Assembly: GCA_012519885.1 (NCBI GenBank)
Contig: JAAYPI010000094.1
Location: 1-43,042 of the forward strand
From: Bacteroidales bacterium
Lineage (GTDB): Bacteria; Bacteroidota; Bacteroidia; Bacteroidales; Paludibacteraceae
Direction of reading: 5' to 3'
Length of the DNA stretch: 43,042 nt
Below, piece by piece: positions 1 through 43,042 of this stretch. Numbering within the stretch: the stretch's first letter is position 1; each line of letters begins with the position of its first letter. Both the position numbers and the translations under genes were made by a program. A model generated the notes under the pieces. It was not told where the DNA came from. It saw nothing but the letters and a program-made list of their open reading frames with translations, and did no database searches.

Positions 1-78
1 ACCCTTGGCAATATCGTTGGCGGCGGCTTGCTTGTAGGCATGGCGTATTGGTATGTGTACGAAAAAGAGGGAAAATAG
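1..78 (+). CDS. Formate/nitrite transporter family protein (C-terminal end)
   Basis: The frame opens before the window and ends at a TAG. The 25 visible residues contain TLGNIVGGGLLVGMAYWYVY, a glycine-rich last transmembrane helix. This matches the C-terminus of the FNT (FocA/NirC) family of pentameric inner-membrane channels for formate, nitrite or related small anions. The substrate cannot be told from this fragment. A hairpin follows immediately, so this is probably the last gene of its transcript. Confidence 0.8.
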   Translation, partial: TLGNIVGGGLLVGMAYWYVYEKEGK

Positions 79-88
79 TATAAAAAAA

Positions 89-116
89 GACCTCTTAATC
101 AATCAATTAAGAGGTC
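89..116. terminator. Bidirectional stem-loop terminator between the FNT gene and tRNA-Leu
   Basis: A perfect 11-bp stem (89-99 with 106-116) encloses a 6-nt loop. A run of seven A lies just before it and a short CCTTT after it, so it can serve the plus-strand transporter and the minus-strand tRNA, which converge here. Confidence 0.7.
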
Positions 117-122
117 CTTTCG

Positions 123-206
123 TACCCAGAGCCGGGATCGAACCGGCATGGAAGTGAATCCACTGGTGTTTGAGACCAGCGCGTCTACCAATTCCGCCAT
201 CTGGGC
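123..206 (-). tRNA. tRNA-Leu (anticodon CAA)
   Basis: Read on the minus strand, the sequence begins GCCCAGATGGCGGAATTGG and folds into a class II tRNA. There is a 7-bp acceptor stem with G1:U72, and an anticodon arm CTGGT-CTCAAAC-ACCAG with anticodon CAA, reading UUG. The variable arm is long, and the T arm is GCCGG-TTCGATC-CCGGC. The discriminator base is A, as expected for leucine. The CCA end is not encoded. Length is 84 nt. Confidence 0.95.
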
Positions 207-218
207 AATTGGAGAGTG

Positions 219-248
219 CAAAAGTACATAAAATTTTTATTTGAGCAA
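219..248 (-). promoter_or_regulatory. Bacteroidota-type promoter of tRNA-Leu
   Basis: On the minus strand a -7 element TACTTTTG (226 to 219) is preceded by TTG (248 to 246) with a 19-nt spacer. This fits the TTTG/TAnnTTTG consensus of the Bacteroidota primary sigma factor. Transcription would start near 212, about 6 nt before the mature tRNA. Confidence 0.65.
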
Positions 249-298
249 TACAGAAACTTCTTTTTTCTGAAAATATTTTTTTATTACCTTGCTTTCCG

Positions 299-306
299 TA
301 TCTTTG
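299..306 (+). promoter_or_regulatory. -7 element of the manC-lptB promoter
   Basis: TATCTTTG is an exact match to TAnnTTTG. No good -33 TTTG is visible. The implied 5' leader before manC is about 110 nt, longer than most in this window. I see no recognised riboswitch in it. Confidence 0.55.
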
Positions 307-422
307 CCTCCAAATTAAGTAGATGGGTTTTATAAAGTGAGATATCTAAAATAAATAACCCTGATGTTTTCTATTTTTTTACAAAAATGTAATTTCACAA
401 CACCAATTAAACTATCAATCGT

Positions 423-1502
423 ATGAATTACAACAACTATTGTGTTATTATGGCAGGTGGGGTAGGAAGTCGCTTTTGGCCCTTCAGTAAAAATTCAATG
501 CCAAAACAATTTTTGGATTTTTTTGGTACAGGTCGTACCTTGCTTCAGATGACTTTTGACCGTTTTGCAAAAGTAGTACCAGCATCAAATATACTCATTG
601 TAAGCAACAAAGATTACAAAGATATCATTCTAGAACAATTACCTCTCATCAAACCATCTCAAGTGTTGTTAGAGCCAAACCGCAGAAATACAGCCCCTTG
701 TGTAGCGTATGCAGTTAGTCGCATCAAAGCAATTAATCCAAAAGCCAACATGGTAGTGGCTCCAGCTGACCACTTGATTCTAAAAGAGATAGATTTTTTG
801 AACGTAATAGAGCGTAGTTTAAATTTTGTAAATGAGCATCCTAATTTGCTTACTCTGGGCATTAAGCCAAATCGTCCTGAAACGGGCTATGGGTATATCC
901 AAATAAGCGATCAGGCTATGGGCGATTTTAAAAAAGTGAAAACGTTTACCGAAAAACCAAACCTTGAATTAGCAAAAGTTTTTGTCGAAAGTGGCGAATT
1001 CTTTTGGAACTCAGGTGTATTTGTATGGAGTGTGGAAGCAATTTGGAAAGCATTCAACGAGTTCTTACCCGAAATGGTAGCCAAGTTCGAAGCAGGTAGC
1101 GATAAATTTAATACAGACTTAGAACAAGATTTTATCAACGAAATTTTCCCATCGTGTCAAAACATTTCTATTGACTATGGTATTATGGAAAATGCCAAGA
1201 ATGTGTATGTATTGTGTGGTGATTTTGGGTGGTCTGATCTTGGTACATGGGGTTCATTGTACGATATGTCAGAAAAAGATGAGCATCAAAATGTAACACT
1301 TAAATGCAAAACTCAATTTTACGAAAGTAACGACAATATTGTGGTATTGCCCGAAAATAAATTAGCGGTTATTCAAAACCTTTCTGGTTATATTGTGGTA
1401 GAGTCTGACAATGTGTTGTTGATTTGTAAAAAAGAAGACGAACAACGCATACGTCATTTTGTAACAGATGTAAATCTTAAATACGGCGAGGGATATATTT
1501 AA
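423..1502 (+). CDS. manC: Mannose-1-phosphate guanylyltransferase (GDP-mannose pyrophosphorylase)
   Basis: Makes GDP-mannose from mannose-1-phosphate and GTP in the cytoplasm, supplying mannose or fucose donors for surface glycans. The N-terminus carries the nucleotidyltransferase signature (residues about 9-30, VIMAGGVGSRFWPFS followed by MPKQF). EKP and FFWNSGVF are present mid-protein, and FGWSDLGTW lies near residue 265. At 359 residues it is the short, single-domain form without the phosphomannose-isomerase fusion of some ManC proteins. The ATG at 423 directly precedes the conserved strand. The lptB start lies 3 nt downstream, so the two genes are probably cotranscribed and translationally coupled. 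Confidence 0.95.
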   Translation: MNYNNYCVIMAGGVGSRFWPFSKNSMPKQFLDFFGTGRTLLQMTFDRFAKVVPASNILIVSNKDYKDIILEQLPLIKPSQVLLEPNRRNTAPCVAYAVSRIKAINPKANMVVAPADHLILKEIDFLNVIERSLNFVNEHPNLLTLGIKPNRPETGYGYIQISDQAMGDFKKVKTFTEKPNLELAKVFVESGEFFWNSGVFVWSVEAIWKAFNEFLPEMVAKFEAGSDKFNTDLEQDFINEIFPSCQNISIDYGIMENAKNVYVLCGDFGWSDLGTWGSLYDMSEKDEHQNVTLKCKTQFYESNDNIVVLPENKLAVIQNLSGYIVVESDNVLLICKKEDEQRIRHFVTDVNLKYGEGYI

Positions 1503-1505
1503 TCT

Positions 1506-2258
1506 ATGTTATCAGAAAATCAAATGGTACTCCGCACGGAGCATTTAGTAAAAAGGTACAAAACACGTACAGTTGTTGACAATGTTTCCATCTCAGTGAA
1601 ACAGGGTGAAATTGTTGGCTTGCTTGGTCCGAATGGAGCCGGTAAAACAACTACGTTTTATATGACAGTAGGCTTGGTAACACCTAATCAAGGACGTATT
1701 TTTCTAAACGATCTCGATATATCTTCGTATCCGGTTTATAAGCGAGCTCAGCAAGGAATTGGATATTTGGCTCAAGAAAATTCGGTGTTTAGAAAGATGA
1801 GTGTGGAAGACAATATTTTGTCGGTATTACAAATGACAAAATTCTCTAAAAAATACCAACACGAGAAGTTGGAGACATTAATCAGTGAGTTTAGCTTACA
1901 AACAGTACGCAAAAGTTTGGGAGACCAACTGTCTGGCGGTGAGCGTCGTAGGTGCGAAATAGCACGTTGTTTAGCCATTGAACCTAAATTTATTATGCTT
2001 GATGAGCCATTTGCAGGTGTCGATCCTATTGCTGTGGAGGATATTCAGCGTATAGTAGCACAGTTGAGAGAAAAAAACATTGGCATTTTAATTACCGACC
2101 ATAATGTGCACGAAACCTTGAGTATTACAGATAGAGCATATTTGTTGTTTGAAGGAAAAATTCTTTTTCAGGGAACCGCCGAGGAGCTAGCAGATAATCC
2201 TGTAGTGCGAGAAAAATATTTGGGTGCCAGTTTTGAATTACGAAAAAAAGTGGAATAA
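1506..2258 (+). CDS. lptB: LPS export ABC transporter ATP-binding protein LptB
   Basis: This 250-residue ATPase would drive LptFG extraction of lipopolysaccharide from the inner membrane towards the outer membrane. Visible motifs are Walker [10 protein letters not shown] (about residue 40), Q-loop LAQEN, signature [13 protein letters not shown], Walker [11 protein letters not shown], and the switch histidine in ITDHNV. The sequence GERRR with [10 protein letters not shown] is characteristic of LptB rather than amino-acid transporter ATPases. It could start at 1506 or at the second ATG at 1524. It follows manC by 3 nt, pairing surface-sugar supply with LPS transport. A strong terminator ends the unit. 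Confidence 0.93.
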
Positions 2259-2260
2259 AA

Positions 2261-2291
2261 AAATAAAGCAGACTTTTGGTCTGCTTTATTT
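2261..2291. terminator. Bidirectional intrinsic terminator between lptB and folE
   Basis: A perfect 13-bp stem (2261-2273 with 2279-2291) with a TTTTG loop is flanked by a T run after it and an A run before it. It serves the converging lptB (plus) and folE (minus) transcripts. Confidence 0.9.
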
Positions 2292-2313
2292 TTTTTTACG
2301 ATGCTCAAATCAA

Positions 2314-2901
2314 TTATTTTTTGCTTATCAAACTAATAAATTCTTCTCTAGTTTTAGCTTGTTCAAAAATTCCCGTAAAATCAGAAGTAGTTGTAACCGA
2401 ATGTTGCTTTTCCACTCCACGCATTTGCATACACATATGTTGAGCCTCAATTACAACCATTACGCCAAGCGGATTTAAAGTGTTTTGAATACACTCTTTG
2501 ATTTGTGTAGTTAGTCGTTCTTGTACTTGCATACGACGAGCAAATACATCTACTACGCGGGCGATTTTACTCAATCCTGTAATTTTCTTGTTGGGGATAT
2601 AAGCTACATGTGCTTGTCCAAAAAACGGTAACATGTGATGTTCGCACATCGAATAAAAATCAATGTCTTTTACAATTACCATTTGGCGGTAATCTTCGGT
2701 AAACATTGCCGAACGAATAATTGCTTCTGGGTCTTGGTTGTAACCACGCATCAAAAACTGCATACTTTTTGCCATGCGTTCGGGCGTTTTTAGCAAACCT
2801 TCTCTTGTAGGGTTTTCTCCAATAAGTTCAATTACAGCTTTATAATGGGATGCCAATCCTTGCAATATTTCTGGAGAACTAGCTGGTTTTTCTTTTTCCA
2901 T
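2314..2901 (-). CDS. folE: GTP cyclohydrolase I
   Basis: Converts GTP to 7,8-dihydroneopterin triphosphate, the first step towards folate and other pterins. The 195 residues match the usual length. The zinc-binding cysteine and histidines are in [10 protein letters not shown] (about residues 83-92), and the second zinc cysteine is in QHMCMQMRG (about 154). [15 protein letters not shown] and QERLT are the GTP-site segments. The start ATG follows the stop of the SPOR gene by 3 nt, so the two form an operon on the minus strand. Confidence 0.96.
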
Positions 2902-2904
2902 ACG

Positions 2905-3366
2905 TTAAAAATATAAAATACGAACAGTGGGGTCTTTAACTACATAAATTTCGTTCCCAAAATCAGGGAATATCTTTTTTAATTCTCTGCTTAATAATAA
3001 CGCTTCGTAATACGATGCAAGGTCTCCAATACGTACTCGCCAGAAAGGTGCTTGAAAGGAGATATAAGCACGGTATTCAGGATATTGTTCCTTGATAGTT
3101 TTGTCTATAAGCATAGCATCTTCTCGTGCTTTTTGAGGATGGTTGCCCGCATACACTTGTACGCGAAATCCACCAATACTTACAAATTCAATCTCAGAAG
3201 TTGCTGTGTTTTTGGCTCTATACAAAATGGTATTCATACGATCATGCTCCGATAGTATTGTTTCTTCTTGCAATAAATTGTCATTTTCCAAAGGATTTTC
3301 TTGAGCCATTCCTTGAATTGCCATTAAAAAACCAAAAAGAATACTGAATAATACCTGTTTTGCCAT
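2905..3366 (-). CDS. SPOR domain-containing secreted protein
   Basis: A 153-residue protein with an N-terminal signal peptide (hydrophobic residues 5-18, likely cut after GMAQ). The C-terminal half (about residues 65-150) has the SPOR pattern: GGFRVQVYAG, a helix rich in K/A, then FWRVRIGDLASYYEA. SPOR domains bind glycan strands of septal peptidoglycan lacking stem peptides, so it likely acts in the periplasm near division sites. It is the first gene of a two-gene operon with folE. The partner is metabolic, so the link is probably positional. Confidence 0.8.
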   Translation of the reverse strand: MAKQVLFSILFGFLMAIQGMAQENPLENDNLLQEETILSEHDRMNTILYRAKNTATSEIEFVSIGGFRVQVYAGNHPQKAREDAMLIDKTIKEQYPEYRAYISFQAPFWRVRIGDLASYYEALLLSRELKKIFPDFGNEIYVVKDPTVRILYF

Positions 3367-3388
3367 ACTTTTTTCGTTATTTTATGTG

Positions 3389-3396
3389 CAAAAATA
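3389..3396 (-). promoter_or_regulatory. -7 element upstream of the SPOR-folE operon
   Basis: TATTTTTG on the minus strand matches TAnnTTTG. The predicted start of transcription is near 3382, giving a leader of about 16 nt. The -33 region is poor. Confidence 0.4.
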
Positions 3397-3447
3397 CCAA
3401 AATTTATTCTAAAAATGGCTTTTACAGGTATTTTTGTAGAAAAATAG

Positions 3448-3455
3448 TACTTTTG
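3448..3455 (+). promoter_or_regulatory. -7 element upstream of ispD
   Basis: TACTTTTG matches the consensus and gives a leader of about 20 nt. A second match, TATTTTTG at 3429-3436, lies just upstream, so two start sites are possible. Confidence 0.45.
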
Positions 3456-3480
3456 TACAAATTATAACACCCAATTTTTT

Positions 3481-4167
3481 ATGTCGAACATACAAGCAAA
3501 ATATGTCGTTGTGGTAGCTGGCGGTAAAGGAAAACGTATGCAAAGTGAGATGCCAAAACAATTTTTATTGTTGCATGGTAAACCAATTTTGATGCATACC
3601 TTAGAAACATTTTTTTTATACGATCATTCCATACAGATTATTCTTGTATTGCCCGAAGACGATATAGATATGTGGAAAAAATTATGCCAACAACATGCAT
3701 TTGAACTCGCACATACAATTGTTAATGGAGGGAATGAGCGTTTTTATTCTGTTGCCAACGGGTTAACGCTAGTGCCCGAAGGGGTATTGGTAGCTATACA
3801 TGATGGCGTACGACCTTTTCCTAGTACATCTACTATTGAACGTACATTTGGTATGGCGGCTGAAAAGGGGAATGCTATTCCTGTTGTTGAACTAACTGAT
3901 TCTATTCGTCAACTATCCGACAATCAGAAAAATAAATCCGTTAGTCGTGCTGCATTTCGTCTAGTGCAAACTCCGCAAACATTTCAATCTACACAGATTA
4001 AAAAGGCTTATACGCAACCATATTCACCCTTATTTACGGATGATGCAAGTGTCTTGGAATCAGTAGGAGAGTCAATTTTTTTGGTAGAAGGAAATAGAGA
4101 AAACATAAAAATAACTACTCCACTAGATTTGGTTATTGGAGAGTATTTGCTGGATCAACGAAAATAG
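3481..4167 (+). CDS. ispD: 2-C-methyl-D-erythritol 4-phosphate cytidylyltransferase
   Basis: Third step of the MEP isoprenoid pathway: MEP plus CTP gives CDP-methylerythritol. The 228 residues match the family. The CTP-binding loop is VVAGGKGKRM followed by MPKQF (residues about 11-28). Further signatures are IHDGVRPF (about 107-114), VELTDSIR, QTPQTFQ, FTDDASVLE and the C-terminal GNRENIKITTPLDL. It is a stand-alone IspD, not an IspDF fusion. It is probably monocistronic, since recG has its own promoter signal. Confidence 0.95.
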   Translation: MSNIQAKYVVVVAGGKGKRMQSEMPKQFLLLHGKPILMHTLETFFLYDHSIQIILVLPEDDIDMWKKLCQQHAFELAHTIVNGGNERFYSVANGLTLVPEGVLVAIHDGVRPFPSTSTIERTFGMAAEKGNAIPVVELTDSIRQLSDNQKNKSVSRAAFRLVQTPQTFQSTQIKKAYTQPYSPLFTDDASVLESVGESIFLVEGNRENIKITTPLDLVIGEYLLDQRK

Positions 4168-4203
4168 ATAAAGTGAAAGGCTTCGATTTTTAAATTCTTT
4201 TGC

Positions 4204-4211
4204 TATATTTG
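4204..4211 (+). promoter_or_regulatory. -7 element upstream of recG
   Basis: TATATTTG matches TAnnTTTG. The predicted transcript would begin near 4218, about 20 nt before the GTG start, which supports that start. Confidence 0.45.
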
Positions 4212-4237
4212 CTCGTACATACACTAAACCCAATTAA

Positions 4238-6331
4238 GTGAGTTTACTTTTGGATGCAGACATAATGTATTTGCCTGGCATGGGACCGAAAAGGGCTCAG
4301 CTATTCAATAAAGAATTATCAATTTTTACTGTAAAAGATTTGATATTTCACTTTCCGTATAAATACATCGATAGAAGCCGATTTTATTATATTCACGAAA
4401 TAGACACAACCCTTACATATATTCAGGTAAGAGGCAAAATAACTGGATTTCAGTTGTTGGGAGAAGGACGAAACCAACGGTTAATAGGAAAGTTTACTGA
4501 CGGGCGAAATGTAATTGATTTGGTCTTCTTTAAAGGAATAAAGTATTGCACACAAGCATACCAATTACATACTGAATATATTGTATTTGGTAAACCTAGC
4601 TTATTTAATGGAACATTCTCTTTCGTTCATCCAGATATTGGACCATACAAAGAAGAAGTTAAAATGGGTTTTCAGCCCTTGTACCATACAACCGAAAAAA
4701 TGAAAAGTAAGTTTGTGAATTCTAAAGCCGTTCAAAAACTCATTTACCAAGCCTTACAAACCATTACACCATCATTACCCGAATCTTTACCAACTAGTAT
4801 CCTTCACAAATACCGTTTTATTTCACTTTACGAAGCATTAATCAATATTCATTTCCCCAGCAATATGCCTCTTTTAGAGCAAGCACAAGCACGACTAAAA
4901 TTTGAAGAACTATTTTATATACAAATTGCAATATTACGTCAGGCTCATGCTCTTAAAACTAGTTTTAAAGGGTTTCAATTTAATCACATTGGAGAAATGT
5001 TTCATGCCTATTACGAAAAATGCTTGCCCTTTGAACTAACCAATGCTCAAAAAAGAGTACTTAAAGAGATACGTAATAATGTACGTGGAGCTCATCAAAT
5101 GAATAGATTGTTGCAAGGCGATGTAGGTAGTGGCAAAACTATTGTAGCTCTAATGTGTATGCTTATGGCTATTGATAATGGTTATCAGGCATGTATTATG
5201 GCTCCTACTGAGATTTTAGCCAGGCAACATTTTGAAACTATTGAAAGCCAAATAAACAAATTACCCATACAAGTAAAATTACTTACAGGTTCAACGAAAA
5301 AAAAAGACAGAGAACATATTCACGAGGGCTTACTGAATGGTTCTGTACATATTTTAATTGGCACACATGCTGTAATAGAAGATACAGTTAATTTTAAGAA
5401 TTTAGGCATAGTGGTAATTGATGAACAACATCGATTTGGTGTGGCACAACGAGCTAAATTGTGGAATAAAAACACACGTCCTCCTCATGTTTTAGTAATG
5501 ACCGCTACTCCCATTCCACGTACCTTGGCTATGACTGTATATGGCGATTTGGAGGTTTCCGTAATTGACGAATTGCCACCTGGACGAAAACCAATAGTAA
5601 CAAACCATATTTTTGAAGATACAAAACGAGAGGCTCTTAATCGTTTTTTAAAACAACAACTCTCACTTGGCAGGCAAGTATATATTGTGTATCCATTGAT
5701 AGAAGAATCCGAAAAGATGGATTTAAAAAACCTTACAGATGGCTATCAATACATACAATCAATTTTTCCAGATTTGCAAGTAAGCATGGTACATGGCAAA
5801 ATGAAACCTGCTGAAAAAGATGCTGCTATGCAAGAGTTTGTGCAACATAAATCTCAAATTATGGTCGCTACTACTGTGATTGAAGTGGGGGTGAATGTGC
5901 CAAACGCCAGTGTAATGGTAATCGAAAATGCAGAGCGATTTGGATTGGCACAGCTCCATCAGCTCAGAGGGCGGGTTGGTAGAGGAGCCGACCAATCGTA
6001 TTGTGTATTGGTAACGTCGCGAAAAATATCCAACGAAACCCGCAAACGCTTAGAAATCATGACCCGTACCAACGACGGGTTTGAAATAGCCGAGGCTGAC
6101 TTACAGCTTCGTGGACCAGGAGATTTGGAAGGTACCCAACAGAGTGGCTTGCCTTTTCAACTACATATTGCCAATTTAGCTAAAGATGGACATTTTGTTC
6201 AACTAGCCAGAGAGTGTGCTTCAGAAATTCTAGAAAACGATCCGCAACTGAAGTCCCCAGCAAACGAAATTATAGTAAAAGAACTCAAAACAAAGAAAAG
6301 AGAACAACAAAATTGGAGTATAATTAGTTGA
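4238..6331 (+). CDS. recG: ATP-dependent DNA helicase RecG
   Basis: Remodels stalled replication forks and branch-migrates Holliday junctions. The 697 residues fit RecG. An N-terminal wedge domain (LPGMGPKRAQLF near residue 11, OB fold to about 150) is followed by helicase motifs: Walker A GDVGSGKT, DEQH box VIDEQHRFG, TATPIPRT and the final QLRGRVGRG. The C-terminus has the RecG pattern DGFEIAEADLQLRGPGD. The chosen start is a GTG. The first ATG is at 4265, but the longer form keeps the usual residues before YLPGMG and fits the predicted transcript start. Confidence 0.95.
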   Translation: MSLLLDADIMYLPGMGPKRAQLFNKELSIFTVKDLIFHFPYKYIDRSRFYYIHEIDTTLTYIQVRGKITGFQLLGEGRNQRLIGKFTDGRNVIDLVFFKGIKYCTQAYQLHTEYIVFGKPSLFNGTFSFVHPDIGPYKEEVKMGFQPLYHTTEKMKSKFVNSKAVQKLIYQALQTITPSLPESLPTSILHKYRFISLYEALINIHFPSNMPLLEQAQARLKFEELFYIQIAILRQAHALKTSFKGFQFNHIGEMFHAYYEKCLPFELTNAQKRVLKEIRNNVRGAHQMNRLLQGDVGSGKTIVALMCMLMAIDNGYQACIMAPTEILARQHFETIESQINKLPIQVKLLTGSTKKKDREHIHEGLLNGSVHILIGTHAVIEDTVNFKNLGIVVIDEQHRFGVAQRAKLWNKNTRPPHVLVMTATPIPRTLAMTVYGDLEVSVIDELPPGRKPIVTNHIFEDTKREALNRFLKQQLSLGRQVYIVYPLIEESEKMDLKNLTDGYQYIQSIFPDLQVSMVHGKMKPAEKDAAMQEFVQHKSQIMVATTVIEVGVNVPNASVMVIENAERFGLAQLHQLRGRVGRGADQSYCVLVTSRKISNETRKRLEIMTRTNDGFEIAEADLQLRGPGDLEGTQQSGLPFQLHIANLAKDGHFVQLARECASEILENDPQLKSPANEIIVKELKTKKREQQNWSIIS

Positions 6332-6415
6332 TGTGTAAAAATTCTATAATTTTTTTGCAAAAAATTTGGTTAACTAAAGAATAAATTGTTTTTTTGTATG
6401 TCGTAAAATCAAATT

Positions 6416-6877
6416 ATGGAAAAAACACTGGTTATTATTAAACCTTCAGCTATTTCAAGAGGCTTAATTGGAGAAGTAATATCTCGCTTCGAAAAGAAAG
6501 GTTTACACCTTATTGGGATGAAAATGATAGAATTATCTGACGAAATTCTTGCCGAGCATTATGCTCATTTAGCCCAAAAACCCTTTTTCCAACGTATTAA
6601 AAATGCCATGCAAACAACACCCGTTATCGTATGTTGTTGGTCAGGATTAGATGCTGTTCAGGTAGTAAGAAATATGGCGGGAGTTACCAATGGTCGTAAT
6701 GCTGCTTCAGGAACCATACGTGGCGATTATAGTATGAGTGTACAAGAAAACATTGTTCATACATCCGACTCTGTTGAAAATGCTGCAATTGAACTAAATC
6801 GCTTTTTTAAGCCAGAAGAAATATATAATTTTCCACCACATAGTTTAGACTTTTTATATGCCAATGACGAATTGTAA
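6416..6877 (+). CDS. ndk: Nucleoside diphosphate kinase
   Basis: Transfers the gamma phosphate of ATP to other NDPs by a phosphohistidine ping-pong mechanism. The 153 residues have TLVIIKPSA at the start, RNMAGVTNGRNAASGTIRGDY in the nucleotide site, and the active histidine in NIVHTSDS (about residue 118). The length is typical of the Bacteroidota form. I see no exact TAnnTTTG in the 84 nt after recG, so it may be read from an unrecognised promoter or with recG. The peptidase gene follows by 10 nt. Confidence 0.96.
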   Translation: MEKTLVIIKPSAISRGLIGEVISRFEKKGLHLIGMKMIELSDEILAEHYAHLAQKPFFQRIKNAMQTTPVIVCCWSGLDAVQVVRNMAGVTNGRNAASGTIRGDYSMSVQENIVHTSDSVENAAIELNRFFKPEEIYNFPPHSLDFLYANDEL

Positions 6878-6887
6878 AAATAAAAAA

Positions 6888-7772
6888 ATGAATTATCATT
6901 TTTTACGTCTTATTGTATTTAGTTTTGTTGTTTCAATCACAAATAGTGCGTTGGCTGTAACTTTGCACGATAATATATTTCGCATAGAAGACCCGAAGAA
7001 TGCATCTAGCAGTCTTATGTTGCTAAACGAAAATACAGAAGATGATTTTGCTGATGTGGATGATTTTGAAAATTTTGATGAAATATCTTTTAATGCACCT
7101 TACAACAGCTGGAGCAATACGGCGGTCAATCCGTATAATATAAATTTATTACATAGCAAAGATACTTTCCGTGTAGATGTTAGTGGTTATACTCATCCAC
7201 TTGATAAGGTACAACGCATAACATCACATTTTGGTCCGCGTCGTACTCGTTATCACTATGGTATTGATTTAAAATTGAATGTTGGAGATACTGTGCGTTC
7301 TTCATTTGATGGAATGGTACGTATAGCCAAAATAGGTAGAGGGTATGGATATTACGTTCTCGTGAGGCATTTTAATGGACTCGAAACTATTTATGGTCAT
7401 TTAAGCAAAATATTAGTTGATACAGAGCAGTTAGTAAAAGCGGGTGATCCTATTGGATTAGGAGGAAGTACAGGAAGAAGTACGGGTCCTCATTTACATT
7501 ATGAGGTACGGTATTTGGGAAATGCGATTAACCCTGAATCTTTGATATGTTTTGATAATTTATCAGTTAAAACGCCAGAATTATTAGTTAGTGCAGAAAC
7601 CTTTCGGTATAAGCTGGACGTGGATCGTATGAGAAATTATACTGTAAGAAGAGGGGATACCTTATCTACCATTGCCAGAAGGCAAGGTACTACTATACGG
7701 AATTTGTGTCGACTGAATAATATCACCACTAAAACTACATTGCGAGTAGGTCGCGTTTTACGTATTTCATAA
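6888..7772 (+). CDS. Secreted M23 metallopeptidase with C-terminal LysM domain
   Basis: A probable periplasmic peptidoglycan hydrolase or regulator of one. From ATG 6888 the protein has 294 residues with a signal peptide (hydrophobic residues 3-19, ending SALA). The M23 domain (about 110-225) has HYGIDLKL, YGHLS and GPHLHYEVR, so the zinc ligands H, D and HxH are present and it should be active. A LysM domain ends the protein (YTVRRGDTLSTIARRQGT through VGRVLRI), for glycan binding. An upstream in-frame ATG at 6858 overlaps ndk and would bury the signal peptide, so I prefer 6888. Confidence 0.9.
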   Translation: MNYHFLRLIVFSFVVSITNSALAVTLHDNIFRIEDPKNASSSLMLLNENTEDDFADVDDFENFDEISFNAPYNSWSNTAVNPYNINLLHSKDTFRVDVSGYTHPLDKVQRITSHFGPRRTRYHYGIDLKLNVGDTVRSSFDGMVRIAKIGRGYGYYVLVRHFNGLETIYGHLSKILVDTEQLVKAGDPIGLGGSTGRSTGPHLHYEVRYLGNAINPESLICFDNLSVKTPELLVSAETFRYKLDVDRMRNYTVRRGDTLSTIARRQGTTIRNLCRLNNITTKTTLRVGRVLRIS

Positions 7773-7785
7773 CAAGAAATACGGT

Positions 7786-7823
7786 CTGTTTAAGATTTAT
7801 TATCTTTAATTAATCTTAAACAG
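7786..7823 (+). terminator. Stem-loop at the end of the ndk-peptidase unit
   Basis: A perfect 12-bp stem (7786-7797 with 7812-7823) with a 14-nt loop lies between the peptidase stop and the secA promoter. The following T run is short (TTTCTAT), so it may be a weak terminator or a transcript-end stabiliser. Confidence 0.55.
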
Positions 7824-7849
7824 TTTCTATATAAGCAAATTAATATTGT

Positions 7850-7857
7850 TATCTTTG
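7850..7857 (+). promoter_or_regulatory. -7 element of the secA promoter
   Basis: TATCTTTG, an exact consensus match, with a weak TTTC about 22 nt upstream. The predicted leader is about 47 nt. It sits directly after the stem-loop that ends the previous unit. Confidence 0.6.
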
Positions 7858-7910
7858 TGCCTTTGTATATCTAAAAGGCAACATTTTTTCATTTAGCAAC
7901 ATTTACCATT

Positions 7911-10900
7911 ATGGGATTAAATAGTATTTTAAGCAAGTTATTTGGTTCAAAGTCACAGCGTGATTTAAAAGAGATAATGCCATTTATTGAAAAAATAAAG
8001 GCAATCTATCCTCAAATAGAGCAACTTTCAAACGACGAATTGCGTAATAGGCTGCAAGGCGTACGACTTGAAATTCAACAAACTGTTTCGGATGAGCGTG
8101 AACGTATCGCTACGTTAAAACAATCTATTGATGCTACTCCTATTGAACATCGAGATAAATTGTACAATGAAATAGATGCTATCGAAAAAGCCATAATAAC
8201 TAAATTAGAAGAGGCTCTTGATAACGCCTTGCCCGAAGTGTTTGCTATTGTAAAAGATACTGCAAGACGTTTTAAAGAAAATGAAACAATAGAGGTGGAA
8301 GCCACTGATTTTGACCGTGAACTTGCAGTAACACATGATTTTGTGGATATTGTGAGTAATAAAGCCGTTTACAAAAATGAATGGGAAGCTGGTGGAAATG
8401 TCATTAAATGGGATATGGTGCACTATGATGTGCAACTTATAGGTGGCGTTGTATTGCATAAAGGTAAAATAGCCGAGATGACCACAGGGGAGGGTAAAAC
8501 ATTGGTAGCTACTTTGCCTGTTTTTTTAAATGCCTTGAGTGGTAATGGTGTACATGTTGTAACTGTAAACGACTATTTATCTAAACGTGACTCAGAATGG
8601 ATGGGACCCATTTATATGTTTCATGGATTACGTGTAGATTGTATCGATAAACATCGTCCCAATTCAGATGACAGACGAAAAGCGTATTTGGCTGATATTA
8701 CCTTTGGTACCAACAACGAGTTTGGCTTCGATTACTTACGGGATAATATGGCATCTACTCCCGAGGATTTAGTACAACGAAAACATAACTACTCCATTGT
8801 AGATGAGGTGGACTCTGTACTGATTGATGATGCTCGTACACCTCTTATCATTTCAGGTCCTATTGCAAAAGGGGAAGAGCAATTATACGAGCAATACTGC
8901 TCAAAAGTAGAACGTATTGTAGCTGAGCAAAAAAAACTAGTTACGAAAACATTTGTTGAAGCAAAACGATTAATGCAATCTGCAGATGCGAAAGAGCAAG
9001 AAAAAGGCTCTTTGTTACTATTCAGAGCTTTTAAAGGGTTGCCAAAAAATAAGGCACTGATTAAATATTTAAGTGAGCCAGGAGTGAAAGCATCTATGCT
9101 GAAAACAGAGGCTATTTACATGGAGCAAAATAACCGTCGTATGCACGAGGTTACAGACGATTTGTATTTTGTTATCAACGAGCAGCACAATACAATTGAA
9201 TTGACTGATAAAGGTATTGATTTAATTACTGGCGATAGCGACGATGCATTATTTTTTGTGCTTCCAGATATTGGCTCTGAAATGGCTGAAATCGAAAAGT
9301 CAAAACTGTCTGATGAAGAAAAGCAAGCTAAGAAAGACGTGTTGATGCAAGAGTTCTCGATAAAATCGGAACGTGTACATACAATTAATCAATTGCTCAA
9401 AGCATATACTTTATTTGAAAAAGACGACCAATATGTTGTTATGAACAACAAGGTAATGATTGTTGACGAACAAACAGGTCGTATTATGGACGGTAGACGT
9501 TATTCTGATGGCTTACACCAAGCGATAGAAGCCAAAGAACGTGTGAAGGTGGAAGCTGCTACTCAGACCTATGCAACCATTACTTTGCAAAATTATTTTC
9601 GCATGTACAACAAGTTAGCAGGTATGACTGGTACAGCAGAAACGGAGGCTGGTGAGTTTTGGGATATTTATAAGTTAGATGTTGTCGTGATTCCAACCAA
9701 TCGTCCTATCGCTCGTGTAGATATGAACGATCGAGTGTATAAAACTGCTCGTGCCAAATACAATGCAGTTATAGAGGAAGTAGAAAAATTGGTAGCACAA
9801 GGTCGTCCTGTGTTAGTGGGTACTACGTCTGTAGAAATATCCGAGCTGGTAAGTAAGATGCTGAAACTTCGCAAAATACCACACAATGTATTAAATGCTA
9901 AATTGCATCAAAAAGAGGCGGATATTGTTGCTCAAGCTGGGAAAAGTGGAACAGTTACCATTGCCACCAATATGGCGGGTCGGGGTTCTGACATTAAATT
10001 AACTCCTGAATCAAAAGCTGCGGGAGGTTTGGCAATTATTGGTACCGAACGTCATGAAAGCCGTCGTATCGACCGTCAGTTACGTGGTCGTTCTGGTCGT
10101 CAAGGAGATCCAGGTTCTTCAGTATTTTTTGTGTCTTTTGAAGATTCGTTGATGCGTTTATTTGGATCCGACCGTATAGTGGGGATTATGGATAGATTAG
10201 GCTTGCAAGAAAATGAAATGATGGAACATCGTCAGATATCTAATTCAATTGAACGTGCTCAAAAGAAGGTCGAAGAAAATAACTTTGGTATTCGTAAGCG
10301 GTTGTTAGAATATGATGATGTCATGAATTCGCAACGTGAAGTGATATATGCTCGTCGCAGACATGCACTTATTGGCGAACGTATTGGGATTGATATTGTG
10401 AATATGATTTACGATGGTGTAGAAAACTTGGTAAATCAACATGATGATATACAAGATGAAGAAGAGTTTCGTTTGGATTGTTTGAAACTGTTTGGGGTAG
10501 ATATCCAATTGGAGGAAGGCGAAATTAAACGCACAAAAACAATTGATTTAGTAGAAAAAGTATTTTCTTTGGTGATGGCTAATTTTTCGCGAAGAGCCGA
10601 TAAACTTGCCGAAATCGCCTATCCTGTCATCAAACGTGTATACGAAGAACAAGGGAAAATATATGAGAATATTTTAATTCCATTAACTGATGGAAAGAAG
10701 TTGTATAATATTCCTGTTAATCTTAAATTGGCATACGAAACACAAGCAAAAGAAATTGTGAAGTCGTTCCAAAAATCTATTTTGTTGCATACAATAGATG
10801 AAGCTTGGAAAGAGCATTTACGCGAATTAGATGAATTACGTAACTCAGTACAAAATGCTAGTTATGAGCAAAAAGATCCATTATTAATCTACAAGCTAGA

Positions 10901-11198
10901 GTCATTTGGGCTATTTAAGAAAATGATTGATGCTATAAATTACAAAGCGATTGCTATTTTGATGCGTGGTCAAATTCCGGTGAAAGAAGGAGAAACATTA
11001 AGAGAGGCAAAAGAAGAGCGACGACAAGATTTTAGTAAATATAATACGCAAAAATCGGATATAATGAATGCTGGTCAACAAGATACCCGAGAAAAAATAC
11101 ACAAAGAACCAGTGCGTGTTGAGAAGAAAGTGGGTCGTAATGATCTATGTCCTTGTGGTAGCGGAAAGAAATACAAGAGTTGTTGTGGCAAAGTATAA
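7911..11198 (+). CDS. secA: Preprotein translocase ATPase SecA
   Basis: Motor that pushes unfolded proteins through SecYEG; all T9SS cargo first passes this step. The 1,095 residues are long relative to E. coli SecA but normal for Bacteroidota, with lineage insertions in the N-terminal region (about residues 55-110) and in the segment around residues 340-400. Motifs: [11 protein letters not shown] (about residue 190), [28 protein letters not shown], and [13 protein letters not shown]. The C-terminal zinc finger [13 protein letters not shown], which contacts SecB or lipids, is intact. It leads a unit with lgt 31 nt downstream. Confidence 0.97.
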
Positions 11199-11229
11199 TG
11201 CAAGTATAATAATTTAAAAACATCAGAGA

Positions 11230-12024
11230 ATGGCACTAGCTACGATTATATGGGATGTAAATCCTGAAGCTTTTTCGATTGGATTTATAACTGTGCGTTG
11301 GTATGGTTTACTTTATGCAATGGGGTTTTTGCTGGGGATTACTATTTTGGGTAAAATATTTAAGCGTGAAAATTGTCCAGAAGATTGGGCTGATAAGGTG
11401 TTTATTTACATGGTTTTGGCAGTGGTAATTGGTGCTAGGCTGGGACATGTGTTTTTTTATGCGTGGGATTATTACAAAGATAATTTGTTAGAGATAGTGA
11501 TGATTTGGCATGGCGGATTAGCCAGTCATGGTGGTGCCATAGCTATGTTGATTGCTGCTTGGATTTTTTCAAAAAAGGTTAGTAAGAAAAGTTTTTTGTG
11601 GCTAGGAGACAGACTGTTTATTCCTTCGGCTATGGTGGCAGGGTTGATTCGTATTGGGAATTTGATGAATTCCGAGATATATGGTCATGCTACCGATTTG
11701 CCATGGGGTTTTGTGTTTGTCCGTGATGGAGGTACTATGCCCATGCACCCAACACAAATATACGAAGCTTTAGCTTATTTTGCTCTGTTTGCTTTTATGA
11801 TGTACTTATATTGGGTAAAGGATGCACACAAACGTGAAGGCTTGCTTACTGGAGTAGGATTTACGGGAATATTTGTTGCTCGTTTCTTTATAGAATTTGT
11901 AAAGAATAATCAAGAGGCTTTTGAAGATGATTTAATGTTAAATATGGGTCAGTATTTAAGTATTCCATTTATTGCCATTGGAATATGGTTGATAATTAGA
12001 GCATTACGTTCGAATAAAATATAA
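11230..12024 (+). CDS. lgt: Prolipoprotein diacylglyceryl transferase
   Basis: Transfers diacylglycerol from phosphatidylglycerol to the lipobox cysteine of prelipoproteins in the inner membrane. The 264 residues contain about seven transmembrane segments. Signatures are RWYGLLYAMGF, HGGLASHGGAIA (about residues 95-106), RIGNLMNSEIYGH (about 137-149, with the essential Arg, Asn and Glu), and HPTQIYEAL. The lipoproteins encoded later in this window (esterase, OmpA-like) are expected substrates. DUF4834 follows by 6 nt. Confidence 0.95.
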   Translation: MALATIIWDVNPEAFSIGFITVRWYGLLYAMGFLLGITILGKIFKRENCPEDWADKVFIYMVLAVVIGARLGHVFFYAWDYYKDNLLEIVMIWHGGLASHGGAIAMLIAAWIFSKKVSKKSFLWLGDRLFIPSAMVAGLIRIGNLMNSEIYGHATDLPWGFVFVRDGGTMPMHPTQIYEALAYFALFAFMMYLYWVKDAHKREGLLTGVGFTGIFVARFFIEFVKNNQEAFEDDLMLNMGQYLSIPFIAIGIWLIIRALRSNKI

Positions 12025-12030
12025 GATGCA

Positions 12031-12246
12031 ATGAGTTTTTTATTTGGGATATTATTTTTTATACTCGCTATTGGTTTATTTGTGTTGGTATTTTTCTTTT
12101 CCATATTACGTAATGTTTTTCGTTTATTTACAGGAAAACAACATCCTGAGAAAAAGGAACAAGAGCGAATGGCTCGTAAGTATGTAAATAAGAAAATTAC
12201 AAAGCAACAGGGTGAATATGTAGATTTTGAAGAGATTAAGGAATAA
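12031..12246 (+). CDS. DUF4834-like small membrane protein
   Basis: A 71-residue protein with one strongly hydrophobic N-terminal segment (about residues 3-30, very rich in Phe, Leu and Ile), then a basic and polar tail ending in VDFEEIKE. This form, a single helix plus charged tail, resembles the DUF4834 family of Bacteroidota; function unknown. It is 6 nt after lgt and probably cotranscribed. Its last 11 bases overlap the end of birA on the opposite strand, so no terminator separates them. Confidence 0.7.
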   Translation: MSFLFGILFFILAIGLFVLVFFFSILRNVFRLFTGKQHPEKKEQERMARKYVNKKITKQQGEYVDFEEIKE

Positions 12247-12970
12247 TAAAACTAACTTCTTTAAAAGCATAACGTTGTCGATCTCCGTTTTCTTTTGTTA
12301 ATTCCAAATATCCATCAGGTGTTACTTGGAAAATAGATGCGACAAAAATCCCATCTTTATCTTGAAAACGAAACAGCCCTTTGGAGCGATATAATCTGTC
12401 TGTATACGTTTGTTGTAATTCTTTGGTTTTTCCCTTGAGTAAGTGAATATAGCGTTCAAAAATAGCATTTCGTATGCTGGTAGCTATCTCCTTAATAGGA
12501 TGAAAAGTGTTGGTAATCTGTATAAGTGAAATTGGATTAGGTGCAGATGAATAGAAATGTTTTTGGTTGATATTCAGACCAATACCAATGATACAAGACG
12601 CTAATAATCCATTTTCTAAATTGTTTTCAATTAAAATACCTCCAATTTTATTGTCTTTCCAATAAATATCATTGGGCCACTTGATAGTAAATTCAGTATC
12701 ATAAGGCAATAAAAAGTCAGTAAGAGCTAATGACACTACCTGCGAAATAATAAATTGTTGCTTAATAGGAATAAAAGATGGTTTTAGTAATATACTACAA
12801 AGCAAATTTTCTCCTTTTTCTGATTCCCATACATTATTCGAAACGCCTCTTCCAAGTGTCTGGAAATCTGTATATACCATAGAACCTTCCTCTAGTGATT
12901 TTTCTCTCATTAATTGATTAAGTAAATCATTTGTTGAGGTTGTTTCGTGTATGTGTATGGTTTCAATCAT
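12236..12970 (-). CDS. birA: Biotin--[acetyl-CoA-carboxylase] ligase, monofunctional
   Basis: Activates biotin to biotinyl-AMP and attaches it to carrier lysines of carboxylases. The 244 residues lack the N-terminal DNA-binding domain of E. coli BirA, so it is enzyme only. Visible: TSTNDLL, KWPNDIYW with the catalytic lysine (about residue 99), KIGGILIEN, and IGIGLNIN. The biotinyl-AMP loop reads GRGVSNNVW (residues 40-48). The E. coli loop GRGRRGRKW carries three arginines or lysines that are absent here, including the residue equivalent to Arg118. It is the last gene of the dgkA-comF-birA operon, 12 nt after comF. Confidence 0.92.
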   Translation of the reverse strand: MIETIHIHETTSTNDLLNQLMREKSLEEGSMVYTDFQTLGRGVSNNVWESEKGENLLCSILLKPSFIPIKQQFIISQVVSLALTDFLLPYDTEFTIKWPNDIYWKDNKIGGILIENNLENGLLASCIIGIGLNINQKHFYSSAPNPISLIQITNTFHPIKEIATSIRNAIFERYIHLLKGKTKELQQTYTDRLYRSKGLFRFQDKDGIFVASIFQVTPDGYLELTKENGDRQRYAFKEVSFIIP

Positions 12971-12982
12971 TAGCGGTTTAGT

Positions 12983-13687
12983 TTAATTAGATGCTAAAGC
13001 TAAACTTATAAAACTAACTTTCGCATTTGGGGCTTGTTTAATCGCTTGTACACAGGCTTCTATGGTAGATCCTGTAGTTAATACATCATCGACCAGTAGG
13101 ATATGTTTATTTGCAAATTGTTGGGTATTGGTTATAGTAAAAACACCATACGTATTTTCCCATCTTTCAAACACACCTTTCTTTGTTTGTGTTGGATTTT
13201 CGATGGCTCTTACCAGTGTGTCTGTTTCAACAGGAATAGAGAGCACTTGTGATAATCCGATAGCAATCATTTCACTTTGGTTATACCCTCTTTTTTTTAG
13301 TTTGTTTTTATGTAAAGGAACGGGAACAATATAATCAATGGTATCAATTAAGCTAGACCTCACTAATTCGGTTGCATAATGTTTGCCAAGCTCTATCCCT
13401 ATTTCTTTATTCCCTTTGTACTTTAAATTATGCAGTAACTTTTGTGCCACACTTCCTTTCTGAAAAAAGAAAAAAGCCGATGCAAACTCCACATGTATTT
13501 TTCCCCAAAATAGTTTCTCAACAGGATTGTTTTGTAGTAGATGAAATCCTGTTTTTGGAAGATCTATGACACATTGTTGGCATATGCTTTTCTCTGATTG
13601 TACCAAGTGGTTTCCACAAACGATACAAACTTGTGGGTAAATTAAGGATATAAATCCTGAGATATAGTGTTGTAGATAATTTACCAT
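12983..13687 (-). CDS. comF: ComF family phosphoribosyltransferase-like protein
   Basis: ComF proteins are linked to natural transformation and DNA processing (ComFC/GntX); the exact activity is unsettled. The 234 residues begin with a zinc-finger-like CIVCGNH...CQQC (about residues 21-40). A type I phosphoribosyltransferase fold follows, with DYIVPVPLHKNKLKKRGYNQSE and the PRPP loop ILLVDDVLTTGST (about 196-208). The start ATG overlaps the dgkA stop by 7 nt, implying translational coupling. Confidence 0.9.
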   Translation of the reverse strand: MVNYLQHYISGFISLIYPQVCIVCGNHLVQSEKSICQQCVIDLPKTGFHLLQNNPVEKLFWGKIHVEFASAFFFFQKGSVAQKLLHNLKYKGNKEIGIELGKHYATELVRSSLIDTIDYIVPVPLHKNKLKKRGYNQSEMIAIGLSQVLSIPVETDTLVRAIENPTQTKKGVFERWENTYGVFTITNTQQFANKHILLVDDVLTTGSTIEACVQAIKQAPNAKVSFISLALASN

Positions 13688-14046
13688 GATATAATTTTAG
13701 GAATAAAAATCAGACAAGCTATAATCACAGAACAAATGGCGGCAAATAATACTGCTCCTGCGGCAATATCTTTTATGTTTCTAGCCCTTTCTTGTCTTTC
13801 GGGCGAAACCATATCAACTATATTTTCGATAGCTGTATTGATTAGCTCTAAACACCAAACCATTGCAATACAAATGAATATTACTATCCATTCGTTTAAG
13901 GCAATATGTAATAAAATTCCCAATACAATTACAGCGATTGTAGCCAGTAGGTGGATTTTGCAATGTGTTTCTTGTTGAATAGCTACTACTATGCCACGAA
14001 AGGCATTTCTAAAACTACGTGCTTGTTTTTGCAAAAAGATATTCAT
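13681..14046 (-). CDS. dgkA: Diacylglycerol kinase / undecaprenol kinase family protein
   Basis: A small integral-membrane kinase that phosphorylates diacylglycerol or undecaprenol, recycling lipid carriers. The 121 residues have three hydrophobic helices and the family residues: ETHCKIHL (about 27-34), ELINTAIENIVD (about 67-78, metal and ATP site) and KDIAAGAVLF. Substrate preference cannot be read from sequence. It is the first gene of the operon with comF and birA. It diverges from the FemAB-like gene at 14111, with back-to-back promoters between them. Confidence 0.92.
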   Translation of the reverse strand: MNIFLQKQARSFRNAFRGIVVAIQQETHCKIHLLATIAVIVLGILLHIALNEWIVIFICIAMVWCLELINTAIENIVDMVSPERQERARNIKDIAAGAVLFAAICSVIIACLIFIPKIISW

Positions 14047-14051
14047 ATATG

Positions 14052-14081
14052 TTGTCTATTCTGCAAAAATACATAAATTTG
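14052..14081 (+). promoter_or_regulatory. Promoter of the first FemAB-like gene
   Basis: TTG (14052-14054), a 19-nt spacer, then TAAATTTG (14074-14081). The predicted start near 14088 lies after the longest possible ATG of the gene and so supports the start at 14111. Confidence 0.6.
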
Positions 14082-14096
14082 CACAACAGCTACAAA
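14064..14096 (-). promoter_or_regulatory. Promoter of dgkA-comF-birA
   Basis: On the minus strand TTTG (14096 to 14093), a 21-nt spacer, then TATTTTTG (14071 to 14064). The predicted leader is only about 10 nt. It overlaps the promoter of the divergent FemAB-like gene. Confidence 0.55.
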
Positions 14097-14110
14097 CTAC
14101 TGCCTATAAA

Positions 14111-15079
14111 ATGACTAATAAAGAAAAATATTCTCAACTTTGTACTGAAAATGATACTATTCCATTGTTTTTACAACATTGGTGGATGGAAGCTGTATGT
14201 ACCAAAGCCAGTAAAGAGTGGGATGTGTTGTTGTATGAAAAGAATAAAAAAGTAATAGCAGCTTTGCCTTATCATTTTATCACCAAATTGGGGATGAAGG
14301 TTATTTTGGAACCACAATTAACACAGTATTCGGGGGTGTGGATTGACTATCCAAATGGTATCACTGACAAAGAACGCTATTCGCTGGAGGAAGAGGTTTG
14401 CAAAGGGCTTATAAGTCAGTTGGATACACTATCGTGGGTGCATTATATGCAACATTTTCATTATCGATTTACCAATTGGTTGCCATTCTTTCAGCAAGGG
14501 TTTACACAAACTACACGTTATACCTATCGTATTGAGTCTATTGGCAATACCCAAGATGTGTTTGACAACTTTCATCAAGGGAAACAAAAACACATAAAAA
14601 AAGCCAAAGATTTGTCAGTTGATTATTCTCTTTCAGCAGCCGATTTTTATGCCTTTTTATCCCATACTATAGCTCAGAAGCAACAGCAAGTAGTCTATAG
14701 TCAGTCCTTTTTTGTTGGTTTGCACCAACAGGCTGTTGAGCGTGAGCAAGGACAAATTATTGCTGTGCGTGATAAAACTGGAGCGATACATGCTGCTATG
14801 TTTGTTGTTTGGGATCATCTGTCGGGCTATTACTTAGTTTCAGCCATTGACGCCAACTACAAACATTCAGGAGCATCTTCGCTGATGCTGTGGGAGGCTA
14901 TTTGTTTTTTATCCTCACGCACCAAGTCGTTTGATTTTGAAGGAAGTATGATTAAAGGAGTAGCCAAAGCTAATCAAGAGTTTGGCGGTGTACAAACGCC
15001 GTATTTTTCCATCAGCAAGTCTCGTTCGGGTGTGTTGGGTTGTATGTTGAATGTATATCGATGGTTATGGAAAAAATAA
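14111..15079 (+). CDS. FemAB-like / GNAT-fold acyltransferase (first of pair)
   Basis: From ATG 14111 it has 322 residues. The C-terminal half (about 150-300) has the pattern of the acetyltransferase_6 / FemAB-like fold: a basic QGKQKHIKKAKD helix, GAIHAAMFVVWD, GYYLVSAIDANYKHSGASSLMLWEAI and FDFEGSM. Relatives transfer aminoacyl or acyl groups to peptidoglycan precursors or exopolysaccharides. The substrate is unknown here. The upstream reading-frame start at 13991 would overlap dgkA and precede the promoter. The next gene, also FemAB-like, overlaps its end. Confidence 0.75.
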   Translation: MTNKEKYSQLCTENDTIPLFLQHWWMEAVCTKASKEWDVLLYEKNKKVIAALPYHFITKLGMKVILEPQLTQYSGVWIDYPNGITDKERYSLEEEVCKGLISQLDTLSWVHYMQHFHYRFTNWLPFFQQGFTQTTRYTYRIESIGNTQDVFDNFHQGKQKHIKKAKDLSVDYSLSAADFYAFLSHTIAQKQQQVVYSQSFFVGLHQQAVEREQGQIIAVRDKTGAIHAAMFVVWDHLSGYYLVSAIDANYKHSGASSLMLWEAICFLSSRTKSFDFEGSMIKGVAKANQEFGGVQTPYFSISKSRSGVLGCMLNVYRWLWKK

Positions 15080-16041
15080 GCAAACAAGAGTTTTATAGTT
15101 TAATTAAAGGGTTTGAACAAATTCCTTTTACGCAAACAGAAGCCTGGGTTACTGCTCATAGTCGCCATGATGATACGAAGTTGGCATTCTTTGTTGACCA
15201 ACTACCAGAACCATTAATTGCTTGTGTAGCACATGTAAAAAAGAAAGCTGGACTCAAGATGTACTACATCGAAGCTGAAGCCATTCGATACAAAGATATA
15301 AAGCATGCTAAGCTAACATCTTTTTTTCAAGATTTGCAACAAACAGGAGTGGATGTTATTGAAATTAATTCGCCAATGCCGTATGATGCAACATACGAAA
15401 TAGCCTTGCGACAAGCAGGTTTTTTGCGTCCTGTTGGGCAGTTTTCGGTGGCTTTAAGTTCGTATATCTCTCTTGAAAATGAAATAAAGTACAATGATAA
15501 TTGGAAGCGGAATATGAAGAAAGCAGCTAATAATCAGTTATCTTTTGAGGTAATTGATAATGCTGTTAGTGATGATATCAATGATTTTATAAAATTGTAC
15601 AACGAAATGAGTGTTCAAAAGAATGTTGCTCCAACATTTACTTTTTCCTCTCTTCGTACCTTGTTAGCAAGTGCTAATTTCAAGTTGTTTTTTGTGAAAA
15701 ACGAGCAAAACGAACGTATTGCTACCATATTAATACATTACAACAATAACCATGCAGGATTGGTGTATGCTGCTTCTGGCGAAAAAGCTCATCAATGTGC
15801 AGCGAGTTTTTTTATGTACGACAAATTGTTTCATTATTTGTCGCAGCAACACATAAAGACTTTTGATATGGAAAAGCTAGCTCCTTCTATTCATTCTACC
15901 AATGCAGTGTTCTTGTTTAAGAATGGCATAAAAGGAGAATACATAGTGGTGAATGGAGAATGGTCGTGGCATAAAAATAGCTTTTTACGTCCTTTGATGT
16001 ATATCGCAAAAAAATGGTTTTTGAAAAAGATAGAGTGGTAG
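15061..16041 (+). CDS. FemAB-like acyltransferase (second of pair)
   Basis: A 326-residue protein if started at ATG 15061; 15067 is equally possible. It overlaps the previous gene by about 19 nt, so the pair is probably cotranslated. Recognisable features are KYNDNWKRNMKKAANN (basic helix before the second domain, near residue 150), an FFVKNEQNERIATILIHY strand pair, GLVYAASGEKAHQCAASFFMYDKL and FDMEKLAPSIHSTNAVFLFKNGI, which fit the FemAB/GNAT fold. It is not a close copy of its neighbour. It converges with the asparagine-synthase-like gene, with only 5 nt between the stops. Confidence 0.72.
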   Translation: MVMEKISKQEFYSLIKGFEQIPFTQTEAWVTAHSRHDDTKLAFFVDQLPEPLIACVAHVKKKAGLKMYYIEAEAIRYKDIKHAKLTSFFQDLQQTGVDVIEINSPMPYDATYEIALRQAGFLRPVGQFSVALSSYISLENEIKYNDNWKRNMKKAANNQLSFEVIDNAVSDDINDFIKLYNEMSVQKNVAPTFTFSSLRTLLASANFKLFFVKNEQNERIATILIHYNNNHAGLVYAASGEKAHQCAASFFMYDKLFHYLSQQHIKTFDMEKLAPSIHSTNAVFLFKNGIKGEYIVVNGEWSWHKNSFLRPLMYIAKKWFLKKIEW

Positions 16042-16046
16042 GCTAC

Positions 16047-17594
16047 TTAATCAACTATCTTTTTTACCTGTTGCCAATACCATTCTAAAAATACCCGATT
16101 GTAACCACCCATCCCATTTGTTGCTGTTTTTGGTAGTTGCTGTTTTAATGGTGCAGAAATTTCTTTCATACACACATAATCAGGCGGATTGGAAATATAC
16201 TGCTGAATGTGAGCGGGTAACAATTGTTTGCACTGCCTTTTAAACCTATACCATTTCATTCGCCATTCTGGGTATGTTAATTCATCTACAAATGCAACAT
16301 TCATGGGCTGAAATACCTTGCTTGTAAGGTAATGGTGGTAAAATTTTTGTGTTTGTTTTTCTTCAATGGGTAATGTTTTGAAAAATTCAATCATTTCATT
16401 GTCCCAAAAAGGCAAGCGAGTTTGATGACCAAAAAAGCCATAAATACGTGCTGCATTATTGATATTTTTAGGTAATTTTATAAGCAAATCTACATCATCG
16501 AACACGCTATAGGGTAGATAATCTTTGCGTTGCTTGATAAAGTCGTTCATTTTTTGTTTAATAGTAGCGTTTTTCAAGCCATTGCCATACGCAAATTTTT
16601 GTTCTAGCACTAGCTTTTCAACCTCATTCAATGTAGTTTCCAGCGTAATTCCGGCTTTTTGTAATTGACTACCAGCAAGAAAATCGCCAGAATGTCCTGG
16701 AATAAATATGGCATCTTTTTCAATGATGTTTTGCTCAGTCAGCGTTTTTACCCCTACATATTCGTACATCCAAAAGAAATTGGTAAAATAACCAGAGTAA
16801 CGATAATAAGCCTCAAATGTATTGTCATCTAGGTACGAGGGTGTTTCGTTCGAAATAAATACATGCTTATATCCTAGCGTTTTTGCTACTTTTTGGGCTA
16901 TTATTAACTCTAGATTATTGGGTCTGCCTACTGTATAGCAAAGCACATTTTTATACCCAAGTTTGGCTAACATACATACAATTAAGCGAGAATCGTAGCC
17001 ACCACTCAAGGGTACAACTACTTGTTTCCCTTTGCACGAGGTAAGTAATCGATGAAAAACATCGTTCAGCACCGTTTCAAATTGCTGATTGTAATCTTTT
17101 GCTACAGCTATCTCGTGCTTTTTTACTGCAAAAGTGTAATAATGATGTATATCAAGGTGGTTATTCTTACAAATAATATAACTGGATGGTTGCACTTGAA
17201 ATATCCCTTTAATCAGTGTTTTTTCATCCAACACAACCGAAGAATACAGGTATTCATTAAGTGCAGAGGTATCAACAACTGGCGATGTGGGAAACAATGT
17301 ATATGGATTATTGGATACGATTACTTGATTATTTTCTATGGCATAAAAAAGAGGAATCAAGCGTGTTTTATCCATGATAATAATCGTTTCGCTATCTCGT
17401 TCAATGATGCAGGCAAATATTCCATTAAGCGAACGTACGAATGATTCTAAATGATTTTCTGTGATTTGTTGGAGTAACGCAATAAGTGATTCTTTTTCAT
17501 AAAAATTTCCTTCTGTATCAAAACAATAGCCAGCTACCCAAACGCCATTGGCACTTGTCCACGAGATGGGATTATGTTTGTCAAGTTTAACCAT
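16047..17594 (-). CDS. Asparagine synthase-like amidotransferase without glutaminase cysteine
   Basis: A 515-residue protein with the two-domain layout of asparagine synthetase B. Residues 1-150 keep the Ntn fold (LNGIFACII at 56-64, DKTRLIPLFY at 75-84), but the protein begins MVKLDK, so there is no Cys2 nucleophile for glutamine hydrolysis. The synthetase domain has the PP-loop SGGYDSR (197-203) for ATP. It would adenylate a carboxylate and use ammonia or another amine. Such proteins occur in exopolysaccharide clusters as amidotransferases of unknown target. It overlaps the glycosyltransferase gene by 8 nt and ends the flippase operon. Confidence 0.85.
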   Translation of the reverse strand: MVKLDKHNPISWTSANGVWVAGYCFDTEGNFYEKESLIALLQQITENHLESFVRSLNGIFACIIERDSETIIIMDKTRLIPLFYAIENNQVIVSNNPYTLFPTSPVVDTSALNEYLYSSVVLDEKTLIKGIFQVQPSSYIICKNNHLDIHHYYTFAVKKHEIAVAKDYNQQFETVLNDVFHRLLTSCKGKQVVVPLSGGYDSRLIVCMLAKLGYKNVLCYTVGRPNNLELIIAQKVAKTLGYKHVFISNETPSYLDDNTFEAYYRYSGYFTNFFWMYEYVGVKTLTEQNIIEKDAIFIPGHSGDFLAGSQLQKAGITLETTLNEVEKLVLEQKFAYGNGLKNATIKQKMNDFIKQRKDYLPYSVFDDVDLLIKLPKNINNAARIYGFFGHQTRLPFWDNEMIEFFKTLPIEEKQTQKFYHHYLTSKVFQPMNVAFVDELTYPEWRMKWYRFKRQCKQLLPAHIQQYISNPPDYVCMKEISAPLKQQLPKTATNGMGGYNRVFLEWYWQQVKKIVD

Positions 17595-18756
17595 GAATAA
17601 TTTGTTTATACACCGCCAAAATTTGTGAAGCTACAGCTTTTTGGCTACACACAGAAACGGCAAATTGCCTAATATCGGTAGATGAGAAATTGGCATGATG
17701 CTCAATCATGTAGATCATTGCTTCTGCTAGTGCATCTGCATTGTCTGTTTTGCAACGTACACCGATAGTAGGGGTAACAATTTCGGAAGGCACCACCTCT
17801 GTACACACAATAGGCAATCCACAGCTCATGGCTTCTAAAATAGCCACAGATTGTGACTCTATTCGGCTTGATAAAACAAACGAATCGCTTTTATGTAAGT
17901 AATGCAATACGCCTTCAGGTGGTTGGTATCCTTTAAATTCTATTTTATTTTTTGAGCGTAATTTGTTGAGCTGAACTACAAATTGAGCATCATCAAATCC
18001 ATTGCCCAATAACAGTAAAGTTGTTTCAGGATATTGTGCATATACTTTTTCAAAAGCATCTAGCAATACATCGTAGGCTTTGGCAAAATGATAAGAATTG
18101 GCATTGATAAAGGTGAATGGTCGGATAGGATTTTGTTCTTTCTTTTCGGTATAGAAATCTGTATTTACAACATTTGAAATTGTATAAATTGGAACATTCT
18201 CTCCAGCATAAAGAGCCACTTTCTTACGCAGTTGTTCCGATACAATGATGATACTATGTGCATTTTCGAACGCTTGGTACAAAAAAGGATGATAGCTTAA
18301 CGGAAATAGCTCGTCAGATTCAATAGAATTTTCAGAAAAACGACCTCTATGTTCGGTAATTACGTACGGAACGCCATAACGTTGCTTGATAAGTGCAGCA
18401 GCGTATCCAGCCCACATACTACTGTGTGTGTGAATAATATCTGGATGACCAAATTTCTCAAAATACATATCATATAGTCGCAATGTATTTCTAACCCATA
18501 GTTTCATATTCCACATATCAGCAAAAGGTATTCTTTTGGCGTAATAACGCAGTAGAGTAATACCATTTTCTTCGGTAAAAAAAGGTTTTCTGGGAAACGA
18601 ATAAATGCGAGATTTGTATTTTCGCCAAGGAAGTGCCACATTAGCCAAGATATGTACCTCAACGCCAGCTTGTTTTAGAGCAATGCTTTGTTCTGTACAA
18701 AACATCCCTCCTTCGGGGATATACCAAGATGGTAACTGTAACACTCTCATAATCAA
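17587..18756 (-). CDS. Glycosyltransferase family 4 protein
   Basis: A 389-residue GT-B retaining glycosyltransferase. The N-terminal domain has MRVLQLPSWYIPEGGMF and IIHTHSSMWAGYAAAL; the C-terminal nucleotide-sugar domain has LLLLGNG, IEFKGY and the EX7E motif in ESQSVAILEAMSCGLPIV. Donor and acceptor are not predictable. The annotated ATG is followed by a second at 18750, which places MRVLQL first and may be the true start. It overlaps the flippase stop by 4 nt (ATGA type), so the chain flippase, GT4, AsnB-like is tightly coupled. Confidence 0.92.
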   Translation of the reverse strand: MIMRVLQLPSWYIPEGGMFCTEQSIALKQAGVEVHILANVALPWRKYKSRIYSFPRKPFFTEENGITLLRYYAKRIPFADMWNMKLWVRNTLRLYDMYFEKFGHPDIIHTHSSMWAGYAAALIKQRYGVPYVITEHRGRFSENSIESDELFPLSYHPFLYQAFENAHSIIIVSEQLRKKVALYAGENVPIYTISNVVNTDFYTEKKEQNPIRPFTFINANSYHFAKAYDVLLDAFEKVYAQYPETTLLLLGNGFDDAQFVVQLNKLRSKNKIEFKGYQPPEGVLHYLHKSDSFVLSSRIESQSVAILEAMSCGLPIVCTEVVPSEIVTPTIGVRCKTDNADALAEAMIYMIEHHANFSSTDIRQFAVSVCSQKAVASQILAVYKQIIHG

Positions 18757-20039
18757 ATTCGTTTAATTTCGTACTGTTTTACCAGATGCCAATACCAAAG
18801 TAGTTGAACAAGTATAATTAAAGCACTTGCAACACAATAATATGCGATGGCAAGATAGAAATTTTGTTGCCATATTCCAATCATTAATGCACAAAATCGT
18901 ACAATAAATGAAAGAATTTCAAGCAACAAGGCAATTCTTTGTTGAGAAAAAATATCTGCTAAATATGTAATGGGTGCAACTGTTGCTGATAGGGCTAACC
19001 AAGGTAGCATTAACTGAATATATTTTCCGCTTTGATGCCAACCATTACCCAGTAACCATTCGGTAAGCATAGGTAAAAAGAAAAATAGCACACCAAATAA
19101 GGGTATAAGCAAGGTAAATGTTCGTAAAAAGTATCGTTTAAAAAATGGCATAATGGAGTCATTGTCGTTTACCTTTTGGGTGGTAATAGGATAGAATACT
19201 TGATGTAGCGAACTAGAAATAATATTGATTGGGCGAAATGCAAGTGTAAGTGCCATACCAAAAAAACCTATTTCTGCCAATGAAAAAAATGGAGCTAAAA
19301 AGATAATTGGCAAACTTCCTCCTAAGGTGTTGATTAAGCTGTGTGGTAAAGAATAGAATGGGAAATTTTTATATGTTGTTGCCGTTTCTACTATTTCTTG
19401 TCGTTGTATATGCAAAGTTCTTGACAAACCTTTTTTCCATGCCACTATAAAACCTACGGCAAAAGCAATTACTTGTGCAAGTATAGTGCCAATTAATAAA
19501 CCACCACGTAAAAACCCCATGATACCTAACATATATTTTAGTATCGAAGAACCCAAGCTGTTACTAATTTGATAAAATGCTATGGGTTTGTACCATTGGT
19601 GTCGTGTAAACCAGTAGTTAAGAATGTTCCATGTTGCGGTCAATAATACGAATATGGGGAGTAAATACAGGTATTCTCCTAATGACTCAGAATTAAATAA
19701 TTTGCCAATCTGTGATGAAAAGAGTAGGAAGAAACTACTTATACCTACTACAATAAGGTTCAGTATAAAGGATAATTTTATACAAGCTAGGGCTTTTGTT
19801 TCTTCTTTTGGTAGCACAATGGCATAATGGTAGTTCCCAGTTCCAATAATTGCCAATATTCCGCCGATACTTAAAAATAGATTGAACAATCCGAAATCGT
19901 CAGGGGCATAAATGCGTGTCAGTAAAGGATATGCCAATAAGGCAATGGCTTGTGATAAGCTATTGGCAGTAAGCAATGTTGCTGTGTGTTTAAAAAACGA
20001 TGACCTAAAAAACTGACGCATCCGTTTGTAATTAATCAC
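18753..20039 (-). CDS. Polysaccharide flippase of the MOP superfamily (Wzx-like)
   Basis: A 428-residue membrane protein with about 12 predicted hydrophobic segments. The N-terminus is typical of oligosaccharide flippases: LTANSLSQAIALLAYPLLTRIYAPDDFGLF, then GTGNYHYAIVLP. It would flip an undecaprenyl-linked glycan across the inner membrane. First gene of the three-gene operon. No polymerase or initiating phosphoglycosyltransferase is nearby, so the glycan must be started elsewhere or be a short unit. A second ATG at 20021 is a possible alternative start. Confidence 0.88.
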   Translation of the reverse strand: MINYKRMRQFFRSSFFKHTATLLTANSLSQAIALLAYPLLTRIYAPDDFGLFNLFLSIGGILAIIGTGNYHYAIVLPKEETKALACIKLSFILNLIVVGISSFFLLFSSQIGKLFNSESLGEYLYLLPIFVLLTATWNILNYWFTRHQWYKPIAFYQISNSLGSSILKYMLGIMGFLRGGLLIGTILAQVIAFAVGFIVAWKKGLSRTLHIQRQEIVETATTYKNFPFYSLPHSLINTLGGSLPIIFLAPFFSLAEIGFFGMALTLAFRPINIISSSLHQVFYPITTQKVNDNDSIMPFFKRYFLRTFTLLIPLFGVLFFFLPMLTEWLLGNGWHQSGKYIQLMLPWLALSATVAPITYLADIFSQQRIALLLEILSFIVRFCALMIGIWQQNFYLAIAYYCVASALIILVQLLWYWHLVKQYEIKRI

Positions 20040-20062
20040 GAAAAATAATCCATACCGATGAA

Positions 20063-20095
20063 CAAAGATACATTTTTATTGCCTATCTTGCCAAA
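20063..20095 (-). promoter_or_regulatory. Promoter of the flippase-GT4-AsnB-like operon
   Basis: On the minus strand TTTG (20095 to 20092), a 21-nt spacer, then TATCTTTG (20070 to 20063). The leader would be about 16 nt. Confidence 0.6.
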
Positions 20096-20197
20096 TTTCT
20101 TTTCGATTATCTTTTTCTTTGAATTAGGTAGCATGGTATTGGTTTTGATTACCTTAAATATTTACGAAACATAGGCAAAGAAACCACGAAAAATATG

Positions 20198-20205
20198 TAA
20201 CTTTG
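20198..20205 (+). promoter_or_regulatory. -7 element of the metG promoter
   Basis: TAACTTTG matches TAnnTTTG. Transcription from near 20212 excludes the upstream in-frame start at 20203 and supports ATG 20251. Confidence 0.5.
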
Positions 20206-20250
20206 CACTCTTACTCAAACACAAACTTGATAATCAGACTTAGCACAGAT

Positions 20251-22290
20251 ATGGAAAAGAAATTTAAACGTACTACCATTACTTCTGCATTGCCTTATGC
20301 CAACGGTCCTGTTCATATCGGACACCTAGCTGGCGTGTATATTCCCGCAGATATTTACGCACGTTATTTACGTCTCAAGGGCGAAGATGTCTTGTTTGTT
20401 GGTGGTTCTGATGAGCATGGTGTGCCCATTACGCTCAAAGCAAAAAAAGAGGGCGTAACGCCTCAGGATATTGTGGATAGGTATCATACTATTATTAAAC
20501 AATCATTCGAAGATTTTGGTATTTCGTTCGATGTCTATTCTCGCACTACATCAAAAACGCACCACGAAGTAGCTTCTACATTTTTTAAAACGCTGTATGA
20601 TAAAGGTGAGTTTGTAGAAAAAACTTCCGAACAGTATTTCGACCAAGAAGCACAGCAGTTTTTAGCCGACCGTTATATTATTGGCACATGTCCGCATTGC
20701 AAAAATACACAAGCTTATGGTGATCAGTGTGAAGCCTGTGGCACATCGCTCAGTCCTATGGATTTAATTGACCCTAAATCAACCATCTCTGGTTCTACGC
20801 CAATTCTCAAAGAAACAAAACATTGGTATTTACCGCTCGATAAACACGAAGCTTGGTTGCGTCAATGGATACTCGAAGACCACAAAGAATGGAAAAGCAA
20901 TGTGTATGGACAGTGTAAAAGCTGGCTCGATATGGGTTTGCAACCACGTGCCGTAAGTCGAGACTTAGATTGGGGAATTCCTGTACCAGTTGCAGGAGCA
21001 GAGGGCAAGGTCTTGTATGTGTGGTTTGATGCTCCTATTGGTTATATTTCTAATACCAAAGAATTGTTGCCAGATACATGGGAACTTTGGTGGAAAGATG
21101 AACAAACTAAACTAGTACATTTTATTGGGAAAGACAACATTGTGTTTCACTGTATCGTGTTTCCGGCTATGTTAAAAGCTGAAGGGTCATTTATTTTACC
21201 TGAAAATGTTCCAGCCAATGAGTTCTTAAACCTTGAGGGAGATAAAATATCAACTTCACGCAATTGGGCTGTTTGGTTACACGAATATTTAATCGATTTT
21301 CCAGGCAAACAAGATGTATTACGATATACACTTACAGCCAATGCTCCCGAAACAAAAGACAATGATTTTACTTGGAAGGATTTACAAGCTCGCAATAATA
21401 GCGAATTAGTGGCTATTTATGGCAATTTTGTAAACCGAACATTGGTGCTTACGCATAAATATTTTGAAGGAAAAGTGCCCGCCTTGGGAGAACTTACTGA
21501 TATAGAGAAGTCGGTTTTGAAAGAATTCGAGGATGTGCAACATAGGGTTGAGTCCTTCCTCAATACTTATCGATTTAGAGATGCTCAAAAAGAAGCAATG
21601 AATTTAGCACGCATTGGAAACAAATATTTAGCCGAAACCGAACCTTGGAAACTTGCCAAAACGGATATGGAAAGGGTAGCAACTATCTTGAATGTTTCTT
21701 TACAAATAAGTGCTAACTTGTCAATTGCATTCGAACCATTTTTACCTTTTAGTTCACAAAAATTACGTTCATTGCTTGGTTTGCAAACATGTGATTGGAG
21801 TGCTTTAGGTTCTATTAACTTACTCTCAGAGGGTCAAACGATACAATCGCCCGAGTTGTTGTTTGAAAAGATTGAAGATGATGCTATCGAAGCTCAGGTA
21901 CAAAGACTATTAGATACTAAAAAGGCGAATGAAGTAGCTGATTATAAACCACAACCAATTAAAGAAAACGTGGCGTTTGACGATTTTATGAAATTAGATA
22001 TACGTGTCGGTACAGTGTTAGATTGCCAAAAAGTACCCAAAGCAGATAAGCTCTTGCAATTTAAAATTGAAGATGGTATGGGTACACGTACCATTGTGTC
22101 AGGTATTGCTCAGTATTACCAACCCGCTGACTTAATAGGAAAACAAGTATGCTTTATTGCCAATTTCGAACCACGAAAACTTAAAGGTATTGCCAGCGAA
22201 GGAATGATTTTATCGGCAGAAGATAGCGATGGACGTTTGGTGGTAATTTCGCCGAGCGATTTAGTGAAAAATGGCGTAAAAATTTCATAG
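20251..22290 (+). CDS. metG: Methionyl-tRNA synthetase
   Basis: Charges tRNA-Met; 679 residues from ATG 20251. Signatures are the HIGH motif in [10 protein letters not shown], a zinc knuckle with CPHC and CEAC (about residues 147-164), and KISTSR in place of KMSKS (about 333). The C-terminal EMAP-II-like tRNA-binding domain (about 575-679) has [20 protein letters not shown] and [11 protein letters not shown]. This C-terminal domain provides dimerisation and extra tRNA affinity. It is monocistronic, with its own promoter and terminator. Confidence 0.96.
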
Positions 22291-22309
22291 TACAGTACAA
22301 CTCTATAAA

Positions 22310-22339
22310 AAATGGAGGCTGATTTTTCAGTCTCCATTT
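22310..22339. terminator. Bidirectional terminator between metG and tsf
   Basis: A 13-bp stem (22310-22322 with 22327-22339, one G-U pair) with a TTTT loop separates the converging metG and tsf genes. A-rich bases precede it and T-rich bases follow. Confidence 0.8.
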
Positions 22340-22362
22340 CTTATGTTTATTATCACAAGAGC

Positions 22363-23187
22363 TTACTCTTGATTCAATGTTACACGTTTGAAATCGGTAA
22401 CAGTTAAATCTTTGTTTGCTTGTTTTAAATAGTTTTGTACAGTTATTTTCCCATCTTTGATAAAAGCTTGTTCCAATAAAGTAGATTCTTGGTAGAATTT
22501 ATTTAAACGTCCTTCTGCAATTTTATCAAGCATAGCTTCTGGTTTACCTTCTTGGCGTGCTTTATCACGACCAATTTCTAATTCAGTAGCAATAACATTT
22601 GCAGGTACAGAATCTCTATTTAAAGAAATTGGATTCATTGCCGCAATTTGCATAGCCACATCACGAGATACTGTTTGGTCAGTTCCTGCAAGGTTAAAAG
22701 CTGCAATAGTAGCTAATTTATTTCCTGGGTGTATGTACGATACAGTGCTAGCACCTTTTACCCATTCGTAATAACCAAGCTCCATTTTTTCGCCTGTAAT
22801 ACCACTTCTATCTGTAATAGATGAGGCAATAGTACCATTACCCATTGGTAAAGCCAACACTTCTTCAAGGGTTGTTGGTTGTTTGTCCATCACGATATCA
22901 AGAATTGTTTGCGTTAATGCTATAAAATCTGCATTTTTAGCCACAAAATCTGTTTCGCATTTTAGAGCTACGCATGCTGCAAACGCTTCTTTAGATGCTG
23001 CAAGTACACAACCTTCAGAAGCTTCTCTGTCGCTACGTTTTGCTGCTACTGCTTGTCCTTTTTTTCTAATTATTTCTACTGCTTTGTCGAAATCACCGTT
23101 CGACTCTGTAAGAGCATTTTTGCAATCCATCATTCCCGCACCAGTCATTGTGCGTAATTTGGATATTTCTGCCATTGTTACTGCCAT
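22363..23187 (-). CDS. tsf: Elongation factor Ts
   Basis: Nucleotide exchange factor that recycles EF-Tu-GDP. The 274 residues begin with the UBA-like domain, ISKLRTMTGAGMMDCKNAL (about residues 8-26) and AVEIIRKKGQAVAAKR, followed by the TDFVAKN signature (about 79-85) of the EF-Tu contact. The core is complete. It ends the rplM-rpsI-rpsB-tsf array and is 108 nt downstream of rpsB, with a hairpin in the gap. Confidence 0.97.
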   Translation of the reverse strand: MAVTMAEISKLRTMTGAGMMDCKNALTESNGDFDKAVEIIRKKGQAVAAKRSDREASEGCVLAASKEAFAACVALKCETDFVAKNADFIALTQTILDIVMDKQPTTLEEVLALPMGNGTIASSITDRSGITGEKMELGYYEWVKGASTVSYIHPGNKLATIAAFNLAGTDQTVSRDVAMQIAAMNPISLNRDSVPANVIATELEIGRDKARQEGKPEAMLDKIAEGRLNKFYQESTLLEQAFIKDGKITVQNYLKQANKDLTVTDFKRVTLNQE

Positions 23188-23222
23188 AATAGTATGTTTT
23201 ATTTGTTTAGTGTCAAAAAAAA

Positions 23223-23268
23223 GTTACAACCGCCACCGCTTCTTTTAAGAAAGAGTTTGAGTTGTAAC
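23223..23268 (-). promoter_or_regulatory. Stem-loop between rpsB and tsf
   Basis: An 8-bp perfect outer stem (23223-23230 with 23261-23268) encloses a partly paired purine/pyrimidine-rich loop. There is no T run, so it is not a clear terminator. It may stabilise the upstream message or reduce read-through into tsf. Confidence 0.45.
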
Positions 23269-23295
23269 CTATTCATAAATATAAAAGAAAAAATA

Positions 23296-24135
23296 TTACT
23301 CTTTTTCTCCTTTTAAGAATTTATCTGCAACATTTGCATTAAGTGCTGACTCATCAATACCTCTCTTCGTTCTTACTTTTGAAGGAGCTTTAGATTTTTT
23401 CATTTTATCAACAGTCACTTCAGATGCTTCCAATTCTAGCTTATCATTTTTTCTTTCTTGTAAGCCTTCTTGAATTGCTTCAACCACTGCTTTTAAGATA
23501 ATCTCAATTGATTTAGCTGCATCATCATTTGCAGGAATAACATAGTCAATGTTGTTGGGGTTAGAGTTTGTATCTACAATTCCAAAAACAGGAATACCCA
23601 AACAATTAGCTTCTTTTACTGCAATTTGCTCTTTCATTACGTCAACTACAAATAGAGCTGCAGGTAAACGTGTTAAATCAGCAATACTACCTAAGTTTTT
23701 TTCAAGTTTTTCTCTTTGACGAGAGATTTGTAATTTTTCTCTTTTAGAAAGATTTTCAAATGTACCATCAGTAGCCATTTTATCTATAACAGACATTTTT
23801 TTCACGGCTTTACGGATAGTAGGGAAGTTGGTAAGCATACCACCAGCCCAACGTTCTGTGATATAAGGCATATTTACAGAACTTGCTTTGTCAGCAATGA
23901 TATCTTTTGCTTGTTTTTTTGTTGCTACAAACAATACTTTTTTACCTTGTTTGGCAATTTTGAATAAAACTTCGGCTGCTTCATCGATTTTTACAACTGT
24001 TTTGTGTAAATCAATGATGTGAATACCATTGTGTTCCATAAAAATGTATGGAGACATTGCTGGATTCCACTTTCTTTTTAGGTGACCAAAATGTGCACCT
24101 GCATCTAATAAATCTTGAAAATTTGTTCTTGACAT
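23296..24135 (-). CDS. rpsB: 30S ribosomal protein S2
   Basis: Small-subunit protein at the head-body junction. 279 residues, with AGAHFGHLKRKWNPAMSPYIF at the N-terminus, KKVLFVATKKQA, ERWAGGMLTNF and the LFVVDV...EANCLGIPVFGIVDTN core. A lysine-rich C-terminal tail of about 50 residues extends beyond the E. coli protein, as in other Bacteroidota. It is preceded by an unusually structured 157-nt gap that may be an autoregulatory leader. Confidence 0.97.
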   Translation of the reverse strand: MSRTNFQDLLDAGAHFGHLKRKWNPAMSPYIFMEHNGIHIIDLHKTVVKIDEAAEVLFKIAKQGKKVLFVATKKQAKDIIADKASSVNMPYITERWAGGMLTNFPTIRKAVKKMSVIDKMATDGTFENLSKREKLQISRQREKLEKNLGSIADLTRLPAALFVVDVMKEQIAVKEANCLGIPVFGIVDTNSNPNNIDYVIPANDDAAKSIEIILKAVVEAIQEGLQERKNDKLELEASEVTVDKMKKSKAPSKVRTKRGIDESALNANVADKFLKGEKE

Positions 24136-24172
24136 GTGTTTGTTTTTTGTTGTTTACTTTCTGCTTTTATTC

Positions 24173-24277
24173 AATTATAGGGTAGTTTGTGCAACAAAGT
24201 CCCTATAATTTAGATACTAAACCTACCGTATTACTGGCTGTTGGTGGATATAAACCCTTGCCAAATACCAGGTAATA
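24173..24277 (-). ncRNA. Candidate structured leader RNA upstream of rpsB
   Basis: Two hairpins lie in the rpsI-rpsB gap. Near the gene, a perfect 10-bp stem (24173-24182 with 24201-24210) carries a second 5-bp helix inside (24186-24190 with 24194-24198). Further upstream in the message, 24229-24237 pairs with 24268-24277 with one bulged base, and 24241-24244 pairs with 24261-24264 inside it. Bases between the hairpins could pair instead with the loop side of the first, giving a possible switch. There is no T run after either. S2 autoregulation through a leader is known in E. coli; here the assignment is inference. Confidence 0.5.
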
Positions 24278-24292
24278 ACGAGTATTCGAATA

Positions 24293-24679
24293 TTAACGTT
24301 TGCTGAATTGGAATCTTTTGCGAGCTTTTGGACGACCTGGTTTTTTACGTTCCACTTCGCGTGGATCACGGGTCATGAAGCCTTCTGATTTCAATGCAGG
24401 TTTGTCTTCTGGGTTGATTTTAACCAATGCACGAGCGATTGCCAAACGCAATGCTTCTGCTTGTCCTTTAAAACCACCACCATTTAAGTTTACCTGAATA
24501 TCGTATTTTTCTACCACATCTAATTTAGCAAGTGGTTGTTTTACGATATACTGTAAAATTCCTGATGGAAAATATGAATCAATACCTCTTTTATTGATAA
24601 CAATATTGCCTTTACCTTCTCTCACAAATACGCGAGCTACAGCGGCTTTTCTTCTTCCTATTGCATTTGTAATTTCCAT
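24293..24679 (-). CDS. rpsI: 30S ribosomal protein S9
   Basis: 128 residues with the IGRRKAAVARVFVREGKG start, GGGFKGQAEALRLAIARAL core and the invariant basic C-terminal tail ending SKR that reaches the P-site tRNA. It lies 5 nt after rplM, the ancient L13-S9 pairing. Confidence 0.98.
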   Translation of the reverse strand: MEITNAIGRRKAAVARVFVREGKGNIVINKRGIDSYFPSGILQYIVKQPLAKLDVVEKYDIQVNLNGGGFKGQAEALRLAIARALVKINPEDKPALKSEGFMTRDPREVERKKPGRPKARKRFQFSKR

Positions 24680-24684
24680 ATTTC

Positions 24685-25140
24685 CTATTTAAGAACGTTT
24701 AAATCAATTGTTTTTGGAGTTTGTGCTTGATGTGGATGATCTGCTCCATCATAAATATACACATTGCCTAATAATTTATCTCCCAAGCGATTTTTGGGCA
24801 ACATACCTTTCAATACTTTATTGAAAAGTCTGTCAGAGCCTTTTGCTTGCAAACGTTGAGGAGTCATTTCGCGTTGACCACCTGGATATCCTGTGTGGCG
24901 AAGATAGACTTTATCTGTCCATTTGTTGCCAGTCATTTTTACTTTATCTGCATTGATAATGATTACATTATCACCGCAATCAACGTGAGGAGTGAAAGAT
25001 GGTTTATACTTTCCTCTCAACAATTTTGCTACTTTAGAACACATACGACCCAACACTTGGTCGGTAGCATCTACTACAACCCACTCTTTTTGTACAGTGG
25101 CTTTATTAGCAGAAATAGTTTTGTAACTTAAGGTATTCAC
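24685..25140 (-). CDS. rplM: 50S ribosomal protein L13
   Basis: 151 residues, with the family signatures VVDATDQVLGRMCSKVAKLLRGK and NADKVKMTGNKWTDKVYLRHTGYPGG, plus the MLPKNRLG helix. First gene of the ribosomal operon. It has a promoter element and a leader of about 115 nt in which I see no compelling hairpin. Confidence 0.98.
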   Translation of the reverse strand: MNTLSYKTISANKATVQKEWVVVDATDQVLGRMCSKVAKLLRGKYKPSFTPHVDCGDNVIIINADKVKMTGNKWTDKVYLRHTGYPGGQREMTPQRLQAKGSDRLFNKVLKGMLPKNRLGDKLLGNVYIYDGADHPHQAQTPKTIDLNVLK

Positions 25141-25262
25141 AATAATAATTTATTAAAAATTTTACACTCTTTCGTTTCTCGCAAACTAAGGTCTTCAGGC
25201 TAAAAAAGATTCTTACTCGCTAAAAACTAAACACTTACGTGCGTGGAGGAATAATCGGACTG

Positions 25263-25270
25263 CAAAAATA
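25263..25270 (-). promoter_or_regulatory. -7 element of the rplM operon promoter
   Basis: TATTTTTG on the minus strand, giving transcription from near 25256 and a leader of about 115 nt (25141-25256), long enough for regulation. No -33 TTTG is present at the usual distance. Confidence 0.5.
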
Positions 25271-25362
25271 CTGTATTTTTCTGAAACAGAAAAACTTTTC
25301 AACAATTTTATTTACATTTGTGTGTTTTTGTTTGTTTTAGGGGAAGGCGTTTTTTTGCATTA

Positions 25363-25821
25363 CTATGCCCAATACCAATAAGTAATATACACCCAGACCA
25401 CAAAACGCAAAAATTTTCCTATTAATATAGATGTGCTGGTAAGCCAAAAATTAGCACGTAAATAACCTGCTGCTATGGCTATTAAATCGCCAATACCTGG
25501 TAAAAAAGAGAAGAAGGCAGCTAAAGCGGCTTTGCCTTGTATTTTATTTTGCCAATGTGTTACTTTGTCTGGTGGAACTCGTAAATAGCGACTAATCCAC
25601 TCGGTTTTTCCTAATCTCCCTAGCCAATAACAGGTAATCCCTCCTAACCAATTTCCTAAGGTAGCAGCTAAAATACATAGCCAAACATCCGATTGGGTAC
25701 TATATAGTAATCCCGTAAATACTACCTCAGAACTAAATGGCAAGATGGTTGCAGCTAAAAAAGCGGCAAAAAAAAGTCCGATATAACCATATTCAGTTAA
25801 AAAATAAAGTATTTCTGACAT
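25363..25821 (-). CDS. YqaA-like DedA-family membrane protein
   Basis: A 152-residue protein with four or five hydrophobic helices. It carries the SNARE-associated/DedA pattern: ATILPFSSEVVF with the membrane glutamate, ATLGNWLGGITCYWLGRLG, and FFSFLPGIGDLIAIAAGYLR. DedA proteins include undecaprenyl-phosphate and phospholipid flippases; the YqaA subgroup is uncharacterised. The GDL of the conserved PGIGD segment is intact. It ends the purD operon, 1 nt after the preceding gene. Confidence 0.82.
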   Translation of the reverse strand: MSEILYFLTEYGYIGLFFAAFLAATILPFSSEVVFTGLLYSTQSDVWLCILAATLGNWLGGITCYWLGRLGKTEWISRYLRVPPDKVTHWQNKIQGKAALAAFFSFLPGIGDLIAIAAGYLRANFWLTSTSILIGKFLRFVVWVYITYWYWA

Positions 25822-25822
25822 T

Positions 25823-26806
25823 TTATAATATAAATGAGACTAAAAACCAAATAATACCAATAGTCCAAAATGCATAAAAAATAAATCGAGAAAAACGAGA
25901 AGTATTATTTGCAAAGAAATGTGCAAAAACAATACTCAAGAAGAACGAAATGAAAGGAAGCTCAAACAAAAAAAGATGGTTAGAAAAAAATATACTTACA
26001 ATAGTACCTAATAGAAGAAGGTAAATAAAAAAGATGGTATTACGTGTTTTGATTTTTTCGTTACTGTATTTTAGTATAAAATTAAAGAAAGCGAGCAACG
26101 TTACTAACCCCAATAATCCATAGTAAATAATGTGTCCAATGTGTGTGTCTGTGGTATGTGATATGCTAAAGGGAATACGTTGAACAAAATTATCAAAATC
26201 ATCAAATAAAAAACACATACCGCCTGTGAGTAAATAAGGAAAAGTAATTCCAAAAAAGGTAGCTAGTATATTTTTGATGTGTATTTGTTGGTAAATATAA
26301 AAACCGATGTAAAACAAGGGAATAAAAAAGAGCATTCTATCATAAAATAAACTTCCGATTGAAATATATAATCCAATATCAAAAGAACGTGCTCCTGTAT
26401 GTAATTTGCCATGCATGCCCAAAAACCGTATAAAGGCAAACAGAAGAAAGGTTAAGCCAATAATACCTGGGTTAAGGTTGTGCGAAGGGTCGTTTAGTCC
26501 CATCAACAAAACCATAAACATAATGATTAAGGCTGATTTATTTTTTATAAAGAAATATTTATTGTTGGCAAAAAACGTAATTACTGCAATGAAAACAACT
26601 AGCAAAAACGCAATAATTTTGGCTAAAAATGAATCAAAAGGAATGATTTGAGTAAGATAATAATATAGGATGTCTTTTTCAGTAGGAAAATTTACCATAT
26701 CATATGACAGGAAAGACTTGATCCAAAATGCAATAGCAAAAACCCCCGTAATCAAAAATATGGACCACGGTGCTAGTATTTGATGTCGCTCTTCTCTCCA
26801 ATTCAT
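25823..26806 (-). CDS. DUF6427-like polytopic membrane protein
   Basis: A 327-residue protein with about nine or ten hydrophobic segments and few soluble loops. No catalytic motif is visible. The only recognisable conserved-looking segment is LLMGLNDPSHNLNPGIIGLTFLLFA (about residues 98-122). Membrane proteins of this kind occur next to purD in Bacteroidota, and I assign it to the DUF6427 group on that and the general sequence look. Its start overlaps the purD stop by 4 nt, so it is translationally coupled. Function unknown. Confidence 0.6.
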   Translation of the reverse strand: MNWREERHQILAPWSIFLITGVFAIAFWIKSFLSYDMVNFPTEKDILYYYLTQIIPFDSFLAKIIAFLLVVFIAVITFFANNKYFFIKNKSALIIMFMVLLMGLNDPSHNLNPGIIGLTFLLFAFIRFLGMHGKLHTGARSFDIGLYISIGSLFYDRMLFFIPLFYIGFYIYQQIHIKNILATFFGITFPYLLTGGMCFLFDDFDNFVQRIPFSISHTTDTHIGHIIYYGLLGLVTLLAFFNFILKYSNEKIKTRNTIFFIYLLLLGTIVSIFFSNHLFLFELPFISFFLSIVFAHFFANNTSRFSRFIFYAFWTIGIIWFLVSFIL

Positions 26807-28077
26807 AAATCAAATCCTATGTCTGAACGAAAATATTTTCCTTTGTAATTGATTTTATGTGCATTTTTGAAAGAGCAAGCCAATGCTTCTTCTTTCGTAT
26901 TTCCGTATGAACTTATTGCTATTACACGTCCTCCGTTGGTTACAATATCGTTGTTTTGAAGTGTGGTGCCTGCATGAAATGCAATACTGTCTTCAACAAG
27001 TTCACAACCTGTAATCACATCGCCTTTTTGATAATCGCCAGGATATCCTCCTGCTACTAACATTACAGTAACGGCAAATCGGGTATCAAATTTCATTACT
27101 TGTTTATCTAAAGTGCCATCAAACGTTGCTTCAACTAGTGTAAGTAAATCATTTTGTAAGCGTAGCATCACTGCTTCTGTCTCGGGATCACCCATACGTG
27201 CATTGTATTCTATTACGTAAGGTTCATTGTTTACTTTTATCAAACCAAAAAACACAAATCCTTTGTAGTCAATGTTTTCTGTGCGAAATCCGTTTATAGT
27301 CGGACGAATAATTCGTTCTTCTACTTGTTGCATAAAAGTAGCGTTGGCAAAGCTTACCGGAGAAATTGCCCCCATACCTCCTGTATTTGGACCTGTATCG
27401 CCTTCGCCTATTCGTTTGTAGTCTTTGGCTTCGGGAAGAATAACATATTTATCTCCGTCAGTTAGTACAAACACGGAACATTCGATTCCATCTAAAAATT
27501 CTTCTATCACTACTGTTGAGCTTGCTTTGCCAAATTTGCCATCAAGCATAGCTGCTAATTCTGTTTTTGCTTCATTTAAGTCGCTGATAATCAAAACCCC
27601 TTTCCCAGCTGCTAATCCATCTGCTTTTAACACATAGGGGGCTTTTAATGTTTCCAAAAATGCAAACCCTTGAGCCAAATTGTCTTTTGTAACCGAAAGA
27701 TATCCAGCTGTTGGTATAGCATGTCTTTTCATAAATTCTTTGGCAAATTCTTTACTGCCTTCCATTTGTGCAGCGTATTTTGAAGGACCAAGAACGGGTA
27801 TATGTGCTATCGTAGGAGTTGCTTTAAAAAAATCTACAATACCTGCAACCAAAGGAGCTTCTGGACCAACGATTACCATGGTAACATCATTTTTTTCTAC
27901 AAATGTTTGTACTGCCACAAAGTCTTCGGGGTTTATGGAGATGTTTTCTCCAAGTTGAGCGGTACCTGCATTGCCAGGGGCGATAAATAACCGATTAAGT
28001 TTTGTACTTTGAGTTAATTTCCAAGCGATGGCGTGTTCTCTGCCTCCTGATCCCAAAAGTAGTATTGTGTGTTTCAT
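26803..28077 (-). CDS. purD: Phosphoribosylamine--glycine ligase
   Basis: Second step of purine synthesis: phosphoribosylamine, glycine and ATP give GAR. The 424 residues have LLLGSGGREHAIAWKL at the N-terminus, IVGPEAPLVAGIVD, the ATP-grasp PYVLKADGLAAGKGV, the phosphate loop GDTGPNTGGMGAISP (about 231-245) and YNARMGDPETEAV for metals. Length is normal. First gene of an operon with two membrane proteins. Confidence 0.97.
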   Translation of the reverse strand: MKHTILLLGSGGREHAIAWKLTQSTKLNRLFIAPGNAGTAQLGENISINPEDFVAVQTFVEKNDVTMVIVGPEAPLVAGIVDFFKATPTIAHIPVLGPSKYAAQMEGSKEFAKEFMKRHAIPTAGYLSVTKDNLAQGFAFLETLKAPYVLKADGLAAGKGVLIISDLNEAKTELAAMLDGKFGKASSTVVIEEFLDGIECSVFVLTDGDKYVILPEAKDYKRIGEGDTGPNTGGMGAISPVSFANATFMQQVEERIIRPTINGFRTENIDYKGFVFFGLIKVNNEPYVIEYNARMGDPETEAVMLRLQNDLLTLVEATFDGTLDKQVMKFDTRFAVTVMLVAGGYPGDYQKGDVITGCELVEDSIAFHAGTTLQNNDIVTNGGRVIAISSYGNTKEEALACSFKNAHKINYKGKYFRSDIGFDL

Positions 28078-28110
28078 GTATGTAAAAATTTGCTTTATGT
28101 GTTGACGTTA

Positions 28111-28118
28111 CAAAGGTA
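28111..28118 (-). promoter_or_regulatory. -7 element of the purD promoter
   Basis: TACCTTTG on the minus strand, with a leader of about 27 nt. It separates purD transcription from rsmA upstream. The -33 region is weak. Confidence 0.5.
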
Positions 28119-28178
28119 CAATTTTTTTCTTTTTTAGATACTAATTGTTTTCTTGTAATTAGTATGTATACATATGTG

Positions 28179-28973
28179 TTAGTGTTGACTTTGAATATAT
28201 GGCTCAATTAAATTAGTAAGTGTAACAAATTCGTTTACAGAAAGTTGCTCTGGACGTTTGTCGAATATGCTTTCTGTTACAATAGGAGAAGATACTGTTA
28301 TGATGCCTTTTAGCGAATTTCGCATTGTTTTTCTTCGTTGATTGAAAGCTGTTTTGATAACAGTTTTAAATAAGGTCTCGTTGCATTCTAGTTGTTGAGT
28401 AGCGTTGCGTGTAACACGTATAACTGCCGAGTTGACTTTTGGCGGTGGGTTAAACACTGTAGGAGGTACCGTAAATAAATACTCCACATCGTAGTAGGCT
28501 TGTAATAAAACACTTAAAATTCCATATGTCTTTTTCCCTGGTTTCGACGCCAATCGTTCCGCCACTTCCTTTTGCAACATACCACACACACAAGGGATTT
28601 GGTGTTTGTTTTCAAGTATTTTAAAAAATATCTGACTAGATATATTATACGGGAAATTGCCTATAACAGAAAAAGTTTCTGATCCGTAAAGCTGAGGTAT
28701 ATCTGTTGTCAAGAAATCTTGAAAAAATATGCGCTTATGCAAGGCGGAAAATTCTTTTTGTAAGTATTCAACAGACTCTCCATCTATCTCAATTACTTTC
28801 AAATCAATGAGTTCGTTTTCCAATAAATACTGTGTCAATACGCCTGTGCCAGGACCTATTTCGAGTACTTTTGTGGGCTCACTAATTCGCAATGTTTCGG
28901 CAATGCTACGAGCTACGTGTTGGTCGGTAAGGAAATGTTGTCCAAGGTGTTTTTTTGGTTTTACGTATGACAT
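28179..28973 (-). CDS. rsmA: 16S rRNA (adenine1518/1519-N6)-dimethyltransferase
   Basis: Also called KsgA. It dimethylates two adjacent adenines near the 3' end of 16S rRNA during late 30S assembly. From ATG 28973 it has 264 residues, starting MSYVKPKKHLGQHFL. The SAM loop is VLEIGPGTGVLTQ (about 39-51) and the catalytic motif is NFPYNISS. PPKVNSAVIRV and FNQRRKTMRNSLKG are in the C-terminal part. The reading frame is open to 29102, but the extra residues precede the predicted promoter and the family start. Confidence 0.96.
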   Translation of the reverse strand: MSYVKPKKHLGQHFLTDQHVARSIAETLRISEPTKVLEIGPGTGVLTQYLLENELIDLKVIEIDGESVEYLQKEFSALHKRIFFQDFLTTDIPQLYGSETFSVIGNFPYNISSQIFFKILENKHQIPCVCGMLQKEVAERLASKPGKKTYGILSVLLQAYYDVEYLFTVPPTVFNPPPKVNSAVIRVTRNATQQLECNETLFKTVIKTAFNQRRKTMRNSLKGIITVSSPIVTESIFDKRPEQLSVNEFVTLTNLIEPYIQSQH

Positions 28974-29030
28974 AGTGTATATCTTTAGCAAATAATAAAA
29001 GCAAAAATATGCTTTCGTTTTAAAAAAGTT

Positions 29031-29046
29031 TATCTTTGCAAAGATA
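29031..29046. promoter_or_regulatory. Palindromic divergent -7 elements between rsmA and gtrA
   Basis: TATCTTTG-CAAAGATA is a perfect 16-bp palindrome in which each half is a -7 element, one for each strand. Plus-strand transcription would start near 29045 (gtrA at 29071) and minus-strand near 29032 (rsmA at 28973). An additional minus-strand TATTTTTG lies at 29009 to 29002. The -33 boxes are poor on both sides. Confidence 0.55.
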
Positions 29047-29070
29047 ATCAAAAAGCAAGTACCTAAAAGT

Positions 29071-29562
29071 ATGTTAGTTCGTTTTGGCAAAATAATACGC
29101 AATTATTACATTCAATTTCTCGATTTTTTGTATCCGTTATTTAAACAGTGGATGCACAAAGGGCTGTTTTATTATTTAGCTTCGGGTGGTATTAATGTGG
29201 GCACTAACTGGATTATGTATTTTGTAGTGCATAACTTTGTGGTGCAAAAACAGATAGTTGACTTAGGATTTATCGCCTTTAGTCCGCATATTGCGAGTTT
29301 GATTATTACTTTTCCGTTTACCTTTTTACTGGGTTTTGGATTGTCGAAATATGTAAGTTTTGCCGAATCGACCGTGCGAACGAAGACGCAATTTTTTCGA
29401 TATGCTGGTATAATTGGGTTTAACTTCTTGGTAAGTTATCTTTCTATGAAATTATTAGTAGAATGGTTTGGTATATATCCAACGCCATCTAATATGATTA
29501 CAACTATCATAACCAGTGTGGTTAGTTATTTTTCTCAAAAACACTATTCGTTTAAAAAGTAA
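29071..29562 (+). CDS. GtrA-like family membrane protein
   Basis: A 163-residue protein with four transmembrane helices. GtrA-fold features are FYYLASGGINVGTNWIMYFVV, TFPFTFLLGFGLSKYVSF and FFRYAGIIGFNFLVSYLSM, ending SYFSQKHYSFKK. GtrA-type proteins are thought to move lipid-linked sugars across the membrane or to support glycosyltransferases. No GT2 partner is next to it. The following membrane protein begins 5 nt later. Confidence 0.88.
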   Translation: MLVRFGKIIRNYYIQFLDFLYPLFKQWMHKGLFYYLASGGINVGTNWIMYFVVHNFVVQKQIVDLGFIAFSPHIASLIITFPFTFLLGFGLSKYVSFAESTVRTKTQFFRYAGIIGFNFLVSYLSMKLLVEWFGIYPTPSNMITTIITSVVSYFSQKHYSFKK

Positions 29563-29567
29563 GAGAG

Positions 29568-30518
29568 ATGCGGTTTTTAGATAAATATTACAAGTGGATT
29601 AAAATAGTGATTATGGTGTGTGCCTATGGATATTTGGCATATATTTTACTCCATTTTGATAATTATGAAGATTTTACTTCAAATTTTACAAACTTAAACG
29701 CTCAAAAGTTTATATTCTTGCTTGTTGTTTTCTGCCTATTGCCAATTAATCTATTTGTAGAATCTCTGAAATGGAAAACATTGGTTTCTGTTATGCAAAG
29801 AATTCCTATTCGGGTAGCTTACAAGGCTGTTGTAGCTGGTATCACCACTGGGTTTTTTACCCCAAATAGAATAGGAGAACCTCTTGGTCGGATTATGTTT
29901 TTGGATTCGCAAAATCGTTCGCAAGCAATAGCACTTTCCTACGTTGGTGCTTTTGGTCAAAGTTTTGCTACGTTTTTATGTGGAGTCATTGCAGGTTTTT
30001 TGTTGATTTTTTCACCAGCATTTAGTGCGTATCAAAATTCTACGGGTATGCAAACGGGTGCTGTATTATTTTTAGTGATGTTTATATCTTTGTATTTTTC
30101 GCTACCATATTTGTGTAGAAAAATTACAAAAATTAGTAAATTTGATAAAGTGAATTATTTGCTTGAAGCTATATCCTATATTTCTCTAAAGAGACTTTTT
30201 GTTGTTTCAGCACTTTCTTTACTTAGGTATACGATATATGTTTCTCAGTATTATTTTTTATTATTGTGTTTCGGGGTGGATATTTCAATGTACGAAGCTT
30301 TTGTCGCTATACCAATTAATTATTTGCTTGTATCTATAACACCTTCAATCGCATTTGCCGAAATGGGCATTAGAGGATCGTATGCTATTATTATCATAGG
30401 AGCTTTTTCACACAATCCTCCTGCAGTAGCTTTGGCTGGAGTTACGGTTTGGCTAATAAATTATGTTATTCCCATGATAACTGGTTCACTTCTTTTAACC
30501 GCAAAAAAGAAACTTTAA
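29568..30518 (+). CDS. Lysylphosphatidylglycerol synthase-like / flippase-like integral membrane protein
   Basis: A 316-residue protein with about eight hydrophobic segments. Family signatures include SLKWKTLV, GITTGFFTPNRIGEPLGRI (residues about 90-108) and PINYLLVSITPSIAFAEMGIRGSYAI. It matches the UPF0104/AglD-like N-terminal transmembrane domain of MprF without the catalytic lysyltransferase domain. Such stand-alone domains may act as lipid flippases. It is coupled to the GtrA-like gene, suggesting a shared lipid-linked sugar or lipid transport job. Confidence 0.82.
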   Translation: MRFLDKYYKWIKIVIMVCAYGYLAYILLHFDNYEDFTSNFTNLNAQKFIFLLVVFCLLPINLFVESLKWKTLVSVMQRIPIRVAYKAVVAGITTGFFTPNRIGEPLGRIMFLDSQNRSQAIALSYVGAFGQSFATFLCGVIAGFLLIFSPAFSAYQNSTGMQTGAVLFLVMFISLYFSLPYLCRKITKISKFDKVNYLLEAISYISLKRLFVVSALSLLRYTIYVSQYYFLLLCFGVDISMYEAFVAIPINYLLVSITPSIAFAEMGIRGSYAIIIIGAFSHNPPAVALAGVTVWLINYVIPMITGSLLLTAKKKL

Positions 30519-30540
30519 CCAGATAATACTGCTTAAATAA

Positions 30541-30571
30541 TTGAAGAATACCTGTAAATGTCATATCTTTG
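30541..30571 (+). promoter_or_regulatory. Promoter of porX
   Basis: TTG (30541-30543), a 20-nt spacer, then TATCTTTG (30564-30571). The predicted leader is about 27 nt. This is among the best consensus matches in the window. Confidence 0.65.
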
Positions 30572-30604
30572 TAAAAAAGAACAAATCACCAAACGTAACC
30601 ATTT

Positions 30605-32158
30605 ATGACAAATATACATATTTTATGGGTAGATGATGAAATTGACTTATTGCGGTCTCATATTCTATTTTTAGAGTCTAAAGGATATACGGTAACTACG
30701 GCTAATAGTGGACATGATGCATTGGCATTGTGCAAAAAAGAAACGTACGATATTGCTTTCTTAGACGAAAATATGCCAGGATTAAGCGGTCTTGAAACCT
30801 TGTCAGAGATAAAAAAAATGCAACCAGCATTGCCTATTATCATGATAACGAAAAATGAGGAAGAGGATATTATGGAGCAGGCAATTGGGAAAAAAATTGC
30901 AGATTACTTAATAAAGCCTGTTAATCCCAACCAAATTGTGATGGCAATTAAAAAATGTTTGCATTCCAAACAATTAATTTCAGATAAAGTAACGAGTTCA
31001 TACCAGTCTGCTTTTACCCAAATCGGTATGGAGATAAATGATACATATACATTCGAAGATTGGAAAAAGGTTTACAAACATTTAGTGTATTGGGAGTTGG
31101 AGCTAGAGCATGCAGATAATCAGATGGATTCGTTGCTGATGATGCAAAAGAATGAAGCCAATGCAAATTTTACAAAGTATATTAGAAAGAATTACACATC
31201 CTGGTTTGAGCCCAATGACGATAAACCTTTGATGAGTCCAGATATTTTTAAATCGAAGGTTTTCCCATTCCTAGACAAAGGAGAAAAGGTGTGCTTTGTG
31301 GTCATTTATAATTTGCGTTTCGATCAGTGGAAAGTATTGCAAAAAGAATTGTCTCAATGGTTTTACACTGCAGATGATGATTTGTATTGTGGTATTTTAC
31401 CTACTGCTACTCAATATGCACGAAATGCAATTTTTGCGGGATTAATGCCTTTGCAGATCCAAAAAATGTTTCCCCACTATTGGATAGAAGAGGAGGATGA
31501 GGAGGGGAAAAATATGAAGGAAGAAGAGTTGTTACAAACGCAACTTGATAGATTTAGAAAAAAATACAGTTTTTCGTATCATAAGATTAATACTTCGCAA
31601 GCTGGCGAAAAATTGAACGAACAGATTCATCAGTATTTGGCAAATGATTTGAATGTGGTGGTATTTAATTTTATTGATATGTTATCGCATGTGCGTACCG
31701 AATCCAAAATTTTTAGAGAGTTGGTGCCCGATGAGGCTGCATATCGGTCGCTTATTTTATCGTGGTTCAAACATTCTTCTACCAATGATTTTTTTAAAAT
31801 ATTAGCAGAAAAGGGTATTAAAGTAGTCCTTACGACCGACCATGGTACTATACGTGCAAAAAATCCGATTAAAGTGGTAGGAGATAAGAATACAAATACG
31901 AATTTACGCTACAAAGTAGGAAAAAATTTAAGCTACAACAAAAAAGAGGTATTTCCTATAACCCAACCAGAACTCATTGGGTTGCCTAGTCCCAATATCA
32001 GTTCTCATTATATTTTTGCTACGCAAGAAGATTTTTTTGCCTATCCGAATAACTATAATTATTACGTCAGTTATTACAAAGATACGTTTCAACATGGTGG
32101 TATTTCTTTGGAAGAAATGCTCATTCCAATTGCGGTATTAGAACCTAAACGAAAATAA
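30605..32158 (+). CDS. porX: T9SS response regulator with PglZ/alkaline-phosphatase-like domain, PorX
   Basis: PorX works with sensor PorY and controls T9SS gene expression. The 517 residues have an N-terminal receiver (acidic pair DD10-11, phospho-acceptor Asp54 in FLDENMPG, Lys104 in LIKP) and a helical linker. A C-terminal PglZ-type phosphatase-fold domain follows, with candidate nucleophile threonine in ILPTATQYARNAIF (about 267-269) and metal ligands in TTDHGT (about 420). The reported activity of the P. gingivalis homologue is zinc-dependent phosphodiesterase action on cyclic and linear oligonucleotides. All key residues are present. ldcA starts 2 nt downstream. Confidence 0.93.
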   Translation: MTNIHILWVDDEIDLLRSHILFLESKGYTVTTANSGHDALALCKKETYDIAFLDENMPGLSGLETLSEIKKMQPALPIIMITKNEEEDIMEQAIGKKIADYLIKPVNPNQIVMAIKKCLHSKQLISDKVTSSYQSAFTQIGMEINDTYTFEDWKKVYKHLVYWELELEHADNQMDSLLMMQKNEANANFTKYIRKNYTSWFEPNDDKPLMSPDIFKSKVFPFLDKGEKVCFVVIYNLRFDQWKVLQKELSQWFYTADDDLYCGILPTATQYARNAIFAGLMPLQIQKMFPHYWIEEEDEEGKNMKEEELLQTQLDRFRKKYSFSYHKINTSQAGEKLNEQIHQYLANDLNVVVFNFIDMLSHVRTESKIFRELVPDEAAYRSLILSWFKHSSTNDFFKILAEKGIKVVLTTDHGTIRAKNPIKVVGDKNTNTNLRYKVGKNLSYNKKEVFPITQPELIGLPSPNISSHYIFATQEDFFAYPNNYNYYVSYYKDTFQHGGISLEEMLIPIAVLEPKRK

Positions 32159-32160
32159 CG

Positions 32161-33063
32161 ATGAACACGATTCCTCCATTTTTAAAAAAAGGCGATACTA
32201 TTGCTATTATATCCCCATCAGGTGTTGTGGACGCTAGTTTCGTGTATGCTGCTCAAGAGGTGTTAGAAAAGTGGGGATACAAAGTGGTTCTTGGTAAGCA
32301 TTGTTTAGCTCAGGACGGTCGTTTTGCTGGAACAGATAGCCAACGCTTATCTGACCTTTATTGGGCTTTTACTAATGTAGATATTAACGCTGTTTTATGC
32401 AGTAGAGGTGGATATGGACTGATTCGTATCTTGTCGAAGTTGCAAGAGACGGAATTGTTTAACCAACCAAAATTATTAGTAGGATATAGCGATATTACCG
32501 TTCTACACAATCTGTTGGCAAAGAATAGTATCAGTTCGGTGCATGCACCTATGGCGAAACATATAGCTGAAAATCCAGATGATGAGACGAGTACATTCCT
32601 GTGTAATACGCTCGCAGGAGTGTTGCCATCGTTTTCAATTCCATCTCATGCATGTAACAGAAATGGCAATGTGAAGGGAAAATTGCTTGGAGGAAACTTG
32701 TCAGTGCTCTATAGTTTGCGTGGTACACCATTCGATTTGGATTATACTGATAGCATTTTAGTAATTGAAGATATTGGCGAGCGTTTGTATCATTTGGATA
32801 GAATGCTTACTAATTTCAAGCTAGGAGGTGTTTTTGATAAAATTAAAGGCTTGGTTGTGGGTCAGTTTTCCGATATGCCGAGCGATGAGTTGTTCCCATA
32901 TTCTCCATACGAAATCATTCAACGGGCAGTAGCGGAGTATGATTTTCCTGTATGTTGCGATTTTCCTATTGGTCATGTACAAGGTAATTACCCTGTATTA
33001 TTGGGTGCTGAGTACGAATTATCTATTCAACCAACTAACACATATTTGCGTCCGTTATGTTAA
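32161..33063 (+). CDS. ldcA: LD-carboxypeptidase (S66 family)
   Basis: Cuts the terminal D-alanine from tetrapeptides during peptidoglycan recycling, usually in the cytoplasm. The 300 residues have KKGDTIAIISPSG, CSRGGYG, the nucleophile serine in GYSDIT (about residue 110), VIEDIGE with the catalytic glutamate (about 200) and GHVQGN with the catalytic histidine (about 271). No signal peptide. It lies 2 nt after porX and overlaps the CPBP gene by 7 nt, so porX-ldcA-CPBP is one unit. Confidence 0.93.
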   Translation: MNTIPPFLKKGDTIAIISPSGVVDASFVYAAQEVLEKWGYKVVLGKHCLAQDGRFAGTDSQRLSDLYWAFTNVDINAVLCSRGGYGLIRILSKLQETELFNQPKLLVGYSDITVLHNLLAKNSISSVHAPMAKHIAENPDDETSTFLCNTLAGVLPSFSIPSHACNRNGNVKGKLLGGNLSVLYSLRGTPFDLDYTDSILVIEDIGERLYHLDRMLTNFKLGGVFDKIKGLVVGQFSDMPSDELFPYSPYEIIQRAVAEYDFPVCCDFPIGHVQGNYPVLLGAEYELSIQPTNTYLRPLC

Positions 33064-33944
33064 AAGCAATGTTTGCTCATATTTCTGCTTGGAAACAATT
33101 TGTGGTGGTAGTGTTTCTACTTTTAGTTGCTTTTTTTCTTAGTTCTACATTATTTTATGTGATAGCTAGCATGAGAGGTGTTAGTCAGACTTTTTCGTCG
33201 GACATTAACTGGTTGCGATTTTTGCAAGCCTTTCAGTCTTTGATGGTTTTTGTGCTTGTACCGATTGTTGCAGGGAGAATGTTTAGCTTCAATATAAAAT
33301 CATATTATATTTTTCGGAAGCCTACTGCTGCTCAAATCTTATGGGTTATTGTGTTGATGAGTTCGCTTATACCGCTTATTAATATTAGTTTGCAACTCAA
33401 CAAATTAGTTGTTTTTCCAGAATCAATGCAGTCATTATATACGTGGATGTTGCAATTAGAACAACAAGCGACGGACGTGTTGCAGTTTTTCTTTTCTGAC
33501 ACCAGTGTTCTTGGATTGGTATTCTCTTTGTTTATTATTGCGGTCATTCCAGCTATTGGCGAAGAATTAGTGTTTAGAGGCTTATTGCAAAAAATTCTTA
33601 CGCAGTGGACAAAAAATGCTCATATTGGTATTTGGATAAGTGCGTTTTTGTTTAGTTTTATTCATTTTCAGTTTTTTGGATTTTTGCCTCGTATGTTATT
33701 GGGAGCCTTTTTTGGCTATTTATTCCTATGGAGTGGAAATTTGCTAATTCCTATGGTGGCTCATTTTGTAAATAATGCTATTGGGGTAACAATGTATTGG
33801 TTGTATTATAAAAATAGCATAGATATAAATATTGATACTATTGGTGTAGAAGAGCACAGTATGATACTAACAATATTCTCGATTATCTTTGTTGGTTTGT
33901 TGTTTTATTTCTCTCCTTTTCGCACGAAAAATCCAGTTGCGTAG
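33057..33944 (+). CDS. CPBP family intramembrane glutamic endopeptidase
   Basis: A 295-residue protein with about eight hydrophobic segments. The Abi/CPBP (Rce1-like) motifs are complete: EELVFRG (about residues 169-175), FSFIH, and HFVNN. Members cut within the membrane or act on prenylated or small peptides; the substrate here is unknown. It ends the porX unit and is followed at once by the repeat block. Confidence 0.88.
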   Translation: MLKAMFAHISAWKQFVVVVFLLLVAFFLSSTLFYVIASMRGVSQTFSSDINWLRFLQAFQSLMVFVLVPIVAGRMFSFNIKSYYIFRKPTAAQILWVIVLMSSLIPLINISLQLNKLVVFPESMQSLYTWMLQLEQQATDVLQFFFSDTSVLGLVFSLFIIAVIPAIGEELVFRGLLQKILTQWTKNAHIGIWISAFLFSFIHFQFFGFLPRMLLGAFFGYLFLWSGNLLIPMVAHFVNNAIGVTMYWLYYKNSIDINIDTIGVEEHSMILTIFSIIFVGLLFYFSPFRTKNPVA

Positions 33945-34034
33945 AAATATTATTCCACAGGGTTTTAAATTTTTCTTCGTGTATTTTCGTAACAAAAACA
34001 TTACACAGAGAGACACAGAGGACTCACAGAGATA
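33945..34034. repeat. CACAGAG/CTTCGTG interspersed repeat, copy 1
   Basis: Begins one base after the CPBP stop with GAAATATTATTCCACAGGG, then CTTCGTGTATTTTCGT and direct CACAGAG-type heptamers (ACACAGAG, ACACAGAG, TCACAGAG). The two motif types are near reverse complements (CACRRAG against CTTCGTG), so a copy can fold into a long imperfect hairpin. Further copies are at 34312-34430 and 40161-40370. No coding potential. Confidence 0.75.
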
Positions 34035-34061
34035 GGTAATTTATTAAAAATATAACGCTAT

Positions 34062-34250
34062 TTGCGTGGTAATATGTCGCTCCTACGGAGCTTGCATTAC
34101 CCAATCTGTGCTTATGCTATTATTATTTCGCTCCGCTGGAGCTGGGTTTTACTTATTTTCAAGCAAAAATCGCTATTTCTCATGCCCCGTTAGGGGCTAC
34201 ATATTAATAGAAAAAACATATCAATATAAAGAGAGCTCCAGCGGAGCGGA
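34062..34250. repeat. Multi-palindrome intergenic repeat element (GCTCC/GGAGC type)
   Basis: A block of about 190 bp built from short palindromes: GCTCCTACGGAGC near 34080-34092, CGCTCCGCTGGAGCT at 34129-34143, GCCCCGTTAGGGGC at 34184-34197, and AGCTCCAGCGGAGCG at 34234-34248. The last is the exact reverse complement of the second, so the ends can pair over about 90 bp. The GC-rich arms stand out from the AT-rich surroundings. I recall similar interspersed elements in other Bacteroidota. The 62-codon frame across it looks fortuitous. Confidence 0.7.
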
Positions 34251-34311
34251 ATAGATATCTTTGTTTGATTTTCTCTAGGTTATAGTTATCGTACTGAGTT
34301 GTAAATCTTTG

Positions 34312-34430
34312 TTCGTGTTCTTCGTCAAAGATTTTTACACGAAGTTCCACAGAGGATTCACAGAGTGGCACGGAGGTTTAAATTTTTTACTTCGTGTATC
34401 TTCGTGAAAGAATTTTTACACAGAGACTTG
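34312..34430. repeat. CACAGAG/CTTCGTG interspersed repeat, copy 2
   Basis: TTCGTGTTCTTCGTC, then ACACGAAG, CCACAGAGG, TCACAGAG, GCACGGAGG, then CTTCGTGTATCTTCGTG and ACACAGAG. Direct heptamers of one polarity face heptamers of the other, allowing a long imperfect hairpin. It lies between the palindromic element and the porP terminator. Confidence 0.75.
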
Positions 34431-34437
34431 ATTAAAA

Positions 34438-34473
34438 AAAGCCCCGAAAACTTTTTGCAGTAATCGGGGCTTT
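34438..34473 (-). terminator. Intrinsic terminator of the porP-like gene
   Basis: On the minus strand a perfect 10-bp GC-rich stem (34464-34473 with 34438-34447) with a 16-nt loop is followed by a run of seven T. Confidence 0.85.
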
Positions 34474-34490
34474 GGTGTATCAGTATTTTC

Positions 34491-35447
34491 TTATCTACAG
34501 AAATATTTTGGAATACAGAAAGAATATCCAAGCATTATTTCGTGCGAACCGTAGCTATGCGTTACCAAGTTATTTAAGTCTAGGCTAAATGAGTATCCTA
34601 ATTGGAATTTGCCGAAACGTACACCACCCATTGGCATTAGCATAAGACTTTGTCCATTATCGCGGTCGAAACTTTGACGATACGATGCTTGAATCCAATA
34701 ACCAAAATCTCTATCTACTTCTTGACCAAATTTTAAATTAATATCCCCTCCAATATTCCCATATTGATTTGCCTTTACCATAATAGATGGTTCGATGAAA
34801 GCATCATAATCTAGTTCAAAGGCATTTCCTAAGAAAAAGAATCCTGTAAATGGAGCAGGCACTTCTTTATCACCAAAAATATCGGGTGTTGTTGGGATTA
34901 AATTTGTAAGAGATAGACCGGTAAAGAAACCATATGATTTAAAGTAAATACCAAAATTAGCATTTGGCGAAAGTCCATCAGGATTGGCAAAAGCATTATC
35001 CCCTTGTGTGCTAGGGTCGTCCAATAATTCTTGGTTAATGCTAAAATAATTCAACTTAAATGAAACCCCAAATGATAGTTGTCTGTCAAGAGCTACATTT
35101 TTACTGTATCTACGACCGTCACTTAATGGGATGTGATAGGCAAATGTAGCTTGTCCTCCTATTCTATTTGAATATCCATTACGGTCATTATACAAAAATG
35201 CCCCTATTCCTATTCTGTCCAATGCCCTAGTACGGAAACTTAATGTTTGTGTCATAGGGAATTCATCCATCCCTACCCATTGAAATTTATTTGTTAGCAT
35301 AAAATGTGAACAAGGCTCAGCACCAGCCAATGCGGGATTAGCTAAATAATAATTAAAATGGTATTGGTTGTACACGATTTCTTCTTGTGCTGACAAGGAT
35401 ACAATACTTGTCAAACTTAGAATCGCAATAACTAGATATTTTTTCAT
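34491..35447 (-). CDS. PorP/SprF family T9SS outer-membrane protein
   Basis: A 318-residue beta-barrel-like protein with a signal peptide (residues 1-20, ending LSAQ). The family hallmark after it is QYHFNYYLANPALAGAEPC, followed by NKFQWVGM, SFRTRALDRIGIGAFLYNDRNG and many alternating aromatic strands. The C-terminus is MLGYSFCIPKYFCR. SprF of Flavobacterium johnsoniae is needed to secrete the adhesin SprB encoded beside it. By analogy this protein would partner the giant type B cargo encoded just upstream, not serve as core PorP. It has its own promoter and terminator. Confidence 0.9.
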   Translation of the reverse strand: MKKYLVIAILSLTSIVSLSAQEEIVYNQYHFNYYLANPALAGAEPCSHFMLTNKFQWVGMDEFPMTQTLSFRTRALDRIGIGAFLYNDRNGYSNRIGGQATFAYHIPLSDGRRYSKNVALDRQLSFGVSFKLNYFSINQELLDDPSTQGDNAFANPDGLSPNANFGIYFKSYGFFTGLSLTNLIPTTPDIFGDKEVPAPFTGFFFLGNAFELDYDAFIEPSIMVKANQYGNIGGDINLKFGQEVDRDFGYWIQASYRQSFDRDNGQSLMLMPMGGVRFGKFQLGYSFSLDLNNLVTHSYGSHEIMLGYSFCIPKYFCR

Positions 35448-35499
35448 ATGTTCAGATTAAAAATAGGTCTCTTTTGTTTTCTAAAAAATATTTATGTGC

Positions 35500-35507
35500 C
35501 AAAGATA
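35500..35507 (-). promoter_or_regulatory. -7 element of the porP-like gene
   Basis: TATCTTTG on the minus strand in the 81-nt gap after the adhesin stop; leader about 46 nt. No -33 TTTG at the expected distance. It suggests independent or additional expression relative to the adhesin. Confidence 0.5.
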
Positions 35508-35528
35508 CAATTTTCATTGATATTTCTA

Positions 35529-38500
35529 TTATCTTTTTAGCGTAAAATGTCCCGTGTATTGTTTTCTTACTTCTTCTAAAGTAATTAAGTACCAATAGTC
35601 TGTGCTTGGTAATGGATGTCCAAGATAATTACCGTCCCATTGGAATGGATGATAATTAACTTCGCCATCTGCATGGAATTGTCCTGAACGCACTTCGTAA
35701 ATTAACTTGCCAAAACGGTCAAATATTTGTACAATATACGATGGATAAACGTTTAAGTTCTCTATTGTCCAATAATCATTTACGCCATCATCGTTGGGTG
35801 TAAAGAATTTTGCTGGGAATATTGGAATAGGTGTTACTTCAAACGGTCTTGATGCTTTGCAATTATTCATATCAACAACATATAGTATGTGCCCACCTAT
35901 GCTTACATCATGTAGCACATTATGTGTTATGAAATCTCTATTGTTAATGGAATAGGAATAAGGAGGTAAGCCATTTTCCACATAAGCAGTTACTTCTCTT
36001 ACATTGGTTTCTTCAATGTTGGTAATTACAGGAAGAGGAACAACAGTTACTGTCGTTTCTGTTACATCAGAGCAAGCTCCTCGTGTAATTTCTACCGAAT
36101 ATACAGTAGTAACACTTGGCGATGCTATTGGATTGCTTATATTTGGATTGTTTAATCCAGTAGCTGGAGTCCAGCGATAGGTTGTACCTCCAGTAGCAAC
36201 GAGTGGCGTATTGTCTCCTAAGCATATTGTAGTAGGTGCAGATACGGTAGGAGTAACTGCACCATCTACTGTTACTGTTACTTGACGCGTTGCTGTACAT
36301 ACTCCCATAACTACAGCAGTATAAGTAGTAGTGGTTGTAGGAGTTACATCTATAGTTGGTTCCATTCCAATTATACCCAAGCTAGTAAAAATTTCTTCTA
36401 AAAAGCTTTCATCTATTAGAGGTAATTCATCTTCATTTATTGGTTCTTCATTTGTAAGGTCGTCTTCCTCATCTGATATAGGGTATTCAAATTCATCTTC
36501 TACAGCTAGATCTTCTGTATATTCATCATCAGGAACTATGTCATCTAATGTTGAAAACATCATATTCATCAAAGCTTCTAAAAGGTTAGTCGTTTCACCT
36601 ACGAAAGCGTCTTTAAATGCATTCATAAAATCATCAGCATTTATGTCTCCTTCAATCCAAAATGTGACTGCTTCTTCAGGATAATTACTCATAGTAAGTG
36701 TAGTGGTAGCACCTGCACAAATCGTAACATTACTACTTACGTCAAAATTTAGAGGCGGTTCTACTCTCACCATCACTTCATTGCTCACGCGTGTACATTC
36801 TCCATTAATAGCTGTTTTGCGATAAGTAGTAGTTACTTGAGGTGCAATGCCAGTTAAGTTTTTGCTTGTTTGGCTCATGGTTGTCCAGTTGCCTGTTTCT
36901 GTACGAGATTCCCACACATAACTAGCAGCATTTTCTGTGTTGATATCTTCTATATCTATCGTTCCTCCCAAGCAGATAACATCACTCGAAATTTCTAATT
37001 CGGGTGTAATAGGTGTACTAACGGTAATTGTAATAGTACCAGCTCCATCACAAGAGCCTCCTTGTAGTTCTACTGTATACACTGTATTTGCAGTTAAGTT
37101 TTGTTCAGTAATCGTTGTTCCTGTTTCTGTCATCTCTACACCATCTTTTTTCCACAATAATGTTTCGCCAGTGTTTAGGGTAATTTGGGCAGTTAAAACT
37201 ACTAAATCGCCCGCACAAATAGCATTATTGGTAGCAGAAGAGGTAATTGGTATATCTACTTCGGTACCAACGGCTATGGTTACTGTTTTTTCTGTTTCGC
37301 AAATACCGTTATCAATAACTAAACGATAAGTTACATCGCCTTGAGTCGTGCCTACAAGGTCGTCTTGATGTGTAATGCTTGTTTCATTTGTTAATGTTCC
37401 AGAGCCAACTGGGGTAGTACTAGTCCCCTTGTACCAGGCATAGGTACTTCCATTTTCGTCGGTAGTAATAGTAGCTGTTAGTGTAGCTTTAGGGTCGCTC
37501 ACACATACAAGCGTAGGTGCCGTAAGCGTAAACTCAGGCAAAGCTTTGACTTGGTACATCACTGTATCTCTGAAATCACAACCAGTAGGGTCAGTGCCAA
37601 CTATGATTAGTTTGCCTTGACCAACAGTAGTAGGTACAGTATACGTATTGCCTGTTCCTAAAACTGATTCATCACTTGCTTTCCATGTGATAGTCGCTGT
37701 AGCTGGAGATTTATTGATTACAGTAAAGGTGCGTTCATCAATTGTTGAATTGGTACACACATTAATTTCCGTTTTATCTACCATAAATGTAACACCTGGT
37801 TTAATATTGATGGTAACCTCTGTACGTGTGCTTTCGCAATAGGTCGTAGTGCCTTCGTCTGCCAGTTGGTTTGTTACATAAAGAGTGGTAGAGCCAACTG
37901 TTGTCCAATCAAATGTGGTGGTAGTAAGAGCCGTGCCTCCAGTAGCTTGTGTGTACCATCTGAGGTTTGTTTTATCACTTGTTACCAAATCAGCTAAGGT
38001 ACCTGTTCCAGTTAATGGGCATTCGTCGTAATTAGTTACTGATGGAGGAGGTGTTGCCGTACAAGGATTGTCTATGGTTAACCATAATTGGTCAGAAACT
38101 GCAGAAATTTGTCCGCAACCAGTTTGAAGAACTGTAGGATGATCTGCCCTTGCTTCTGCTGTGGCTTTGTCAGCTGCTACAAATGCTCTATAGTAATATT
38201 TTTTATCTAGATACTTAGCTAGTGTGATATCTACATCCACATAGTCGTTGGGCCCGCTATAAATATTTGTCCAATTATTTGTTCCATCGAGAGACTCTTG
38301 TATTACATACCAAGGATTTGAGAAAAACTCGGTAAGTTTGTAAGGAGACCATACATATACCCTCTCTTTATTTTCTGTTTCAAATGTTTGATTCTTTTTA
38401 GTATATTCTGCATTTGAGAATACTTGTATTTCAGGAGAGCAGGTACTAAAGGTGATATCGTCAATGGCAATGTCATTACCAATAACCTTACCTCCAGTAA

Positions 38501-39944
38501 CGTAGGGCGTAGAATCTAAATTGTTAAATAGCTGTACTTTTACACTGGTAAAATTTCCAGAGTTAAACGACCCTCCTTTTTCTACCCAGTTGGTGCTTGA
38601 GGGTAAGTCTCCTGATTCAACCTTTATTAATTCTGTAGTACAATTGGTTCCATTACAGCCAAATACCCTGAATCCAACATTTACAGGAGCTCTTACTTGT
38701 CCGGTTTCTGAGGTAGCATTGGCAACGTAGGATGAGAAGTCGTAAATCGTGTTGGGACATAAACCCGTAAATGTTTGTTCGTAGAATACCGCAGGAGGCA
38801 CATCAGCATTAACCAACAAAAATCCATCTGAGGTTCCTTTGTCTGTTCCTGCTGCAGTAGATAGCGATGTTGAATTCCCTGTTAAACCTCTATCTTGCCA
38901 AAAGGTACATCCATCGATATTGGTGCTCTTAACTATGGCATATTGTCCTTCTTCAATATCGCCTGAGCTTTTATAAGTATAGGTATCACCAGTTGAAGCG
39001 TTTCCCGATTGCATGGTTGGTGTTTTGTCTGTACGGGCTCCTAAATGTGTGCCTGAAAAAGTAAATCGCTCTGCTGCAATGGTTTGTCTATCACCCGCTA
39101 CTGCACAACATACTATTGGACGGACTGTTATAGCTTGTAGTGTGGTGGCACCCGCTGTTACTTTGTAGCGTGTTTCGGTAGTAGGCAATACTGTGATAAC
39201 TTTCGTTGTTTGAGGGATGGTTGTCCAAGTTGCACCCGCATCTTCAGACTGTTCCCATGTGTAAGACGTGGCATTAAGACCCCGTGCAATCAGTTGATTT
39301 TCGTTACCTGCACATACTTTTTCTCCGTTTTCTGATACAATTTTTTGTTCAATGCACCCTGTAACTTTGATAGAAGTGATTTCTACAATATAACAGTCGT
39401 TTGAAAAGTTTGACCCTAAAGAGATTGTTGCTTTTCCACTAGTAGGAGCTGTAAAAGTTTTTGTAAAAGTATATGTTGAATTTTGCACTTCTTTATATTC
39501 TGGATTTTCGCTACCTACAGTAAACTTAAATTTGACACCCATCCAGTCTTGCATTGTTGCACTACAACCAGGATTTGGATACGTTTTTACTGCGATTTCA
39601 ACTTTATATTGATTTTGGCCAGCAGTAGTAGTTAGGTTGCTTAAAGCATAGGAAATAAAACCATATTCATTTGCAGTTTTTGTAGCAATTTTCAGGCTAT
39701 TATTGCTAATAGTATATTCCCCCCGATTAAGGATATTTGAGTTTTTAAAAGTCATACCAGAAGTTAAGACTTCCGATGATGGATCTTCTAAACGGATTTG
39801 ATCAATGTTGTAATTGGCAGAAGTTACACCTGTTTTTGGTTGAAACGTGGTGCCACTAAACTGAGTTGTACAACTTTGGGCATACAGATGAGCGGTAAAC
39901 AAAGAGGATACAAAAATAACGAGCAAAATAGCAAACTTTTTCAT
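35529..39944 (-). CDS. Giant secreted multi-Ig-domain adhesin with T9SS type B (CHU_C) C-terminus
   Basis: A 1,471-residue secreted protein. Signal peptide 1-22. Residues about 25-200 resemble a jelly-roll carbohydrate-binding domain, and another such domain follows (about 285-505, ending DIAIDDITF). A series of Ig-like repeats then runs to about 1,360, each with a Cys near the start, a central W and a TxTTTYTV-type last strand. The C-terminal domain (about 1,375-1,471) has FFTPNDDGVNDYW, VQIFDRFGKLIYE, WDGNYLG and DYWYLITL, the gliding-motility-associated type B sorting signal. One Ig domain is split by an acidic insertion (about 1,097-1,195). The ligand is unknown. Confidence 0.92.
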   Translation of the reverse strand: MKKFAILLVIFVSSLFTAHLYAQSCTTQFSGTTFQPKTGVTSANYNIDQIRLEDPSSEVLTSGMTFKNSNILNRGEYTISNNSLKIATKTANEYGFISYALSNLTTTAGQNQYKVEIAVKTYPNPGCSATMQDWMGVKFKFTVGSENPEYKEVQNSTYTFTKTFTAPTSGKATISLGSNFSNDCYIVEITSIKVTGCIEQKIVSENGEKVCAGNENQLIARGLNATSYTWEQSEDAGATWTTIPQTTKVITVLPTTETRYKVTAGATTLQAITVRPIVCCAVAGDRQTIAAERFTFSGTHLGARTDKTPTMQSGNASTGDTYTYKSSGDIEEGQYAIVKSTNIDGCTFWQDRGLTGNSTSLSTAAGTDKGTSDGFLLVNADVPPAVFYEQTFTGLCPNTIYDFSSYVANATSETGQVRAPVNVGFRVFGCNGTNCTTELIKVESGDLPSSTNWVEKGGSFNSGNFTSVKVQLFNNLDSTPYVTGGKVIGNDIAIDDITFSTCSPEIQVFSNAEYTKKNQTFETENKERVYVWSPYKLTEFFSNPWYVIQESLDGTNNWTNIYSGPNDYVDVDITLAKYLDKKYYYRAFVAADKATAEARADHPTVLQTGCGQISAVSDQLWLTIDNPCTATPPPSVTNYDECPLTGTGTLADLVTSDKTNLRWYTQATGGTALTTTTFDWTTVGSTTLYVTNQLADEGTTTYCESTRTEVTINIKPGVTFMVDKTEINVCTNSTIDERTFTVINKSPATATITWKASDESVLGTGNTYTVPTTVGQGKLIIVGTDPTGCDFRDTVMYQVKALPEFTLTAPTLVCVSDPKATLTATITTDENGSTYAWYKGTSTTPVGSGTLTNETSITHQDDLVGTTQGDVTYRLVIDNGICETEKTVTIAVGTEVDIPITSSATNNAICAGDLVVLTAQITLNTGETLLWKKDGVEMTETGTTITEQNLTANTVYTVELQGGSCDGAGTITITVSTPITPELEISSDVICLGGTIDIEDINTENAASYVWESRTETGNWTTMSQTSKNLTGIAPQVTTTYRKTAINGECTRVSNEVMVRVEPPLNFDVSSNVTICAGATTTLTMSNYPEEAVTFWIEGDINADDFMNAFKDAFVGETTNLLEALMNMMFSTLDDIVPDDEYTEDLAVEDEFEYPISDEEDDLTNEEPINEDELPLIDESFLEEIFTSLGIIGMEPTIDVTPTTTTTYTAVVMGVCTATRQVTVTVDGAVTPTVSAPTTICLGDNTPLVATGGTTYRWTPATGLNNPNISNPIASPSVTTVYSVEITRGACSDVTETTVTVVPLPVITNIEETNVREVTAYVENGLPPYSYSINNRDFITHNVLHDVSIGGHILYVVDMNNCKASRPFEVTPIPIFPAKFFTPNDDGVNDYWTIENLNVYPSYIVQIFDRFGKLIYEVRSGQFHADGEVNYHPFQWDGNYLGHPLPSTDYWYLITLEEVRKQYTGHFTLKR

Positions 39945-39998
39945 AGCAAGTCTATATTAAATATAAGGTTATCAAGGCTTATTCACACAAAAAGCCCT

Positions 39999-40028
39999 CA
40001 AAAATACAAAATCTATTCTGAAATCAAA
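39999..40028 (-). promoter_or_regulatory. Promoter of the giant adhesin
   Basis: On the minus strand TTTG (40028 to 40025), an 18-nt spacer, then TATTTTTG (40006 to 39999). The leader would be about 48 nt. Confidence 0.5.
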
Positions 40029-40160
40029 AAAATATTTAAGTATTTAACTAAAAAAATGCTATTTTTATTGTGTAAGGGGAGGAGCATGTTTAGTGATTAG
40101 TGTTTGTTGATTCCTTATTTGCGGTATTTTGTTAGGTTCTTGCACGGTTTTGTTAATAAT

Positions 40161-40370
40161 TATTACACAGAGTTCCACGGAGGAATCACAGAGGGACACA
40201 GAGGATTATATATTTTCTTCTTTTGTGTAACTTCGTGTTGTCTTGGTGTTCTTCGTGTGAGAAATATTCCACAGAGTTTTACGGAGGAATCACAGAGGGG
40301 CACAGAGGATTTAGTTTTTTCTTCGTGTTATCTTCGTGTTCTTCGTGTGAGAAATATTACACAGGGTTCC
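40161..40370. repeat. CACAGAG/CTTCGTG repeat, copies 3 and 4 in tandem plus a partial copy
   Basis: Two head-to-tail units (about 40161-40260 and 40261-40350) and a 20-bp start of a third. Each runs TATT(A/C)CACAGAG, T(T/C)(C/T)(C/T)ACGGAGGAATCACAGAGGG, CACAGAGGATT, then CTTCGTGT repeats ending GTGTGAGAAATATT. The second unit is exactly 90 bp to the next GAAATATT. The reading frames across it have the composition of the repeat and no recognisable protein. With the heptamer array, this fills the 511-bp gap between the adhesin and the esterase. Confidence 0.8.
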
Positions 40371-40375
40371 AAACT

Positions 40376-40445
<70 letters not shown>

Positions 40446-40455
40446 AATTTAACTC

Positions 40456-41733
40456 CTACTCTTTACCCCAAAAATACAGCAACACATCATCCATTCGTGC
40501 TCGCCAATTGCCCCACGAATGTCCTTCGCTGTATTCGGCATACTGAAATGTATAGCCTTTATTTTCAAGAATTGTCTTCATCTCTAATGCCCTATCTTGC
40601 GTGTCGTGGATAGTTCCAGTATCCATATAAATACGTAAGTTTTGTTTATCGCCGTTGAATAGCGTAAAAATATCGGTATGTATCCAAAATGCAGGCGACT
40701 GTATGGCTAGTAATCCAAATACATCAGCACGTTTAATGCCAACATAAGCACTATTAAGCCCACCCAACGAAGTGCCTAGTATGGCGGTGTGTTCAGGAGT
40801 ATTTTTAATGCTATATGTTTGAGCAATGGTAGTATATAATTCATCTGCAAGAAATGTTACAAAATTATCATTGGCAACATATTCAGTCATTCGTTTGTTC
40901 GTGCCGTTGGTTGGGTCGCGTGGATCAACAAATACAATAATAAGAGGTTCTATTTTATTTTCGTGTAGCATATTGTCAGTTACATTGGGTAATGCACCCA
41001 AATTATTGTTTATGTATTCATGTCCGTCTGTAACAAAAAGGACGGGGTAAGACAACTCCGAATCGTATCCATAAGGCAAATATACACGGTAGTTGATGTT
41101 GTACCCCAAAGCTGAACTGGTAATCAGTTGGTTAGCAGAAAGAGTTCCTTTGTTTATATCCGAACGTGCTTTTACCCAAGGAGAATATTCGTATTCGCTG
41201 AGGGCTACTTCTGAATTTGACCCCATTCCGCCCCAAGCTAATTTAGGGTTGCCTGGGTCTAGTATCCATGCGTTGTTTACAACTAGTTTATAATCAACGC
41301 GAGTAGTAGTAGAGGGAGCTTTATAAATGCCAGCGTATAGGCGAGTATCAGCATAGCGAGAAAGTGATATTTGAGGGGATTCAGAGGTACTCCACCCATT
41401 TAAATCGCCAAAAACTTCCACTGTGGCGTTGTTTGTACTCGAATGGCGATACAAAAACACAGCCGTATCAGCAAACACAATCGGTATCCATTGTTTTTCT
41501 TTGGCAAGCAAGTAAATGCTATCGCCAAGTTTCAGTTTTTTTTCGGGTGTTTCAGCGTTTTCTAAAGCATCGTCGATAGAATAATAAAATGCTTTTGGGC
41601 TAGACTTATTAATATACATGGTTATATATTCCTCTTTTGGTTGAGGAGGAGATGTTGGTTCGTTTGTAGTACACGAATACAGGGTATGAGTAACAAAAAT
41701 GGCAAGAAAAATACAATGAGCTAATTTGTTCAT
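40456..41733 (-). CDS. Esterase-family lipoprotein with N-terminal glycogen-binding-like E-set domain
   Basis: 425 residues. The lipoprotein signal has lipobox LYSC (Cys about residue 20), followed by a proline-rich linker. Residues about 95-185 look like a CBM48-type E-set domain (VEVFGDLNGWS, YKLVVNNAWILDPGNP). The remainder is an esterase D/enterochelin-esterase-like alpha/beta hydrolase with the serine in GTSLGGLNSAY (about 317-327), a likely aspartate in IYMDTG and the histidine in YSEGHSWGNW. Relatives include carbohydrate esterases and siderophore esterases. The glycan-binding domain and nearby amylase favour a carbohydrate substrate, but this is inference. Confidence 0.85.
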   Translation of the reverse strand: MNKLAHCIFLAIFVTHTLYSCTTNEPTSPPQPKEEYITMYINKSSPKAFYYSIDDALENAETPEKKLKLGDSIYLLAKEKQWIPIVFADTAVFLYRHSSTNNATVEVFGDLNGWSTSESPQISLSRYADTRLYAGIYKAPSTTTRVDYKLVVNNAWILDPGNPKLAWGGMGSNSEVALSEYEYSPWVKARSDINKGTLSANQLITSSALGYNINYRVYLPYGYDSELSYPVLFVTDGHEYINNNLGALPNVTDNMLHENKIEPLIIVFVDPRDPTNGTNKRMTEYVANDNFVTFLADELYTTIAQTYSIKNTPEHTAILGTSLGGLNSAYVGIKRADVFGLLAIQSPAFWIHTDIFTLFNGDKQNLRIYMDTGTIHDTQDRALEMKTILENKGYTFQYAEYSEGHSWGNWRARMDDVLLYFWGKE

Positions 41734-41764
41734 AGTACACTTAATTTAAAGTTCGTTTATGTTT

Positions 41765-41796
41765 CAAAAATAAGGAATATATTTTGATAAACCAAA
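41765..41796 (-). promoter_or_regulatory. Promoter of the esterase lipoprotein
   Basis: On the minus strand TTTG (41796 to 41793), a 20-nt spacer, then TATTTTTG (41772 to 41765). The leader would be about 25 nt. Confidence 0.6.
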
Positions 41797-41864
41797 TATA
41801 TTCATAAAAGTATCTTTTTAAGATTTTTTGCCACATAGAATTTTTTAGATATAGCTACTCTTTG

Positions 41865-41872
41865 TATCTTTG
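41865..41872 (+). promoter_or_regulatory. -7 element of the OmpA-like lipoprotein gene
   Basis: TATCTTTG, an exact consensus match. It overlaps the upstream TTG start of the reading frame and so supports the ATG at 41919, with a leader of about 40 nt. Confidence 0.6.
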
Positions 41873-41918
41873 TGGAGATTTTAATAAAACAAGTAATTTA
41901 CAAAAAACGTTTAACAAA

Positions 41919-42614
41919 ATGAGAAAAACATATTTACTTATTGGGTTTTTGAGTATTGCTATCATTTTTTCGGGATGCAAATCGTGGAGCAATACCGCTA
42001 AAGGTGGATTGATTGGAGGAGGTGCTGGTGCTGCAATAGGTGCAGGAGTTGGTATTTTGATTGGTAAAAATGAGAAAAGTGCAGCAATTGGTGCAGCAGT
42101 AGGTACAGCAGTAGGAGCTACTACAGGGCTTATTATTGGGAAACAAATGGACAAAGCTGCAGAAAAAGCCGCAGCTATTGAGGGTGCTAAAGTAGACACG
42201 ATTACCGATGCTAATAACTTAAAAGCAGTAAAAGTTACGTTTGAATCGGGTATTTTGTTTGCTAGTGGCAAAAGTATTCTTAGTACTAAATCAAAAACCT
42301 CATTGAGTGATTTTGCTGCTATTTTAGTAGAAAATCCTACTATGGATGTAGCTATTATGGGACATACAGACAATACTGGTTCATTGGAGTTGAATAAAAA
42401 ATTATCGCAAGAAAGAGCACAAGCTGTAGCTGATTTTTTGGTGTCAAAAAATGTTCCAACAAAACAAATCAAAGAAGTAGTTGGTAAAGATTTTTCTGAG
42501 CCAGTAGCTGATAATGCTACTGTAGAAGGTAAAGCAGACAATCGTCGTGTAGAAATCTATATGTATGCGAGCGAAGAGATGATTAAAAATGCAGAAAATG
42601 CAGTAAAAAAATAA
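41919..42614 (+). CDS. OmpA-family lipoprotein with glycine-zipper segment
   Basis: 231 residues from ATG 41919. The lipoprotein signal ends IIFSGC (Cys about 20). Residues about 29-85 are glycine/alanine-rich with repeated GxxxG (GGLIGGGAGAAIGAGVGILIG), a glycine zipper that can insert in or span a membrane. The OmpA C-terminal domain (about 105-220) has VTFESGILFASG, MGHTDNTGSLELNKKLSQERAQ and DNRRVEIYM, with the Asp and Arg that bind diaminopimelate. It likely tethers the outer membrane to peptidoglycan, like YiaD. Monocistronic with its own terminator. Confidence 0.92.
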   Translation: MRKTYLLIGFLSIAIIFSGCKSWSNTAKGGLIGGGAGAAIGAGVGILIGKNEKSAAIGAAVGTAVGATTGLIIGKQMDKAAEKAAAIEGAKVDTITDANNLKAVKVTFESGILFASGKSILSTKSKTSLSDFAAILVENPTMDVAIMGHTDNTGSLELNKKLSQERAQAVADFLVSKNVPTKQIKEVVGKDFSEPVADNATVEGKADNRRVEIYMYASEEMIKNAENAVKK

Positions 42615-42633
42615 CATTCTTTTGTTTAGGGAG

Positions 42634-42661
42634 AAAGAGTTTGCTGCATAGCAAACTCTTT
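42634..42661. terminator. Bidirectional terminator between the OmpA-like gene and the amylase
   Basis: A perfect 12-bp stem (42634-42645 with 42650-42661) with loop GCAT, followed by T7. It serves the plus-strand lipoprotein gene and may also end the minus-strand amylase transcript. Confidence 0.9.
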
Positions 42662-42683
42662 TTTTGTATTAGTATAAGTAGTT

Positions 42684-43042
42684 TCAGTTTACAGTGCGTT
42701 GTAAAATATAATACTGGTAAGGGTCTAAAGATAAGCTTGTTTCGAGTTCTATATTTTCTTGTGTAAAAGCATTTATCCAATCATTTGATTGCAATGTATA
42801 TGGAATGGTATAGGTGCTATTTTCATTTCTCATGTTTACGATGACTAATAGCTTTTCTGACCCCGTTGATTTTGTGAAACATACTACGTTTGTATGTGTA
42901 AAATTCACTAAAGTACCACTTTTAGCCGCAGTTGATTGTGTATATATAGCCATCATATCTTTGTAGGCTTGAAACATTTCAGGGTTTTCGTTCCAATTAA
43001 CAGGCGATTTAGAAAAAAAAGGGAGTTTGGATGCTCTACCTA
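42684..43042 (-). CDS. Alpha-amylase family (GH13) protein, C-terminal part
   Basis: The frame is open to the window edge, so the gene starts beyond it. The visible 118 residues begin GRASKLPFFSKSPVNWNENPEM and continue FQAYKDMMAIYT, the usual end of a GH13 catalytic barrel. A beta-sandwich C domain follows (TNVVCFTKS, KLLVIVNMRNEN, YQYYILQ). The catalytic residues lie outside the window. There is no T9SS sorting domain at the end. The internal ATG before FQAYKD is not the gene start. It probably degrades starch-like glucans; nearby lies the esterase with a glycogen-binding-like domain. Confidence 0.8.
   Translation of the reverse strand, partial: GRASKLPFFSKSPVNWNENPEMFQAYKDMMAIYTQSTAAKSGTLVNFTHTNVVCFTKSTGSEKLLVIVNMRNENSTYTIPYTLQSNDWINAFTQENIELETSLSLDPYQYYILQRTVN

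Follow-up and report, generated by a model that had tools for sequence, protein, structure and literature searches.

A recurring gene module of Bacteroidota, tentatively a Vim-like glycan-decorating and export cassette with a possible link to type IX secretion

Five adjoining genes of a Bacteroidales genome constitute a real, recurring module, as seen both in a neighbourhood sample of 81 genomes (its own included) and in the best 80 of 423 loci found through its AsnB-like protein. The best reading of the module product is a lipid-linked glycan that carries aminoacyl and possibly amide groups and that may be an anchor for the type IX secretion system (T9SS). The genes are thus tentatively interpreted as a Vim-like glycan-decorating and export cassette that possibly serves such an anchor, an interpretation that we place a little short of probable. 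The chemistry is known and the enzyme variant is new. The genes are listed in Table 1; "the window" denotes the whole stretch of DNA analysed, 43,042 nucleotides in length.

Table 1. Coordinates, strands and family assignments of the five cassette genes
Feature	Position	Strand	Assignment
FemAB1	14111..15079	+	PF13480, 36.9 bits (cut-off 22); tandem-GNAT, FemX-fold predicted aminoacyl transferase
FemAB2	15067..16041	+	PF02388 FemAB, 24.5 bits (cut-off 24); second, distinct FemAB-family transferase
AsnB-like, Cys-less, predicted ATP-dependent amide synthetase	16047..17594	-	PF00733 Asn_synthase, 41.8 bits (cut-off 21)
GT4 glycosyltransferase	17587..18756 (likely ATG start 18750)	-	Pfam Glycos_transf_1/Glyco_transf_4
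MOP-family (Wzx-like) flippase	18753..20039	-	PF13440 Polysacc_synt_3, 81.4 bits; PF01943 Polysacc_synt, 42.1 bits

All five genes named in the initial annotation are real, with ORF calls and Pfam in agreement, and the flippase belongs to the MOP family by Polysacc_synt family scores above the Pfam cut-off. The two units converge across 5 nt (16042-16046), as had been described. Of the two overlaps reported on the minus strand, the 8 nt between the AsnB-like and GT4 genes are correct, whereas the 4 nt between the GT4 and flippase genes require a TTG start at 18756; the ATG at 18750 leaves a 2-nt gap, which ORF calls likewise give in a same-genus relative (L083) that retains all five genes in the same order. 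For FemAB1, the open frame extends back to 13991 and relatives begin to align at 14111; FemAB2 most likely starts at the ATG at 15067, overlapping FemAB1 by 13 nt. A scan for promoters and terminators yielded no excess over shuffled sequences. No exosortase, polymerase or initiating transferase had been noted in view, and Pfam finds none among 35 of the 38 window ORFs, all but the short ones starting at 24293, 24685 and 42684. The absence of an initiating transferase applies to the window but not to the genome, where two matches lie outside the window on contigs C44 and C119.

Rare co-occurrence in related genomes had been named as the sign of unrelated neighbours; this explanation is rejected, as the five genes are co-located far above chance across the 81 genomes. 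The chance expectation assumes 2.5-Mb genomes and random placement and ignores kinship (G000 and G001 share a genus, as do G018 and G046). In all eight genomes having both, no more than 5 kb separates GT4 from the flippase. FemAB1 was detected in 29 of the 81 genomes (E<1e-40) and FemAB2 in nine (E<1e-60), own genome included in each count, and every FemAB2 is beside a FemAB1-type gene; in 8 of 15 genomes, FemAB1 is distant from the flippase or sits on another contig. Of the named AsnB-like loci, the best 80 of the 423 relatives as selected through the AsnB-like protein, 57 have a flippase no further than 3.5 kb from the AsnB-like gene, 61 have no FemAB within 10 kb (18 of 30 in the long-flank subset), and 15 lack both a flippase and a GT4 match at the thresholds applied; some of the 15 end at a contig edge, and L126, which is the contig of L084, carries a different MOP flippase. 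In G023, a FemAB1-FemAB2 pair converges on GT4-flippase with the AsnB-like gene absent, and the amide step therefore looks dispensable. Gene content around the flippase differs among relatives. The accessible part of the open-licence PMC literature yielded no description of a module combining FemAB, AsnB and a flippase.

The AsnB-like protein (515 aa) belongs to an unassigned family whose active site is altered and which presumably forms amides. Absence of the Cys nucleophile, noted initially for this one protein, extends to the whole family: none of 88 aligned rows, in which five contigs occur twice (L083/L123, L084/L126, L086/L127, L089/L159 and L090/L174), has Cys within the first five residues. 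The glutaminase columns R49, N74 and E76 contain no Arg, Asn or Glu, respectively, the D98 column has Asp in 18 of the 88 rows, and the GATase_7 match in the window protein is sub-threshold, covering only profile positions 57-116. The SGG[YF]DS ATP-pyrophosphatase motif is kept in every row (Tyr in 66, Phe in 22), and the Asp of GH[ST]GD in 86. For Glu348 and Lys449 we assume the residue numbering and roles of E. coli AsnB; the Glu348 column holds His in 82 rows, Tyr in four and Phe in two, and the Lys449 column is a gap in all 88, the alignment being weak near it. In a mixed set of 20 other AsnB relatives (Cys1 in 12, absent in eight), the former column contains Asp in nine, Glu in two and His in two, and the latter, weakly aligned here too, Lys in 14. 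Other Cys-less AsnB relatives therefore exist, and two of the eight Cys-less comparators also have His at the Glu348 column, which slightly weakens the case for a novel family of amide ligases. Beta-lactam synthetase and carbapenam synthetase are also Cys-less relatives of AsnB, with Tyr at this position. The structural model of the AsnB-like protein (pLDDT 93.9) shares its fold with AsnB, both of these synthetases and TsnB9 (Z 22-24; identity 13-15% in the structural alignments), but the protein is set apart from the synthetases and TsnB9 by its glycan locus and by His at the Glu348 column. Among the 423 relatives, loci labelled Delongbacteria, archaea, Arcobacter and Pelosinus also carry the family, indicating that it is not T9SS-specific.

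For FemAB1, the AlphaFold model (pLDDT 92.6) gave FemX, FemA and Sbb17 as best Foldseek matches, with TM 0.69-0.72 by query length and E 1.8e-14 to 4.8e-12 against FemX chains; the predicted structure has the tandem GNAT fold of FemX. On this model, FemAB1 is a predicted aminoacyl transferase, possibly VimA-like in kind. FemAB1 has no match in NCBIfam models, PDB sequence searches with FemAB1 and FemAB2 returned no real match, and the two profiles match each other with an hhalign probability of 97.2. The vimA gene adjoins recA. Tracing VimA through recA near TIGR03019 matches was tried and rejected: in the survey, 56 of 139 genomes had a TIGR03019 match and RecA was found in 55, and the two shared a contig (judged by eye) only in G180, about 56 kb apart.

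FemABs of a sister clade adjoin VimE-like deacetylases and, in Polaribacter and Lutibacter, converge on operons that contain a flippase and an AsnB-like gene. The two FemAB clades can be aligned over 278 columns (hhalign 99.7, E 3.5e-27). The tree relating the FemABs was built quickly, with SH-aLRT support only, and some of its branches are long. Across Flavobacteriaceae, the VimE-like/FemAB pair converges on the AsnB-like gene, mostly with a hexapeptide-transferase-sized gene between, and in G054 it does so directly, as the window FemABs do. Of the 80 named loci (best 80 of 423), nine have a DUF7033 gene of a single cluster no more than 5 kb from the AsnB-like gene; all nine also have a FemAB, at most 160 bp from the DUF7033 gene in eight and 1.45 kb from it in L148. 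The one DUF7033 member scored, from L167, reaches 174 bits against a cut-off of 440 on the VimE model (NF053580). Based on a list of 75 VimE-family places, 57 genomes contain both a VimE-family and a FemAB1-type match; the two lie within 3 kb of each other in 10 and apart in 47. The VimE-like genes adjoining FemAB in relatives all score below the NF053580 cut-off. Flanks of up to 1.5 kb around over-cut-off VimE contain no FemAB-profile gene in 26 genomes, nor do those of 30 VimE loci from relatives, and among 20 VimE regions inspected only G074 has a FemAB beside a VimE-like gene. The window's own genome has no VimE over the cut-off; its single match (160 bits vs 440, C63:24946-25992) is located on a contig other than that of the window and has none of the five families around it.

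The Wbp/Vim linking-sugar pathway of the T9SS bacteria Porphyromonas and Tannerella is a nearer parallel to the cassette than the exosortase loci to which it was originally likened. XrtA/PEP-CTERM exopolysaccharide loci contain the same enzyme kinds as the window; however, no exosortase occurs among the 35 scanned window proteins, and scores on the XrtA models fall far below cut-off (FemAB2, 27.1 bits vs 260.35 on the FemAB model TIGR03019; AsnB-like, 50.6 bits vs 816.9 on TIGR03108, the XrtA amidotransferase, WbpS-type model). With the Wbp/Vim pathway, the window has in common a predicted GNAT/FemAB-type amino-acid transferase, a glycosyltransferase, a T9SS host, and an AsnB-superfamily enzyme adjoining a Wzx-type flippase, here in one operon with GT4. 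In the consulted text of PMC7468200, wbpE(porR), wzx(porS) and wbpS are consecutive in P. gingivalis, VimA matches N-acetyltransferase and TIGR03019 models, TIGR03108 is the family given for WbpS relatives, P. gingivalis can do without WbpS, and T. forsythia showed no homolog of asnB. The amide enzyme is accordingly dispensable there, as it apparently is here, judging by relatives of the window, and a further shared feature is the VimE-like protein whose gene adjoins FemAB in the sister clade. The window differs in having two FemABs and its genes gathered in one convergent cassette, in an AsnB-like protein that lacks the glutaminase residues and matches the WbpS-type model poorly, and in a genome without VimE over cut-off.

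We infer the substrates of the cassette, its use of aminoacyl-tRNA, its uronic acid target, the attachment to LPS and the T9SS role as follows. GT4 would extend a short glycan on a lipid carrier begun elsewhere in the genome, and FemAB1, probably together with FemAB2, would move an amino acid from aminoacyl-tRNA to a sugar amino group. The AsnB-like enzyme may adenylate a carboxylate, for which a uronic acid within that glycan is the simplest candidate, and so open it to attack by an amine; because the glutamine-hydrolysing residues are lost, it would use free ammonia or a substrate amine. The flippase would then move the lipid-linked product across to the periplasm, to be attached to LPS; the exposed aminoacyl amine could accept cargo C-termini via the type IX sortase, as in Porphyromonas and Tannerella. 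In the short, decorated lipid-linked glycan envisaged initially, the lipid linkage and the aminoacyl or amide decoration fit the FemX-like FemAB1 model, the AsnB-superfamily model and the flippase, and its shortness is conjectural.

Several other explanations bear on these genes. They might form the species-specific outer part of a general Bacteroidota protein O-glycan, the enzymes acting on that glycan and not on LPS, which we regard as rather unlikely. The T. forsythia general O-glycosylation cluster resembles the window in its wzx, located at one end, its transferases and its asnB, and mannosaminuronamide is present in the glycan (PMC6120980, in the text consulted); the variable flippase surroundings among window relatives also favour this account. 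However, the same portion of PMC6120980 describes a 27-kb cluster with nonulosonic-acid genes and a 605-aa AsnB, in contrast to the Cys-less protein of the window, and names no FemAB or deacetylase for it, while the recurrent VimE-like/FemAB link points to aminoacyl sugars. Ordinary repeat-unit genes of an O-antigen, capsule or exopolysaccharide with amino-acid or amide substituents, and with no protein anchoring, are unlikely. FemAB-like, AsnB-like, GT4 and flippase enzymes are all common in such loci, initiating transferases exist elsewhere in the genome, and the AsnB-like family reaches loci labelled as taxa outside Bacteroidota, yet no polymerase family is found among the 35 scanned window proteins, and the unit is small and recurrent, not a full repeat-unit locus.

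With regard to the AsnB-like protein, a bolder proposal would make it a separate family of flippase-coupled glycan amide ligases, in which His replaces the Asp or Glu of most relatives and an adenylated sugar carboxylate is joined not to ammonia from glutamine but to another amine (that of an amino acid or amino sugar, or one just installed by a partner FemAB), yielding an undescribed amide-linked surface sugar that anchors secreted proteins in many Bacteroidota; this we consider decidedly doubtful. A rival view, of a non-catalytic scaffold or an enzyme supplied with ammonia by a separate glutaminase, seems quite improbable: loss of Cys1 and of the Arg, Asn and Glu of three glutaminase columns, as well as the family-wide gap at Lys449, are consistent with it, but the conserved SGG[YF]DS motif and GH[ST]GD Asp argue for retained ATP chemistry. 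A role for the FemAB pair in making peptidoglycan cross-bridges on lipid II, with the minus-strand operon as a separate glycan unit, is highly improbable despite FemX and FemA being the nearest solved folds of FemAB1, since FemAB1 and FemAB2 are found near flippase, GT4 and VimE-like genes far more often than chance predicts, and their patchy distribution would be odd for a cell-wall bridge.

The combination of a flippase with a Cys-less AsnB-like protein, which in part of the loci converges on FemAB, whether a VimE-like gene is present or not, offers a compact signature that points to candidate genes in marine Bacteroidota, Polaribacter and Lutibacter among them; in the accessible open-licence PMC literature, the only species for which the T9SS cargo-anchoring sugar is known are P. 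gingivalis, T. forsythia and P. intermedia. The window's own genome has 26 matches to the TIGR04183 cargo signal (23 over cut-off), and the window also encodes PorP/SprF, a CHU_C protein and a PglZ-domain response regulator. Of the 81 genomes, 78 carry T9SS signals, which makes co-occurrence with T9SS uninformative; the genomes without them (G056, G059 and G063) have no match to any of the five genes and are too few to weigh. G059 is 61% complete. In the window's own genome, contig C119 has a third FemAB, accompanied by nucleotide-sugar genes as well as an initiating transferase; this contig encodes a UDP-sugar dehydrogenase and a DegT aminotransferase, and the third FemAB is an equally good candidate for the T9SS linking sugar.

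The five genes constitute a real and recurring module. Each was searched for separately across the same 81 genomes (the genome of origin included), and the positions of its matches were recorded. A same-genus genome carries all five in the order and orientation of the window. Counting genomes in which two genes lie close among those holding both, GT4 and the flippase are close in 8/8, FemAB2 and a FemAB1-type gene in 9/9 (with weak FemAB1-type matches in G050 and G078), and FemAB2 and GT4 in 6/7, while the AsnB-like gene lies close to the flippase in 5/6, to GT4 in 4/6, and to any FemAB in 5/7. The link between FemAB1 (E<1e-40) and the flippase is looser than the other pairs because only 7 of the 15 genomes with both have them close (versus about 0.1 expected under random placement), and contig breaks in draft genomes can hide linkage. 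Another cassette member was present within 10 kb of seven of the eight AsnB-like orthologs, the exception being in G006. The position of the cassette differs by genome: a prolyl-tRNA synthetase gene adjoins the cassette in G007, an Aminotran_5 gene in G018, and Lyase_1 and polysaccharide-deacetylase genes in G023. In G023, FemAB1-FemAB2 converge on GT4-flippase without an AsnB-like gene between them, so the AsnB-like step looks optional.

A broader scan of genome contigs with the AsnB-like alignment yielded 423 relatives, the best 80 of which were kept (at least five being contigs also present in the 81-genome set), and their neighbors were scored with profiles of all five families. Among these best 80 of 423, the closest named relative is from a MAG labelled Paludibacteraceae (56% identity; L123). 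A flippase lies within 3.5 kb of the AsnB-like gene in 57/80 loci (49/66 among loci with at least 3.5 kb of upstream sequence), and in 53 of the 57 it is upstream on the same strand. GT4 occurs within 3.5 kb in 27/80 and a FemAB within 10 kb in 19/80; where both 8-kb flanks are available, a FemAB is near in 12/30, converging in 10 of the 12. As the profiles found no FemAB within 10 kb in 61 of the best 80 loci, the core consists of the flippase and AsnB-like genes, which FemAB often accompanies. The usual order in Lutibacter, Polaribacter, and Flavicella is flippase, AsnB-like, and a hexapeptide-type gene, with FemAB and DUF7033 on the opposite strand and RadC beyond. A locus labelled Prevotellaceae (L125) has flippase-GT4-AsnB-like converging on FemAB2 alone.

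The AsnB-like structure model (pLDDT 93.9) aligns over 376-437 residues (Z 22-24) with AsnB, TsnB9, and the beta-lactam and carbapenam synthetases. Position names and roles follow the E. coli literature, and columns were read from a low-identity sequence alignment that is most reliable at the SGG and GH[ST]GD motifs. In its 88 rows (five contigs counted twice), no row has Cys in the first five residues or keeps any of the glutaminase residues R49, N74, or E76, D98 is kept in 18, and SGG[YF]DS is present in all. Every row has a gap at Lys449, and the Glu348 column holds His in 82, Tyr in 4, and Phe in 2. Among 20 other AsnB relatives, Cys1 is found in 12, Lys449 in 14, and Asp, Glu, and His at the Glu348 column in 9, 2, and 2, respectively; His at this column is thus typical of the family, yet the column is variable elsewhere too. 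By label, Cys-less members include Methanosuratincola, an archaeon, Delongbacteria (two), Arcobacter, and Pelosinus (L173, L160, L155, L161, L186, and L201), where binning errors are possible; a flippase-profile gene lies just upstream in four of the six (L155, L161, L186, and L201).

The genome of origin comprises 2.28 Mb in 219 contigs, the window being contig C27. ORFs and Pfam matches bear out the five genes of the initial annotation, some of whose starts required small corrections. At one end the cassette borders diacylglycerol kinase and phosphoribosyltransferase/zinc-ribbon (ComF-like) genes, and at the other the methionyl-tRNA synthetase gene. Housekeeping genes (SecA, RecG, Lgt, IspD, EF-Ts, ribosomal S2, and others) account for many of the remaining scanned genes of the window. 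T9SS-linked genes are also present: a response regulator with the layout of the T9SS regulator PorX, and PorP/SprF with its CHU_C-signal neighbor, which may form a cargo/anchor pair (Table).

Table. Additional features of the window and of a second glycan locus in the same genome
Location	Coordinates	Feature
Window	29071-30518	GtrA-like membrane protein, then LPG_synthase_TM protein
Window	30605-32158	Response regulator fused to PglZ domain
Window	34491-39944	PorP/SprF gene adjoining 1471-aa protein that carries Ig_7 and a type B (CHU_C) T9SS signal
C119 (L206), part 1		Bac_transf (initiating transferase), UDP-sugar dehydrogenase, hexapeptide protein, DegT aminotransferase
C119 (L206), part 2		Third FemAB, glycosyltransferases, DltB-like fragment at contig end

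The FemAB1 model (pLDDT 92.6) best matches the solved structures of FemX, FemA, and Sbb17 (TM ~0.7); FemX and FemA use aminoacyl-tRNA, and the Sbb17 structure is titled aminoacyl-tRNA-dependent. In a quick tree, FemAB1 falls in a 29-row clade (SH-aLRT 97) sister to a 17-row clade (SH-aLRT 99), in which 11 rows are FemABs adjoining VimE-like genes and the remainder are without them; profiles of eight members from each clade match over 278 columns (hhalign 99.7, E 3.5e-27). FemAB2 is placed outside the FemAB1 groups, with a profile match to FemAB1 of 97.2 (hhalign).

These enzyme kinds resemble the linking-sugar set of Porphyromonas gingivalis and Tannerella forsythia. According to PMC7468200, the sugar joined to T9SS cargo by an amide bond is 2-N-seryl,3-N-acetylglucuronamide in the former and 2-N-glycyl,3-N-acetylmannuronic acid in the latter; VimA, which matches TIGR03019, determines which amino acid is attached, VimE putatively acts as the deacetylase, and the uronamide is made by WbpS (PGN_1234), whose gene immediately follows wbpE and wzx (porS). 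PMC13086638 and PMC11969387 extend this picture, the second with an N-alanyl deoxyhexose in P. intermedia, and PMC8003790 describes the porS product as a Wzx-similar membrane protein. The cassette may work like the Vim pathway, but it is not classed as a member because its amide enzyme, the AsnB-like protein, fails the WbpS-type test and VimE in its own genome stays below the model cut-off. The second glycan locus (C119), whose FemAB scores 49 bits on TIGR03019, could equally be the source of a linking sugar. A rival O-glycan reading draws on PMC6120980. T9SS is too widespread among the 81 genomes for co-occurrence to discriminate. Members of the AsnB-like family also occur in loci labelled archaea, Delongbacteria, Arcobacter, and Pelosinus, so the family as a whole more probably decorates glycans than serves T9SS anchoring specifically. 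The enzymes of the cassette are of ordinary kinds and their style of chemistry is known, but one family among them, the AsnB-like proteins, is unassigned and altered and is the most interesting part of the module.

DUF7033 genes of the type found in Polaribacter glomeratus (L167), whose protein scores 174 bits on the NCBIfam VimE model against a cut-off of 440, lie near the AsnB-like gene in 9 of the best 80 of 423 loci, all nine with a FemAB (within 160 bp in eight, 1.45 kb in L148). VimE exceeds the 440-bit cut-off in 26/81 genomes (L209-L234), with no FemAB-profile gene in flanks of up to 1.5 kb in any of the 26, and in 47 of the 57 genomes with both, VimE-type and FemAB1-type matches sit on separate contigs or over 3 kb from each other. 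Several over-cut-off VimE genes adjoin a gene that matches the GT4 profile weakly.
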